This document shows positions 1 through 40,756 of a stretch of DNA of 40,756 bases, piece after piece. Position numbers and translations under genes: made by a program. Source of the stretch: an uncultured Bacteroidales bacterium (lineage in GTDB: Bacteria; Bacteroidota; Bacteroidia; Bacteroidales; Paludibacteraceae); the NCBI GenBank assembly GCA_902769535.1, contig CACXPH010000012.1, forward strand, positions 1 to 40,756, written 5' to 3'. The notes under the pieces were generated by a model. It worked only from the letters and a program-made list of their open reading frames with translations. It had not been told where the DNA came from and ran no database searches. The stretch's first letter is position 1, and each line of letters starts with the position of its first letter.

Positions 1-54
1 ACCTTGTTTGTGCATCTTAATTACTTGTAACTTCTCCTCTAGTGAATGTACCAT
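1..54 (-). CDS. Transposase OrfA, N-terminal fragment (partial)
   Basis: Eighteen codons are visible from the ATG at 54-52: MVHSLEEKLQVIKMHKQG. The pattern 'S-x-E-E-K-L-x-V-I-x-x-x-x-x-G' is how the N-terminal helix-turn-helix of many IS3 OrfA proteins begins. OrfA binds the terminal repeats and, with OrfB, forms the transposase. The gene is cut by the window edge, so nothing can be said about its integrity. The position just inside the terminal repeat supports the call. Confidence 0.55.
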   Translation of the reverse strand, partial: MVHSLEEKLQVIKMHKQG

Positions 55-98
55 AAGCGACACTTTTGTTTTATGTCTAACTTTTGGGGTTCACTTCA
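1..98 (-). mobile_element. IS3-family-like insertion sequence, partial
   Basis: Positions 74-98 read on the minus strand as TGAAGTGAACCCC followed by AAAAGTTAGACA. This looks like the 25-bp terminal inverted repeat of IS3-family elements, which start with TG and carry a CCCCAAAAGTTAGACA-like core. About 20 bp inside it a small transposase reading frame begins on the minus strand and leaves the window at base 1. The outer end lies about 16 bp past the uvrB stop codon. The other end and any target duplication are outside the window, so the family call rests on the repeat and 18 codons. Confidence 0.6.
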
Positions 99-113
99 GG
101 GCCGGGGAGAGGC

Positions 114-2132
114 TTATCCTCCTATTGCTTGCAATCGATTTTGCATCTCGAGCAATTCGTCTCGAAGGAAAGCGGCGGTCTCAAAGTCCGTCGCTTTTGC
201 TGCTGCGAGCATGGCTTTGCGCTTGTTGTCGATGGCTTTCTCGAGTTTCTTGGTGTCCATTCGTTGCCACTCGGCATTCTTCCAACCGGCCTTGATGCTT
301 TCGGTCAGTTTGCGTTTCTCTTCCTCCGGATCTTTATACAAGCCTGCTAAGGCGGACGTATTGATCTCTTTCTTGATCGGCGTCGGAACAATACCATGTT
401 CCTCGTTATACCGCATCTGGATACGTCGGCGACGGTTCGTCTCATCAATTGTGGCTTGCATGGCGGGAGTGATCTTATCGCCATATAGCACGGCTTTGCC
501 GTGTACATGACGCGCTGCACGACCTACCGTCTGAGTAAGACTGCGCTGGTCGCGTAAGAATCCACTCTTATCGGCATCCAATATGGCAACCAGACTTACC
601 TCCGGCAAGTCCAGTCCTTCACGCAACAGGTTGACACCCACGAGCACATCGTATTCGCCTTTGCGTAAGTCCTCCATGATCTTGACGCGCTCGATCGTAT
701 CGATGTCCGAGTGGATGTATGCAGACTTGATGCGGTACTTGCGCAGGTACTCGTCCAGTTCCTCCGCCATTCGTTTGGTGAGGGTCGTGACCAGACAGCG
801 TTCGTTACGATGGATGCGGAACTTGATCTCGTCCATCAGGTCATCCACTTGGTCCTTGGTTGGCCTTACTTCAATCTCCGGATCGAGTAGGCCGGTCGGA
901 CGGATGAGCTGGTCGATGACGATGCCTTCGGATCGGTTGAGTTCGTATTCATCCGGTGTGGCCGAGACATAGATAGTCTGACCCGTCTTCTGCTCAAATT
1001 CTTCGAACTTAAGCGGCCGGTTGTCGCGCGCAGCCGGCAACCGAAAACCGTAGGTAACGAGGTTGTCCTTACGGGCTTTGTCGCCACCGTACATACCGCG
1101 AATCTGCGGAACTGTCACGTGACTCTCGTCAATGACGAGCAGCATATCTTTCGGGAAATAATCGAGCAGACAGTAAGGCGGAGTGCCCTCTGCACGACCG
1201 TCGAAATAACGGCTATAGTTCTCCACGCCGGAACAGTAACCCAGTTCGTCCAGCATTTCCAGATCGTACTTCACGCGCTCTTCAATACGCTTAGCGTATA
1301 ACTCTTCGCCAATAGAGGTGAAATACTCTATCTGCTTGGCTAAGTCGGCTTGGATCTGTTCCTTGGCGGCTGCTATGCGCTCGGCGCTTGTCAGGAAGAT
1401 GGTGGCGGGACTGAGGTTATAATGGTCGAACTCTTCGAGCACCTGTCCACTCATTGGATCAACCGTGAGGATGGCATCTATCTCGTTGCCGAAAAACTCA
1501 ATGCGCACGAGGTAGTCGGCATAGGCGAGCGCGATATCAATCGTATCTCCTTTGACGCGAAAACGTCCACGCGCCAGTTCCGCATCGTTACGGATGTACT
1601 GCGCGTTGACCAGTTGCTTGAGGAGCGTATCCATCGGCATTCTGGCACCGCGCTTGAGTTCGATTACGTTGGCCGTGAAATCCTGCGGACTACCGAGACC
1701 GTAGATACAACTGACGGACGACACGATGATGACGTCCTTACGTCCGGAGAGTAGAGCGGCTACAGCGGACAAGCGAAGACGGTCGATCTCTTCGTTGATA
1801 CTAAGGTCTTTCTCAATGTACAGGTCGGTACTTGGGATGTATGCCTCGGGTTGGTAGTAATCGTAATAACTCACGAAATACTCGACGGCGTTGTGCGGGA
1901 AGAACGCCTTCATCTCCGAGTACAACTGCGCGGCCAGCGTCTTGTTATGACTCATGATGAGTGTAGGCCGGTTGACCTGCGCGATAACGTTCGCCACCGT
2001 AAAGGTCTTACCGCTACCCGTCACACCGAGCAGCACCTGTGCGTCAGCACCTGCGTTCAAACCGTCCACAAGCGCTTGAATAGCTTGCGGTTGGTCGCCT
2101 GTCGGCTTATATGGACTTTCGATTTTGAACAA
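114..2132 (-). CDS. uvrB: Excinuclease ABC subunit B (UvrB)
   Basis: UvrB is the damage-verifying helicase subunit of nucleotide excision repair; it receives DNA from UvrA and recruits UvrC. The 672-residue length is normal. Visible parts: Walker A GVTGSGKT (about residues 36-43), the beta-hairpin region with YYDYYQPEAYIPSTD, helicase motif VIDESH, motif VI region QTVGRAARH, and a C-terminal UVR motif (ATDFETAAFLRDELLEMQ) that binds UvrC. The start codon is TTG; an in-frame TAG lies only five codons upstream, so no ATG alternative exists. A perfect AT-rich inverted repeat (2161-2183) lies just upstream. An insertion sequence ends 16 bp past the stop codon, and no clear terminator is seen between them. 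Confidence 0.97.
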   Translation of the reverse strand: MFKIESPYKPTGDQPQAIQALVDGLNAGADAQVLLGVTGSGKTFTVANVIAQVNRPTLIMSHNKTLAAQLYSEMKAFFPHNAVEYFVSYYDYYQPEAYIPSTDLYIEKDLSINEEIDRLRLSAVAALLSGRKDVIIVSSVSCIYGLGSPQDFTANVIELKRGARMPMDTLLKQLVNAQYIRNDAELARGRFRVKGDTIDIALAYADYLVRIEFFGNEIDAILTVDPMSGQVLEEFDHYNLSPATIFLTSAERIAAAKEQIQADLAKQIEYFTSIGEELYAKRIEERVKYDLEMLDELGYCSGVENYSRYFDGRAEGTPPYCLLDYFPKDMLLVIDESHVTVPQIRGMYGGDKARKDNLVTYGFRLPAARDNRPLKFEEFEQKTGQTIYVSATPDEYELNRSEGIVIDQLIRPTGLLDPEIEVRPTKDQVDDLMDEIKFRIHRNERCLVTTLTKRMAEELDEYLRKYRIKSAYIHSDIDTIERVKIMEDLRKGEYDVLVGVNLLREGLDLPEVSLVAILDADKSGFLRDQRSLTQTVGRAARHVHGKAVLYGDKITPAMQATIDETNRRRRIQMRYNEEHGIVPTPIKKEINTSALAGLYKDPEEEKRKLTESIKAGWKNAEWQRMDTKKLEKAIDNKRKAMLAAAKATDFETAAFLRDELLEMQNRLQAIGG

Positions 2133-2160
2133 ATTTCTGCCTATTTTCTAAAATCACGGG

Positions 2161-2183
2161 ATATATATACTATGTATATATAT
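2161..2183. promoter_or_regulatory. AT-rich perfect inverted repeat upstream of uvrB
   Basis: The arms ATATATATAC and GTATATATAT are separated by TAT. The repeat lies about 30 bp upstream of the uvrB TTG start and about 50 bp past the rplS terminator. It could be an operator or a cruciform-prone spacer. No LexA-like box is recognisable, so its role is open. Confidence 0.4.
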
Positions 2184-2235
2184 AAGGTGTGGTGGGATAC
2201 GATATACCTAGGATGTAAGTAGGATATACCAAGGA

Positions 2236-2264
2236 AACAAAAAGGAGTCCCATGCGGAACCCCT
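2236..2264 (-). terminator. Intrinsic terminator of rplS
   Basis: On the minus strand, nine base pairs (AGGGGTTCC with GGGACTCCT, two wobble pairs) enclose a GCAT loop and are followed by TTTTTG. The hairpin starts about 15 bp past the rplS stop codon. Confidence 0.75.
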
Positions 2265-2278
2265 TGTTTGTTTTTGTC

Positions 2279-2632
2279 TTACTTAACGCGGCGCTCTTGG
2301 ATGCGGGCTTTCTTACCCGTACGCTCGCGGAGGTAATACAATTTAGCACGACGTACTTTACCGTACTTGTTGATCGTGATGCTCTCAATGAAGGGGCTGT
2401 CCATCGGGAAGATACGCTCTACACCAACGTTGCCGCTCATTTTGCGAACCGTGAAGCGCTTCTTGTCGCCGCTACCGTGGATGCAGATTACATCACCGCG
2501 GAACTCCTGAACACGCTCTTTGTTACCTTCTTTAATACGGTATCCTACCGTAATTTGGTCACCTGCCTTGAATGCAGGGAATTCTTTCTTCTCACCGGCA
2601 AAAGCTTGCTCGGCTACTTTCATTAAATCCAT
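2279..2632 (-). CDS. rplS: 50S ribosomal protein L19
   Basis: L19 sits at the 30S-50S interface of the ribosome. The 117-residue product shows the family pattern: an N-terminal helix, then FKAGDQITVGYRIKEGNKER, VQEFRGDVI, FTVRKMSGNVGVERIFP and SPFIESI, and a basic tail containing KVRRAKLYYLRERTGKKARI. It is monocistronic here, with its own promoter (boxes at 2754-2785) and terminator (2236-2264). It is divergent from tamB. The untranslated leader is about 115 nt, long enough to hold an autoregulatory structure. Confidence 0.97.
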   Translation of the reverse strand: MDLMKVAEQAFAGEKKEFPAFKAGDQITVGYRIKEGNKERVQEFRGDVICIHGSGDKKRFTVRKMSGNVGVERIFPMDSPFIESITINKYGKVRRAKLYYLRERTGKKARIQERRVK

Positions 2633-2753
2633 TTCTACTGTTATTTATATGGATCACTACTAACGTTTGGAGCATTTACTACTATTCGGACGAACCTAAT
2701 GCAATCGTTAGAGGCTCAAAACGTGCTTTAACCATATTTGCGGAAAAAGCGTG

Positions 2754-2785
2754 CAAAATTACTGCTTTTTTTTGAATTGACCAAA
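2754..2785 (-). promoter_or_regulatory. Promoter of rplS
   Basis: On the minus strand, -33 TTTG (2785-2782), 20 bp, then -7 TAATTTTG (2761-2754). This is an exact match to the Bacteroidota primary-sigma pattern. Transcription should start near 2747. Confidence 0.8.
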
Positions 2786-2810
2786 TTTTTCTGCATTTTT
2801 TTGTGTTTTT

Positions 2811-2842
2811 TTTGTTTATACGAAAAACTTTTCGTATCTTTG
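2811..2842 (+). promoter_or_regulatory. Promoter of tamB
   Basis: -33 TTTG (2811-2814), 20 bp, -7 TATCTTTG (2835-2842). The leader to the GTG start at 2862 is only about 12 nt. It is divergent from the rplS promoter, with the two -33 boxes 25 bp apart. Confidence 0.8.
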
Positions 2843-2861
2843 CACGCTAAAATGTGCGCTT

Positions 2862-5800
2862 GTGAAGAAATTTCTGTACATAGTAGGTGTGATGCTTATC
2901 AGTTTAATACTGGTATGTGGTATGCTTGTTGCTGTGCTGATGAGCGATGAGGTGGAGACAGCCGCTGTGCAGTTAGTGACGTCTGAGTTGTCGCACGCGA
3001 TGGGTACGAAGGCGAATGTAGGCGCTGTCGAATACCGTTTCCCTGCTCGTATAGCGATGCGCGATATATATGTCGAAGATCAGCAAGGCGACACCTTGGT
3101 GTATGTGAATGAGGTGTATGCACATTTCAGTCCGCTGGCGCTGCGTCACGATGAGGTGCGGTTTAATCATGTGCGGTTGAAGAACGTGGTAGCGGATGTA
3201 CATCGTCTGCCGGATAGCACGTGGAACTACCAATTCATAGCGGATGCTTTCCGTACGGATAAGAAAGAGCGTGATCCGCTGCGCAGTCTGATTGCCGTGA
3301 AGGATGTGCAGTTGGATGCTGTTCGTTTGCGCTACGAAGACTACCGGTTGATCCTGACTCATGCGTCGATGGATCTGCATGCCCTGAGTGCAGATAAGTT
3401 GGACGCGGAGATCAGTAAGTTATCCGGTAGTATACAACGTACACCATACACCATACACCCTACACCATTCATTGTCGAAGACATGAAGGCGCGAGTGGTG
3501 CTGACGGACAGTTCGCTGAATGTACCGATCATGATGGCGCGTTTGCCGAACTCGAATTTAGCATTGAGCCGCATTGAGATGCGTATGCCGATGGATTCGG
3601 CGGCTTTGCAATCACCTCTTTATGTCAGCGCGCAGTTGACGCCGTCGGATATATCATTGTTTGTGCCGAGATTAAACAGTTTCCAGCGTGTGCTGGCTTT
3701 GCAGGGTGCGATCGGCGGTTCGATGGATTCGCTGGCAGTCACTGGTTTGACTTTACGCTACGACGGCCAGCAGATCTTGAAAGGCGATGTGACGGCGATA
3801 GGTCTGCAGGATCTGACGAATCCATACCTGCGTGCGAACCTGACCGATCTGCATACAAATGCTGCGCAGTTGCAGGATTTCCTTTCGCAGCTGTACGGTC
3901 GTCCGATGAGTCTGCCTATACAGGTTCATCGTTTGGGCGATATGCACTACCGCGGTTTGGCGGAAGGACGTTTGCATGACTTGACCTTACATGGTGCGTT
4001 CCGTACGGCATTAGGAACCATCACGACGGATGGTACGTTCCTCAGCGACTCGACCTTCGAGTACATGGCGTACGATGCGCGTGTCGTAGGCCGTAATTTC
4101 CGTTTGGGTCGTATGCTCGATCATGCGAAGATGGGTACGCTCACGCTGGATGTCGCTTCCAAGGGACAGATAGAGGACGGTGTAGTCCGCGGCGAGGTGG
4201 ATGCCCATGTGCGCGAATTGACGTATAACAACTACACCTACAACGATCTGGATATCCGGGGCTATTACGCGCCTAAACATTACAACGGACGGTTTGCTAT
4301 TCATGATCCGCATCTGGATCTGTCTTTTGACGGTGTGGTGGATCTGCATGATAAGAATCCCGAGATTAATTTCAACTTGTTCTGCCGGCATTTTGATTCG
4401 GCTCCGCTGGGCATCGAAACGGTTGGTGACAAGCTGAGGACACGATTCTCCATGGCAGTAGATATGAGTGGTCGCAAGGTGGATGAAGTGAGCGGTTATA
4501 TGGTGATTGATTCGCTCTTCGTAGCGACCTCCCGTGACTCGGTGCTGATGAAGCAGTTGATGCTGTTGGCCTCGGCGGATAAGAACGGAGGCAAGGCAAT
4601 CACGCTGCGAACCGATTATATGCGTGCGCAGATGGACGGCGATTTCCATTACAGCGATATTGTGCCGGCTGCACAAGCGATGATGCATCATTACCTTCCG
4701 GCAGCAGTTGCCGAACCGAAACGCAAATGGGAATCCGTGGAGTTCACGATGCGTGCGGACGGCGACCGGTTGCGGGAAGTGCAGCGGCTTTTCAATGCGC
4801 CGATCACCTTAAGCGACCATCCGACGTTTGAAGCCAAAGTGCAGTTGGCGCCGACCTCCGATCCGTCCGTTCATATGCGTTTCTATGCGCCGGGACTGCG
4901 CGTGACGAATACGCCGGTTCACGACCTGACGGTGAACTTGAACAGTGTGGATACGCTGCACTCGACGACTGCGGGACTGGTTCTCTCCGTTTCTGCGGAG
5001 GCGATGGAGATGTACGCCAAGTTAACCTCCATCGCGTTCAACGACAGTTTGTTCACGCAGCTCTCGTTACACAAGGAGTCTGTGCTCTATGACGCGGATC
5101 AATACGAAAACCGTCGAACGGCGCGTTTGGCGGCGCAACGAGCAGGTAATTACGGCGGAGATATATCGTTCATTACCCATTTCGCGCAGTACAATCGCAA
5201 GCCGCTTATCGACCTGCATTTCATGCCGGGTGAACTGCTGTTGCGCGATTCGGTTTATACCTTAGGCGAGAGTCGTGTGACCTGGTGTGCGGCCGATACT
5301 ATGTTGACGGTAGAGCGTTTCTCGTTCGAAGGAGCCGGACAGCATATCTATGCGCACGGACTGGCTTCTCGTCGGACAACCGATGCGATTGAAGTAGATC
5401 TGCAGAAGATAGACGCTTCGTATGTCGTGCCGTTCTTCCTGCCGCAACAGACGATTATGTTCAACGGTCTGCTGACCGGAAAGGCGAATATATCCGGCGT
5501 GTTCCGCAAGCCCAAAGTGGATACGAAGATTCATATCGACTCGATGGGCTTGAATGATTGCTATTTCGGTGAGGCGGAGGTGGATCTGCACATCGCGGAT
5601 TCGTTGGCTTTCCGTGCGAATGTGAATCGTCCGGATCGTCAAGTGGTGGATCTGAAAGGTAAGGCGCTTTTCGACGGTTCCGGTCGTTGGGAACTGGATA
5701 TGATGGCCGACTCCGTGCCTTTGGCGTTCATCAATCATTGGACCAAGAACGTGCTTCGTGATCTCGATGGTAATGGTACGGGACGCGTGGTAGTAGGTGG

Positions 5801-7289
5801 CCGAAAGGGCTTGACGTATGTCTTGCTCAAGTGCGCTGCACAAAACGCATCCCTCACTTTGCCTTGGACGGGTGCTCGCTATACGATAGCTGAAGATACG
5901 ATCGTCATGGATACTACGGCGATCATCTTCCCGAATGTGTACCTGACGGATAAGGAAGGTAACAAGGTGGAGATTAAAGGAAAGATTAACCATGACCAGT
6001 TCAAGACCTTCGCACTCGATCTGCATGTGGATGCACATAACGCCTTGGTGTTCGACAACAACGAGAAAGGCGAGATGATACAAGGAACGGTCTATGCCTC
6101 CGGACATGTGGACGTGACCGGAACGGACGATGATATATTAGTAGTGGCCGATGCCAAGACCTCAAAGAACAGCCGCTTCCGTCTGAGTCTGGATAACGTG
6201 TCGTCGGCTTATGAGTCGTCGTTCGTGCATTTCGTGTCGCACAACGACAACGTGAGCGGTGACAGTATTGTCGAGACCGAACTGGATAATATCGATATCA
6301 AGCATACCGCACAGGTGGATACCACCTCGTATCTGCGAGCCGGCAGATGTCTGCTCAAACTGAATATCGAAGTCAATCCGCAACTGCTCTTCCAACTCGT
6401 TTTAGGTGAGCGAAACAGCGATGTGATTCAGGCGCGCGGCAACGGTGCGTTGAGTCTGACGTATGATACCCAGACGAGTGATGTGTCGTTATTGGGTACG
6501 TACGATATCGACCAGGGAACGCTCTCGTACACCGTGGCGAACATGATCCGTAAGGAGTTCACGGTCGGCGAAGGATCGACAATCGTCTTCTCGGGCGATG
6601 CCACGAATCCGCAGTTGGACGTCACGGCCAAATACCGCGTGACGGCGAACCTGCGTGACTTGTTCGGCGAAGAGGCAGACCAGTTGGCTACCTCTCGATC
6701 GAATATACCCGTGATGACCTGTTTACATCTGTCGGGTCTACTGAATAATCCGATTCTCTCCTTCTCGCTCGAGTTCCCGATGTCTGACCAATCGATCCAG
6801 CAACAGGTGAAGCAGATCATCAATACGGACGAGATGCTCATGCGTCAAGTCATTTACCTGCTGGTCTTCGGTCGTTTCTTCACGCCTGATTATATGTCGA
6901 ATGCGCAGTATGCTACGCTCAACTCGACCTATTCGCTCCTCTCGTCCACCGTCACCAGCCAAATCAACGCTTGGCTTTCCAAACTGACGGATATGTTAAC
7001 GCTCGGCGTGGCTATTCGTACGGACGGCGAAGGTGCGGATGCAAGTCAGGAGTATGAGGCGCAGTTCCAGTTGCAACCGGTGGACCGATTGGTGATCAAC
7101 GGTAATGTGGGCTATCGGTATAACGATGTGTCGAACCAGCCTTTCTTCGGCGATCTGGATGTCGAAGTACTCCTGACCGAAGACGGTCAATGGCGCATCA
7201 AGGGTTATACCCACACCGTGGATAAGTACTCGCTGCGTCAGGCCTCGACTATTCAAGGATTCGGCTTCCTCTGGAAGAAAGACTTCTAA
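2862..7289 (+). CDS. tamB: TamB-like translocation/assembly protein (AsmA/DUF490 family)
   Basis: This 1475-residue protein starts with a GTG codon and one N-terminal membrane helix (KKFLYIVGVMLISLILVCGM). A very long periplasmic part follows, rich in short beta strands. The last 400 or so residues match the TamB C-terminal domain (DUF490), ending in QLQPVDRLVINGNVGYRY and a terminal aromatic, KKDF. Proteins of this class form a hydrophobic groove bridging inner and outer membrane and act in outer-membrane assembly or lipid transport. In many genomes tamB sits next to a BamA/TamA gene; here it stands alone between divergent rplS and convergent pnp. A 28-bp array of TACACC-type heptamers (3440-3467) lies within the frame and encodes the local run RTPYTIHPTPF. 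Confidence 0.88.
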   Translation: MKKFLYIVGVMLISLILVCGMLVAVLMSDEVETAAVQLVTSELSHAMGTKANVGAVEYRFPARIAMRDIYVEDQQGDTLVYVNEVYAHFSPLALRHDEVRFNHVRLKNVVADVHRLPDSTWNYQFIADAFRTDKKERDPLRSLIAVKDVQLDAVRLRYEDYRLILTHASMDLHALSADKLDAEISKLSGSIQRTPYTIHPTPFIVEDMKARVVLTDSSLNVPIMMARLPNSNLALSRIEMRMPMDSAALQSPLYVSAQLTPSDISLFVPRLNSFQRVLALQGAIGGSMDSLAVTGLTLRYDGQQILKGDVTAIGLQDLTNPYLRANLTDLHTNAAQLQDFLSQLYGRPMSLPIQVHRLGDMHYRGLAEGRLHDLTLHGAFRTALGTITTDGTFLSDSTFEYMAYDARVVGRNFRLGRMLDHAKMGTLTLDVASKGQIEDGVVRGEVDAHVRELTYNNYTYNDLDIRGYYAPKHYNGRFAIHDPHLDLSFDGVVDLHDKNPEINFNLFCRHFDSAPLGIETVGDKLRTRFSMAVDMSGRKVDEVSGYMVIDSLFVATSRDSVLMKQLMLLASADKNGGKAITLRTDYMRAQMDGDFHYSDIVPAAQAMMHHYLPAAVAEPKRKWESVEFTMRADGDRLREVQRLFNAPITLSDHPTFEAKVQLAPTSDPSVHMRFYAPGLRVTNTPVHDLTVNLNSVDTLHSTTAGLVLSVSAEAMEMYAKLTSIAFNDSLFTQLSLHKESVLYDADQYENRRTARLAAQRAGNYGGDISFITHFAQYNRKPLIDLHFMPGELLLRDSVYTLGESRVTWCAADTMLTVERFSFEGAGQHIYAHGLASRRTTDAIEVDLQKIDASYVVPFFLPQQTIMFNGLLTGKANISGVFRKPKVDTKIHIDSMGLNDCYFGEAEVDLHIADSLAFRANVNRPDRQVVDLKGKALFDGSGRWELDMMADSVPLAFINHWTKNVLRDLDGNGTGRVVVGGRKGLTYVLLKCAAQNASLTLPWTGARYTIAEDTIVMDTTAIIFPNVYLTDKEGNKVEIKGKINHDQFKTFALDLHVDAHNALVFDNNEKGEMIQGTVYASGHVDVTGTDDDILVVADAKTSKNSRFRLSLDNVSSAYESSFVHFVSHNDNVSGDSIVETELDNIDIKHTAQVDTTSYLRAGRCLLKLNIEVNPQLLFQLVLGERNSDVIQARGNGALSLTYDTQTSDVSLLGTYDIDQGTLSYTVANMIRKEFTVGEGSTIVFSGDATNPQLDVTAKYRVTANLRDLFGEEADQLATSRSNIPVMTCLHLSGLLNNPILSFSLEFPMSDQSIQQQVKQIINTDEMLMRQVIYLLVFGRFFTPDYMSNAQYATLNSTYSLLSSTVTSQINAWLSKLTDMLTLGVAIRTDGEGADASQEYEAQFQLQPVDRLVINGNVGYRYNDVSNQPFFGDLDVEVLLTEDGQWRIKGYTHTVDKYSLRQASTIQGFGFLWKKDF
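3440..3467. repeat. Heptamer array, unit TACACCN x4
   Basis: Four tandem copies of TACACCA/TACACCC lie inside the tamB coding region. Of the eight such arrays in the window, it is the only one far from a start or stop codon. It adds a threonine/proline-rich stretch without breaking the frame. Confidence 0.8.
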
Positions 7290-7320
7290 AAAATAAGCAG
7301 CGCCCATATGGACGCTGCTT
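7285..7320 (-). terminator. Terminator of pnp
   Basis: Perfect arms AAGCAGCG (7295-7302) and CGCTGCTT (7313-7320). On the minus strand the hairpin is followed by TTATTTTTTAG, so it terminates pnp transcription. Its U-tract overlaps the end of tamB. The plus-strand side has no T-run. Confidence 0.8.
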
Positions 7321-7324
7321 CCAT

Positions 7325-7352
7325 TAACCCGTAACCCATAACCGGTAACCGT
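7325..7352. repeat. Heptamer array, unit TAACCNN x4
   Basis: Units TAACCCG, TAACCCA, TAACCGG and TAACCGT run in tandem. The last unit ends on the first base of the pnp stop codon (7352-7354, minus strand). The array lies between the pnp stop and its terminator. Confidence 0.8.
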
Positions 7353-9610
7353 TAGTGCCGCTCCGGACGCGGACCTCTGCGCTCAGGACGCGGGCCGCGA
7401 TCCAGGCGAGCACCGTCACGGTCTTCGCGACGCGGACGCTCACGTTTCTCCGGCTCAACATAACCTTCCGGTTTCTCCTTCAGAGCCTTAGCGCTGAGGC
7501 GGAACTTACCGGTCTTCGGGTCGATCTCCAGCAGTTTGATGCGGATATGATCGCCTTCCTTGATGCCGGTCTCTTCCATCGTCTCATAGCGCTTCCAGTC
7601 GATCTCACTGATGTGCAGCAGACCTTCCTTGCCCGGCATGAACTCCACGAAGCAACCGTACGGCATCAGACTCTTAACAACCGAGTCGTACTCCTCGCCT
7701 ACTTCCGGCAGAGCCACGATAGCCTTGATCTTCGCGATAGCAGCTTGCATAGCCTCGCCGTTGTTGGAAGCAACCTCTACCTTACCGCCCTTCTCGTCTT
7801 CGTCGATCGAGATGACAGCACCGGTCTCAGCTTGGATACCCTGGATGATCTTACCGCCCGGGCCAATGACTGCGCCGATCATATCCTTCGGGATATAGAA
7901 GGAAACGATACGCGGAGCGTGCGGCTTGAGATCAGCGCGCGGAGCCGGCATGCACTCGAGGATCTTACCGAGGATATACATGCGCGCCTCATGCGCCTGT
8001 GCGAGCGCGTTCTCTAATATTTCATAGGACAAACCGTCCACCTTGATATCCATCTGGCAAGCCGTCAGACCATCTTTGGTACCAGTGGTCTTGAAGTCCA
8101 TGTCACCGAGGTGATCCTCGTCGCCGAGAATATCACTCAGGATGGCATAGTTCTTACCCTGGTTCTCCGAGATCAGTCCCATCGCGATACCGCTCACCGG
8201 TTTCTTCATCGGCACACCGGCATCCATCAGCGCCAGCGTACCGGCACAAACGGTAGCCATAGAGGACGAACCGTTCGACTCAAGAATATCACTTACAACT
8301 CGTACGGTGTACGGGAAATCCTCCGGAATCATATTCTTCAGCGCGCGGCAAGCAAGGTTACCGTGACCGATCTCACGACGACCTACACCACGAGCGGCTT
8401 TTGCCTCACCCGTCGAGAACGGCGGGAAGTTATAATGCAGCAGGAACTTATCCGTACCTTGGATGAGCGCCTCGTCAACGATCTTCTCGTCACGGCTGGT
8501 GCCGAGCGTAACGGTCGAGAGCGATTGTGTCTCGCCGCGGGTGAAGATAGACGATCCGTGAGGGCCGGGAAGGTAACCTACCTCGCACCAGATCGGACGG
8601 ATCTCGGTTGTCTTACGGCCGTCCAGACGCTTGCCTTCATCGAGCACCGCGCGACGCATTGCCTCTTTCTCTACATCATGATAATAACGGTCCACCAGCG
8701 CAGCGATCTCATCTACATCCACACCAATCGCCTCTGCGCGTTGTGCCATATACTCTGCTTTCTCAGCCTTGAAATCTTCACGGATCTGCTCGAACATTGC
8801 CTCGCGGTGATGTTTATCGGTGTCAGCACTCGTGGCCTGTGCATAGGCACGAGCGTAACTGAAATCGTGAACAGCCTGCTTCAACTCCTCATCATTTACC
8901 TCGTGGCAGTATTCACGTTTCGTCTCTTTGCCGTACGCCTTCATCATCTCGTTGATAGCGAGGCACTGCGGTTTGATAGCTTCGTGCGCAGCCTTGATAG
9001 CCTCCAACATCACACTCTCCGGCACCTCTTTCATCTCACCTTCTACCATCATGATGTTGTCATACGTAGCGGCAACCATGAGCTCGAGGTCTGCGTTTTC
9101 ACATTGTTCAAACGTCGGGTTGATGACCATCTTGCCGTCCACACGTGCTACACGTACCTCACTTACCGGACCCTCGAACGGGATGTCCGAGCAAGCGAGC
9201 GCTGCACCTGCTGCCAGACCGGCAATCGACTCCGGCATATCAATGCCGTCGGCCGAATACATGGTAACGTTAACGAAAGTCTCTGCGTGATAGTTAGAAG
9301 GGAAGAGGGGACGAAGGGCGCGGTCGATAAGACGTGCAATCAGGATTTCGTAATCCGATGCTTTACCCTCGCGGCGGGTGAAACCACCCGGGAAGCGTCC
9401 TGCGGACGCAAATTTCTCTTTGTACTCTACGGTCAGCGGCATGAAATCTGTACCGGGAACCGCATCTTTGGCGGAGCAGACAGTGGCCAGAATCATCGTA
9501 TTGCCGAGCGTCGCCATCACAGCGCCATCAGCTTGTTTAGCCAACTTGCCTGTCTCCAATTTGATCACTCGTCCGTCAGGGAGAGCAATCTCTTTGGTTA
9601 CAATATTCAT
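7352..9610 (-). CDS. pnp: Polyribonucleotide nucleotidyltransferase (PNPase)
   Basis: PNPase degrades RNA 3' to 5' by phosphorolysis and is a core RNA-turnover enzyme. The 752 residues show two RNase PH-type domains (second starting near '[19 protein letters not shown]', with TRGETQSL), then a KH domain with [11 protein letters not shown], then an S1 domain ([20 protein letters not shown]). The C-terminal tail is basic and low-complexity (repeats of [11 protein letters not shown]), longer than the minimal fold and possibly RNA-binding or a protein dock. The gene has its own promoter (9677-9708), a leader hairpin (9629-9645) and a terminator (7285-7320). A long antisense open frame at 8111-9658 is a coding shadow. 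Confidence 0.97.
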
Positions 9611-9628
9611 TCTATTTTCGTCATTTTT

Positions 9629-9645
9629 GGACGCCGTTTGCGTCC
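9629..9645 (-). promoter_or_regulatory. Hairpin in the pnp leader
   Basis: GGACGC and GCGTCC enclose a 5-nt loop in the pnp 5' untranslated region, about 20 nt upstream of the start codon. No U-tract follows, so it is not a terminator. In enterobacteria PNPase autoregulates through a leader hairpin; a similar role here is only inferred from position. Confidence 0.5.
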
Positions 9646-9676
9646 GGTTAAATTATAAGACCTCAAAAAAGTCGCG

Positions 9677-9708
9677 CAAAGGTACGATAAAAAATCGATA
9701 TATGCAAG
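9677..9708 (-). promoter_or_regulatory. Promoter of pnp
   Basis: On the minus strand, -33 CTTG (9708-9705), 20 bp, then -7 TACCTTTG (9684-9677). This matches the Bacteroidota pattern with the CTTG variant of the upstream box. Confidence 0.75.
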
Positions 9709-9752
9709 AAAAAAGTACGTTTTGTAAGAAAAAATGGAACAAAAAGTTTAGT

Positions 9753-9769
9753 TTGGCACGGTATTTGTA
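9753..9769 (+). promoter_or_regulatory. Sigma-54-like promoter (-24/-12)
   Basis: TTGGCACG, 4 bp, TTGTA closely matches the RpoN consensus TTGGCACG-N4-TTGCA. The GG of the -24 box is intact; the -12 GC is GT here, a deviation that lowers confidence. A sigma-54 activator is encoded at 20818-21996. No coding region follows, only the small-RNA candidate. Confidence 0.45.
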
Positions 9770-9779
9770 TGTATTGAAG

Positions 9780-9871
9780 TAGAAATTCAAAAAAGACACT
9801 ATCATTTAGTGGTACATAGAGATTGTTTGTTATTAAGAAAAAAGGGTTCGTCGGGAGGACGAGCCCTTTTT
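9780..9871 (+). ncRNA. Candidate small RNA of about 90 nt
   Basis: The stretch between a sigma-54-like site and a strong intrinsic terminator has no convincing reading frame. It contains a small hairpin (CACTA-TCATT-TAGTG, 9797-9811) and the terminator stem (9841-9869). It is convergent with the minus-strand operon whose last gene stops at 9910, so the same hairpin serves both directions. The terminator alone could explain the structure, so existence of the transcript is inference. Confidence 0.35.
9838..9871. terminator. Bidirectional intrinsic terminator
   Basis: AAAGGGTTCGTC (9841-9852) pairs with GACGAGCCCTTT (9858-9869) with one wobble pair and a 5-nt loop. T-runs follow on both strands. 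It ends the minus-strand operon above 9910 and could end a plus-strand RNA. Confidence 0.85.
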
Positions 9872-9909
9872 ACATTATACATTACACATTACACATTACA
9901 CACCATACA
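9872..9909. repeat. Heptamer array, unit ACATTAC x5-6
   Basis: Units ACATTAT, ACATTAC (three times), ACACCAT and a final degenerate ACATCAC run from the terminator to the stop codon of the gene at 9910. They fill the whole gap between terminator and gene. Confidence 0.8.
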
Positions 9910-11232
9910 TCACTCCGTCACCTTGCGGTACTTTCCTTCGATAAGCAACATACCCGGCAGAATTTCACCTCCGGCTGTTTTTGTGAAGGTAGTGTAGGGA
10001 AGGGTCGAACCTTCGTCTTGCTCCAGGACGGCATTGTAACGATTGTCCCAGATCTTGCCTTTCTTGGCTTTGACGGTAGCCACGTATTTATACTTGGTCT
10101 TACCGGTTTCCGGATCTTGGATGCGTTGCACGACTTGGAACTTAGAACCTTCGGTCACACCTTCCTTCATACCAATCTTCGCCGCGTAGCCTTCGATGGA
10201 TCCTCGGTTGTTGGTGAGCACGGCATAGACAGGTGTCTTCACTTTGAAGTCTTCGTACTGCTTACCCAAAGCCACGATGTTCTTATCCATCGAACGGGCG
10301 CAGATGGTACGAACTAACTCGGTGCGCTCGTACTGACCCTTCAGCACGGATTTCTTGTCGAACTCATACTCATGCGCCACGTACTTGAGGCGATACGTAG
10401 TATGATCGTCCAAGAACGCACGTATCTTCTCAGGATCTGGTGTGCCGGTGTAGTGGAACTGATAGAAGATTGCCGCGACGGAATCGTTCCACTCGAGTTG
10501 GTACAGGTACGAATGTGTCTTGACCTTGAAGCCCGTAAAACTGTCGGCTATCTGACCTGCTGCATGGGCTAAGTCTCGTCCCGAATGGCCTCCGGTAAAC
10601 GCGTCCAGCAAACCTCCGATGACACCCATCGCTACTTTAGCGGCAGCCGCTTCCTGCTCCGCCGTGATATACGTAATGTCGTTGACAAGCACGAAGGTGT
10701 TATTCAGCAGTTCTTCACCGGCATCGCTCAATCGCGCGAGGCCACGAGTGGTCTGTAAGGCCAGAGCTACGTCCACATCGCTGGCATTATATTGTCCGCG
10801 CGACTGAATAAGTTCGGTGTTGAACGTGGCGTTGTCAATCGAACTGCCGCGAAAACCAAACCATTTGGCCACCATCCATTTGCCCATCTCTTGCTCGTTG
10901 AGCAACTCTTCGGTGAACTGTGCGTTTTGCTTAAGCTCCTGTGCGGTCAGTTGATGTCCGTACGTGGCCTTGTAATAACCTGAATCGCGTCGCTGCACTC
11001 CCCAAATATAACGGTTGTCGATGATCTTCATACCCGCGATGGAGTGGTCATCGTACTTGTCAGGAATAGGCAGCGAATCAAAGGCCTTGTATATCTCGCC
11101 GCCAAACTCGTCTTCCGGGTGGTAGACGAGCATGGTGGCCAGCGAGTTACGACGGTAACTGAGTTCGCCTTGCGCAAAAACCTGTGCGCCGGTTACAGCG
11201 CACAAAGCCAATATCAGTGTGAAACGTCGCAT
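9910..11232 (-). CDS. Exported protein of unknown function, last gene of the five-gene cluster
   Basis: The 440-residue product has a signal peptide (RRFTLILALCAVTGAQVFAQ). Its middle holds a small glycine/alanine-rich stretch (KVAMGVIGGLLDAFTGGH). The C-terminal 130 residues look like a small beta domain (VYAVLTNNRGSIEGYAAKIG, GSKFQVVQRI, KYKYVATVKAKKGKIWDNRY). I cannot name a family. Its ATG shares one base with the stop of the upstream gene (TAATG), which suggests translational coupling. It is the last gene before the terminator at 9838-9871. An envelope role together with its neighbours is inferred from co-direction and from every protein in the set being exported. Confidence 0.85.
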   Translation of the reverse strand: MRRFTLILALCAVTGAQVFAQGELSYRRNSLATMLVYHPEDEFGGEIYKAFDSLPIPDKYDDHSIAGMKIIDNRYIWGVQRRDSGYYKATYGHQLTAQELKQNAQFTEELLNEQEMGKWMVAKWFGFRGSSIDNATFNTELIQSRGQYNASDVDVALALQTTRGLARLSDAGEELLNNTFVLVNDITYITAEQEAAAAKVAMGVIGGLLDAFTGGHSGRDLAHAAGQIADSFTGFKVKTHSYLYQLEWNDSVAAIFYQFHYTGTPDPEKIRAFLDDHTTYRLKYVAHEYEFDKKSVLKGQYERTELVRTICARSMDKNIVALGKQYEDFKVKTPVYAVLTNNRGSIEGYAAKIGMKEGVTEGSKFQVVQRIQDPETGKTKYKYVATVKAKKGKIWDNRYNAVLEQDEGSTLPYTTFTKTAGGEILPGMLLIEGKYRKVTE

Positions 11233-12170
11233 TAGAGCAGTGTACGAAGGAACTCAATGCTGGTCGTCTGAGCCGGTTGGTGCGTACCGTATGCAACACC
11301 CACTTGACGAGCTGCGTCAATACGCAGTTTCTCGATATCTACACCGTCCTGGTATTTCTTCATCTCGAATTTCCAGTCATCCAGCACCTTGCCCTTGATC
11401 TCTTTATACAGTTCCATAGCCTCACCGTAGCACTTGGCATCCGGCAGGATGTTCGCCAGGTACTCACCTGCAGCATAAGCACCTCGAGTGTTTTGCTCCG
11501 CAGCCCAAGCTACGCGAGCGGCAGCGAGGTTGATGTTACACTGGTTGTCGATATGTTGCTGATAGATATCGAGCCCTGCTGCCAAAGCTGCATCATAGTG
11601 CTTCGACTGCTGCGGGATGAGCGATACGATAAATAAGGCCTCTTCGTAGTTCTTCTGACCTGCCAGATAAGCGGCCCGCTTGAGAAGTGCCTCACCTTCG
11701 TGATCGTAATACTCAATGATCTTAGCCTTGCCTTCCTCAATGAACTTCGTCATTTGCGGACTCTGCAGCGGCATATGACTGATGGCATTCAAATAGCACT
11801 TATTCTCCGTTTCACCCAAACCCTTAACGGTCAGCGAAGTCGAAGAGAAGATCGTCTTTGCATATGCATCTACGATATAAAGGTTCATCTCCATCTTCTC
11901 TGCGATCTTAGCAGGAGGTCCCGGGATAACATCCTTGTCCAGCGGAGTGGTGGTGACAGTGAGAATGAACTGACCCATATAATCCAGACCGGCAATACCG
12001 TTGCGGGTTAAGAGTTGAGTCAGTTTGTTCTCTACCATGGCCTTTGCGCCTTGCGGGAACGACTCGGAGTCATCCGCAGCATACACGGAAATCGGCAAAT
12101 ACTGCGTCTCCACGGCCAACATAGTAGCACTCATGAGTGCGGCTACAAATATCGAAAAAATCTTTTTCAT
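11232..12170 (-). CDS. Exported protein of unknown function, possibly with TPR-like helices
   Basis: The 312-residue product has a signal peptide (KKIFSIFVAALMSATMLA). The first half contains AKAMVENKLTQLLTRNGI and FILTVTTTPLDKDVIPG, resembling the lipoprotein-like beta/alpha fold used by CsgG-type envelope proteins; this is a resemblance only. The second half is helical, with AAYLAGQKNYEEALFIVSLI suggesting a degenerate tetratricopeptide repeat. It is coupled to the next gene (shared base at 11232) and separated from the previous one by an 8-bp repeat array (12187-12218). Confidence 0.85.
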   Translation of the reverse strand: MKKIFSIFVAALMSATMLAVETQYLPISVYAADDSESFPQGAKAMVENKLTQLLTRNGIAGLDYMGQFILTVTTTPLDKDVIPGPPAKIAEKMEMNLYIVDAYAKTIFSSTSLTVKGLGETENKCYLNAISHMPLQSPQMTKFIEEGKAKIIEYYDHEGEALLKRAAYLAGQKNYEEALFIVSLIPQQSKHYDAALAAGLDIYQQHIDNQCNINLAAARVAWAAEQNTRGAYAAGEYLANILPDAKCYGEAMELYKEIKGKVLDDWKFEMKKYQDGVDIEKLRIDAARQVGVAYGTHQPAQTTSIEFLRTLL

Positions 12171-12186
12171 AACAATCTAAATTTTT

Positions 12187-12218
12187 CGTTATTACGTAAT
12201 TACGTCATTACGCTATTA
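12187..12218. repeat. Octamer array, unit CGTNATTA x4
   Basis: CGTTATTA, CGTAATTA, CGTCATTA and CGCTATTA occur in tandem between two genes of the exported-protein cluster, 6 bp before one stop codon. The fourth base changes from unit to unit. The same unit family recurs at 30053-30084. Confidence 0.85.
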
Positions 12219-12224
12219 CGACAA

Positions 12225-13175
12225 TTATTTCTCTCCAAGAATAATCACCGCTCTGCCCAAACCCTTTACCAGCACTTTGGACGGGATGTTATACGGTTCT
12301 TTCTTGAGGTATTTAGCCAAACTCTTGGCAAAACCGTTCGCGTCGATAGCACGGCCACGCTCATCGTAAACAGGGATGCGCACTTGTGTAAAGTTCGCAA
12401 TGTTCTCGCTGGCATACGGCATCGAGAAACGACCCTGAACGGTGTTGACTTGCAACCAGTTATTGATGATATCCACCAACTCCTCGCCGTCAAACTCGGT
12501 CTCCAGATCCACTCCGGCTGCGTTGTCGGCAAACACCTTGATATCCAAACTGATCTCTCGACCGATGGTCTGCATCTCCTGGAAATGGTCCATGAGACGG
12601 TTAACGAAATTATCCATATTGGCCACGATAGCCTCTTCGAGCAGTACATCTACGTCCGCGCTGAACGATTGAGCACCCGTGCCGGAAGCCGCGCCAATAG
12701 ACTTAGCGGTGTAAGCGTCACGAGCCTCAAGAATATAACTGATCGAGTGTTTCGGACCGAAGTCTTTCACTTCCCAACTGAGCTCCAGGATAATATCGCA
12801 CTTAGCCGTACGCGCTACCTCATCCAGCGGACTCTCTGCCAACTCATTACCGGCCTTGCTCGTCGTGAGGTTGTCCTCCATGCGGCGTTGCTCGAGGTTC
12901 TTAACCGTCTGTTCCAGACTCTGCAGCGGGAACTGACGCTCTGCCATTAGGTCATTCAACTTGGCGATAGCCAACTTAAGACCCATATTTTCCTGCAATG
13001 CCTGTTTGTAGTTAGGCACTTTCACCGTTGTCCCGAGGTTCTCCACTTCGGTGTAATAGCCATTCGAGATACACCAAACATCCGACGGAATGACCATCAA
13101 CTCCGGTTTCTTAATCTGTGCGCTCGCTATCAGCGCCACCAGCGCTAATGCGAGAGTAAGGAAATATCGTTTCAT
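12225..13175 (-). CDS. Exported protein, probably DUF6175 family
   Basis: The 316-residue product has a signal peptide (KRYFLTLALALVALIASAQ) and begins its mature part with KKPELMVIPSDVWCISNGY. That opening, the later KCDIILELSWEV, and the C-terminal YASENIANFTQVRIPVYDERG recall the Bacteroidota family DUF6175, whose function is unknown; the family assignment is from memory. Such proteins are typically predicted periplasmic. It is third in transcription order in the five-gene cluster. Heptamer and octamer arrays lie on both sides of it. Confidence 0.75.
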   Translation of the reverse strand: MKRYFLTLALALVALIASAQIKKPELMVIPSDVWCISNGYYTEVENLGTTVKVPNYKQALQENMGLKLAIAKLNDLMAERQFPLQSLEQTVKNLEQRRMEDNLTTSKAGNELAESPLDEVARTAKCDIILELSWEVKDFGPKHSISYILEARDAYTAKSIGAASGTGAQSFSADVDVLLEEAIVANMDNFVNRLMDHFQEMQTIGREISLDIKVFADNAAGVDLETEFDGEELVDIINNWLQVNTVQGRFSMPYASENIANFTQVRIPVYDERGRAIDANGFAKSLAKYLKKEPYNIPSKVLVKGLGRAVIILGEK

Positions 13176-13184
13176 AACTCTTTA

Positions 13185-13212
13185 AACATTCAACATTAAA
13201 CATTCAACATTA
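13185..13212. repeat. Heptamer array, unit AACATTM x4
   Basis: AACATTC and AACATTA alternate twice. The last unit contains the TAA stop codon (minus strand) of the gene ending at 13210, and the array spans most of the spacer up to the next gene's start at 13175. Confidence 0.85.
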
Positions 13213-13701
13213 GTACCGTCCTTCCATCGGAATGATACCATCCGCCTGAAGTCTTGCTTTGAGACCTGCACGGTTCACGGTCACCGTCACGGACTCTACC
13301 ATCTGGCGCCCGTCACGTTGGTAACGCGTACTTCCTACACGTTTGTCTTTGAGGCTGGCATACTGCGTCCATGCACCTCCATCGCGGAAGAAGGCATTGA
13401 AATAGTCTTCATATTTCTCCCGTGCGTTCAAGTCAAAACACAATGGTTTGAGGTCTGAGATGCCATTACTGCCGGCTTTGACGCCTTTGAAGATCACTTC
13501 TTCTACTGCTTTGCGTTGACCGTCCGTGAAAGCAATCGCTGCATCTTTGGCACGAACCTGCACGCGGATGACATAACTACCATCATAGTTGGCACTCAAT
13601 ACTTGGCTCGGTTTTTCGTAATATGCCTGCGAACGTCTCGGTCCGCATCCTGCGAATAACACCATCGCAGTTACTGCCAGTAAAAAGGATAACTTTTTCA
13701 T
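13210..13701 (-). CDS. Putative lipoprotein, paralogue of the protein at 13876-14373
   Basis: The 163-residue product carries a lipoprotein signal with lipobox LFAG-C (Cys19), so it is probably membrane-anchored. The mature part shares with the upstream paralogue a pattern of GSYVIRV, then RKAVEEVIFKG, then YFNAFFRDGG-WTQYAS, then a closing VTVTVNRAGLKARLQADGI. No function is known to me. The start codon directly abuts structured element A (13700-13862), which therefore forms its 5' leader. Its stop codon lies inside a heptamer array. Confidence 0.85.
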   Translation of the reverse strand: MKKLSFLLAVTAMVLFAGCGPRRSQAYYEKPSQVLSANYDGSYVIRVQVRAKDAAIAFTDGQRKAVEEVIFKGVKAGSNGISDLKPLCFDLNAREKYEDYFNAFFRDGGAWTQYASLKDKRVGSTRYQRDGRQMVESVTVTVNRAGLKARLQADGIIPMEGRY

Positions 13702-13862
13702 AAAAATGTTTTTTATGTTTATGTCCCTTGAATGATTTAACTCGTAAGAGGATGTAGTTTGGTAGTAAAAACTATCTAAAATTTATTTTCAGGGAGTTTT
13801 TAGTAGCAAAGTACATAGGAGCGAAGCTCTAAATCATTCAAAGGGGGTTTTATTGTTTTTTT
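13700..13862 (-). repeat. Structured cloverleaf element, copy A
   Basis: Read on the minus strand: an A-rich flank ending in AAAACCCC, a 12-bp stem P1 (13728-13739 with 13830-13841), hairpin P2 (GAGC-GAA-GCTC, 13819-13829), a long imperfect hairpin P3 (13752-13773 with 13795-13816, 19 of 22 paired), hairpin P4 (CTC-GTAA-GAG, 13741-13750), then a flank of 23 nt identical to copy B at 19898-19920. The layout matches copies B and C although the stem sequences are unrelated. It fills the gap between two paralogous genes and ends on the start codon at 13701. Confidence 0.75.
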
Positions 13863-13875
13863 CTCTAAGGAAATT

Positions 13876-14373
13876 TTAGAAACCGCTATTCAACCCTCTT
13901 ACAATGCCGGCAGCCTCTAACGCCTTGCGCAAATCGTCCTTGCGAACACTGACCGTGCAACCAACCTTGTACTCTCGGCCTACCTTCACACTTTCTGTTG
14001 TGCCACCGATGATAGAAGCGTATTTCTGGAACTCACCGCCATCCGCAAAGAAACTGTCGAAATACTCTTTGAACTGCGTCTCAGCACCCGGTGTGTTAAC
14101 CATCGGACGCTGGCTTACACAACCTTGACCACCGCCGTAACCTTTGAAGATCACACCGTGAACGGCGTTCTTACGGCATTGATTCTCCGCTACGGACGCT
14201 TTCTTGCTGTACGTCCATACCTTCACCAGATACGTGCCTTGAATAGCATTTCCACCGCATTCAATTTCATAACGGAAATTCTCGGTGTCTTTGTTCGCCT
14301 GTTTCTGGCGAAGACCTGCGCTCGCCGGTACGCACAGCGCTACGACGAGAAGCGAAAGAAGAAATTTTTTCAT
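13876..14373 (-). CDS. Exported protein of unknown function, first gene of the five-gene cluster
   Basis: The 165-residue product has a signal peptide (KKFLLSLLVVALCVPASAG). I chose the ATG at 14373; an in-frame ATG two codons upstream is an alternative, and a longer frame to 14409 would put odd residues before the signal peptide. The mature part aligns with the lipoprotein at 13210-13701 around GTYLVKVWTY, HGVIFKGYGGG, EYFDSFFADGGEFQKYAS and the closing VSVRKDDLRKALEAAGI, so the two are paralogues. A good promoter (14407-14438) lies upstream, making this the likely first gene of the operon. Confidence 0.85.
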   Translation of the reverse strand: MKKFLLSLLVVALCVPASAGLRQKQANKDTENFRYEIECGGNAIQGTYLVKVWTYSKKASVAENQCRKNAVHGVIFKGYGGGQGCVSQRPMVNTPGAETQFKEYFDSFFADGGEFQKYASIIGGTTESVKVGREYKVGCTVSVRKDDLRKALEAAGIVRGLNSGF

Positions 14374-14406
14374 AAACATATAGGGTTTAACGATATTATT
14401 CCGCCA

Positions 14407-14438
14407 CAAAAGTACAACAAATTTTCCATATACGCAAA
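14407..14438 (-). promoter_or_regulatory. Promoter of the exported-protein cluster
   Basis: On the minus strand, -33 TTTG (14438-14435), 20 bp, then -7 TACTTTTG (14414-14407). The leader to the ATG at 14373 is about 27 nt. Confidence 0.8.
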
Positions 14439-14469
14439 TATTTTACGTATTTTGTACGTAAATAGACGC

Positions 14470-14505
14470 AAAAAACGCACACATCCGAAGATATGTGCGC
14501 TTTTT
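14470..14505. terminator. Terminator of the GGGtGRT operon, UUCG tetraloop
   Basis: On the minus strand, ten pairs (CGCACATATC with GATGTGTGCG, one wobble) close a TTCG loop (14476-14499), followed by TTTTTT. The plus strand also has TTTTT at 14501-14505, so it may work both ways. Confidence 0.9.
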
Positions 14506-14527
14506 CTTAAAAATCGTTGTTACGAAA

Positions 14528-15538
14528 TTACTTATTCAGCGCCAGCGCTACATTCACTGCGCAAGCAACGGTACATCCTACCATCGGGTTGTTACCGATA
14601 CCCAGGAAGCCCATCATCTCTACGTGTGCCGGAACAGAGCTGGAGCCTGCGAACTGAGCGTCGCTGTGCATACGACCCAGCGTATCCGTCATACCGTAGG
14701 AAGCAGGACCTGCAGCCATGTTATCCGGGTGCAACGTACGACCTGTACCACCGCCCGAAGCTACGCTGAAGTACGGCTTGCCGGCCAGGATACGCTCTTT
14801 CTTATACGTACCAGCTACCGGGTGTTGGAAGCGCGTCGGGTTCGTCGAGTTACCGGTGATCGAAACATCCACGTTCTCGTGCCAGAGGATAGCAACGCCC
14901 TCACGAACATCGTCTGCACCGTAGCAGTTAACTTTCGCACGCGGACCATCGCTGTAAGCTTTCTTACGAACGATCTTCAGTTCACCGGTAAAGTAGTCGA
15001 ACTCGGTCTGTACGTACGTAAATCCATTAATACGGCTGATGATCATAGCGGCGTCTTTTCCAAGACCGTTGAGGATGCAACGAAGCGGGTTCTTACGAAC
15101 TTTGTTCGCCATCTCGGCAATCTTGATAGCACCTTCCGCAGCTGCGAAGGACTCGTGGCCTGCTAAGAAAGCAAAGCACTGTGTCTCCTCGCGCAGCAGA
15201 CGAGCTGCCAGGTTACCGTGACCGATACCTACCTTACGGTCGTCAGCTACGGAACCCGGGATACAGAATGCCTGCAGACCGATACCGATAGCCTCGGCAG
15301 CGTCAGCGGCGTTCTTGCAACCCTTCTTCAGAGCGATTGCGGTACCAACTACATAAGCCCATTTAGCGTTCTCAAAGCAGATACGCTGGGTCTCCTCGCA
15401 CGTCATATACGGATCGAGGCCATATTGCTCGCAAATCTGATTTGCCTCCTCGATGGAAGCGATACCATTCGCGTTCAGAGCGGCGAGAATCTGTTTCTCG
15501 CGGCGGTCTTGCGACTCAAATTTTACTTCACGAATCAT
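14528..15538 (-). CDS. GGGtGRT protein
   Basis: The 336-residue product contains the family's signature GGGTGRT (in SVASGGGTGRTLHPDNMAAG). It also has conserved stretches RKVGIGHGNLAARLLREETQ, FLAGHESFAAAEGAIKIA, and a C-terminal GNNPMVGCTVACAVNVALAL. The biochemical function is not established as far as I know. The family is generally found next to an IscU-like scaffold gene, as here (gap of 12 bp), so the pair probably acts together, perhaps in metal or Fe-S chemistry. It is cytoplasmic by sequence: no signal peptide. It ends at a UUCG-type terminator. Confidence 0.9.
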   Translation of the reverse strand: MIREVKFESQDRREKQILAALNANGIASIEEANQICEQYGLDPYMTCEETQRICFENAKWAYVVGTAIALKKGCKNAADAAEAIGIGLQAFCIPGSVADDRKVGIGHGNLAARLLREETQCFAFLAGHESFAAAEGAIKIAEMANKVRKNPLRCILNGLGKDAAMIISRINGFTYVQTEFDYFTGELKIVRKKAYSDGPRAKVNCYGADDVREGVAILWHENVDVSITGNSTNPTRFQHPVAGTYKKERILAGKPYFSVASGGGTGRTLHPDNMAAGPASYGMTDTLGRMHSDAQFAGSSSVPAHVEMMGFLGIGNNPMVGCTVACAVNVALALNK

Positions 15539-15550
15539 AACGTTTCCTCC

Positions 15551-16252
15551 TTAGTTTTTACGTGGATCAATTGATTTAACTGCACCTTGCTCCTTGGTTG
15601 TGCGGCCGTAGGTTCCGGTAACGCTCTTCAGAGCCTCATTGGCATCCATGCCCTTCTTTACAGCGTCCATGAACTTGCCCATGTGTACGTACTCGTAACC
15701 GCAAACCTCGTTGTCCTCATCCAGGAACTCCTTGGTGATGTAACCTTCGGTTAACTGCAGGTAACGAACGCCTTTAGCCTTGGTGGAGTAGAGTGTACCG
15801 CACTGGCTAACAAGGCCCTTACCGAGGTCCTCAAGACCTGCACCGATGGTCAGACCGCCCTCCGAGAACGCACTCTGCGTACGACCGTAAACGATCTGCA
15901 GGAACAACTCGCGCATAGCCGTGTTGATAGCGTCGCAAACGAGGTCGGTGTTCAGCGCCTCGAGAATCGTCTTGCCCGGCAGGATCTCTGCTGCCATAGC
16001 AGCCGAGTGTGTCATTCCCGAACAACCGATCGTCTCCACGAGTGCCTCTTCGATAACACCGTCTTTCACATTCAGACTCAGCTTGCAGGTGCCCTGTTGC
16101 GGTGCACACCAGCCGATACCGTGCGTCATACCCGAGATGTCCTTGATCTCAGTAGCCTTCACCCATTTGCCCTCTTCAGGAATAGGTGCCGGTCCATGCT
16201 TCGGACCCTTCGCTACAACGCACATTTCTTGTACTTCTTTCGAGTAAATCAT
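15551..16252 (-). CDS. IscU/NifU-like Fe-S scaffold domain protein, partner of the GGGtGRT protein
   Basis: The 233-residue product has Cys-bearing motifs expected of an Fe-S scaffold fold: GWCAPQQGTCKLSL near residue 50 and VETIGCSGMTHSAAMAAEIL near residue 75. The following helices (ILEALNTDLVCDAINTAMRE) also fit. NifU-type proteins assemble Fe-S clusters on three cysteines; the GCSGMTHS variant is typical of the GGGtGRT-linked group. It is the first gene of a two-gene operon with a clear promoter (16343-16374), whose -33 box lies in a 16-bp palindrome. Confidence 0.85.
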   Translation of the reverse strand: MIYSKEVQEMCVVAKGPKHGPAPIPEEGKWVKATEIKDISGMTHGIGWCAPQQGTCKLSLNVKDGVIEEALVETIGCSGMTHSAAMAAEILPGKTILEALNTDLVCDAINTAMRELFLQIVYGRTQSAFSEGGLTIGAGLEDLGKGLVSQCGTLYSTKAKGVRYLQLTEGYITKEFLDEDNEVCGYEYVHMGKFMDAVKKGMDANEALKSVTGTYGRTTKEQGAVKSIDPRKN

Positions 16253-16342
16253 GTTTGTTATAATTAGTTATTTATTGATTTGATTATTCGTTTAATTCGA
16301 TTAATTCGTGAACCATTCTTTGTTTCACATCTTTTGCGACTG

Positions 16343-16374
16343 CAAAAGTACAACTTTTTTTTGACATATGCAAA
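16343..16374 (-). promoter_or_regulatory. Promoter of the scaffold/GGGtGRT operon
   Basis: On the minus strand, -33 TTTG (16374-16371), 20 bp, then -7 TACTTTTG (16350-16343). The leader to the ATG at 16252 is about 85 nt and AT-rich. Confidence 0.8.
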
Positions 16375-16383
16375 TCTTTGCAT
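16368..16383. promoter_or_regulatory. 16-bp palindrome over the -33 box
   Basis: ATGCAAATCTTTGCAT is a perfect palindrome apart from the central two bases. It contains the -33 TTTG box of the scaffold/GGGtGRT promoter and touches the stop codon of the Nudix gene. The position suits a repressor operator; no regulator is identified. Confidence 0.45.
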
Positions 16384-16964
16384 CATTTATTGTACTTTTC
16401 TGCAAAATACCTCCACAGCGGCGCGGCATGAAGCGCCTGAATGATCTCTCCGTCGCGAAGCATCTCCAGTACCTGTTCCGGCTCGAGCACATCGACGTGA
16501 ATATCTTCCGTGGCTTCCTGGTGTTGCTCCCGCACTTTCTCCACACCTGTGGCAAGGAACGTATAGGATTTGTTGTTATGATTCGTAGGATTTGGAGAGA
16601 GCGTCATGAATAACTGCCATTCACCTCCTTCGTATCCCGTCTCCTCGCTCAGTTCGCGCTTGGCGGCCTCCAACGGCGTCTCACCCGGATCCACCACACC
16701 TGCTACGATCTCATAGTGCGTCTCGCCGAGTGCGTGGCGGTACTGATCTTCCATGACCATCTTACCATCCTTCGTGATGGCGATGACGTTAATCCAGTCA
16801 GGAAACTCCATCACGTACCATGTAGGAATCTGCTTGCCGCTTGGCAACTCCACGCACTCCTGCCGCACGGACAACCACGGTCCTAAACGCAGGATATTCT
16901 CACTCTTGAGCACCTTCCAAGCTCTGTTCTTTAGTTTCGGGTACATAGTTCTTTTCTTACTCAT
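16383..16964 (-). CDS. Nudix hydrolase (ADP-ribose pyrophosphatase-like)
   Basis: The 193-residue product has a complete Nudix box: GVVDPGETPLEAAKRELSEE followed by TGY, fitting G-x5-E-x7-REUxEExGU. These enzymes hydrolyse nucleoside diphosphates linked to another moiety; the upstream VVDPGE and downstream length fit the ADP-ribose/sugar-nucleotide group, but the substrate is inferred. I chose the ATG at 16964 (MSKKRTMYP), whose ATGAGTAA overlaps the upstream stop. An ATG at 16946 is the alternative, and the longer frame to 16985 is less likely. It is the last gene of the recF operon. Confidence 0.88.
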   Translation of the reverse strand: MSKKRTMYPKLKNRAWKVLKSENILRLGPWLSVRQECVELPSGKQIPTWYVMEFPDWINVIAITKDGKMVMEDQYRHALGETHYEIVAGVVDPGETPLEAAKRELSEETGYEGGEWQLFMTLSPNPTNHNNKSYTFLATGVEKVREQHQEATEDIHVDVLEPEQVLEMLRDGEIIQALHAAPLWRYFAEKYNK

Positions 16965-18132
16965 AGAACGCACGAATACTATCACACACGTGCCGCGGAT
17001 TTCTCAATAACGGCCTCGTGGAGTAGAAGCACTCGCCGGTGATCTCCGGTATACTCCTGTTCAATTCCATCTGCCGCTTGATCTCGTTGCCTTGCCCCCA
17101 AGGCGATTTCGCGGAAGCCCCTTCCAGCCGATAAGGCGCCATGCCGATATAGAGCTTGCAATTCGTGCCGCGAACCTCATTGGCCCACCAGTGTGCCAGC
17201 ACCTCATAATCCGCTGCTTTCTTGCCGATCTCCCAATAGAGTTGCGGCAAGACGTAGTCTATCCATCCCTCGCGAATCCACAGACGAATATCTGCGTACA
17301 GATCATCGTAATTTGTTATTCCTGCGGTCGTCGCACTACCCGTACTATCCACGCTTGCATTCCTCCACACGCCGAAAGGCGAGATACCGAACTCCACCTC
17401 TGGTTTGCACTCTTTGATCGTGCGACTAATGTCTTGTATAACCATGTTGACGTTATTACGTCTCCAGTCGCGAATATTCTCAAATCCCCGCGGATGAGTC
17501 GCAAACGTCAATGAATCAGGCAACTCCTGCTTGCCTACCGGATACGGATAGAAATAATCATCCATATGGATGGCCTGAATGTCATAATTCTGAACGATAT
17601 CTTGTACTATTGTACAAATCCATTCGCGCGTCACATCTAATCCCGGGTCGAAATACCATTGTTTGGCGTAGCACCAAAACCACTCCGGGTGACGCCGGAA
17701 TATATGTTCGGCGCAAATCACGGACGTGTCTGTTTTTGCTAAGTTCACGCGGTACGGATTCAGCCATACATGCACTTCCATGCCTCGCTTATGCGCCTCT
17801 TCTATCGTCCAGTCTAACGGATCCCACGGCGTTTGTTCTCCCCAACTACCCTGCGAGCCCGTCAGCCAATGACTAACCGGTTCTAACTCACTGTAATATA
17901 ACGCATCGGCCGTAGGCCGTACTTGAAAAATAATGGCATTGATACCGATACTCTCCAGCGAATCCAATAAGAAAATCATCTCCGCTTGTTGCTTTCCGGT
18001 ATTACCCACCGCCTCCGCGGACGGCCAATCGATATTCGCCACCGTCGCGATCCATGCCCCGCGGAAACTCACCTCCGCGTGCAGCGAAAGTGCCATAAAG
18101 AGCCATAGTCCTATGTGTCGCAATCGGTTCAT
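16957..18132 (-). CDS. Family 10 glycosyl hydrolase-like protein (GHL10)
   Basis: The 391-residue product has a signal peptide (NRLRHIGLWLFMALSLHAEV) and then the GHL10 (YngK-type) barrel. Visible parts are RGAWIATVANIDWPS, INAIIFQVRPTADALYYS, MEVHVWLNPYRVN, IQAIHMDDYFYPYP, FGISPFGVW and WIDYVLPQLYWEI. Family members are thought to cleave polysaccharide or peptidoglycan-related glycans; the true substrate is unsettled. It is exported to the periplasm or surface. The start overlaps the upstream stop by four bases (ATGA) and the Nudix start overlaps its own stop, so the genes are translationally coupled. Confidence 0.9.
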   Translation of the reverse strand: MNRLRHIGLWLFMALSLHAEVSFRGAWIATVANIDWPSAEAVGNTGKQQAEMIFLLDSLESIGINAIIFQVRPTADALYYSELEPVSHWLTGSQGSWGEQTPWDPLDWTIEEAHKRGMEVHVWLNPYRVNLAKTDTSVICAEHIFRRHPEWFWCYAKQWYFDPGLDVTREWICTIVQDIVQNYDIQAIHMDDYFYPYPVGKQELPDSLTFATHPRGFENIRDWRRNNVNMVIQDISRTIKECKPEVEFGISPFGVWRNASVDSTGSATTAGITNYDDLYADIRLWIREGWIDYVLPQLYWEIGKKAADYEVLAHWWANEVRGTNCKLYIGMAPYRLEGASAKSPWGQGNEIKRQMELNRSIPEITGECFYSTRPLLRNPRHVCDSIRAFYE

Positions 18133-18638
18133 TTCCTTTTAGCTACGGTTTGTTCCTGAAAATGCAGGATGGCGGTTCTCAAGCTTTTGCTGAACCCCAA
18201 GTCATGTAAGGTAGTTCGTGTCACGAAATTTGCCGCCTTGTGGTTGCCTTCGTTGACCACTTCAAACGGATCTCGCAACTCAATAGCGGTGATGTCCTCT
18301 TCTCGCAGTTGTGTAAAAACTAGTTCCCGTTCTTCGCATGACTTGTTATCGCTCACTTGCAGCACCTCAAAACTGATAGAATAGCTGTAGTCCGGGTAGC
18401 GTTCCTCTAAATATGCCCGGACAGTATATTCATTCACGTCCTCGTCATAAGGCATAGTGTAGAGGCGATTAAACCGTCCGGTCTGTATATCCGGGTGCGC
18501 CTTGCGTTTCCTCTCTGCTCGGATAATTCTTGGGATGTATGCGTTGCGTTTTTTAACTTGTATGTAGAGAATGATCAGCGCAGGAATACCTGCCAATACG
18601 GCGATGATAGTCAGTTCTATGAGTGTCTTATGGTCCAT
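18129..18638 (-). CDS. Membrane-anchored protein of unknown function
   Basis: The 169-residue product has one N-terminal membrane helix (LIELTIIAVLAGIPALIILY). A basic stretch (KKRNAYIPRIIRAERKRKAH) and a soluble domain follow. No family is recognised. It lies 11 bp downstream of recF and overlaps the GHL10 start by four bases, so it is part of the same operon. Codon use looks like its neighbours. Confidence 0.8.
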   Translation of the reverse strand: MDHKTLIELTIIAVLAGIPALIILYIQVKKRNAYIPRIIRAERKRKAHPDIQTGRFNRLYTMPYDEDVNEYTVRAYLEERYPDYSYSISFEVLQVSDNKSCEERELVFTQLREEDITAIELRDPFEVVNEGNHKAANFVTRTTLHDLGFSKSLRTAILHFQEQTVAKRK

Positions 18639-18649
18639 ACGAGTTTCAC

Positions 18650-19747
18650 TTAGTGAATCACTCCATTCTCTACATGGAAGATCTTGGCATTCTCGTTCGG
18701 TTTCAATATCTCCGTCAAATGTTGCCGGTCGGTGTCGGTAATGAAGATCTGACCGAATTTATCCGATTGAACGAGTTGGACAATGCGTTCCACACGCTCG
18801 CTGTCGAGACGGTCGAAAATATCGTCGAGCAGCAAGATGGGCTTGCCGATATAAAGCGCTTGCGCGAGTTTCAGCGCAAGCACAAAAGTGCGTTGCTGTC
18901 CTTGGCTTCCCACTTGCTTCAAAGGCCACTCTCCTAATCGCATCTCGAGCTCATCTTTATGAATACCTTGACTTGTCCATCCGAGTATCAGATCGCGCTG
19001 GCGTGTCTTGATATACGCTTCGCGTAAATCGCGATCTTGTAACTGAGAAACATAACGTAATTGCGGCACTTCCGCCGAACCGCTTATTTTGCTGTAGGTT
19101 TCTGCGAAATACGGTTCAAATGCTTCAAAAAACTCGGTTCTTGCCTTAAAGATATATTCTGCCAACGGCGTCATCTGCCATTCCAAAACCTCCAGCAAAT
19201 CGTCCGGACAAGACCCGTCTGCGTGCTGTTTCAATAAGGCGTTGCGCTGTTTCAACAACGCGTTATACTGCGTCAGGTAGTCCAGATATTTGCGGTCCAA
19301 CTGGCTGATAACTACGTCCATAAACCGCCGTCTCTCATCGCTTCCCTCGTCAATCAACTGCTGGTCACTCGGACTGATCATCACAAGCGGAATCAATCCT
19401 ATATGGTCGATCAGTCTTGGATAATCCTTCTTATCCCGCCGAAACTGCTTCTTGACACCTTTTCGCAAGCCACACGAGATGGTCATCATTTCACCATTAA
19501 GCGAAGCGTCACCATTCTCATCATTATACACTCCCTGTACCATCGCCATCTCTTCGCCGTGCGTGATATTGAGAGAATCTTGGTTCGTGAACGAAGACTT
19601 AGCAAAACTAAGCAGATAGATCGCGTCCAGCACATTCGTCTTGCCTTGCCCGTTGAGCCCCACGAAGCAGTTGAGTTTCGGACTAAACTCCAAACTCGCC
19701 TCGCGTATATTGCGATAGTTTAATATGTTAAGCGATTGTAGGATCAT
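18650..19747 (-). CDS. recF: DNA replication and repair protein RecF
   Basis: RecF is an SMC-like ATPase that helps load RecA at gapped DNA with RecO and RecR. The 365 residues show Walker A GLNGQGKTN (near residue 30), the ABC signature GSQGQQRTFVLALKLAQAL and Walker B PILLLDDIFDRLD, with the typical opening LQSLNILNYRNI. It opens a compact operon with three unrelated downstream genes. The start is only 9 bp from the edge of structured element B (19756-19920), so its promoter must lie in the element or upstream of it. No clean -33/-7 pair was found. Confidence 0.95.
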   Translation of the reverse strand: MILQSLNILNYRNIREASLEFSPKLNCFVGLNGQGKTNVLDAIYLLSFAKSSFTNQDSLNITHGEEMAMVQGVYNDENGDASLNGEMMTISCGLRKGVKKQFRRDKKDYPRLIDHIGLIPLVMISPSDQQLIDEGSDERRRFMDVVISQLDRKYLDYLTQYNALLKQRNALLKQHADGSCPDDLLEVLEWQMTPLAEYIFKARTEFFEAFEPYFAETYSKISGSAEVPQLRYVSQLQDRDLREAYIKTRQRDLILGWTSQGIHKDELEMRLGEWPLKQVGSQGQQRTFVLALKLAQALYIGKPILLLDDIFDRLDSERVERIVQLVQSDKFGQIFITDTDRQHLTEILKPNENAKIFHVENGVIH

Positions 19748-19755
19748 GTTCTTAT

Positions 19756-19920
19756 AACAAAAACCTATAAAACCCCTCGTTGTTTATAGCACGTACGTGC
19801 TCTCGTGTATTTGGCCGCTTGTTGTCTCATTCAAGCGAGTTTGATGAACCATCAATCGCCCCAATCCACACTCTTGCGAGTTATAAACAACGAGGAAATA
19901 AACATAAAAAACATTTTTAT
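19756..19920 (+). repeat. Structured cloverleaf element, copy B
   Basis: Read on the plus strand: an A-rich flank ending in AAAACCCC, 14-bp perfect stem P1 (19775-19788 with 19882-19895), P2 palindrome GCACGTACGTGC (19789-19800), a branched P3 region (CGCTTG/CAAGCG and TTGATG-AAC-CATCAA), P4 (CTC-TTGC-GAG, 19871-19880), then the 23-nt flank shared with copy A (19898-19920). It lies between the recF start and the TPR stop codon, overlapping the latter. Its orientation is opposite to copy C, with which it brackets the TPR gene. Confidence 0.75.
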
Positions 19921-20648
19921 TTTTGTTGATTCAGTAATTCTTCCACGTAGGATATATTTGCTTTAATCAAATCATCATTCGGACTCAATTTGAGTGCCTT
20001 ATGGAAATGTTCTAAAGCCGTCTTATAGTCTTTGCGGTAGAAGTAAATTCCTGCTAAATCATTCCAGTACTCAGCACGTTTAGGAAAATATTCAACGGCA
20101 ATATTAGCTAAACGCTCTGCATCGTCCAATTGGTCGGCTTCAACAAATCTACTATAATCTTCTTGCACGCGGCTGAACAGAATATCTTCAGTCTTAGCTA
20201 ACCGTTCATTATTTGACCATAGCCATTTACCTTTGTTTTTGCGTTCTCTCTGCAATGCAAGACCAACTACCTCAATCATATTTTTACTATCTAAACAATA
20301 TAGATAGCCAGTAGCCAAGCCCAAATATAAATCTAAACGATCTGGATACTTAGCGATACCTTCTCTTAAAATGCAGAAAGCAGAATCTATTTGCATAGAA
20401 TCAATAATCATGTAACCGTTGTATAGATATCCTGCTATTCCTCCGTTAGCTGTATCCTGCAACGTTAACATTTGTTCGCCATAAGCGTAGAGCGGTAATT
20501 CTACCGACGTAGTAATACCGGAGTGAAGACCCTTATTTAAATGTTCGTTGAACATAGCAGCATAATCATCACCGCTCTTCAGAGGATTTGCAGCAGACAA
20601 ATAGGCTACCGTTAACAATAAGAGGATAGATAAGATATACTTCTTCAT
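19917..20648 (-). CDS. Exported tetratricopeptide-repeat protein
   Basis: The 243-residue product has a signal peptide (KKYILSILLLLTVAYLSAAN) and a clear C-terminal TPR (EYWNDLAGIYFYRKDYKTAL, EHFHKALKLSPNDD). An earlier repeat-like stretch includes AFCILREGIAKYPDRLDLYL. TPRs mediate protein-protein contacts; the partner is unknown. The gene is visibly richer in A+T than recF and the response regulator on either side. It is bracketed by structured elements B and C in inverted orientation, with their conserved flanks touching its stop and start codons. This suggests it moved in as a cassette. Confidence 0.85.
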   Translation of the reverse strand: MKKYILSILLLLTVAYLSAANPLKSGDDYAAMFNEHLNKGLHSGITTSVELPLYAYGEQMLTLQDTANGGIAGYLYNGYMIIDSMQIDSAFCILREGIAKYPDRLDLYLGLATGYLYCLDSKNMIEVVGLALQRERKNKGKWLWSNNERLAKTEDILFSRVQEDYSRFVEADQLDDAERLANIAVEYFPKRAEYWNDLAGIYFYRKDYKTALEHFHKALKLSPNDDLIKANISYVEELLNQQK

Positions 20649-20810
20649 AATTGTTTTTTATGTTAATGTCTGATTGATAATTTTAATTCATAGAATTAGA
20701 AGATTTATTTGGAAAAGCATTGCAAATTTATTTGTGAATGATTTTGCTAAATAAAGATTCGGATGTACGCAGTACTAAAATTATCAATCAGGGTTTTTTC
20801 TGTTTTTTTT
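20648..20810 (-). repeat. Structured cloverleaf element, copy C
   Basis: Read on the minus strand: an A-rich flank ending in AAAAAACCC, 15-bp perfect stem P1 (20670-20684 with 20777-20791), P2 (GTAC-GCA-GTAC, 20765-20775), an imperfect long hairpin P3 (about 20699-20758), P4 (TAATTC-ATA-GAATTA, 20684-20698), then a flank very similar to copies A and B (ACATTAACATAAAAAAC). It begins a few bases past the response regulator stop codon and ends at the TPR start codon. P1, P2 and P4 differ in sequence from the other copies while pairing is kept. Confidence 0.75.
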
Positions 20811-20817
20811 AAAATAA

Positions 20818-21996
20818 TCACGCATACGCCTCTACATCCGCGGCGCTAATCTCATTCCCTGCCAAAATAATCAGTCGCTCGACCACATTGCGCAACTGAC
20901 GGATGTTTCCGGTCCAGTTTTTGCTCTGCAAAGCCTTAATGGCTTCATCATCAAAAATCTTCTTGGCAATGCCCTGTTCACCGCATATCTGTTCTGCAAA
21001 ATGATCCACGAGCAGCGGAATATCTTCCAATCGGTCATTAAGCGCCGGCACGGCGATAGGAATGACGTTCAGACGATGGAACAAATCCTCTCGGAAATTA
21101 CCCTTAGCAATCTCGTCCGCCAAGTTCTTATTCGTGGCCGCTAGCACGCGCACATTCACCTTAATCGCCTTGTCCGAACCGACGCGTGTGATCTCGTTCT
21201 CTTGGAGTGCGCGTAGCACTTTGGTCTGTGCCGCGAGACTCATGTCGCCTATCTCGTCCAAGAACAGCGTTCCTCCGTCGGCCTGCTCGAACTTACCCGC
21301 TCTGTCCTTTACAGCTCCCGTAAACGAACCTTTCATATGACCGAACAACTCGCTCTCGATCAACTCGCTCGGGATAGCGGCGCAGTTAACCTCCACCATC
21401 GGACCGTTCGCACGGGCCGAGTTCTCATGAATCAAATGCGCCACCACTTCCTTTCCGGTTCCGTTCGGACCGGTGATGAGCACACGCGCTTCCGTCGGCG
21501 CTACCTTATCTATTATTTCGCGTACGCGTAAGATAGCCGCACTCTCACCCACCATCGTTGCACCCTTGGAAACGATCTTCTTGCGCAGTTGTTTGGTCTC
21601 CTGCTTGAGTGTCTTGGACTCCAACGCATTCTTCGTTGTGATCAAAATACGGTTCAAATCCAGCGGCTTCAGCAGAAAATCATAAGCCCCAGCCTTGAGT
21701 GCCTGCACCGCTGTCTCCACATCTCCGTGACCGGAGATCATCACTACCGGACAATCCTCCCTTCCCTCTAGGGAGGGGTCGGGGGTAGGCTCTTTTAATG
21801 CCTTGAGCACTTCCATCCCGTCCATTTCCGGCATTTTGATGTCCGAGAAAATAAGGTCGTAAGCCTTCGCCTGTGCCATCTCCAGACCTTGCTTGCCATT
21901 CTCGGCTACTTCCGCTTCGTGCCCCTCGTCTGCTAAAATCTCACGAAGGGTGTTACGTATCCCGCGTTCGTCGTCTATAATAAGAATTTTCGCCAT
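20818..21996 (-). CDS. Sigma-54-dependent response regulator (NtrC-type) without a DNA-binding domain
   Basis: The 392-residue product has a receiver domain (AKILIIDDERGIRNTLREIL, phospho-acceptor region LIFSDIKMPEMDG, then VVMISGHGD). An AAA+ domain follows, with Walker A GPNGTGKE, a GSFTGA version of the sigma-54-contact loop, GGTLFLDEIGDM and an arginine finger region NFREDLFHRLNVIPI. It ends soon after NIRQLRNVVERL with no Fis-type helix-turn-helix, so it may act without binding DNA itself. I chose the ATG at 21996; the frame extends 26 codons upstream into promoter sequence. Between helix 3 and strand 4 of the receiver, the segment PTPDPSLEGRED is encoded by a 37-nt palindromic repeat (21757-21793). 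Confidence 0.93.
   Translation of the reverse strand: MAKILIIDDERGIRNTLREILADEGHEAEVAENGKQGLEMAQAKAYDLIFSDIKMPEMDGMEVLKALKEPTPDPSLEGREDCPVVMISGHGDVETAVQALKAGAYDFLLKPLDLNRILITTKNALESKTLKQETKQLRKKIVSKGATMVGESAAILRVREIIDKVAPTEARVLITGPNGTGKEVVAHLIHENSARANGPMVEVNCAAIPSELIESELFGHMKGSFTGAVKDRAGKFEQADGGTLFLDEIGDMSLAAQTKVLRALQENEITRVGSDKAIKVNVRVLAATNKNLADEIAKGNFREDLFHRLNVIPIAVPALNDRLEDIPLLVDHFAEQICGEQGIAKKIFDDEAIKALQSKNWTGNIRQLRNVVERLIILAGNEISAADVEAYA
21757..21793. repeat. 37-nt palindromic element inside the response regulator
   Basis: The core CCCTTCCCTCTAGGGAGGGG is a near-perfect palindrome, followed by a G-rich stretch ending in TAGGCTCT. It matches the element at 33883-33919 at 31 of 37 positions, in the same window orientation. 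It is read in frame as part of the receiver domain, in a surface loop. Confidence 0.85.
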
Positions 21997-22013
21997 AATT
22001 GCAAATTTGGCTA

Positions 22014-22045
22014 CAAAAGTACAACAAAAAAATGAATTATGCAAG
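22014..22045 (-). promoter_or_regulatory. Promoter of the response regulator
   Basis: On the minus strand, -33 CTTG (22045-22042), 20 bp, then -7 TACTTTTG (22021-22014). The leader would be only about ten nucleotides. This also supports the ATG at 21996 as the start. Confidence 0.75.
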
Positions 22046-22079
22046 TAAAACTTTTTTTTTACAAAAAAATGCAAATAAA

Positions 22080-22111
22080 TTTGGCTATGTGAAAAATTTG
22101 TTGTACCTTTG
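22080..22111 (+). promoter_or_regulatory. Promoter of the secreted OB-like protein
   Basis: -33 TTTG (22080-22083), 20 bp, -7 TACCTTTG (22104-22111). The leader to the ATG at 22193 is about 75 nt and AT-rich. Confidence 0.8.
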
Positions 22112-22192
22112 CCCTCGAATTATGGGGAATACCGCAAACTATGTTAAACAACATAAATATCAACCAATTTATTTAATCAAAATTTAAAAATT

Positions 22193-23449
22193 ATGAGAAA
22201 AATTTTCGCATTTGTTGCTGCAGCTTTCGTAGCGCTGACAGTGAACGCAATGACCGTAGCTGAAGCTTATCAGATTGGTATGGCACTGGATTCAGCTGCT
22301 ACTTCGGAGACTGAGTACACCGTCGAGGGTTACGTTATCAACGCAGGTTCGTTTAGCATGATGTATCACAACCAGAGTTGGTACATGGCGGATGAGGCTT
22401 CTGCTACCACTTCGGACTTTCAGGCTTACAACTGTTATCCTATCGAGGGAAACGACACGCTGAAGGTGCTGAACGGTGACAAGGTTTCTGTTACCGGTAA
22501 ACTGAAAAAATTCTACAACAAATCTGCTCAGAAGTACATCATCGAGTTCGAGAAGGCTAATGCTACCTTCATCAGCAAGACTGAGGGTGACCACTCAGTT
22601 GTCAATGTTATAGAGGAAGTTACCGTGGCTCAGGCCCTGGAGATTGGCGCAGCTTTGGCTGACAACAAGTCGACCGAGAAGCAGTACACCATCAAGGGTT
22701 ATGTATCGGCTATCAACGTGAAGAGCAGCGATGCTTGGAGCGATCAGTATAAGAACCAGTCCTTCTGGGTAATGGATCAGCCGGGTAGCGGTAAGACCAA
22801 CGCCGAGGGCGCATTCTATGTATACCGTGGCAAACCGGAGACCGGTGAGGCTGTAGCAGAGGGTGCTTATGTAGAGTTCACTTGCACGATTAAGAAGTAT
22901 GTTCCGAATGGCGGTGGCGATGCAGTTATTGAGAATGCAGACCAGAATATCGTAGTTAAGATCCTGGGCGATGCTCCGACGCCGGAGGCTATCAATGTAG
23001 CTGCGGCTGTTGAGGTTGCTAATGCACTAGGAGACAACGAAGAAAGTGCTTCCAAATATGCTGTTGTTGGTTATGTTGCAAAAATTAAGACTGCTTATAG
23101 TGAGCAATATGGCAACATTACGTTCTTCATGACGGATGACGCTACTTCTACCTATGGTGACTTGCAGGTTTATCGTGGAAAAATCTCCGCAGAAGATGGT
23201 CCTACATTGGCACAAGGTGACCGTGTAATGGTTGTTGGTAAACTCAAAAAGAGCGTTTATGAGTCTAATGGTGAAACCAAAACTTCTTTTGAGATGCCGG
23301 CAGGTGCTCAAGTTACTGTTGAGTCGAAAGCTGCTATCGAGAACATTCTGATGAACGACAGCAAGATCAACAAGGTGATTGTTGACGGTGTTCTGTACAT
23401 CGTTCGCGATGGTAAGATCTACACCGTACAAGGTGCTGAGGTTCGCTAA
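22193..23449 (+). CDS. Secreted protein with three OB-fold-like repeats
   Basis: The 418-residue product has a signal peptide (RKIFAFVAAAFVALTVNA). Three repeats of about 125 residues follow, each opening with a VAEA/VAQA/VANAL helix, then YTVEGYV, YTIKGYV or YAVVGYV, then a 'NQSWYMAD', 'NQSFWVMD' or 'NITFFMTD' strand, then a VSVTGKLKK-like strand. This is the pattern of OB-type domains that accompany secreted nucleases in Bacteroidota; binding to nucleic acid is inferred. The last 25 or so residues (VDGVLYIVRDGKIYTVQGAE) resemble the tails of the next two proteins and a short type IX secretion sorting tail. The coding region is followed by a strong terminator. Confidence 0.8.
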   Translation: MRKIFAFVAAAFVALTVNAMTVAEAYQIGMALDSAATSETEYTVEGYVINAGSFSMMYHNQSWYMADEASATTSDFQAYNCYPIEGNDTLKVLNGDKVSVTGKLKKFYNKSAQKYIIEFEKANATFISKTEGDHSVVNVIEEVTVAQALEIGAALADNKSTEKQYTIKGYVSAINVKSSDAWSDQYKNQSFWVMDQPGSGKTNAEGAFYVYRGKPETGEAVAEGAYVEFTCTIKKYVPNGGGDAVIENADQNIVVKILGDAPTPEAINVAAAVEVANALGDNEESASKYAVVGYVAKIKTAYSEQYGNITFFMTDDATSTYGDLQVYRGKISAEDGPTLAQGDRVMVVGKLKKSVYESNGETKTSFEMPAGAQVTVESKAAIENILMNDSKINKVIVDGVLYIVRDGKIYTVQGAEVR

Positions 23450-23466
23450 TTATTTTTCATTGAGTT

Positions 23467-23500
23467 AAAAAGGGGAGCGCGTATTGCGTTCCCCCTTTTT
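23467..23500 (+). terminator. Terminator after the OB-like protein gene
   Basis: AAAAAGGGGAGCGC and GCGTTCCCCCTTTTT pair almost fully around GTATT, followed by the T-run that forms part of the stem. The reverse direction is also plausible. Confidence 0.85.
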
Positions 23501-23519
23501 GACCCTAAAAACATATATC

Positions 23520-25250
23520 ATGAGAAAACACTTCTTCTCTTTTCTCGCGCTTCTCTTCGTGGCGCAAATGGCATGGGCGATTGAACCGTCCACGACTTTG
23601 ACTACCTATTACGCTTCGATTGATGGTAAAGCCACCAATAGTAGTGATGACCTGCGCAAGACTTTGTGTACCGTTATTAGTACCGGCTATACCTCTATCG
23701 GTTATAGTAGTCTGCAAAACCAGATGTATGCGGCATCGTCTAACCCGACTGATTTTGTGAACGGCGACAACAAGACAATGGAGGATATCTATTCGTCCAA
23801 GCCTTATAAGAGTAGCGATAACGGTTCGTCTGCTTCAACCTGTGGCGCCGGCTGGAACAAAGAGCACACCGTTCCTCAGTCCTGGTTCAATGAAGGCTCT
23901 CCGATGAAGTCCGATGCCTTCCATGTGTACCCTACAGATATTCGCATGAACTCGCTTCGCTCCAGTTATCCGTACGGAGAGAACGATGCGGCCAAGGGTT
24001 GTTCGTCATGGGGATACGGTAGTTTAGGCCCGAGCACTTTCCCCGGTTATACCGGTACGGTATTTGATCCCGGCGAGGGTGGTGAATACGGTAGTTACAA
24101 AGGCGACCTCGCGCGTACCTATTTCTATATGGCAACTCGTTACCGCACTACCAATTTTACCAGCGGCTCGGGCAATACCTCCTTTACGTATTCCGGCGGT
24201 GTAGCGGACTTAACGGATTATATGAAGAACTTGATGCTCAAATGGCATCGTGAGGATCCTGTTTCTCCGAAGGAATTGAACCGTAACAACGCTATTTATG
24301 CGCACCAAAAAAACCGCAACCCGTTCATTGACTACCCGGAACTCGTGGAATATATATGGGGTAATAAAAAAGGTCAGTCTGTCGTATTGGCATCGCTCGT
24401 ATCTGGTTATGATGACGGAGGTGTTTTGCCTCCTGTACCGCCCACGCCTGCTGCTATGTACGGTGTGACTTGGTCTGCCAACGGAGTTGTGCTGTATGTG
24501 GATTCGATCGCAGAGGAAGTGCCTATCCTCTCACTGCCCGCAGAGCCGACCAGTTGTTCGACAGAGTCTGAAATATTTATGGGATGGACGAATGTGCCTA
24601 TCGACAGTATATCCAACGAAGCACCCGCTGTGCTTTACAAGGCTGCTGCTGACTTCCCGGTAGTTACCGCAGACGTGACGTATTATGCTGTCTTCGCGAA
24701 GGCAGAGACAAGCGGGTCGTCTGCTCCGGCTGTCTATACCTTCGATGCTGAACATCAGGTAGGCTGGACCAATACTGCCACCAGTAAGGGTTCGTACTGG
24801 CTTCTCGAGTCGGGAAAGACCATTGTTTCGCCGGAGATTGATTTGATGGGCCTGGAGTCTATTGTCGTTAAGATGCGTACGTATGGAGGATCAAGTTATA
24901 ACCAGTTGAAGATTTCCGAAGCGGATGGCGTTCTTACTACGATGACGGCTACTAGCGGTAGCACGATGACCGAATATACGTGGAACTGTACACTTTATAT
25001 AGCCGGTACCTCAGCGTTGACCTTCTCGTCCGACTATGGCTCGAACGTTGGTATCGGTATCCAATCTATCACGATCAATGCCACCGGATCGGGTGTTACT
25101 TACAGCCGTTTCATCACTTCCTGCCAGCAGACTACGGAGATGGAGATAGTTGAGGCTGAGGCTCCCGCACGAAAAGTGCTGATCGGAGGACAGATATACC
25201 TGATTATCGGAGAGCAGTTGTTTACTATCACAGGTCAACGCGTAAAATAA
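23520..25250 (+). CDS. Secreted endonuclease I family protein (first paralogue)
   Basis: The 576-residue product starts at the ATG at 23520, which gives a signal peptide (RKHFFSFLALLFVAQMAWA); a longer frame to 23484 runs into the terminator. The nuclease domain (PF04231, EndA/NucM type) shows WNKEHTVPQSWF, with the catalytic histidine, then SDAFHVYPTDIRMNSLRSSY and DYPELVEYIWGN. Next comes a Flg_new-like repeat (IFMGWTNVPIDS, DVTYYAVFA), a beta-sandwich domain (YTFDAEHQVGWTN), and a short C-terminal tail (GGQIYLIIGEQLFTITGQRV) shared with its neighbours. Such enzymes degrade DNA outside the cell. The next gene is a tandem paralogue 2 bp away. Confidence 0.9.
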   Translation: MRKHFFSFLALLFVAQMAWAIEPSTTLTTYYASIDGKATNSSDDLRKTLCTVISTGYTSIGYSSLQNQMYAASSNPTDFVNGDNKTMEDIYSSKPYKSSDNGSSASTCGAGWNKEHTVPQSWFNEGSPMKSDAFHVYPTDIRMNSLRSSYPYGENDAAKGCSSWGYGSLGPSTFPGYTGTVFDPGEGGEYGSYKGDLARTYFYMATRYRTTNFTSGSGNTSFTYSGGVADLTDYMKNLMLKWHREDPVSPKELNRNNAIYAHQKNRNPFIDYPELVEYIWGNKKGQSVVLASLVSGYDDGGVLPPVPPTPAAMYGVTWSANGVVLYVDSIAEEVPILSLPAEPTSCSTESEIFMGWTNVPIDSISNEAPAVLYKAAADFPVVTADVTYYAVFAKAETSGSSAPAVYTFDAEHQVGWTNTATSKGSYWLLESGKTIVSPEIDLMGLESIVVKMRTYGGSSYNQLKISEADGVLTTMTATSGSTMTEYTWNCTLYIAGTSALTFSSDYGSNVGIGIQSITINATGSGVTYSRFITSCQQTTEMEIVEAEAPARKVLIGGQIYLIIGEQLFTITGQRVK

Positions 25251-25252
25251 AT

Positions 25253-26950
25253 ATGAAATCAAAAATCATAAATCATAAATCTGCAATCTTACTTGCGTTA
25301 CTTATGGTGGCGCAAGTAAGTTTTGCGAATGTCATTGTCGGCCAAGCCGCTATCCCTTCCGGCTATTACAATAACGTTGATTCCAAGAAGAACGCGGATA
25401 ACATCCTCAATGCCCTCTATGACATTATTGATAACCATACCGTCATCGCCTATTCCGGTCTTGAACCCTACTATGCGCAGACGGATTTCTACAACGACAC
25501 CCTCTGGGATATGTATTCCACCTGCACATTCTATATGTCGCATGCCAATGTGCCGCAGAGTGCCGTGTGTGACGGTTGGAACAAAGAGCACCTCGTATGC
25601 CAATCGTGGTTAGGTAGCGGACCGATGGTTTCCGACCTCTTCAACGTCTATCCCACCGATGCACGTATCAACAACCTCCGTTCGAATTACCCGTATGGTG
25701 TGGTAGGCGGTTCGTTCAGTGGCTTCTCCAAAGACCCTGACCATCACGGACTCGGCAAACTGGGAACATCTACAACGGCTAATATCGGTACAGTCTACGA
25801 ACCCGACGATAACTACAAAGGCGATTTTGCCCGGTCGTTCTTCTATATGGTCGCACGCTATCGTCAGAATACCCTCAACTCCGGTAACGGCTCCAAGATG
25901 TTCACCTCTAACCCCACCAACCTCACCGCCTACAGCCTATCTTTCCTGCTCGACTGGCATCGTCAAGATCCGGTTTCGCAGAAAGAGATTGACCGTAACC
26001 AGGCCGTTTATGGTATCCAACATAACCGAAACCCCTTTATCGACTACCCGGAACTCGTTGAGTACATATGGGGTAATCGGGTAGGGCAGACGGTCGATCT
26101 GTCGTCCATGACCCCGACTTGCGAAGGAGGAGGTTATGATCCGACGGTAACCTTCAAGTACGCCGTTTCATGGTCGGTATGTGGCACGGTCAACCAAGTG
26201 GACTCCGTCATCGCCGGTCGCGCTATTACCGCTTTGCCGGAAACACCAGTATCTTGTTCTTCTATTAGTGACGTGTTCATGGGATGGACGATAGCGCCTA
26301 TCTCTGAGACTACAGACCAGCGTCCCGCTGTGCTGTACACCAAGATATCTGATTTCCCGACCGTCTCGGCGGATGTTACCTACTATGCAGTCTTCGCACA
26401 TGGTGAAGCAGGGGCAACCGTCACACCGGCCGTCTATACCTTCGATGCAGACCATCAGGATGGTTGGACTAACACCGCTTCGCTCATGAACCAGTCGTAT
26501 TGGTTGCTCGACCAAGGTAAATCACTTACTTCTCCCGATGTGGATCTGCCGGGACTTAGTTCTATCGAAGTGACCATCCGTACTTACGGAGGTACGAGCT
26601 ACTGCAACCTCGATGTCACCGCTAACGGAGAAAAGATTGCAACTATCGTAGCTACCAACGGCAAGACCATGACGGATTATACATGGACCAATACCGGAAC
26701 TTTAACCGGTCGTGCGCCGCTCATCTTCTCCACTGCCTATGGTGCCAACCAAGGAATCGGTTTTACGCGCGTGGTGATAAACGCAACCGGCGCAGGTATA
26801 ACGTATAGCGCTTACCTTACACAATCAGGTACAACGGAGCTGGAACTGGTTGAGACCGAGGCTTCGGCACAAAAGATCCTTGTCGGTGGACAGATATTTA
26901 TCTTCCGCGAAGGACAGTTGTATAACCTGCAAGGAGCACGCGTTAAGTAG
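25253..26950 (+). CDS. Secreted endonuclease I family protein (second paralogue)
   Basis: The 565-residue product has the same domain order as the first paralogue: nuclease domain (NKEHLVCQSWL, SDLFNVYPTDARINNLRSNY, DYPELVEYIWGN), Flg_new-like repeat (VFMGWTIAPIS, DVTYYAVFA), beta-sandwich (YTFDADHQDGWTN) and sorting-like tail (GGQIFIFREGQLYNLQGAR). The histidine of the active-site motif is kept, but the usual proline of H-x-V-P-Q-S is a cysteine, so activity or stability could differ. The signal peptide region (KSKIINHKSAILLALLMVAQ) is encoded in part by a heptamer array that begins 2 bp after the start codon. It is probably cotranscribed with the first paralogue. Confidence 0.9.
   Translation: MKSKIINHKSAILLALLMVAQVSFANVIVGQAAIPSGYYNNVDSKKNADNILNALYDIIDNHTVIAYSGLEPYYAQTDFYNDTLWDMYSTCTFYMSHANVPQSAVCDGWNKEHLVCQSWLGSGPMVSDLFNVYPTDARINNLRSNYPYGVVGGSFSGFSKDPDHHGLGKLGTSTTANIGTVYEPDDNYKGDFARSFFYMVARYRQNTLNSGNGSKMFTSNPTNLTAYSLSFLLDWHRQDPVSQKEIDRNQAVYGIQHNRNPFIDYPELVEYIWGNRVGQTVDLSSMTPTCEGGGYDPTVTFKYAVSWSVCGTVNQVDSVIAGRAITALPETPVSCSSISDVFMGWTIAPISETTDQRPAVLYTKISDFPTVSADVTYYAVFAHGEAGATVTPAVYTFDADHQDGWTNTASLMNQSYWLLDQGKSLTSPDVDLPGLSSIEVTIRTYGGTSYCNLDVTANGEKIATIVATNGKTMTDYTWTNTGTLTGRAPLIFSTAYGANQGIGFTRVVINATGAGITYSAYLTQSGTTELELVETEASAQKILVGGQIFIFREGQLYNLQGARVK
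25257..25291. repeat. Heptamer array, unit AATCNNN x5
   Basis: AATCAAA, AATCATA (twice), AATCTGC and AATCTTA run in tandem from just after the ATG of the second endonuclease. They encode the start of its signal peptide. Five units of seven make 35 bp. Confidence 0.75.
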
Positions 26951-26975
26951 GCCGTTTTTGACAACTTAAGTTTAC

Positions 26976-27011
26976 AAGGAAACTTTTTCGGTGCAAAAAG
27001 TTTCCTTTTTT
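26976..27011 (+). terminator. Terminator after the endonuclease genes
   Basis: Thirteen perfect pairs (AAGGAAACTTTTT with AAAAAGTTTCCTT) enclose CGGTGC, followed by a T-run. Its 3' end abuts the -33 box of the tetR promoter. Confidence 0.92.
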
Positions 27012-27012
27012 C

Positions 27013-27043
27013 TTGCATATATCAGAATTTTGTTGTACCTTTG
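27013..27043 (+). promoter_or_regulatory. Promoter of the tetR-efflux operon
   Basis: -33 TTG (27013-27015, in TCTTG), 20 bp, -7 TACCTTTG (27036-27043). The leader is about 14 nt to the ATG at 27064. No TetR operator palindrome is evident, although the promoter is the natural autoregulation site. Confidence 0.75.
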
Positions 27044-27063
27044 CAGCCGTTTTGTGAATAACT

Positions 27064-27663
27064 ATGAGTCAAGACCAAAGAAATCATATCATCAAGACGG
27101 CTGGCGAACTCTTCTTTCGCCTTGGAATCCGTTCTGTTTCCATTGACGATATATGCCACGAATTAGGCATGTCAAAGAAGACCTTCTACGTTTATTTTGC
27201 ATCCAAAGATGAGTTGGTTTCGCAGATGCTGCAGGCAAATGTGGATTATATTACCGCTAAGATGCAGGACCTGCTCAAGACCGGCGATTTCCGGCAGCTC
27301 GTCAAGAAATTTATCTCCCACCAGGAGGCGGAGAAAAACGACGTGCGCCGCGTGCCCCAGTTGGTCTATGACCTCAAGAAATACTACCCGCGCCAATTCG
27401 AGGAATTTCAGGTCTCTTGCTTTAAGAAACAGAAGGAGTTCATCGCCCAATACCTCCGGATGGGTATTGAGCAGGGCCTCGTGCGCGCGAACCTTAATAT
27501 AGAATTAACAGCCGTGTTCTTTGCCAAGATTCATAGCGACGCTATTCGCGATTTTGAGGTCATTGAGTCCCACGGACATAGTATGCACCAGTTGAGCCAT
27601 ACCGCGATGGACATCTTCGTCCGCGGTATCCTCTCCGAAGAAGGATTGAAATTATATAACTAA
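27064..27663 (+). CDS. TetR-family transcriptional regulator
   Basis: The 199-residue product opens with a TetR helix-turn-helix (IIKTAGELFFRLGIRSVSID, DICHELGMSKKTFYVYF near residues 28-44). An all-helical ligand-binding domain follows. It lies 2 bp upstream of the TolC gene and heads the efflux operon, so it probably represses the pump and its own promoter until an inducer binds; the ligand is unknown. Confidence 0.93.
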   Translation: MSQDQRNHIIKTAGELFFRLGIRSVSIDDICHELGMSKKTFYVYFASKDELVSQMLQANVDYITAKMQDLLKTGDFRQLVKKFISHQEAEKNDVRRVPQLVYDLKKYYPRQFEEFQVSCFKKQKEFIAQYLRMGIEQGLVRANLNIELTAVFFAKIHSDAIRDFEVIESHGHSMHQLSHTAMDIFVRGILSEEGLKLYN

Positions 27664-27665
27664 AT

Positions 27666-29006
27666 ATGAAGAAACTTGTTTTTATTTTAGCCGCGGCGCT
27701 TGTGATAAGCGCTACCATGATGGCGGAAGACCATGTGATGGCGGCTACCAAGAGCCAGAAAGCCGTCACAGACCAACCGGCTGTGCTCAACCTGAATCTG
27801 CAGGAAGCGCAGGACTATGCCATCAAGCAGAACCGCAGCTTGAAGAATGCCTCGTTGGCAGTTCAGGAGGCCTACGCTGCCCGTTGGCAGACCATCGCCG
27901 CGATGTTACCGCAGGTGGACGGTTCGTACAGTTACAGTAACTATCTCGGTTACAGCGCGACGATGTCCACTGCCATGGGCGATTTCAATATAGATATGCC
28001 TAACGTCGGCGCGTTCGGCGTGACGGCTTCGATGGGTCTGAACGGACAAGCCATCGTCGGTGTGCTGCTTAACAACATTGCCATCGACATGAAGAAGATC
28101 TCGCTCGAGAAATCCGAGTCGGAGCTTCGCGGAAACGTCATGGCCAGTTATGTATCCGTCTTGGCTTTGCAGAGTATCACGAACCTCTTGGACTCCAGCT
28201 TGCTGAATATCCAAGGCTTGGAAGAGATGACGCGCCATGCCGTTGAGGCGGGTGCGGCGGAAGCTACGGCTGCCGATCAGATCCGCGTGCGTGTCAACAC
28301 GCTCAAGACTTCCATCAATAACCAGAAATTCTCTATCGAACTGGCGACCAACAGCCTCAAGGTGCTGCTGGACGTACCCGCTGAGACCGAACTGGTCCTA
28401 ACCGAGAGTCTGGACGCTCTGCTCTCTCCGGAACGCGTCATTAGCCTCTTGGGTGAGCAGTTTGCCTTGGAGAACAACCTCAGCTACCAGCTCCTGAAAA
28501 AGCAGGTGGACTTGGCTGAGAAGAATGTGCACATGGCCGGCTGGGCTTACGGACCGACACTCAGCGTGGGTTATAACTACATCGACCAACACTACTACGG
28601 CGAAGGCGGTATGCGAATGACGCCGCCGAACACCGTGCAACTCAGCGTGCGCTTGCCCTTGTGGTCCAGCGGTAAGCGTGCTGCCGGCGTGGTAGAGAAG
28701 AAGATTGCACTCGAGGAGGCCCGTAACACCCTCTCCGAAACAACGGACAACTTGGCTATCCAGTACCGCCAGTTGTGCTTCAGCCTCACCAACGCGTACG
28801 AGACTTATCTCAACGAGAAAGATAACATGGAGGTGTCGCAGCGCGTCTTTGCGTCCGCAACCAACAAATACAAATACGGCGCAAGCTCCAACATGGAACT
28901 CACCAACGCCTCCAATGACCTGATTAACGCGCAATCGACCTATATACAGGCTGTCCTGTCCCTCGTCAACGCGCAAGTAGAACTTGAGAAATTTTTAAAC
29001 AACTGA
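27666..29006 (+). CDS. TolC-family outer membrane efflux protein
   Basis: The 446-residue product has a signal peptide (KKLVFILAAALVISATMMA) and two OEP domains with long amphipathic helices (LNLQEAQDYAIKQNRSLKNA, then LARYEHG-like AVEAGAAEATAADQIRVRVN). It ends in STYIQAVLSLVNAQVELEKF, which is typical of the family. TolC homologues form trimeric channels through the outer membrane that dock to the adaptor and RND pump encoded next. Confidence 0.93.
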   Translation: MKKLVFILAAALVISATMMAEDHVMAATKSQKAVTDQPAVLNLNLQEAQDYAIKQNRSLKNASLAVQEAYAARWQTIAAMLPQVDGSYSYSNYLGYSATMSTAMGDFNIDMPNVGAFGVTASMGLNGQAIVGVLLNNIAIDMKKISLEKSESELRGNVMASYVSVLALQSITNLLDSSLLNIQGLEEMTRHAVEAGAAEATAADQIRVRVNTLKTSINNQKFSIELATNSLKVLLDVPAETELVLTESLDALLSPERVISLLGEQFALENNLSYQLLKKQVDLAEKNVHMAGWAYGPTLSVGYNYIDQHYYGEGGMRMTPPNTVQLSVRLPLWSSGKRAAGVVEKKIALEEARNTLSETTDNLAIQYRQLCFSLTNAYETYLNEKDNMEVSQRVFASATNKYKYGASSNMELTNASNDLINAQSTYIQAVLSLVNAQVELEKFLNN

Positions 29007-29007
29007 T

Positions 29008-30048
29008 ATGAAAAACGAAATTAATCGTGCCTTTATGGCTAAGAAAAAGATTTTTATTTACTCCCTTGTTGCCCTGACCCTGATGGCTTGCGGCAAGAAA
29101 TCAGCTACTGCTTCTCAGGAAGAGGAGCGCGTAGAGCAGGTACGCACTACCGTTCTCCAACCGCGTGAGATTGAACGCGAGATCTCCGTTTCAACCAACT
29201 TGCAGGGATACCTCACCCAGAATGTGGCGCCGTCCCTGACCGGCAAGATCGAGCATATCTACTGCGAAGTAGGTGACCGCAAGACCGCTGGATCGGACCT
29301 CGTTCGTATGGACCAGACCCAGTACAAGACCACCAAGATCTCGCTCGCTAACCTCGAGACCGAGAAGAACCGCGTGGAGATGTTACTCAAGACCGGTTCA
29401 GCGACGCAGCAGCAGTACGACCAGCTCGTGGCGCAGTATAACTCCACCAAGGAGCAGCTCGACTTCCTGGAGGCCAACACGTATGTCAAAGCGCCTTTCA
29501 GCGGTGTCATTTCTGCCAAGAACTACGAGGACGGCGAACTGTATAGCGGCCAGCCTATTCTCGTGCTTACGCAGATTGACAAACTCAAAGCGCTGGTGGC
29601 TATCCCCGAGAACTACTTCCCGAAATTCAAAGCCGGCATGAAACTCACGCTGACTTCGGAGATTTACCCCGATCAGGTCTTCCCGGCTACCGTAGAAGTC
29701 GTTTATCCGACGATTGACGCCACCTCGCATACTTTCCAGGTGAAGATCGTCATCCCGAACGGCAAGAATCTCTTGCGTCCTGGCATGTATGTCACCACCA
29801 CCATCGGTCTTGGCAAGGCCAATACCATCGTGGCGCCCTATCAGGCTGTGGAGAAACTCGTCGGTGCGAACGACCGTTATGTCTTCCTCAACGAGAACGG
29901 CCGTGCGAAACGTGTGGCAGTTACTCTCGGTCAGCGTTTTGATCAGGAGATAGAACTCATCGCGCCGGAAATCGTACCGGGCGTAGAAATGGTCACCACC
30001 GGCCAGCATAAACTCGTCGATGGCGTCAAAATTAACGTAGTTGAATAA
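29008..30048 (+). CDS. RND efflux periplasmic adaptor, lipoprotein (HlyD/MFP family)
   Basis: The 346-residue product has a lipobox (LALTLMA-C region, LTLMACGKK), a lipoyl-like domain (APSLTGKIEHIYCEVGDRKT), a coiled-coil hairpin (LANLETEKNRVEMLLKTGSA, LVAQYNSTKEQLDFLEANTY), the continuation VKAPFSGVISAKNYEDGE, and C-terminal beta domains. Adaptors bridge the RND pump and TolC. The listed ATG directly follows the TolC stop; an in-frame ATG at 29035 (MAKKKIFIYSL) would give a more standard lipoprotein signal and may be the true start. Confidence 0.93.
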   Translation: MKNEINRAFMAKKKIFIYSLVALTLMACGKKSATASQEEERVEQVRTTVLQPREIEREISVSTNLQGYLTQNVAPSLTGKIEHIYCEVGDRKTAGSDLVRMDQTQYKTTKISLANLETEKNRVEMLLKTGSATQQQYDQLVAQYNSTKEQLDFLEANTYVKAPFSGVISAKNYEDGELYSGQPILVLTQIDKLKALVAIPENYFPKFKAGMKLTLTSEIYPDQVFPATVEVVYPTIDATSHTFQVKIVIPNGKNLLRPGMYVTTTIGLGKANTIVAPYQAVEKLVGANDRYVFLNENGRAKRVAVTLGQRFDQEIELIAPEIVPGVEMVTTGQHKLVDGVKINVVE

Positions 30049-30052
30049 CCTT

Positions 30053-30084
30053 CGTCATTACGTCATTACGTAATTACGTTATTA
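30053..30084. repeat. Octamer array, unit CGTNATTA x4
   Basis: CGTCATTA (twice), CGTAATTA and CGTTATTA fill most of the spacer between the adaptor and RND genes. The unit type is the same as in the array 18 kb away at 12187-12218, but in another order. Confidence 0.85.
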
Positions 30085-30095
30085 CGAGAAAGCTT

Positions 30096-33000
30096 ATGGC
30101 AATCTATAAAACAGCGATTCAGAAGCCCGTCACGACCGCACTTATCTTTGTCGCGGTCATCGTGGTCGGTATATACAGCTTCATGAAACTGCCGGTGGAT
30201 ATGTTCCCGCAGATGGATCCGCCGTATATAACGGTCATGACCACCTATCCGGGTGCGTCGGCGTCCGAGATGGAGACCAACGTCACCAAGATCATGGAGA
30301 ATGCCCTGACTTCTGTGGACCACCTCAAGCACATCACCTCGCAGTCCAAGGATAACATGTCCATGGTCATGCTCGAACTCGAGTGGGGCGCTAACATGGA
30401 CGAGGCTGTCAACGATGTGCGTTCGTATGTCGATATGACCAAATCCAACCTACCGGACAACTGCGGTACGCCGATGATCTTCAAACTCTCGACTTCCGCC
30501 ATGCCGGTGGCGCAGTACTCCATCACGGCCGATGAGACCTACGCCGGTCTGGATAAGATCATGAATGACGAAGTCATCCCGCAGCTCAACCAAGTGGACG
30601 GAATAGGTAATATATCCCTTTCTGGTGCACCGGACCGTTATGTCTATATCAACATCGACCAGCAGAAACTCGATGCCTACGGACTGACGATCGAGCAGGT
30701 GGGACAAGTGGTGCAGGCCAACAACCTCAACCTCTCTTCCGGTACGGTTAAGATGCCGACGGAGCAATACCAGATGCAGGTGCGCTCCGAGTATATCGAG
30801 AGTTCGGAGATAGAGAACCTGATGGTCACCATGACGCCTGCCGGCCAGCAGGTCTTCATCCGCGATATAGCAACCGTCAAGGATACCATCAAGGACTTGT
30901 CCTTGGATGAGAAGACCAACGGTCGTGAGGCCGTCCGACTCATCATCGCCAAGCAGACTGGTGCCAACACCGTGCAGATATGTAGAGACGTGCGCGAGGA
31001 ACTGGAGAAGATACAGAAGCAACTCCCGTCGGATGTCAAGATAGAGAAGATATACGACCTCTCGGATACCATTCAGAACTCCATCAACTCGCTCGAAGAG
31101 TCCGTCATGTACGCGCTGCTCTTCGTCGTGCTTGTCGTGCTCTTCTTCCTCGGCAAATGGCGTGCGACGCTCATCATCGGAATCACCATTCCTATCGCCC
31201 TCATCGTGGCGTTCATATACCTCGGTGTGGCTGACTCGTCGCTTAATATCATCTCGCTCTGTTCGCTCACCATCGCTATCGGTATGGTGGTGGATGACGC
31301 GATCGTGGTGCTCGAGAATATCACCCGTCACGTAGAGCGTGGCGAGGACCCGCACGAGGCGGCAATTTATGCTACCAACGAGGTGTGGGTATCCGTTATT
31401 GCGACAACCCTTGTACTCGTGGCTGTATTTGTGCCGCTGACCATGCTCAACGGTATGGCGGGTATCATGTTCCATGAACTCGGATGGATTGTGACGGTGG
31501 TATGCTGTACTTCCACCCTCGTCGCTATTTCCCTCACTCCGATGCTCTGCTCCAAACTCCTCAAAGCGAAGAAAGTGCACGTGGATGAAAACGGAAACCT
31601 TATCGACGACGAAGCCGATAAGAAATCGTGGTACGACAAGACCGTGGTACACTGGCTCGACGTCATTGATGGCCTGTACGAGCGTTCGCTCGGCTGGTGT
31701 CTGCAGCATAAGGCGATTACCATTCTGGCTATCTTCGGTATCTTCGGACTCTCGTTGCTACCCGTCATCACCGGTCATATCGGTACGGACTTCATGCAAG
31801 AGCAGGATAACGGACGACTCTCCGTTACCGTCAAGCTCCAACGCGGTACGCGTATTGAGGAAACCCTCAAGACCGCCCGTCAGTTGGAGACCCGATTCAT
31901 GGTCCTTGTGCCGGAAATCGAGCTCATCAATACCTCGGCCGGTTCCAATGACGACGCTACCATCGCTGCGCTCTTCTCATCTACGATGAACAACAAGATC
32001 CAGATGACCGTCCGTCTGCCGAAGAAATGGGAGCGCGACAAGACCGTATGGGAGATTGCCGAGATCCTTCGTCAAGAGATGGCACGCTATCCCGAGATCA
32101 TCGAGTACCAGTGCCAAGTGGCTTCCAACGGTCCCGGTGGCGGTGGCGGTAACACGGTCAACGTCGAGATATACGGTTACGATTTTGACAAGACTTCGCA
32201 GCTTGCCGAGCAGACCCGCCAACTCTGTATGGCTCTTCCCGGTGCGCGCGACGTCAATATCAGCCGCGAGGACGACCGTCCGGATATCAAGATCACCGTC
32301 GATAAAGAGAAAGCATCCCGTCTGGGACTCAGTTCCGCTACTATCTCAACCTATCTGCGAAACCGTGTAGCCGGTATGAACTGCGGCTACCTCAAGGATG
32401 ACGGTTCGGAATATGATATCGTAGTGCGGCTCCAGGAAGAAGACCGTAACTCGATCTCCGACGTCATGGATCTCACCATCCCGACGCCTACAGGCGCGAA
32501 AGTGAAACTGTCAGAAGTAGCTTCCATCGGTGAGTACTGGGCACCGCCTACCATCGAGCGTAAGTCTCGTCAGCGTATCGTGACCGTCAAGGTAACGCCG
32601 TACAAGACCTCGTTAGGTGAACTCGCTGCCGATATCGAAGCGAACGTCATCCCGCAACTGGATCTGCCGGCCGGTTACACAACGCACCTCGCAGGTAACT
32701 ACGAAGACCAACAAGAGACCTTCGGCGACATGATTCTGCTCGGCTTGCTTATCATCTTACTGGTTTATATCACCATGGCCTCGCAGTTCGAGTCGCTCCG
32801 CATGCCGTTTATCATCATGCTGACCATCTTTCCTGCCTTCACGGGTGTCATCTTGGCGCTCTGGCTAACAGGTCGCAGCCTTGATATGATCGGTGCCCTC
32901 GGTGTCGTTCTGCTTGTGGGTATCGTCGTCAAGAACGGTATCGTGCTTGTGGACTATATCAACCTCATGCGTGAACGTGGATACGAACTCAACAAAGCGA

Positions 33001-33278
33001 TCACCATGTCCGGACGCTCTCGTATCCGTCCTATCCTCATGACGGCATTCACCACCATCCTGGGTATGGTGCCGATGGCGGTGTCGAGTGGTGAAGGTGC
33101 GGAGATGTGGCAACCGCTCGGTATCGTCGTCATCGGCGGTCTGACGGTTTCTACCTTCCTCACACTCTACCTCGTGCCTGTGCTCTACGGCTCGATGACC
33201 AAGCATGGCGACCGCGACAAACAGGAAGCCCTCCGCAAGAAGTTTATATTTATGGATATAAAGGTAAAAAAATCATAA
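30096..33278 (+). CDS. RND multidrug efflux pump (HAE1/AcrB family)
   Basis: The 1060-residue product has the RND layout: TM1 near residue 15 and a large periplasmic loop. It also has TM2-6, including GMVVDDAIVVLENITRHVE with the paired aspartates of proton relay. A second half repeats the layout (GDMILLGLLIILLVYITMAS, VLLVGIVVKNGIVLVDYIN, RIRPILMTAFTTILGMVPMA). The N-terminus KTAIQKPVTTALIFVAVIVV is typical. It should export hydrophobic drugs, bile salts or similar compounds through the adaptor and TolC proteins encoded upstream. Confidence 0.96.
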   Translation: MAIYKTAIQKPVTTALIFVAVIVVGIYSFMKLPVDMFPQMDPPYITVMTTYPGASASEMETNVTKIMENALTSVDHLKHITSQSKDNMSMVMLELEWGANMDEAVNDVRSYVDMTKSNLPDNCGTPMIFKLSTSAMPVAQYSITADETYAGLDKIMNDEVIPQLNQVDGIGNISLSGAPDRYVYINIDQQKLDAYGLTIEQVGQVVQANNLNLSSGTVKMPTEQYQMQVRSEYIESSEIENLMVTMTPAGQQVFIRDIATVKDTIKDLSLDEKTNGREAVRLIIAKQTGANTVQICRDVREELEKIQKQLPSDVKIEKIYDLSDTIQNSINSLEESVMYALLFVVLVVLFFLGKWRATLIIGITIPIALIVAFIYLGVADSSLNIISLCSLTIAIGMVVDDAIVVLENITRHVERGEDPHEAAIYATNEVWVSVIATTLVLVAVFVPLTMLNGMAGIMFHELGWIVTVVCCTSTLVAISLTPMLCSKLLKAKKVHVDENGNLIDDEADKKSWYDKTVVHWLDVIDGLYERSLGWCLQHKAITILAIFGIFGLSLLPVITGHIGTDFMQEQDNGRLSVTVKLQRGTRIEETLKTARQLETRFMVLVPEIELINTSAGSNDDATIAALFSSTMNNKIQMTVRLPKKWERDKTVWEIAEILRQEMARYPEIIEYQCQVASNGPGGGGGNTVNVEIYGYDFDKTSQLAEQTRQLCMALPGARDVNISREDDRPDIKITVDKEKASRLGLSSATISTYLRNRVAGMNCGYLKDDGSEYDIVVRLQEEDRNSISDVMDLTIPTPTGAKVKLSEVASIGEYWAPPTIERKSRQRIVTVKVTPYKTSLGELAADIEANVIPQLDLPAGYTTHLAGNYEDQQETFGDMILLGLLIILLVYITMASQFESLRMPFIIMLTIFPAFTGVILALWLTGRSLDMIGALGVVLLVGIVVKNGIVLVDYINLMRERGYELNKAITMSGRSRIRPILMTAFTTILGMVPMAVSSGEGAEMWQPLGIVVIGGLTVSTFLTLYLVPVLYGSMTKHGDRDKQEALRKKFIFMDIKVKKS

Positions 33279-33313
33279 ATTTGAAATTTGAAATCATAAA
33301 TTTGAAATCTTAT
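33272..33313. repeat. Heptamer array, units ATCATAA/ATTTGAA x6
   Basis: ATCATAA, ATTTGAA (twice), ATCATAA, ATTTGAA and a partial ATCTTAT run in tandem. The first unit contains the RND stop codon and the last contains part of the next start codon (33312), so the array spans the whole spacer. Confidence 0.85.
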
Positions 33314-33605
33314 GAAGAGCGTAATGATTGTGTTCAACCAGGCGAATACCGGCCGTGTTGAATATATGTTGGATGTCCTGGGCATCAAGGGCTTCACCTT
33401 CTTTGAGCAAGTCCAAGGTCGCGGAACGAACGGCGGTGAACCGCGTCGTGGCACGCACGCCTGGCCGGAGATGAACTCCTGCGTCATCACGGTGGTCGAA
33501 GACGAACAACTGCCTGCGCTGCTCGAGTCCATTAAGAAACTCGACATGCGAAACGAAGAAGTAGGTGTCCGCGCGTTTGTGTGGGATGTAATAGCAACGG
33601 TCTGA
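33312..33605 (+). CDS. Small PII-like protein in the efflux operon
   Basis: The 97-residue product looks like the ferredoxin-like alpha/beta fold of PII-type proteins: an opening MKSVMIVFNQANTGRVEYML strand and helix, a T-loop-like GRGTNGGEPRRGTHAWPEMN, and a closing VGVRAFVWDVIATV. Such small proteins sit beside RND pumps in Bacteroidota; a sensing role is inferred. The last base of its stop codon is the first of the next start codon (TGATG), so the two are coupled. Confidence 0.65.
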   Translation: MKSVMIVFNQANTGRVEYMLDVLGIKGFTFFEQVQGRGTNGGEPRRGTHAWPEMNSCVITVVEDEQLPALLESIKKLDMRNEEVGVRAFVWDVIATV

Positions 33606-34270
33606 TGGTACATATTGAACATATTTCCAAAGCCTTTGGCGCACAGCAAGTGCTCAAAGATGTGTGTCTGGACATTCCCGAAGGACAGGTCTTAGGCCTT
33701 CTAGGCCCGAACGGTGCCGGCAAATCGACGCTCATGAAGATCCTTATCGGTCTATGGAAAGCCGATAGCGGTACCGTCCAAGTCCCGCCACGTATCGGTT
33801 ACCTTCCCGAGTCCAACCCCCTCTACGAGGAGATGTACGTCACCGAGTATCTCCAGTTCATGGCAAGTTTGACGGAGAAAAACTCCCTTCCTTTTAGGGA
33901 AGGGCAGGGGATAGGCTCTCTCATCGACCGCGTCGGTTTGACTCCCGAACGCCACAAACATATTCGTGAGTTGAGCAAGGGCTACCGTCAGCGTGTGGGG
34001 CTTGCGCAAGCCTTATTAGGCAATCCGCAGTTACTCATCCTCGATGAGCCGACGACAGGTCTTGATCCGAACCAACTCGTCGAGATCCGTGCCCTCATCC
34101 GCGACCTTGGAAAGGACCGCACGGTCATCCTCTCCACGCACATCATGCAAGAGGTGCGCGAGATGTGCGATAGAGTAGTGATATTGGATCACGGGCAGAT
34201 AAAAGCCGATCAACCGATAGACAAGATAGATAACTTAGAAACCCTTTTTAGACAAGCTACAAATGGCTGA
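33605..34270 (+). CDS. ABC transporter ATP-binding protein, GldA-like
   Basis: The 221-residue product shows Walker [10 protein letters not shown], signature [16 protein letters not shown] and Walker [21 protein letters not shown], closely following GldA, the ATPase of the Bacteroidota gliding-linked ABC system. It is shorter than GldA (about 300 residues), lacks the C-terminal part, and has no permease beside it. I chose the ATG at 33605. In the helical region the segment [12 protein letters not shown] is encoded by a 37-nt palindromic element (33883-33919), the same element found in the response regulator. The last 8 bases overlap the start of ruvB. Confidence 0.88.
33883..33919. repeat. 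37-nt palindromic element inside the GldA-like gene
   Basis: The core CCCTTCCTTTTAGGGAAGGG is palindromic; the rest matches 21757-21793 (31 of 37 identical, five of the six changes transitions). It is read here in the other coding direction, giving a different peptide. Confidence 0.85.
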
Positions 34271-35279
34271 ATTTGATATACGACAGCAGATGTCCGAGAA
34301 AGAATCGGATAACGCCCTCCGTCCTTTGTGTTTCGCCGATTTTGCGGGACAAAGTAAAGTGACCTCCAACCTCAAGATCTTTGTGGAGGCGGCTAAGATG
34401 CGTGGCGAGAGTCTCGACCATGTGCTTCTCTTCGGCCCTCCGGGGCTCGGCAAAACGACCCTCAGTAACATCATCGCCAACGAGCTTGGGGTCGGGTTCA
34501 AGGTGACCAGCGGTCCGGTGCTCGACAAACCCGGTGACCTCGCCGGTCTGCTCACGTCGCTCGAACCCAACGATGTCCTTTTCATCGACGAGATACATCG
34601 TCTCTCGCCTATCGTGGAGGAGTATCTCTATTCGGCGATGGAGGACTACCGCATCGACATCATGATCGATAAAGGTCCCTCGGCGCGTACGATCCAGATC
34701 GACCTCAACCATTTCACGCTCATCGGCGCCACCACCCGTTCAGGCTTACTGACCTCGCCGCTCCGTGCCCGTTTTGGTATCAACTGCCACCTCGAGTACT
34801 ACGATGCCGACATCCTCGCCGGCATTGTGAAACGTTCCGCACGACTGCTTGGTGTCGAGATCAACGAGAAAGCCGCCGGAGAGATCGCCCGTCGCTCCAG
34901 AGGAACGCCTCGTATCGCGAATGCTCTCCTGCGCCGTGTGCGCGACTTCGCGCAGGTCAAGGGCGACGGTAAGATTGATCTTGAGATAGCCCAATATGCC
35001 CTTGAAGCACTCAATATCGATACTTTCGGTCTCGATCAGATCGACAACAAACTGCTGCTGACCATCATTGATAAGTTCCGCGGCGGACCGGTCGGTCTCA
35101 ATACGATCGCCACCGCCATGGGCGAAGACGCCGGTACGATCGAGGATGTGTACGAACCCTACCTCATCAAGGAAGGCTTCATCAAACGCACCCCTCGTGG
35201 CCGCGAAGCCACTCTCCTTGCCTACCAACACCTCGGCAAGACCCCCCTCACCCCCGACGGCCAACAATCCATCTTCTGA
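34263..35279 (+). CDS. ruvB: Holliday junction branch migration helicase RuvB
   Basis: RuvB is the hexameric AAA+ motor that drives branch migration with RuvA. The 338 residues show the N-terminal [12 protein letters not shown], Walker [11 protein letters not shown], Walker [11 protein letters not shown], sensor [19 protein letters not shown], and a C-terminal winged helix ([34 protein letters not shown]). It starts inside the end of the ABC gene (ATGGCTGA overlap), which makes ruvB the last gene of an efflux/ABC operon, an unusual setting. Two terminator-like hairpins follow. Confidence 0.96.
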
Positions 35280-35332
35280 TTCCCTTGTATGGCTCGCGGT
35301 GTGTAGATCCTGCGGTCTGTTCGTTCCTTGCC

Positions 35333-35353
35333 GGCGGATTCTATCCGCCATTT
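35333..35353 (+). terminator. Possible first terminator after ruvB
   Basis: GGCGGAT-TCT-ATCCGCC is a perfect hairpin followed by only a short T-run (ATTTTG). It lies about 54 bp past the ruvB stop. Confidence 0.5.
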
Positions 35354-35430
35354 TGAGTTGTTTACCTGCGGTGCTAATCCTGGCTTTGTTTATTAGTGCG
35401 GCATATCATGTCGCGAGTTTCGTCTATTGC

Positions 35431-35455
35431 GTCCGGATTTAGTCCGGACATTTTT
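35431..35455 (+). terminator. Second terminator after ruvB
   Basis: GTCCGGA-TTTAG-TCCGGAC is followed by ATTTTT. It lies directly upstream of the DUF4160 promoter. Confidence 0.75.
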
Positions 35456-35475
35456 CGCAGAAAAATCCCCTTCCT

Positions 35476-35507
35476 CTTGCATATATGAAAAATATTTCGT
35501 AATTTTG
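35476..35507 (+). promoter_or_regulatory. Promoter of the DUF4160/DUF2442 pair
   Basis: -33 CTTG (35476-35479), 20 bp, -7 TAATTTTG (35500-35507), with a leader of about 20 nt to the ATG at 35535. Confidence 0.75.
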
Positions 35508-35534
35508 CACCGCAAAATCAAAACAACGACTGTT

Positions 35535-35837
35535 ATGCCTAAGATTTTTGAGTATTTTGGATTTGTCTTTTTCTTCTATTCCAATGAGCACGAACCTATC
35601 CACGTGCATGTGACACATAAGGGATGTCAAAGTATTTTTGAGCTCATTATGGATAATGGAATACTTACGGAAATTCGTGTGCGTGAAAAAGCGGGAGAAG
35701 AACCACTACCGTCCAAAGATCAAAAGACAGCCGAAGAATTTATTAGAAAGTATAGTAAAAATATCATTACTAAATGGATTAAGTTCTTCGTTTTGAGGCA
35801 GGCAGTTAAGAGTACAACCATTAAAACCAAATTATAA
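35535..35837 (+). CDS. DUF4160 domain protein
   Basis: The 100-residue product matches DUF4160: PKIFEYFGFVFFFYSNEHEP followed by IHVHVTHKG, then a short helical tail. I chose the ATG at 35535, where the family opening 'MPKIFEYFG' begins and the promoter fits; the longer frame to 35427 runs through promoter sequence. DUF4160 genes usually sit beside DUF2442 and have been suggested to be toxin-antitoxin-like pairs; neither function is proven. The next gene starts 2 bp after its stop. Confidence 0.88.
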   Translation: MPKIFEYFGFVFFFYSNEHEPIHVHVTHKGCQSIFELIMDNGILTEIRVREKAGEEPLPSKDQKTAEEFIRKYSKNIITKWIKFFVLRQAVKSTTIKTKL

Positions 35838-35839
35838 CT

Positions 35840-36091
35840 ATGAGCAAATTGTATATTAAAGAAGCAAAAGATGCGGGTAATTTGTCGGTAGACTTGTTGT
35901 TTAGCGACCAGACGGCTCGCAGAGTGGATATTGGTGACTTCATTCGGCGTCACCCACATCCGCAGTACAATAAATATCTTGACCCGCGTAAATTCCGCCA
36001 ATTCTCGATAGAGGATGGTAATGTGGTGTGGGGCAAGAGCTGGGATCTTATTTTCCCGATAGAGCAATTACACGCAGGTGTAATCGCTTAA
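35840..36091 (+). CDS. DUF2442 domain protein
   Basis: The 83-residue product matches DUF2442 (SVDLLFSDQTARRVDIGDFI, KYLDPRKFRQFSIEDGNVVW, ending in WDLIFPIEQLH). It is the partner of DUF4160, cotranscribed at a 2-bp gap. A regulatory or antitoxin role is conjecture from the pair's distribution. Confidence 0.88.
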   Translation: MSKLYIKEAKDAGNLSVDLLFSDQTARRVDIGDFIRRHPHPQYNKYLDPRKFRQFSIEDGNVVWGKSWDLIFPIEQLHAGVIA

Positions 36092-36149
36092 CCTCTCGTC
36101 ACTCACTGACGTTAAACAGGAGGACATAAAAGGCGTTTATTGACGTTGT

Positions 36150-36356
36150 TTGCGACATCTTGAAATCTTCGCAACATTTCGTACCAAGTCGTGACAGCAA
36201 GATGAATGTCCCGTGGGTATGTTATACATGCCACGCCCTGCTATAAGGCGGGGTGGGTTTAGCATATCGGGCGTGGAATTCGGTTGTTTTTCTACTTGGT
36301 ACAGGGATTGCGAAGCCCTCAAGATGCGTGAAGAATAGACGAACTTCACGCTTTTT
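36150..36356 (+). ncRNA. Strongly structured RNA candidate with its own terminator
   Basis: Two arms pair over about 34 nt with few mismatches: 36156-36174 with 36308-36326 (16 of 19 positions) and GTACCAAGT (36181-36189) with ACTTGGTAC (36294-36302). Inside lies a nested hairpin: CCACGCCC/GGGCGTGG (36231-36238, 36269-36276) and TGCTA/TAGCA. CATGCCAC can instead pair with the upstream GTGGGTATG. A perfect terminator follows, GCGTGAAG and CTTCACGC (36326-36351) with TTTTT. No plausible protein is encoded. It resembles a 6S-type long irregular hairpin in overall shape, but I cannot identify it; no promoter was found. Confidence 0.5.
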
Positions 36357-36488
36357 GTATGTATATACCCTCGAGATTGTCCCGACATTACCCCGACTCG
36401 ATTCTCTCTCGTTAGTGTCTCGCCAGTCTGATTTGGACAACATAGATGTAGAAACAAATAAAAATATTAACTTAAAATCAAAGACAAT
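36357..36488 (+). other. Short AT-rich stretch before the MBL-fold gene
   Basis: The rest of the 397-base gap after DUF2442 holds no gene, no convincing -33/-7 promoter and no repeat. It becomes strongly AT-rich in the last 50 bp before the ATG at 36489. Transcription of the MBL-fold gene from this region is inferred only. Confidence 0.5.
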
Positions 36489-37689
36489 ATGGAAGTAACA
36501 CGTATTTTTCATCCTGTAGGACAAGGAGGGTTTTACACGGAATCGTTTGACAACCAGCACATGGTGGTTTACGATTGCGGTGGAAGCGACAATGTTAAGG
36601 AAAGCATTGATTCCTTATTGGATAGAGAACCGTCTCTGCAAATTGAAGCCATATTCATATCCCACCTTCATGATGATCACATTAATGGATTACAGTATCT
36701 GTTGGATAAGACTTCTGCTAAAAGGTTATTTTTGCCTTGTTTTTCTCAGGAAATTGTGTTCGAAGCGCTATTATACAATTCTCTTCAAAAACCTAATGGC
36801 AACAGTATCAATAGTTTTGTTGTGTCACTTATCGAATCTGTAAGATCAGATCGGAGTTTTATAGGTGATACGCATATTACCACAATATCCGATGAAGAAA
36901 ACGGAAGAGAATATCCTTCCTATGCTTTAGATGGATATATTCCCCATACGATTCCATCAGGAACACATCTTACCGAAGATAAGTTTTGGGTTTATATTCC
37001 GTACAATCCAAAATCTCAAAAAATAAAATTCAGCAAAGTCGATATAAAGTACAGAAGTACTATAGAACAGATATATAACGAGACATCTGCTGAAAAACAA
37101 GCTAGGGATATTGCTGATTTCGTTAAAAAATACTCTGTTAAAACATGTAAAGAAATTTATAGGGCTTTATTTGGAGGTATTCACAATTCTCAATCTATGC
37201 CTGTATTTTCCGGTATACTCCCCAATGGTAATAATATACCATCGGGACATCCCTTAATGCCATTTTGCAATTTTGATATAGACATCGATTGTCGTCATCA
37301 CGATTTTCATAGTCGCTGCTTTATAGATTGGCATCATTGCACCCCCTCACAATTACCTCTCATCGAAAAAGATAATCAGCAATTTCCTCTATACCGGAGA
37401 TTTTAATGCTCAAAAAGAAGAAAATACAAAGGCAATTATCAAATTTTATAAAGAGCATCAAGCATGGGATACAATTTGTGGTATTCAAATACCCCATCAT
37501 GGTTCAAAGCACAATTATCACCCAGCATTATACGAGGGGTGTTATTATGCCGTTGCATCAGCAGGTGTTACAAACAAATACCGTCATCCTCATGTAGAAA
37601 CATTGAATAAGATTTATCAACAAAAATGTTTCCCATTTGTAGTGACAGAAGATTCATCGATAAGATTTGTTCAATATATTCAATATTAA
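36489..37689 (+). pseudogene. Metallo-beta-lactamase-fold hydrolase, frameshifted
   Basis: The first frame (36489-37406) gives 305 residues with the metal-binding SHLHDDHINGL (HxHxDH motif) near residue 79 and FRVFSGILPN-like text (HNSQSMPVFSGILPNG). Its last 50 residues look unnatural (CRHHDFHSRCFIDWHHC). The +1 frame opens after a stop near 37324 and continues with NFLYTGDFNAQ and GIQIPHHGSKHNYHPALYEG, the metal-binding aspartate and late histidine motifs of the family, to a stop at 37687. A single-base frameshift thus lies between about 37324 and 37400. This family includes ComEC-like and effector-like hydrolases; the substrate is unknown. Whether the shift is real or an assembly error cannot be told here. 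Confidence 0.8.
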
Positions 37690-37701
37690 AATATTACCAT
37701 T

Positions 37702-40700
37702 ATGAAAACAAAAATTTTGGTCCTCTTATTTACCTTTTCTGTAGGTGTAGGGACTCTGTATTCTCAAACTGTCATTTCAGTTGGCGCTAAATTAAGTTGG
37801 AGTTTATCCAATGGTACACTTACTATTAGTGGTAATGGAGCGATGAACGATTTTAATTACTCTACTAGTCATCCATATACAACAAAAGAGTCCCCTTGGT
37901 ATTCTGCAAGGGCCTCAATAAAGAGAGTGGTTATAAATAGTGGCGTCACAAGTATTGGAAGTAGTGCTTTCTTTGGTTGCAGCAGTTTGACCTCTGTGAC
38001 GATACCTAATAGCGTCACAAGCATTGGAGATAGCGCTTTCTATAATTGCACCGGTTTGACCTCCGTAACGATTCCCAACAGCGTTACAAGCATTGAAAAT
38101 AATACTTTCCAAAATTGCAGCAGTTTGACCTCTGTGACGATTGGCAATAGCGTCACCAGCATTGGATATCAGGCTTTCACTGGTTGCAGCAGTTTGACCT
38201 CTGTGACGATTCCCAATAGCGTCACAGAAATTGACTGGTATGCTTTCTCTGGTTGCGGCAGTTTGACCTCTGTGACGATTGGCAATAGCGTCACCAGCAT
38301 TGGATTTCAGGCTTTCTATGGTTGCGGCAGTTTGACCTCTGTGACGATTCCTAATAGCGTTACAAGCATTGATGATGAAGTTTTCATGTGGTGCAGCGGT
38401 TTGACCTCTGTGACGATAGGCAATAGCGTCACAAGCATTGGACATAAAGCTTTCTATAGGTGCAGCGGTTTGACTGGAGAATTAGTCATTCCCAATAGCG
38501 TCACAAGCATTGGAGATGGTGCTTTCTCTATTTGCAGCGGTTTGACCTCTGTGACGATTCCCAATAGCGTCACGAGCATTGGAAGTAGTGTTTTCTCTCA
38601 TTGCAGCAGTTTGACCTCCGTAACGATTCCCAACAGCGTCACAAGCATTGGAGGTACTGCTTTCTTTGGTTGCAGCAGTTTGACCTCTGTGACGATTCCC
38701 AATAGCGTCACAAGCATTGGAGGTAGTGCTTTCGCTGGTTGCAGCAGTTTGACCTCTTTGACGATTCCCAATAGTGTTACAAGCATTGGACAAGGTGCTT
38801 TCGCTGGTTGCAGCGGTTTGACCTCTTTGACGATTGGCAGTAGCGTCACCAGCATTGGATATCAGGCTTTCGAAGGTTGCAGCGGTTTGACCTCTTTGAC
38901 GATTCCCAATAGCGTCACAGAAATTGACTGGTATGCTTTCCAAAATTGCACTGGTTTGACCTCCGTAACGATTCCCAACAGCGTCACAAGCATTGGAGAT
39001 TATGCTTTCTCTGGTTGCACCGGTTTGACCTCCGTAACGATTCCCAACAGCGTCACAAGCATTGGAGGTAGTGCTTTCGCTGGTTGCAGCAGTTTGACAT
39101 CTGTGGTATGGAATGCAAAGAATTGCAGTAATTCCGGTAATTTCGGTAGTCAGGTGACCTCATTTACATTTGGGGAAGAAGTGGAAGTTATTCCGGCATC
39201 AATTTGTGCTGGAATGACCAACCTTACTTCCATTACTATTCCCAGCAGCGTCACAAGCATTGGAAATTATGCTTTCGAAGATTGTAGTGGTTTGACCTCT
39301 GTGTCGATTCCTAATAGCGTCACTAACATTGGAAATAGTGCTTTCTATAATTGCACCGGTTTGACCTCAGTAGCCATCAATTCACCAGACATAGTTGGAA
39401 AATCATATACATCTTTTTTCAATATCAAAAATATATTTGGATCTCAAGTTACACTATATATTATTGGTGATAGCATTACAAGCATTGGAAATAATGCTTT
39501 CTATAATTGCACCGGTTTGACCTCTGTGACGATCCCCAATAGCGTCACCAGCATTGGAGGTAGTGCTTTCTCTCGTTGTACCGGTTTGACCTCTGTGGCG
39601 ATTCCAAATAGCGTCACCAGCATTGGAGATGGTGCTTTCGGTAGTTGCAGCGGTTTGTTTTCTGTGACCATAAATTCAGATTCAATAGTAAGTAAATCTA
39701 ATTTAAGTAGCATATTTGGCACTCAAGTAGAGGAATATATCATCGGCGATGGCGTCACCAGCATTGGACAGGATGCTTTTCGTGATTGCACCGGTTTGAC
39801 CTCTGTGACAATTCCCAATACCGTCACCAGCATTGGAGAGTATGCTTTCTCTGGTTGCAGCAGTTTGACCTCTGTGACAATTCCCAATACCGTCACCAGC
39901 ATTGCAAGATATGCTTTCTCTGGTTGCAGCGGTTTAACCTCTGTTATATGGAACGCAAAGAATTGTGCTGATTTTGCATCAATCAATACTCCTTTTTACT
40001 CAGGACTGGTGTTTTATCGCTTCGATTTACGACCACAAATCACATCTTTTACATTCGGTAACGAAGTAGAGCATATTCCTGCCAACCTATGTAATGGCAT
40101 GTCTAATTTGACCTCCATTGAGATTCCCAATAGTGTCACCAGCATTGGATATGCTGCTTTTTCTGGTTGCAGCGGTTTGACCTCTGTGACGATACCCAAT
40201 AGCGTTACAAGCATTGGAGATGATGCTTTCTGCAGATGCACCGGTTTGACCTCTGTGACGATTCCCAATAGCGTTACAAGCATTGGAGATGATGCTTTCT
40301 GCAGATGCACCGGTTTGACCTCTGTGACGATTCCCAATAGCGTCACCAGCATTGGACAGTCTGCTTTCTCTGGTTGCACCGGTTTGACCTCTGTGACGCT
40401 TGGCAATAGCGTCACAAGCATTGGAGAGGATGCTTTCCGTGATTGCATCGGTTTGACCTCTGTGACGATTCCCAGCAGCGTCACCAGCATTTGGTATTCT
40501 GCTTTCGAAAATTGCACCGGTTTGACCTCTGTGACATGTTTGGCACCAACTCCACCGACTTGTTTGTGGTCGTCTTTTTCAGGAGTAAATTGTTCAAATA
40601 TACCATTGTATGTCCCAATGGAATGTGTCAGTTTGTATCAAGCAGCTTACATATGGGAGGAATTTAATGTAATAGGAGTAATGTTCGCCGACGAAGTAGA

Positions 40701-40756
40701 GACAGCCGTCTTCTCTGCTACCCCAACGGATGATTATGGCGTAATCTTGGAATGGC
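37702..40756 (+). CDS. BspA-like leucine-rich repeat surface protein (C-terminus missing)
   Basis: The reading frame from the ATG at 37702 stays open to the window end: 1018 codons are present, with no stop. It starts with a signal peptide (KTKILVLLFTFSVGVGTLYS) and the usual BspA opening (LSWSLSNGTLTISGNGAMND). About 31 repeats of 23 residues with the pattern LTSVTIPNSVTSIGxxAFxx followed by C-[ST]-[SG] come next, interrupted by spacer motifs at four places. It then reaches a closing motif (IPLYVPMECVSLYQAAYIWE) and the start of an Fn3-like domain (PTDDYGVILEW). BspA proteins bind host or bacterial surfaces; the role here is inferred. Repeats 27 and 28 are nearly identical in DNA (69 bp), a recent duplication. 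Confidence 0.95.
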   Translation, partial: MKTKILVLLFTFSVGVGTLYSQTVISVGAKLSWSLSNGTLTISGNGAMNDFNYSTSHPYTTKESPWYSARASIKRVVINSGVTSIGSSAFFGCSSLTSVTIPNSVTSIGDSAFYNCTGLTSVTIPNSVTSIENNTFQNCSSLTSVTIGNSVTSIGYQAFTGCSSLTSVTIPNSVTEIDWYAFSGCGSLTSVTIGNSVTSIGFQAFYGCGSLTSVTIPNSVTSIDDEVFMWCSGLTSVTIGNSVTSIGHKAFYRCSGLTGELVIPNSVTSIGDGAFSICSGLTSVTIPNSVTSIGSSVFSHCSSLTSVTIPNSVTSIGGTAFFGCSSLTSVTIPNSVTSIGGSAFAGCSSLTSLTIPNSVTSIGQGAFAGCSGLTSLTIGSSVTSIGYQAFEGCSGLTSLTIPNSVTEIDWYAFQNCTGLTSVTIPNSVTSIGDYAFSGCTGLTSVTIPNSVTSIGGSAFAGCSSLTSVVWNAKNCSNSGNFGSQVTSFTFGEEVEVIPASICAGMTNLTSITIPSSVTSIGNYAFEDCSGLTSVSIPNSVTNIGNSAFYNCTGLTSVAINSPDIVGKSYTSFFNIKNIFGSQVTLYIIGDSITSIGNNAFYNCTGLTSVTIPNSVTSIGGSAFSRCTGLTSVAIPNSVTSIGDGAFGSCSGLFSVTINSDSIVSKSNLSSIFGTQVEEYIIGDGVTSIGQDAFRDCTGLTSVTIPNTVTSIGEYAFSGCSSLTSVTIPNTVTSIARYAFSGCSGLTSVIWNAKNCADFASINTPFYSGLVFYRFDLRPQITSFTFGNEVEHIPANLCNGMSNLTSIEIPNSVTSIGYAAFSGCSGLTSVTIPNSVTSIGDDAFCRCTGLTSVTIPNSVTSIGDDAFCRCTGLTSVTIPNSVTSIGQSAFSGCTGLTSVTLGNSVTSIGEDAFRDCIGLTSVTIPSSVTSIWYSAFENCTGLTSVTCLAPTPPTCLWSSFSGVNCSNIPLYVPMECVSLYQAAYIWEEFNVIGVMFADEVETAVFSATPTDDYGVILEW

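What the first reader, a model, noticed from the sequence alone, without database searches (positions are those of the whole stretch)
13700..20810. Three cloverleaf elements with conserved flanks and covarying stems
Elements A (13700-13862, -), B (19756-19920, +) and C (20648-20810, -) are 163-165 bp long. All read AAAACCC(C), stem P1 (12-15 bp), short hairpin P2, long or branched P3, short hairpin P4, P1', then an ACATWAACATAAAAAAC flank (23 identical bases between A and B). P1, P2 and P4 differ in every copy yet keep perfect pairing, so the shape rather than the sequence is held. The copies occur in both orientations relative to genes, and one flank overlaps a stop codon while another abuts a start codon. 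That argues for an element with fixed ends rather than a shared leader. I know of no described family with this layout. It could be a mobile DNA cruciform (MITE/REPIN- or attC-like) or a structured RNA.
Basis: partly seen in the sequence, partly recalled or inferred. Interest (0 to 1): 0.87.

Follow-up and report, generated by a model that had tools for sequence, protein, structure and literature searches.

The report
Cloverleaf-ended mobile DNA with nuclease gene
The three cloverleafs are ends of a small, apparently undescribed family of jumping DNA in gut and rumen bacteria, in which each end folds into a four-armed shape whose letters change freely while the shape is kept, and whose full copies enclose a gene for a small DNA-cutting enzyme.

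Summary
Covariance models find 19 sense-strand copies in the window's genome and matches in 22 of 36 other genomes of its genus. Over 43 copies 44 of 45 base pairs change on both sides; over 107 copies 45 of 45. G·U cells (57) are rarer than A·C cells (137), and both are rare against 4,095 Watson-Crick cells, so the shape is kept as DNA, not RNA.

B and C are the two ends of one unit around a TPR gene. The unit is missing from the ntrC-recF junction of relatives, and an 83% identical TPR protein lies between cloverleafs in another genome whose own ntrC-recF junction is empty. A also has empty sites.

Full elements hold a GxxExxY / PDDEXK_3 gene with an intact PD-(D/E)XK site. Of 80 named loci found by that protein, 55 have facing cloverleafs on both sides and 76 on at least one.

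I conclude this is a transposon family with cloverleaf DNA ends. That GxxExxY moves it is inferred, not shown. I found no description in print.

The parts
19748..20817 (-). Whole mobile unit: cloverleaf C, TPR cargo gene, cloverleaf B, inserted between the ntrC-like gene and recF (boundaries about +/-5 bp)
   Evidence: Empty junction in relatives; edges read from the filled site
20653..20798 (-). Element C, cloverleaf end (type 1-like) at the start of the cargo gene; outer box to about 20812
   Evidence: R2 84.6 bits, E 8.9e-17 in the window (the copy is in R2's training set); R1, which did not contain it, 66.6 bits, E 1.5e-10; fold z -5.3
19768..19912 (+). Element B, cloverleaf end (type 2) at the stop of the cargo gene; outer box to about 19756
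   Evidence: R2 98.7 bits, E 7.2e-20 (in the training set); R1, which did not contain it, 67.3 bits, E 1.0e-10; fold z -5.7
19917..20648 (-). Cargo gene: TPR protein, 243 aa, N-terminus looks like a signal peptide by eye
   Evidence: Pfam TPR_1 E 9.9e-9; 83% identical to the TPR protein between cloverleafs in RUG14487
13708..13851 (-). Element A, single (solo) cloverleaf of type 1; outer box to about 13864; no partner found in the window
   Evidence: R2 143.4 bits, E 9.8e-30 (in the training set); fold z -8.2; relatives lack it
18650..19747 (-). recF, gene on one side of the unit B-C (target site flank)
   Evidence: NCBIfam TIGR00611 E 2.1e-94
20818..22074 (-). ntrC/ntrX-like sigma-54 response regulator, gene on the other side of the unit B-C (target site flank)
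   Evidence: NCBIfam best hit NF051870 E 1.9e-129, 432 bits, below its cut-off of 600
13210..13701 (-). Small gene downstream of A; one of a tandem paralogous pair that A separates
   Evidence: 26 of the 29 genomes with a match (of 41 searched) have two matches, side by side in 25, the own genome included
13876..14409 (-). Upstream paralogue of the tandem pair separated by A
   Evidence: Second match in the own genome, E 9.6e-17

Best explanation
A, B and C are ends of a family of small DNA mobile elements. A full element is about 0.74-1.5 kb: outer box, cloverleaf core (P1 closing stem, P2 and P4 short hairpins, long P3), inner box, a GxxExxY nuclease gene and sometimes one cargo gene, then the same parts inverted. 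The boxes at the two ends are alike in sequence; the cloverleaf cores are not, and are kept by shape. Proposed working: when a strand is exposed, the end folds into a four-way junction. The PD-(D/E)XK protein recognises the fold together with the boxes and cuts there, and the freed element or single end is joined to, or copied into, a new intergenic site. Derivatives that lost the gene (unit B-C, pairs with 29-51 bp spacers, solos such as A) would be moved in trans. Shown: structure, covariation, lack of wobble, end-gene-end architecture, empty sites, same cargo at different loci. Inferred: that GxxExxY is the mobility enzyme, and the strand chemistry.
Confidence: 0.75

Rival explanations
1. 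A structured RNA (riboswitch, leader or small RNA) scattered by chance or by recombination.
For: Four stable helices; A and C lie just before start codons. P2 alone has 10 G·U and 5 A·C cells.
Against: Over all stems G·U is not preferred over A·C (25 v 59, 43 copies; 57 v 137, 107 copies; one fixed T·G column left out), while 13 tRNAs from the fetched loci show 27 v 0 (ARAGORN selects for pairing, so this control is biased). Orientation to genes is mixed, copies form inverted pairs, and empty sites exist.
Confidence: 0.06
2. The ends are moved by another enzyme (for example a Y1/RAYT-type or a tyrosine recombinase), and GxxExxY is only a frequent passenger.
For: The window's genome has copies but no GxxExxY match, and so have 9 further genus genomes. 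REPINs are thought to be moved in trans by RAYTs and integron cassettes move as folded single strands (recalled; papers seen as listings only).
Against: GxxExxY genes of this subfamily are nearly always beside ends (76 of 80); in 14 of the 15 closest loci (L172-L186) the gene starts 6-12 bp from the model edge; catalytic residues are kept. Y1_Tnp (PF01797) has no match in G000, G028, G002, G004 or G033, all with copies. Tyrosine recombinases were not searched.
Confidence: 0.2
3. DNA sites bound by a host protein (nucleoid or terminator-like cruciforms) that spread by ordinary gene conversion rather than transposition.
For: Cores are found exchanged between loci; solo copies exist.
Against: Empty sites with a whole unit missing, and inverted pairs around a nuclease gene in genomes of several families, do not fit a plain binding site.
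Confidence: 0.06

Closest known systems
REP/REPIN elements with RAYT (Y1) transposases
   Same: Multi-copy palindromic DNA ends, single or as inverted pairs, non-autonomous copies beside a single small enzyme gene flanked by the same kind of ends (general knowledge; listings)
   Different: Ends here are about 145 nt four-armed cloverleafs that covary, not short hairpins; the enzyme candidate is a PD-(D/E)XK protein, not HUH; no Y1_Tnp match in the window's genome
Integron attC sites and gene cassettes
   Same: Recombination site kept by the shape of a folded DNA strand with variable letters, next to single genes (recalled)
   Different: Two facing ends per unit rather than one site per cassette; four-way rather than simple imperfect hairpin; core sites and integrase were not searched for
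IS200/IS605 insertion sequences
   Same: Small elements with structured ends that need a folded strand (recalled; abstract start of PMC6006769)
   Different: IS200/605 ends are short subterminal hairpins without inverted repeats (recalled); enzyme is HUH TnpA
MITEs of Bacteroidales (Porphyromonas gingivalis)
   Same: Small non-autonomous elements with inverted repeats in the same order (listing)
   Different: Those were described by conserved sequence (recalled); here cores share shape rather than sequence
Homing-type free-standing endonucleases
   Same: A small nuclease gene that could spread itself and its flanks by cut and repair; a homing catalytic domain, I-Bth0305I (3r3p), is a weak fold match, E 0.14
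   Different: Insertion sites here are varied and mostly intergenic where seen; the element brings its own structured ends

Membership tests
GxxExxY / PDDEXK_3 protein family (TIGR04256, PF13366) | Score above curated cut-off of the family model | tested here: met
   TIGR04256 104 bits (cut-off 35); PF13366 106.8 bits (cut-off 22)
GxxExxY / PDDEXK_3 protein family (TIGR04256, PF13366) | PD-(D/E)XK catalytic residues kept | tested here: met
   E43, D83, E93, K95, Q107 and Y111 are listed as invariant over the 42 sequences aligned; their catalytic role is by analogy, not tested
REPIN/RAYT | Y1 (HUH) transposase of RAYT type in the genome | tested here: not met
   PF01797: no match in G000, G028, G002, G004, G033, all with copies; 16 of 37 genus genomes have a match, strong only in G026. 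Genomes are incomplete (G004 and G033 96-97%)
REPIN/RAYT | REP of about 20-40 bp palindrome | tested here: not met
   Each end is about 145 nt with four arms
Integron attC | Core sites RYYYAAC and GTTRRRY, integrase of the IntI type | not tested
   No search was made
Classical DDE insertion sequence or MITE | Terminal inverted repeats | tested here: met
   Outer and inner boxes inverted at both ends
Classical DDE insertion sequence or MITE | Target-site duplication of fixed length | tested here: inconclusive
   No signal over 50 elements; at the ntrC-recF site (A/G)TGAT stands on both sides
Rfam structured RNA | Match to a described family at gathering score | tested here: not met
   Window: 0 matches; nine further loci at E <= 5: two tRNAs outside copies and four rows far below their gathering scores
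Structured RNA in general | G·U wobble pairs tolerated in stems more than A·C | tested here: not met
   57 v 137 over 107 copies, one fixed T·G column left out

The most novel reading that the evidence does not exclude
A new class of transposable element whose ends are recognised as four-way-junction DNA, moved by a single Cas4-like GxxExxY nuclease, in which the cloverleaf cores are rewritten or swapped between ends as units, so that the letters drift freely while pairing is restored by the mechanism itself and not only by selection.
Probability: 0.5. Interest if true: 0.95.

Novelty: categorically new. Interest (0 to 1): 0.86.

Why it matters
A mobile element whose ends are defined by a four-armed DNA shape rather than by sequence alone would be a new way of marking the ends of a transposon. 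It would suggest a function for GxxExxY, a protein family about which the full-text searches found no study. It offers a natural record of DNA-level covariation without a wobble preference, which can test whether hairpin-templated repair or selection keeps DNA palindromes. Two hosts that by their names are cultured strains, Xylanibacter brevis ATCC 19188 and Prevotella sp. P3-122, have 12 and 6 model matches, so the question can be tested now.

Tried and rejected
Structured RNA: rejected on the wobble count, Rfam and empty sites. Shared leader: rejected because copies lie in both orientations and are missing in relatives. RNAalifold on a MAFFT alignment of both types gave no structure because the types were misaligned; I aligned type 1 alone and set the structure by hand from per-sequence folds. 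Target-site duplication: no signal. Target palindromes: a first test was positive (mean 5.48 v 4.91, 0 of 300), but it partly reflects the inverted repeat itself; leaving out the last 8 bases the excess is weak (4.94 v 4.62, P 0.016; 4 v 2.4 pairs with 7 or more bases, P 0.21). Modular mosaics of helices: a few pairs only, not relied on. Phages: no GxxExxY match. Plasmids: 5 records at about 40% identity or less. PDB by sequence: none.

Limits. E-values of R1 and R2 are rough (short calibration), and copies used for training match by construction. R2 over 295 genomes of the order found copies in 4, but only 10 candidates per genome were scored, so this undercounts; one search also used stricter filters and its list of matches was cut. 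One search used 176 of the 204 rows, typed into the script; I left out opposite-strand mirror hits of the same copies and rows weaker than about E 0.014. A9 was made from 55 of the 80 loci, chosen for stronger hits; 107 rows, 106 distinct. A7 used 36 of the 43 sources and an E limit that keeps sense copies; 43 rows. Both alignments are fitted to a model, which favours pairing but not A·C over G·U. One search lists 54 of the 55 two-sided loci (L233 was missed because the script had the wrong gene position for it) plus 7 pairs from elsewhere. Cells in the wobble counts are not independent, so the P values are nominal. The output was cut, so not every locus fold was seen. Paper searches list only the best rows of many (for example 25 of 290).
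Full report
WHAT IS THERE. Elements A (13708-13851, -), B (19768-19912, +) and C (20653-20798, -) were read and folded. The family layout is a closing stem P1 (14 pairs in the model), short hairpins P2 and P4 and a long interrupted hairpin P3. The three fold with z-scores of -8.2, -5.7 and -5.3 and 0 of 200 shuffles as stable; in C the single-sequence fold shows P1 well but not a clean P3 and P4. The window has no Rfam match at gathering scores and no tRNA.

A FAMILY. A search of the window's genome (1.89 Mb, 39 contigs, 85% complete) with the inner flank and with element A found diverged copies, which were fetched and folded. A covariance model R1 from eight copies gave 29 rows in this genome at E <= 10. 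Leaving out eight opposite-strand mirrors of better copies and two chance rows at E above 1, 19 copies remain; the eight training copies are among them. In 61 genomes (own, 36 of the same genus, 24 of other families) R1 found matches in 23, all of the same genus, the own one included. Over the wider order a combined model R2 found copies in 4 of 295 genomes, two of them of this genus, with a very strict pre-filter.

DNA, NOT RNA. On 43 genus copies 90.8% of cells pair, 44 of 45 pairs change on both sides, 441 cells are double changes, and the covariation score is 0.617 against 0.197 in shuffles (0 of 500) and at most 0.114 with slid partners. On 107 copies (106 distinct) from 55 loci labelled with several families the score is 0.846 against 0.196 and 45 of 45 pairs change on both sides; on this set two coarse measures do not stand out from shuffles (pairs with change on both sides, 72 of 500 reach it; number of pair types, 242 of 500) because nearly every pair type occurs at nearly every pair. 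Leaving out the one column that is mostly T·G, the cells are 4,095 Watson-Crick, 57 G·U, 137 A·C and 336 other; for the 43-copy set 1,674, 25, 59 and 107. An RNA would tolerate G·U and not A·C: 13 distinct tRNAs from the fetched loci gave 252 Watson-Crick, 27 G·U and 0 A·C (ARAGORN itself asks for pairing). By helix G·U v A·C is 13 v 30 in P1, 10 v 5 in P2, 22 v 74 in P3, 53 v 22 at the P3 tip (fixed T·G column included) and 6 v 10 in P4. So the shape is held at the DNA level, and if one strand matters it is more likely the complement of the one read here. That last point is inference.

PAIRS AND CARGO. In the window's genome three pairs of neighbouring copies face each other with 51, 389 and 740 bp between them; pairs with 29 and 45 bp occur in relatives. 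The 740-bp spacer is the TPR gene 19917-20648 between B and C. Of the seven facing pairs examined, two hold an intact GxxExxY gene (G028 with a second ORF, G029 with the TPR gene), the own C22 pair holds the C-terminal remnant of one (by eye) and another ORF, the window pair holds the TPR gene only, and three hold 29-51 bp. GxxExxY is TIGR04256, E 6e-30, and PF13366 PDDEXK_3, E 1e-30. G028:C1 has the minimal full element: type 2 end, GxxExxY, type 1 end, 771 bp between model edges.

THE END-GENE-END RULE. A scan of genomes of 84,980 species with one GxxExxY protein kept the best 80 of 118 loci; their labels are Bacteroidales, Bacteroidetes or families and genera of that order, mostly rumen and gut assemblies. 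R2 found a cloverleaf on the gene's strand within 600 bp upstream in 65, a facing one within 1.5 kb downstream in 66, both in 55, and none in 4 (L214, L226, L234, L249); two loci had no room upstream and two none downstream. These loci were chosen by the gene, so the rule runs from gene to ends. Full elements measured between model edges are 737-1,534 bp, median 890, n = 54. Both ends carry an outer box, (A)ACAAAAAC...AAAACCC, and an inner box; boxes at the two ends resemble each other, cores do not. More distant GxxExxY genes in the genus had weak or no R2 hits, though several fold into branched hairpins beside the gene; those seen in other families had none of significance.

MOBILITY. The unit B-C lies between an ntrC-like gene and recF. 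Of 30 recF loci fetched from the genus, the TPR gene and both ends are found only in the window's own. In 18 of the 29 others ntrC is the next gene upstream, in 16 of them within about 50 bp or overlapping; in L159 the gap is 169 bp without a model hit, and in L151 (G034) it is 181 bp and holds a single weak cloverleaf (31.2 bits), apparently an independent insertion. The remaining 11 have another neighbour, a partial match or a contig end (counted by reading). The filled site reads GCGTGATTATTTT...ATAAGAACATGATCC against GCATGATACTACAG in the empty G002 site, so the stop of one gene and the start of the other are kept. Element A separates two tandem paralogues; of 26 loci of the downstream gene searched with R2 only the own one has a copy.

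CORE SWAPS. L219 and L221 hold the same insertion in two related genomes: flanks 92.6% and 90.7%, gene region 98.6% identical. The boxes are identical or nearly so, but the cores of both ends are unrelated in sequence and each still folds into a branched, P1-closed shape, less cleanly in the right end of L221. The left core of L219 has an 88% identical relative at a different place in the genome of L221 and 77-79% relatives elsewhere in its own. Either cores are exchanged between ends, or the site was hit twice. L198 and L199 differ in the same way at the left end, but L174/L175 align straight through.

HOW IT MOST LIKELY WORKS. Shown: shape-kept DNA ends in inverted pairs around a nuclease gene, empty sites, gene-less derivatives, cargo at different loci. 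Inferred: the nuclease cuts the folded end, the element moves or is copied to a new place, and cuts repaired from another copy explain core swaps. Not known: target rule (no duplication signal), strand, how solos arise, what host functions help. GxxExxY over cut-off occurs in 12 of 23 genus genomes with copies and 2 of 14 without, a link but not a strict one.

KNOWN OR NEW. Full-text searches for GxxExxY found 2 papers (one passage read in PMC8934634, the other seen as a listing); for TIGR04256/PF13366/PDDEXK_3 one paper (listing only). Combinations around cloverleaf, intervening sequence, transposon ends, REP/RAYT, cruciform, MITE and four-way junction (listings and abstract starts only) showed no description of such an element. 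Preprints and most subscription papers are not held, so print elsewhere cannot be excluded.

Noticed in passing
L128, L140, L124 (other Bacteroidales families): GxxExxY genes outside this group have short inverted repeats such as ACACTAAGACACGGAG or ACACAGAGTTAACACGGAG on both sides instead of cloverleafs, seen by eye, suggesting that GxxExxY genes are mobile more widely.
   Followed up: partly
L151:2675-2814 (G034): A different, very AT-rich cloverleaf (31.2 bits) stands at the same ntrC-recF junction as the window's unit B-C, an apparently independent insertion.
   Followed up: partly
L230:1214-4083 (Prevotella sp. P3-122): Seven cloverleaf ends within about 2.9 kb around one GxxExxY gene, a small array of ends.
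   Followed up: no
L008:298-314 (G000:C7:12197): Outer and inner box letters directly joined without a cloverleaf, which may be a scar of a lost core or plain low-complexity sequence.
   Followed up: no
107 copies of alignment A9: A·C mispairs exceed G·U mispairs (137 v 57), a strand asymmetry that may mark which strand folds.
   Followed up: partly
window 37702-40755: Long open frame of SVTSIG...AF..CS.LTSVTIP repeats, a leucine-rich BspA-like surface protein by recall, running off the window end.
   Followed up: no
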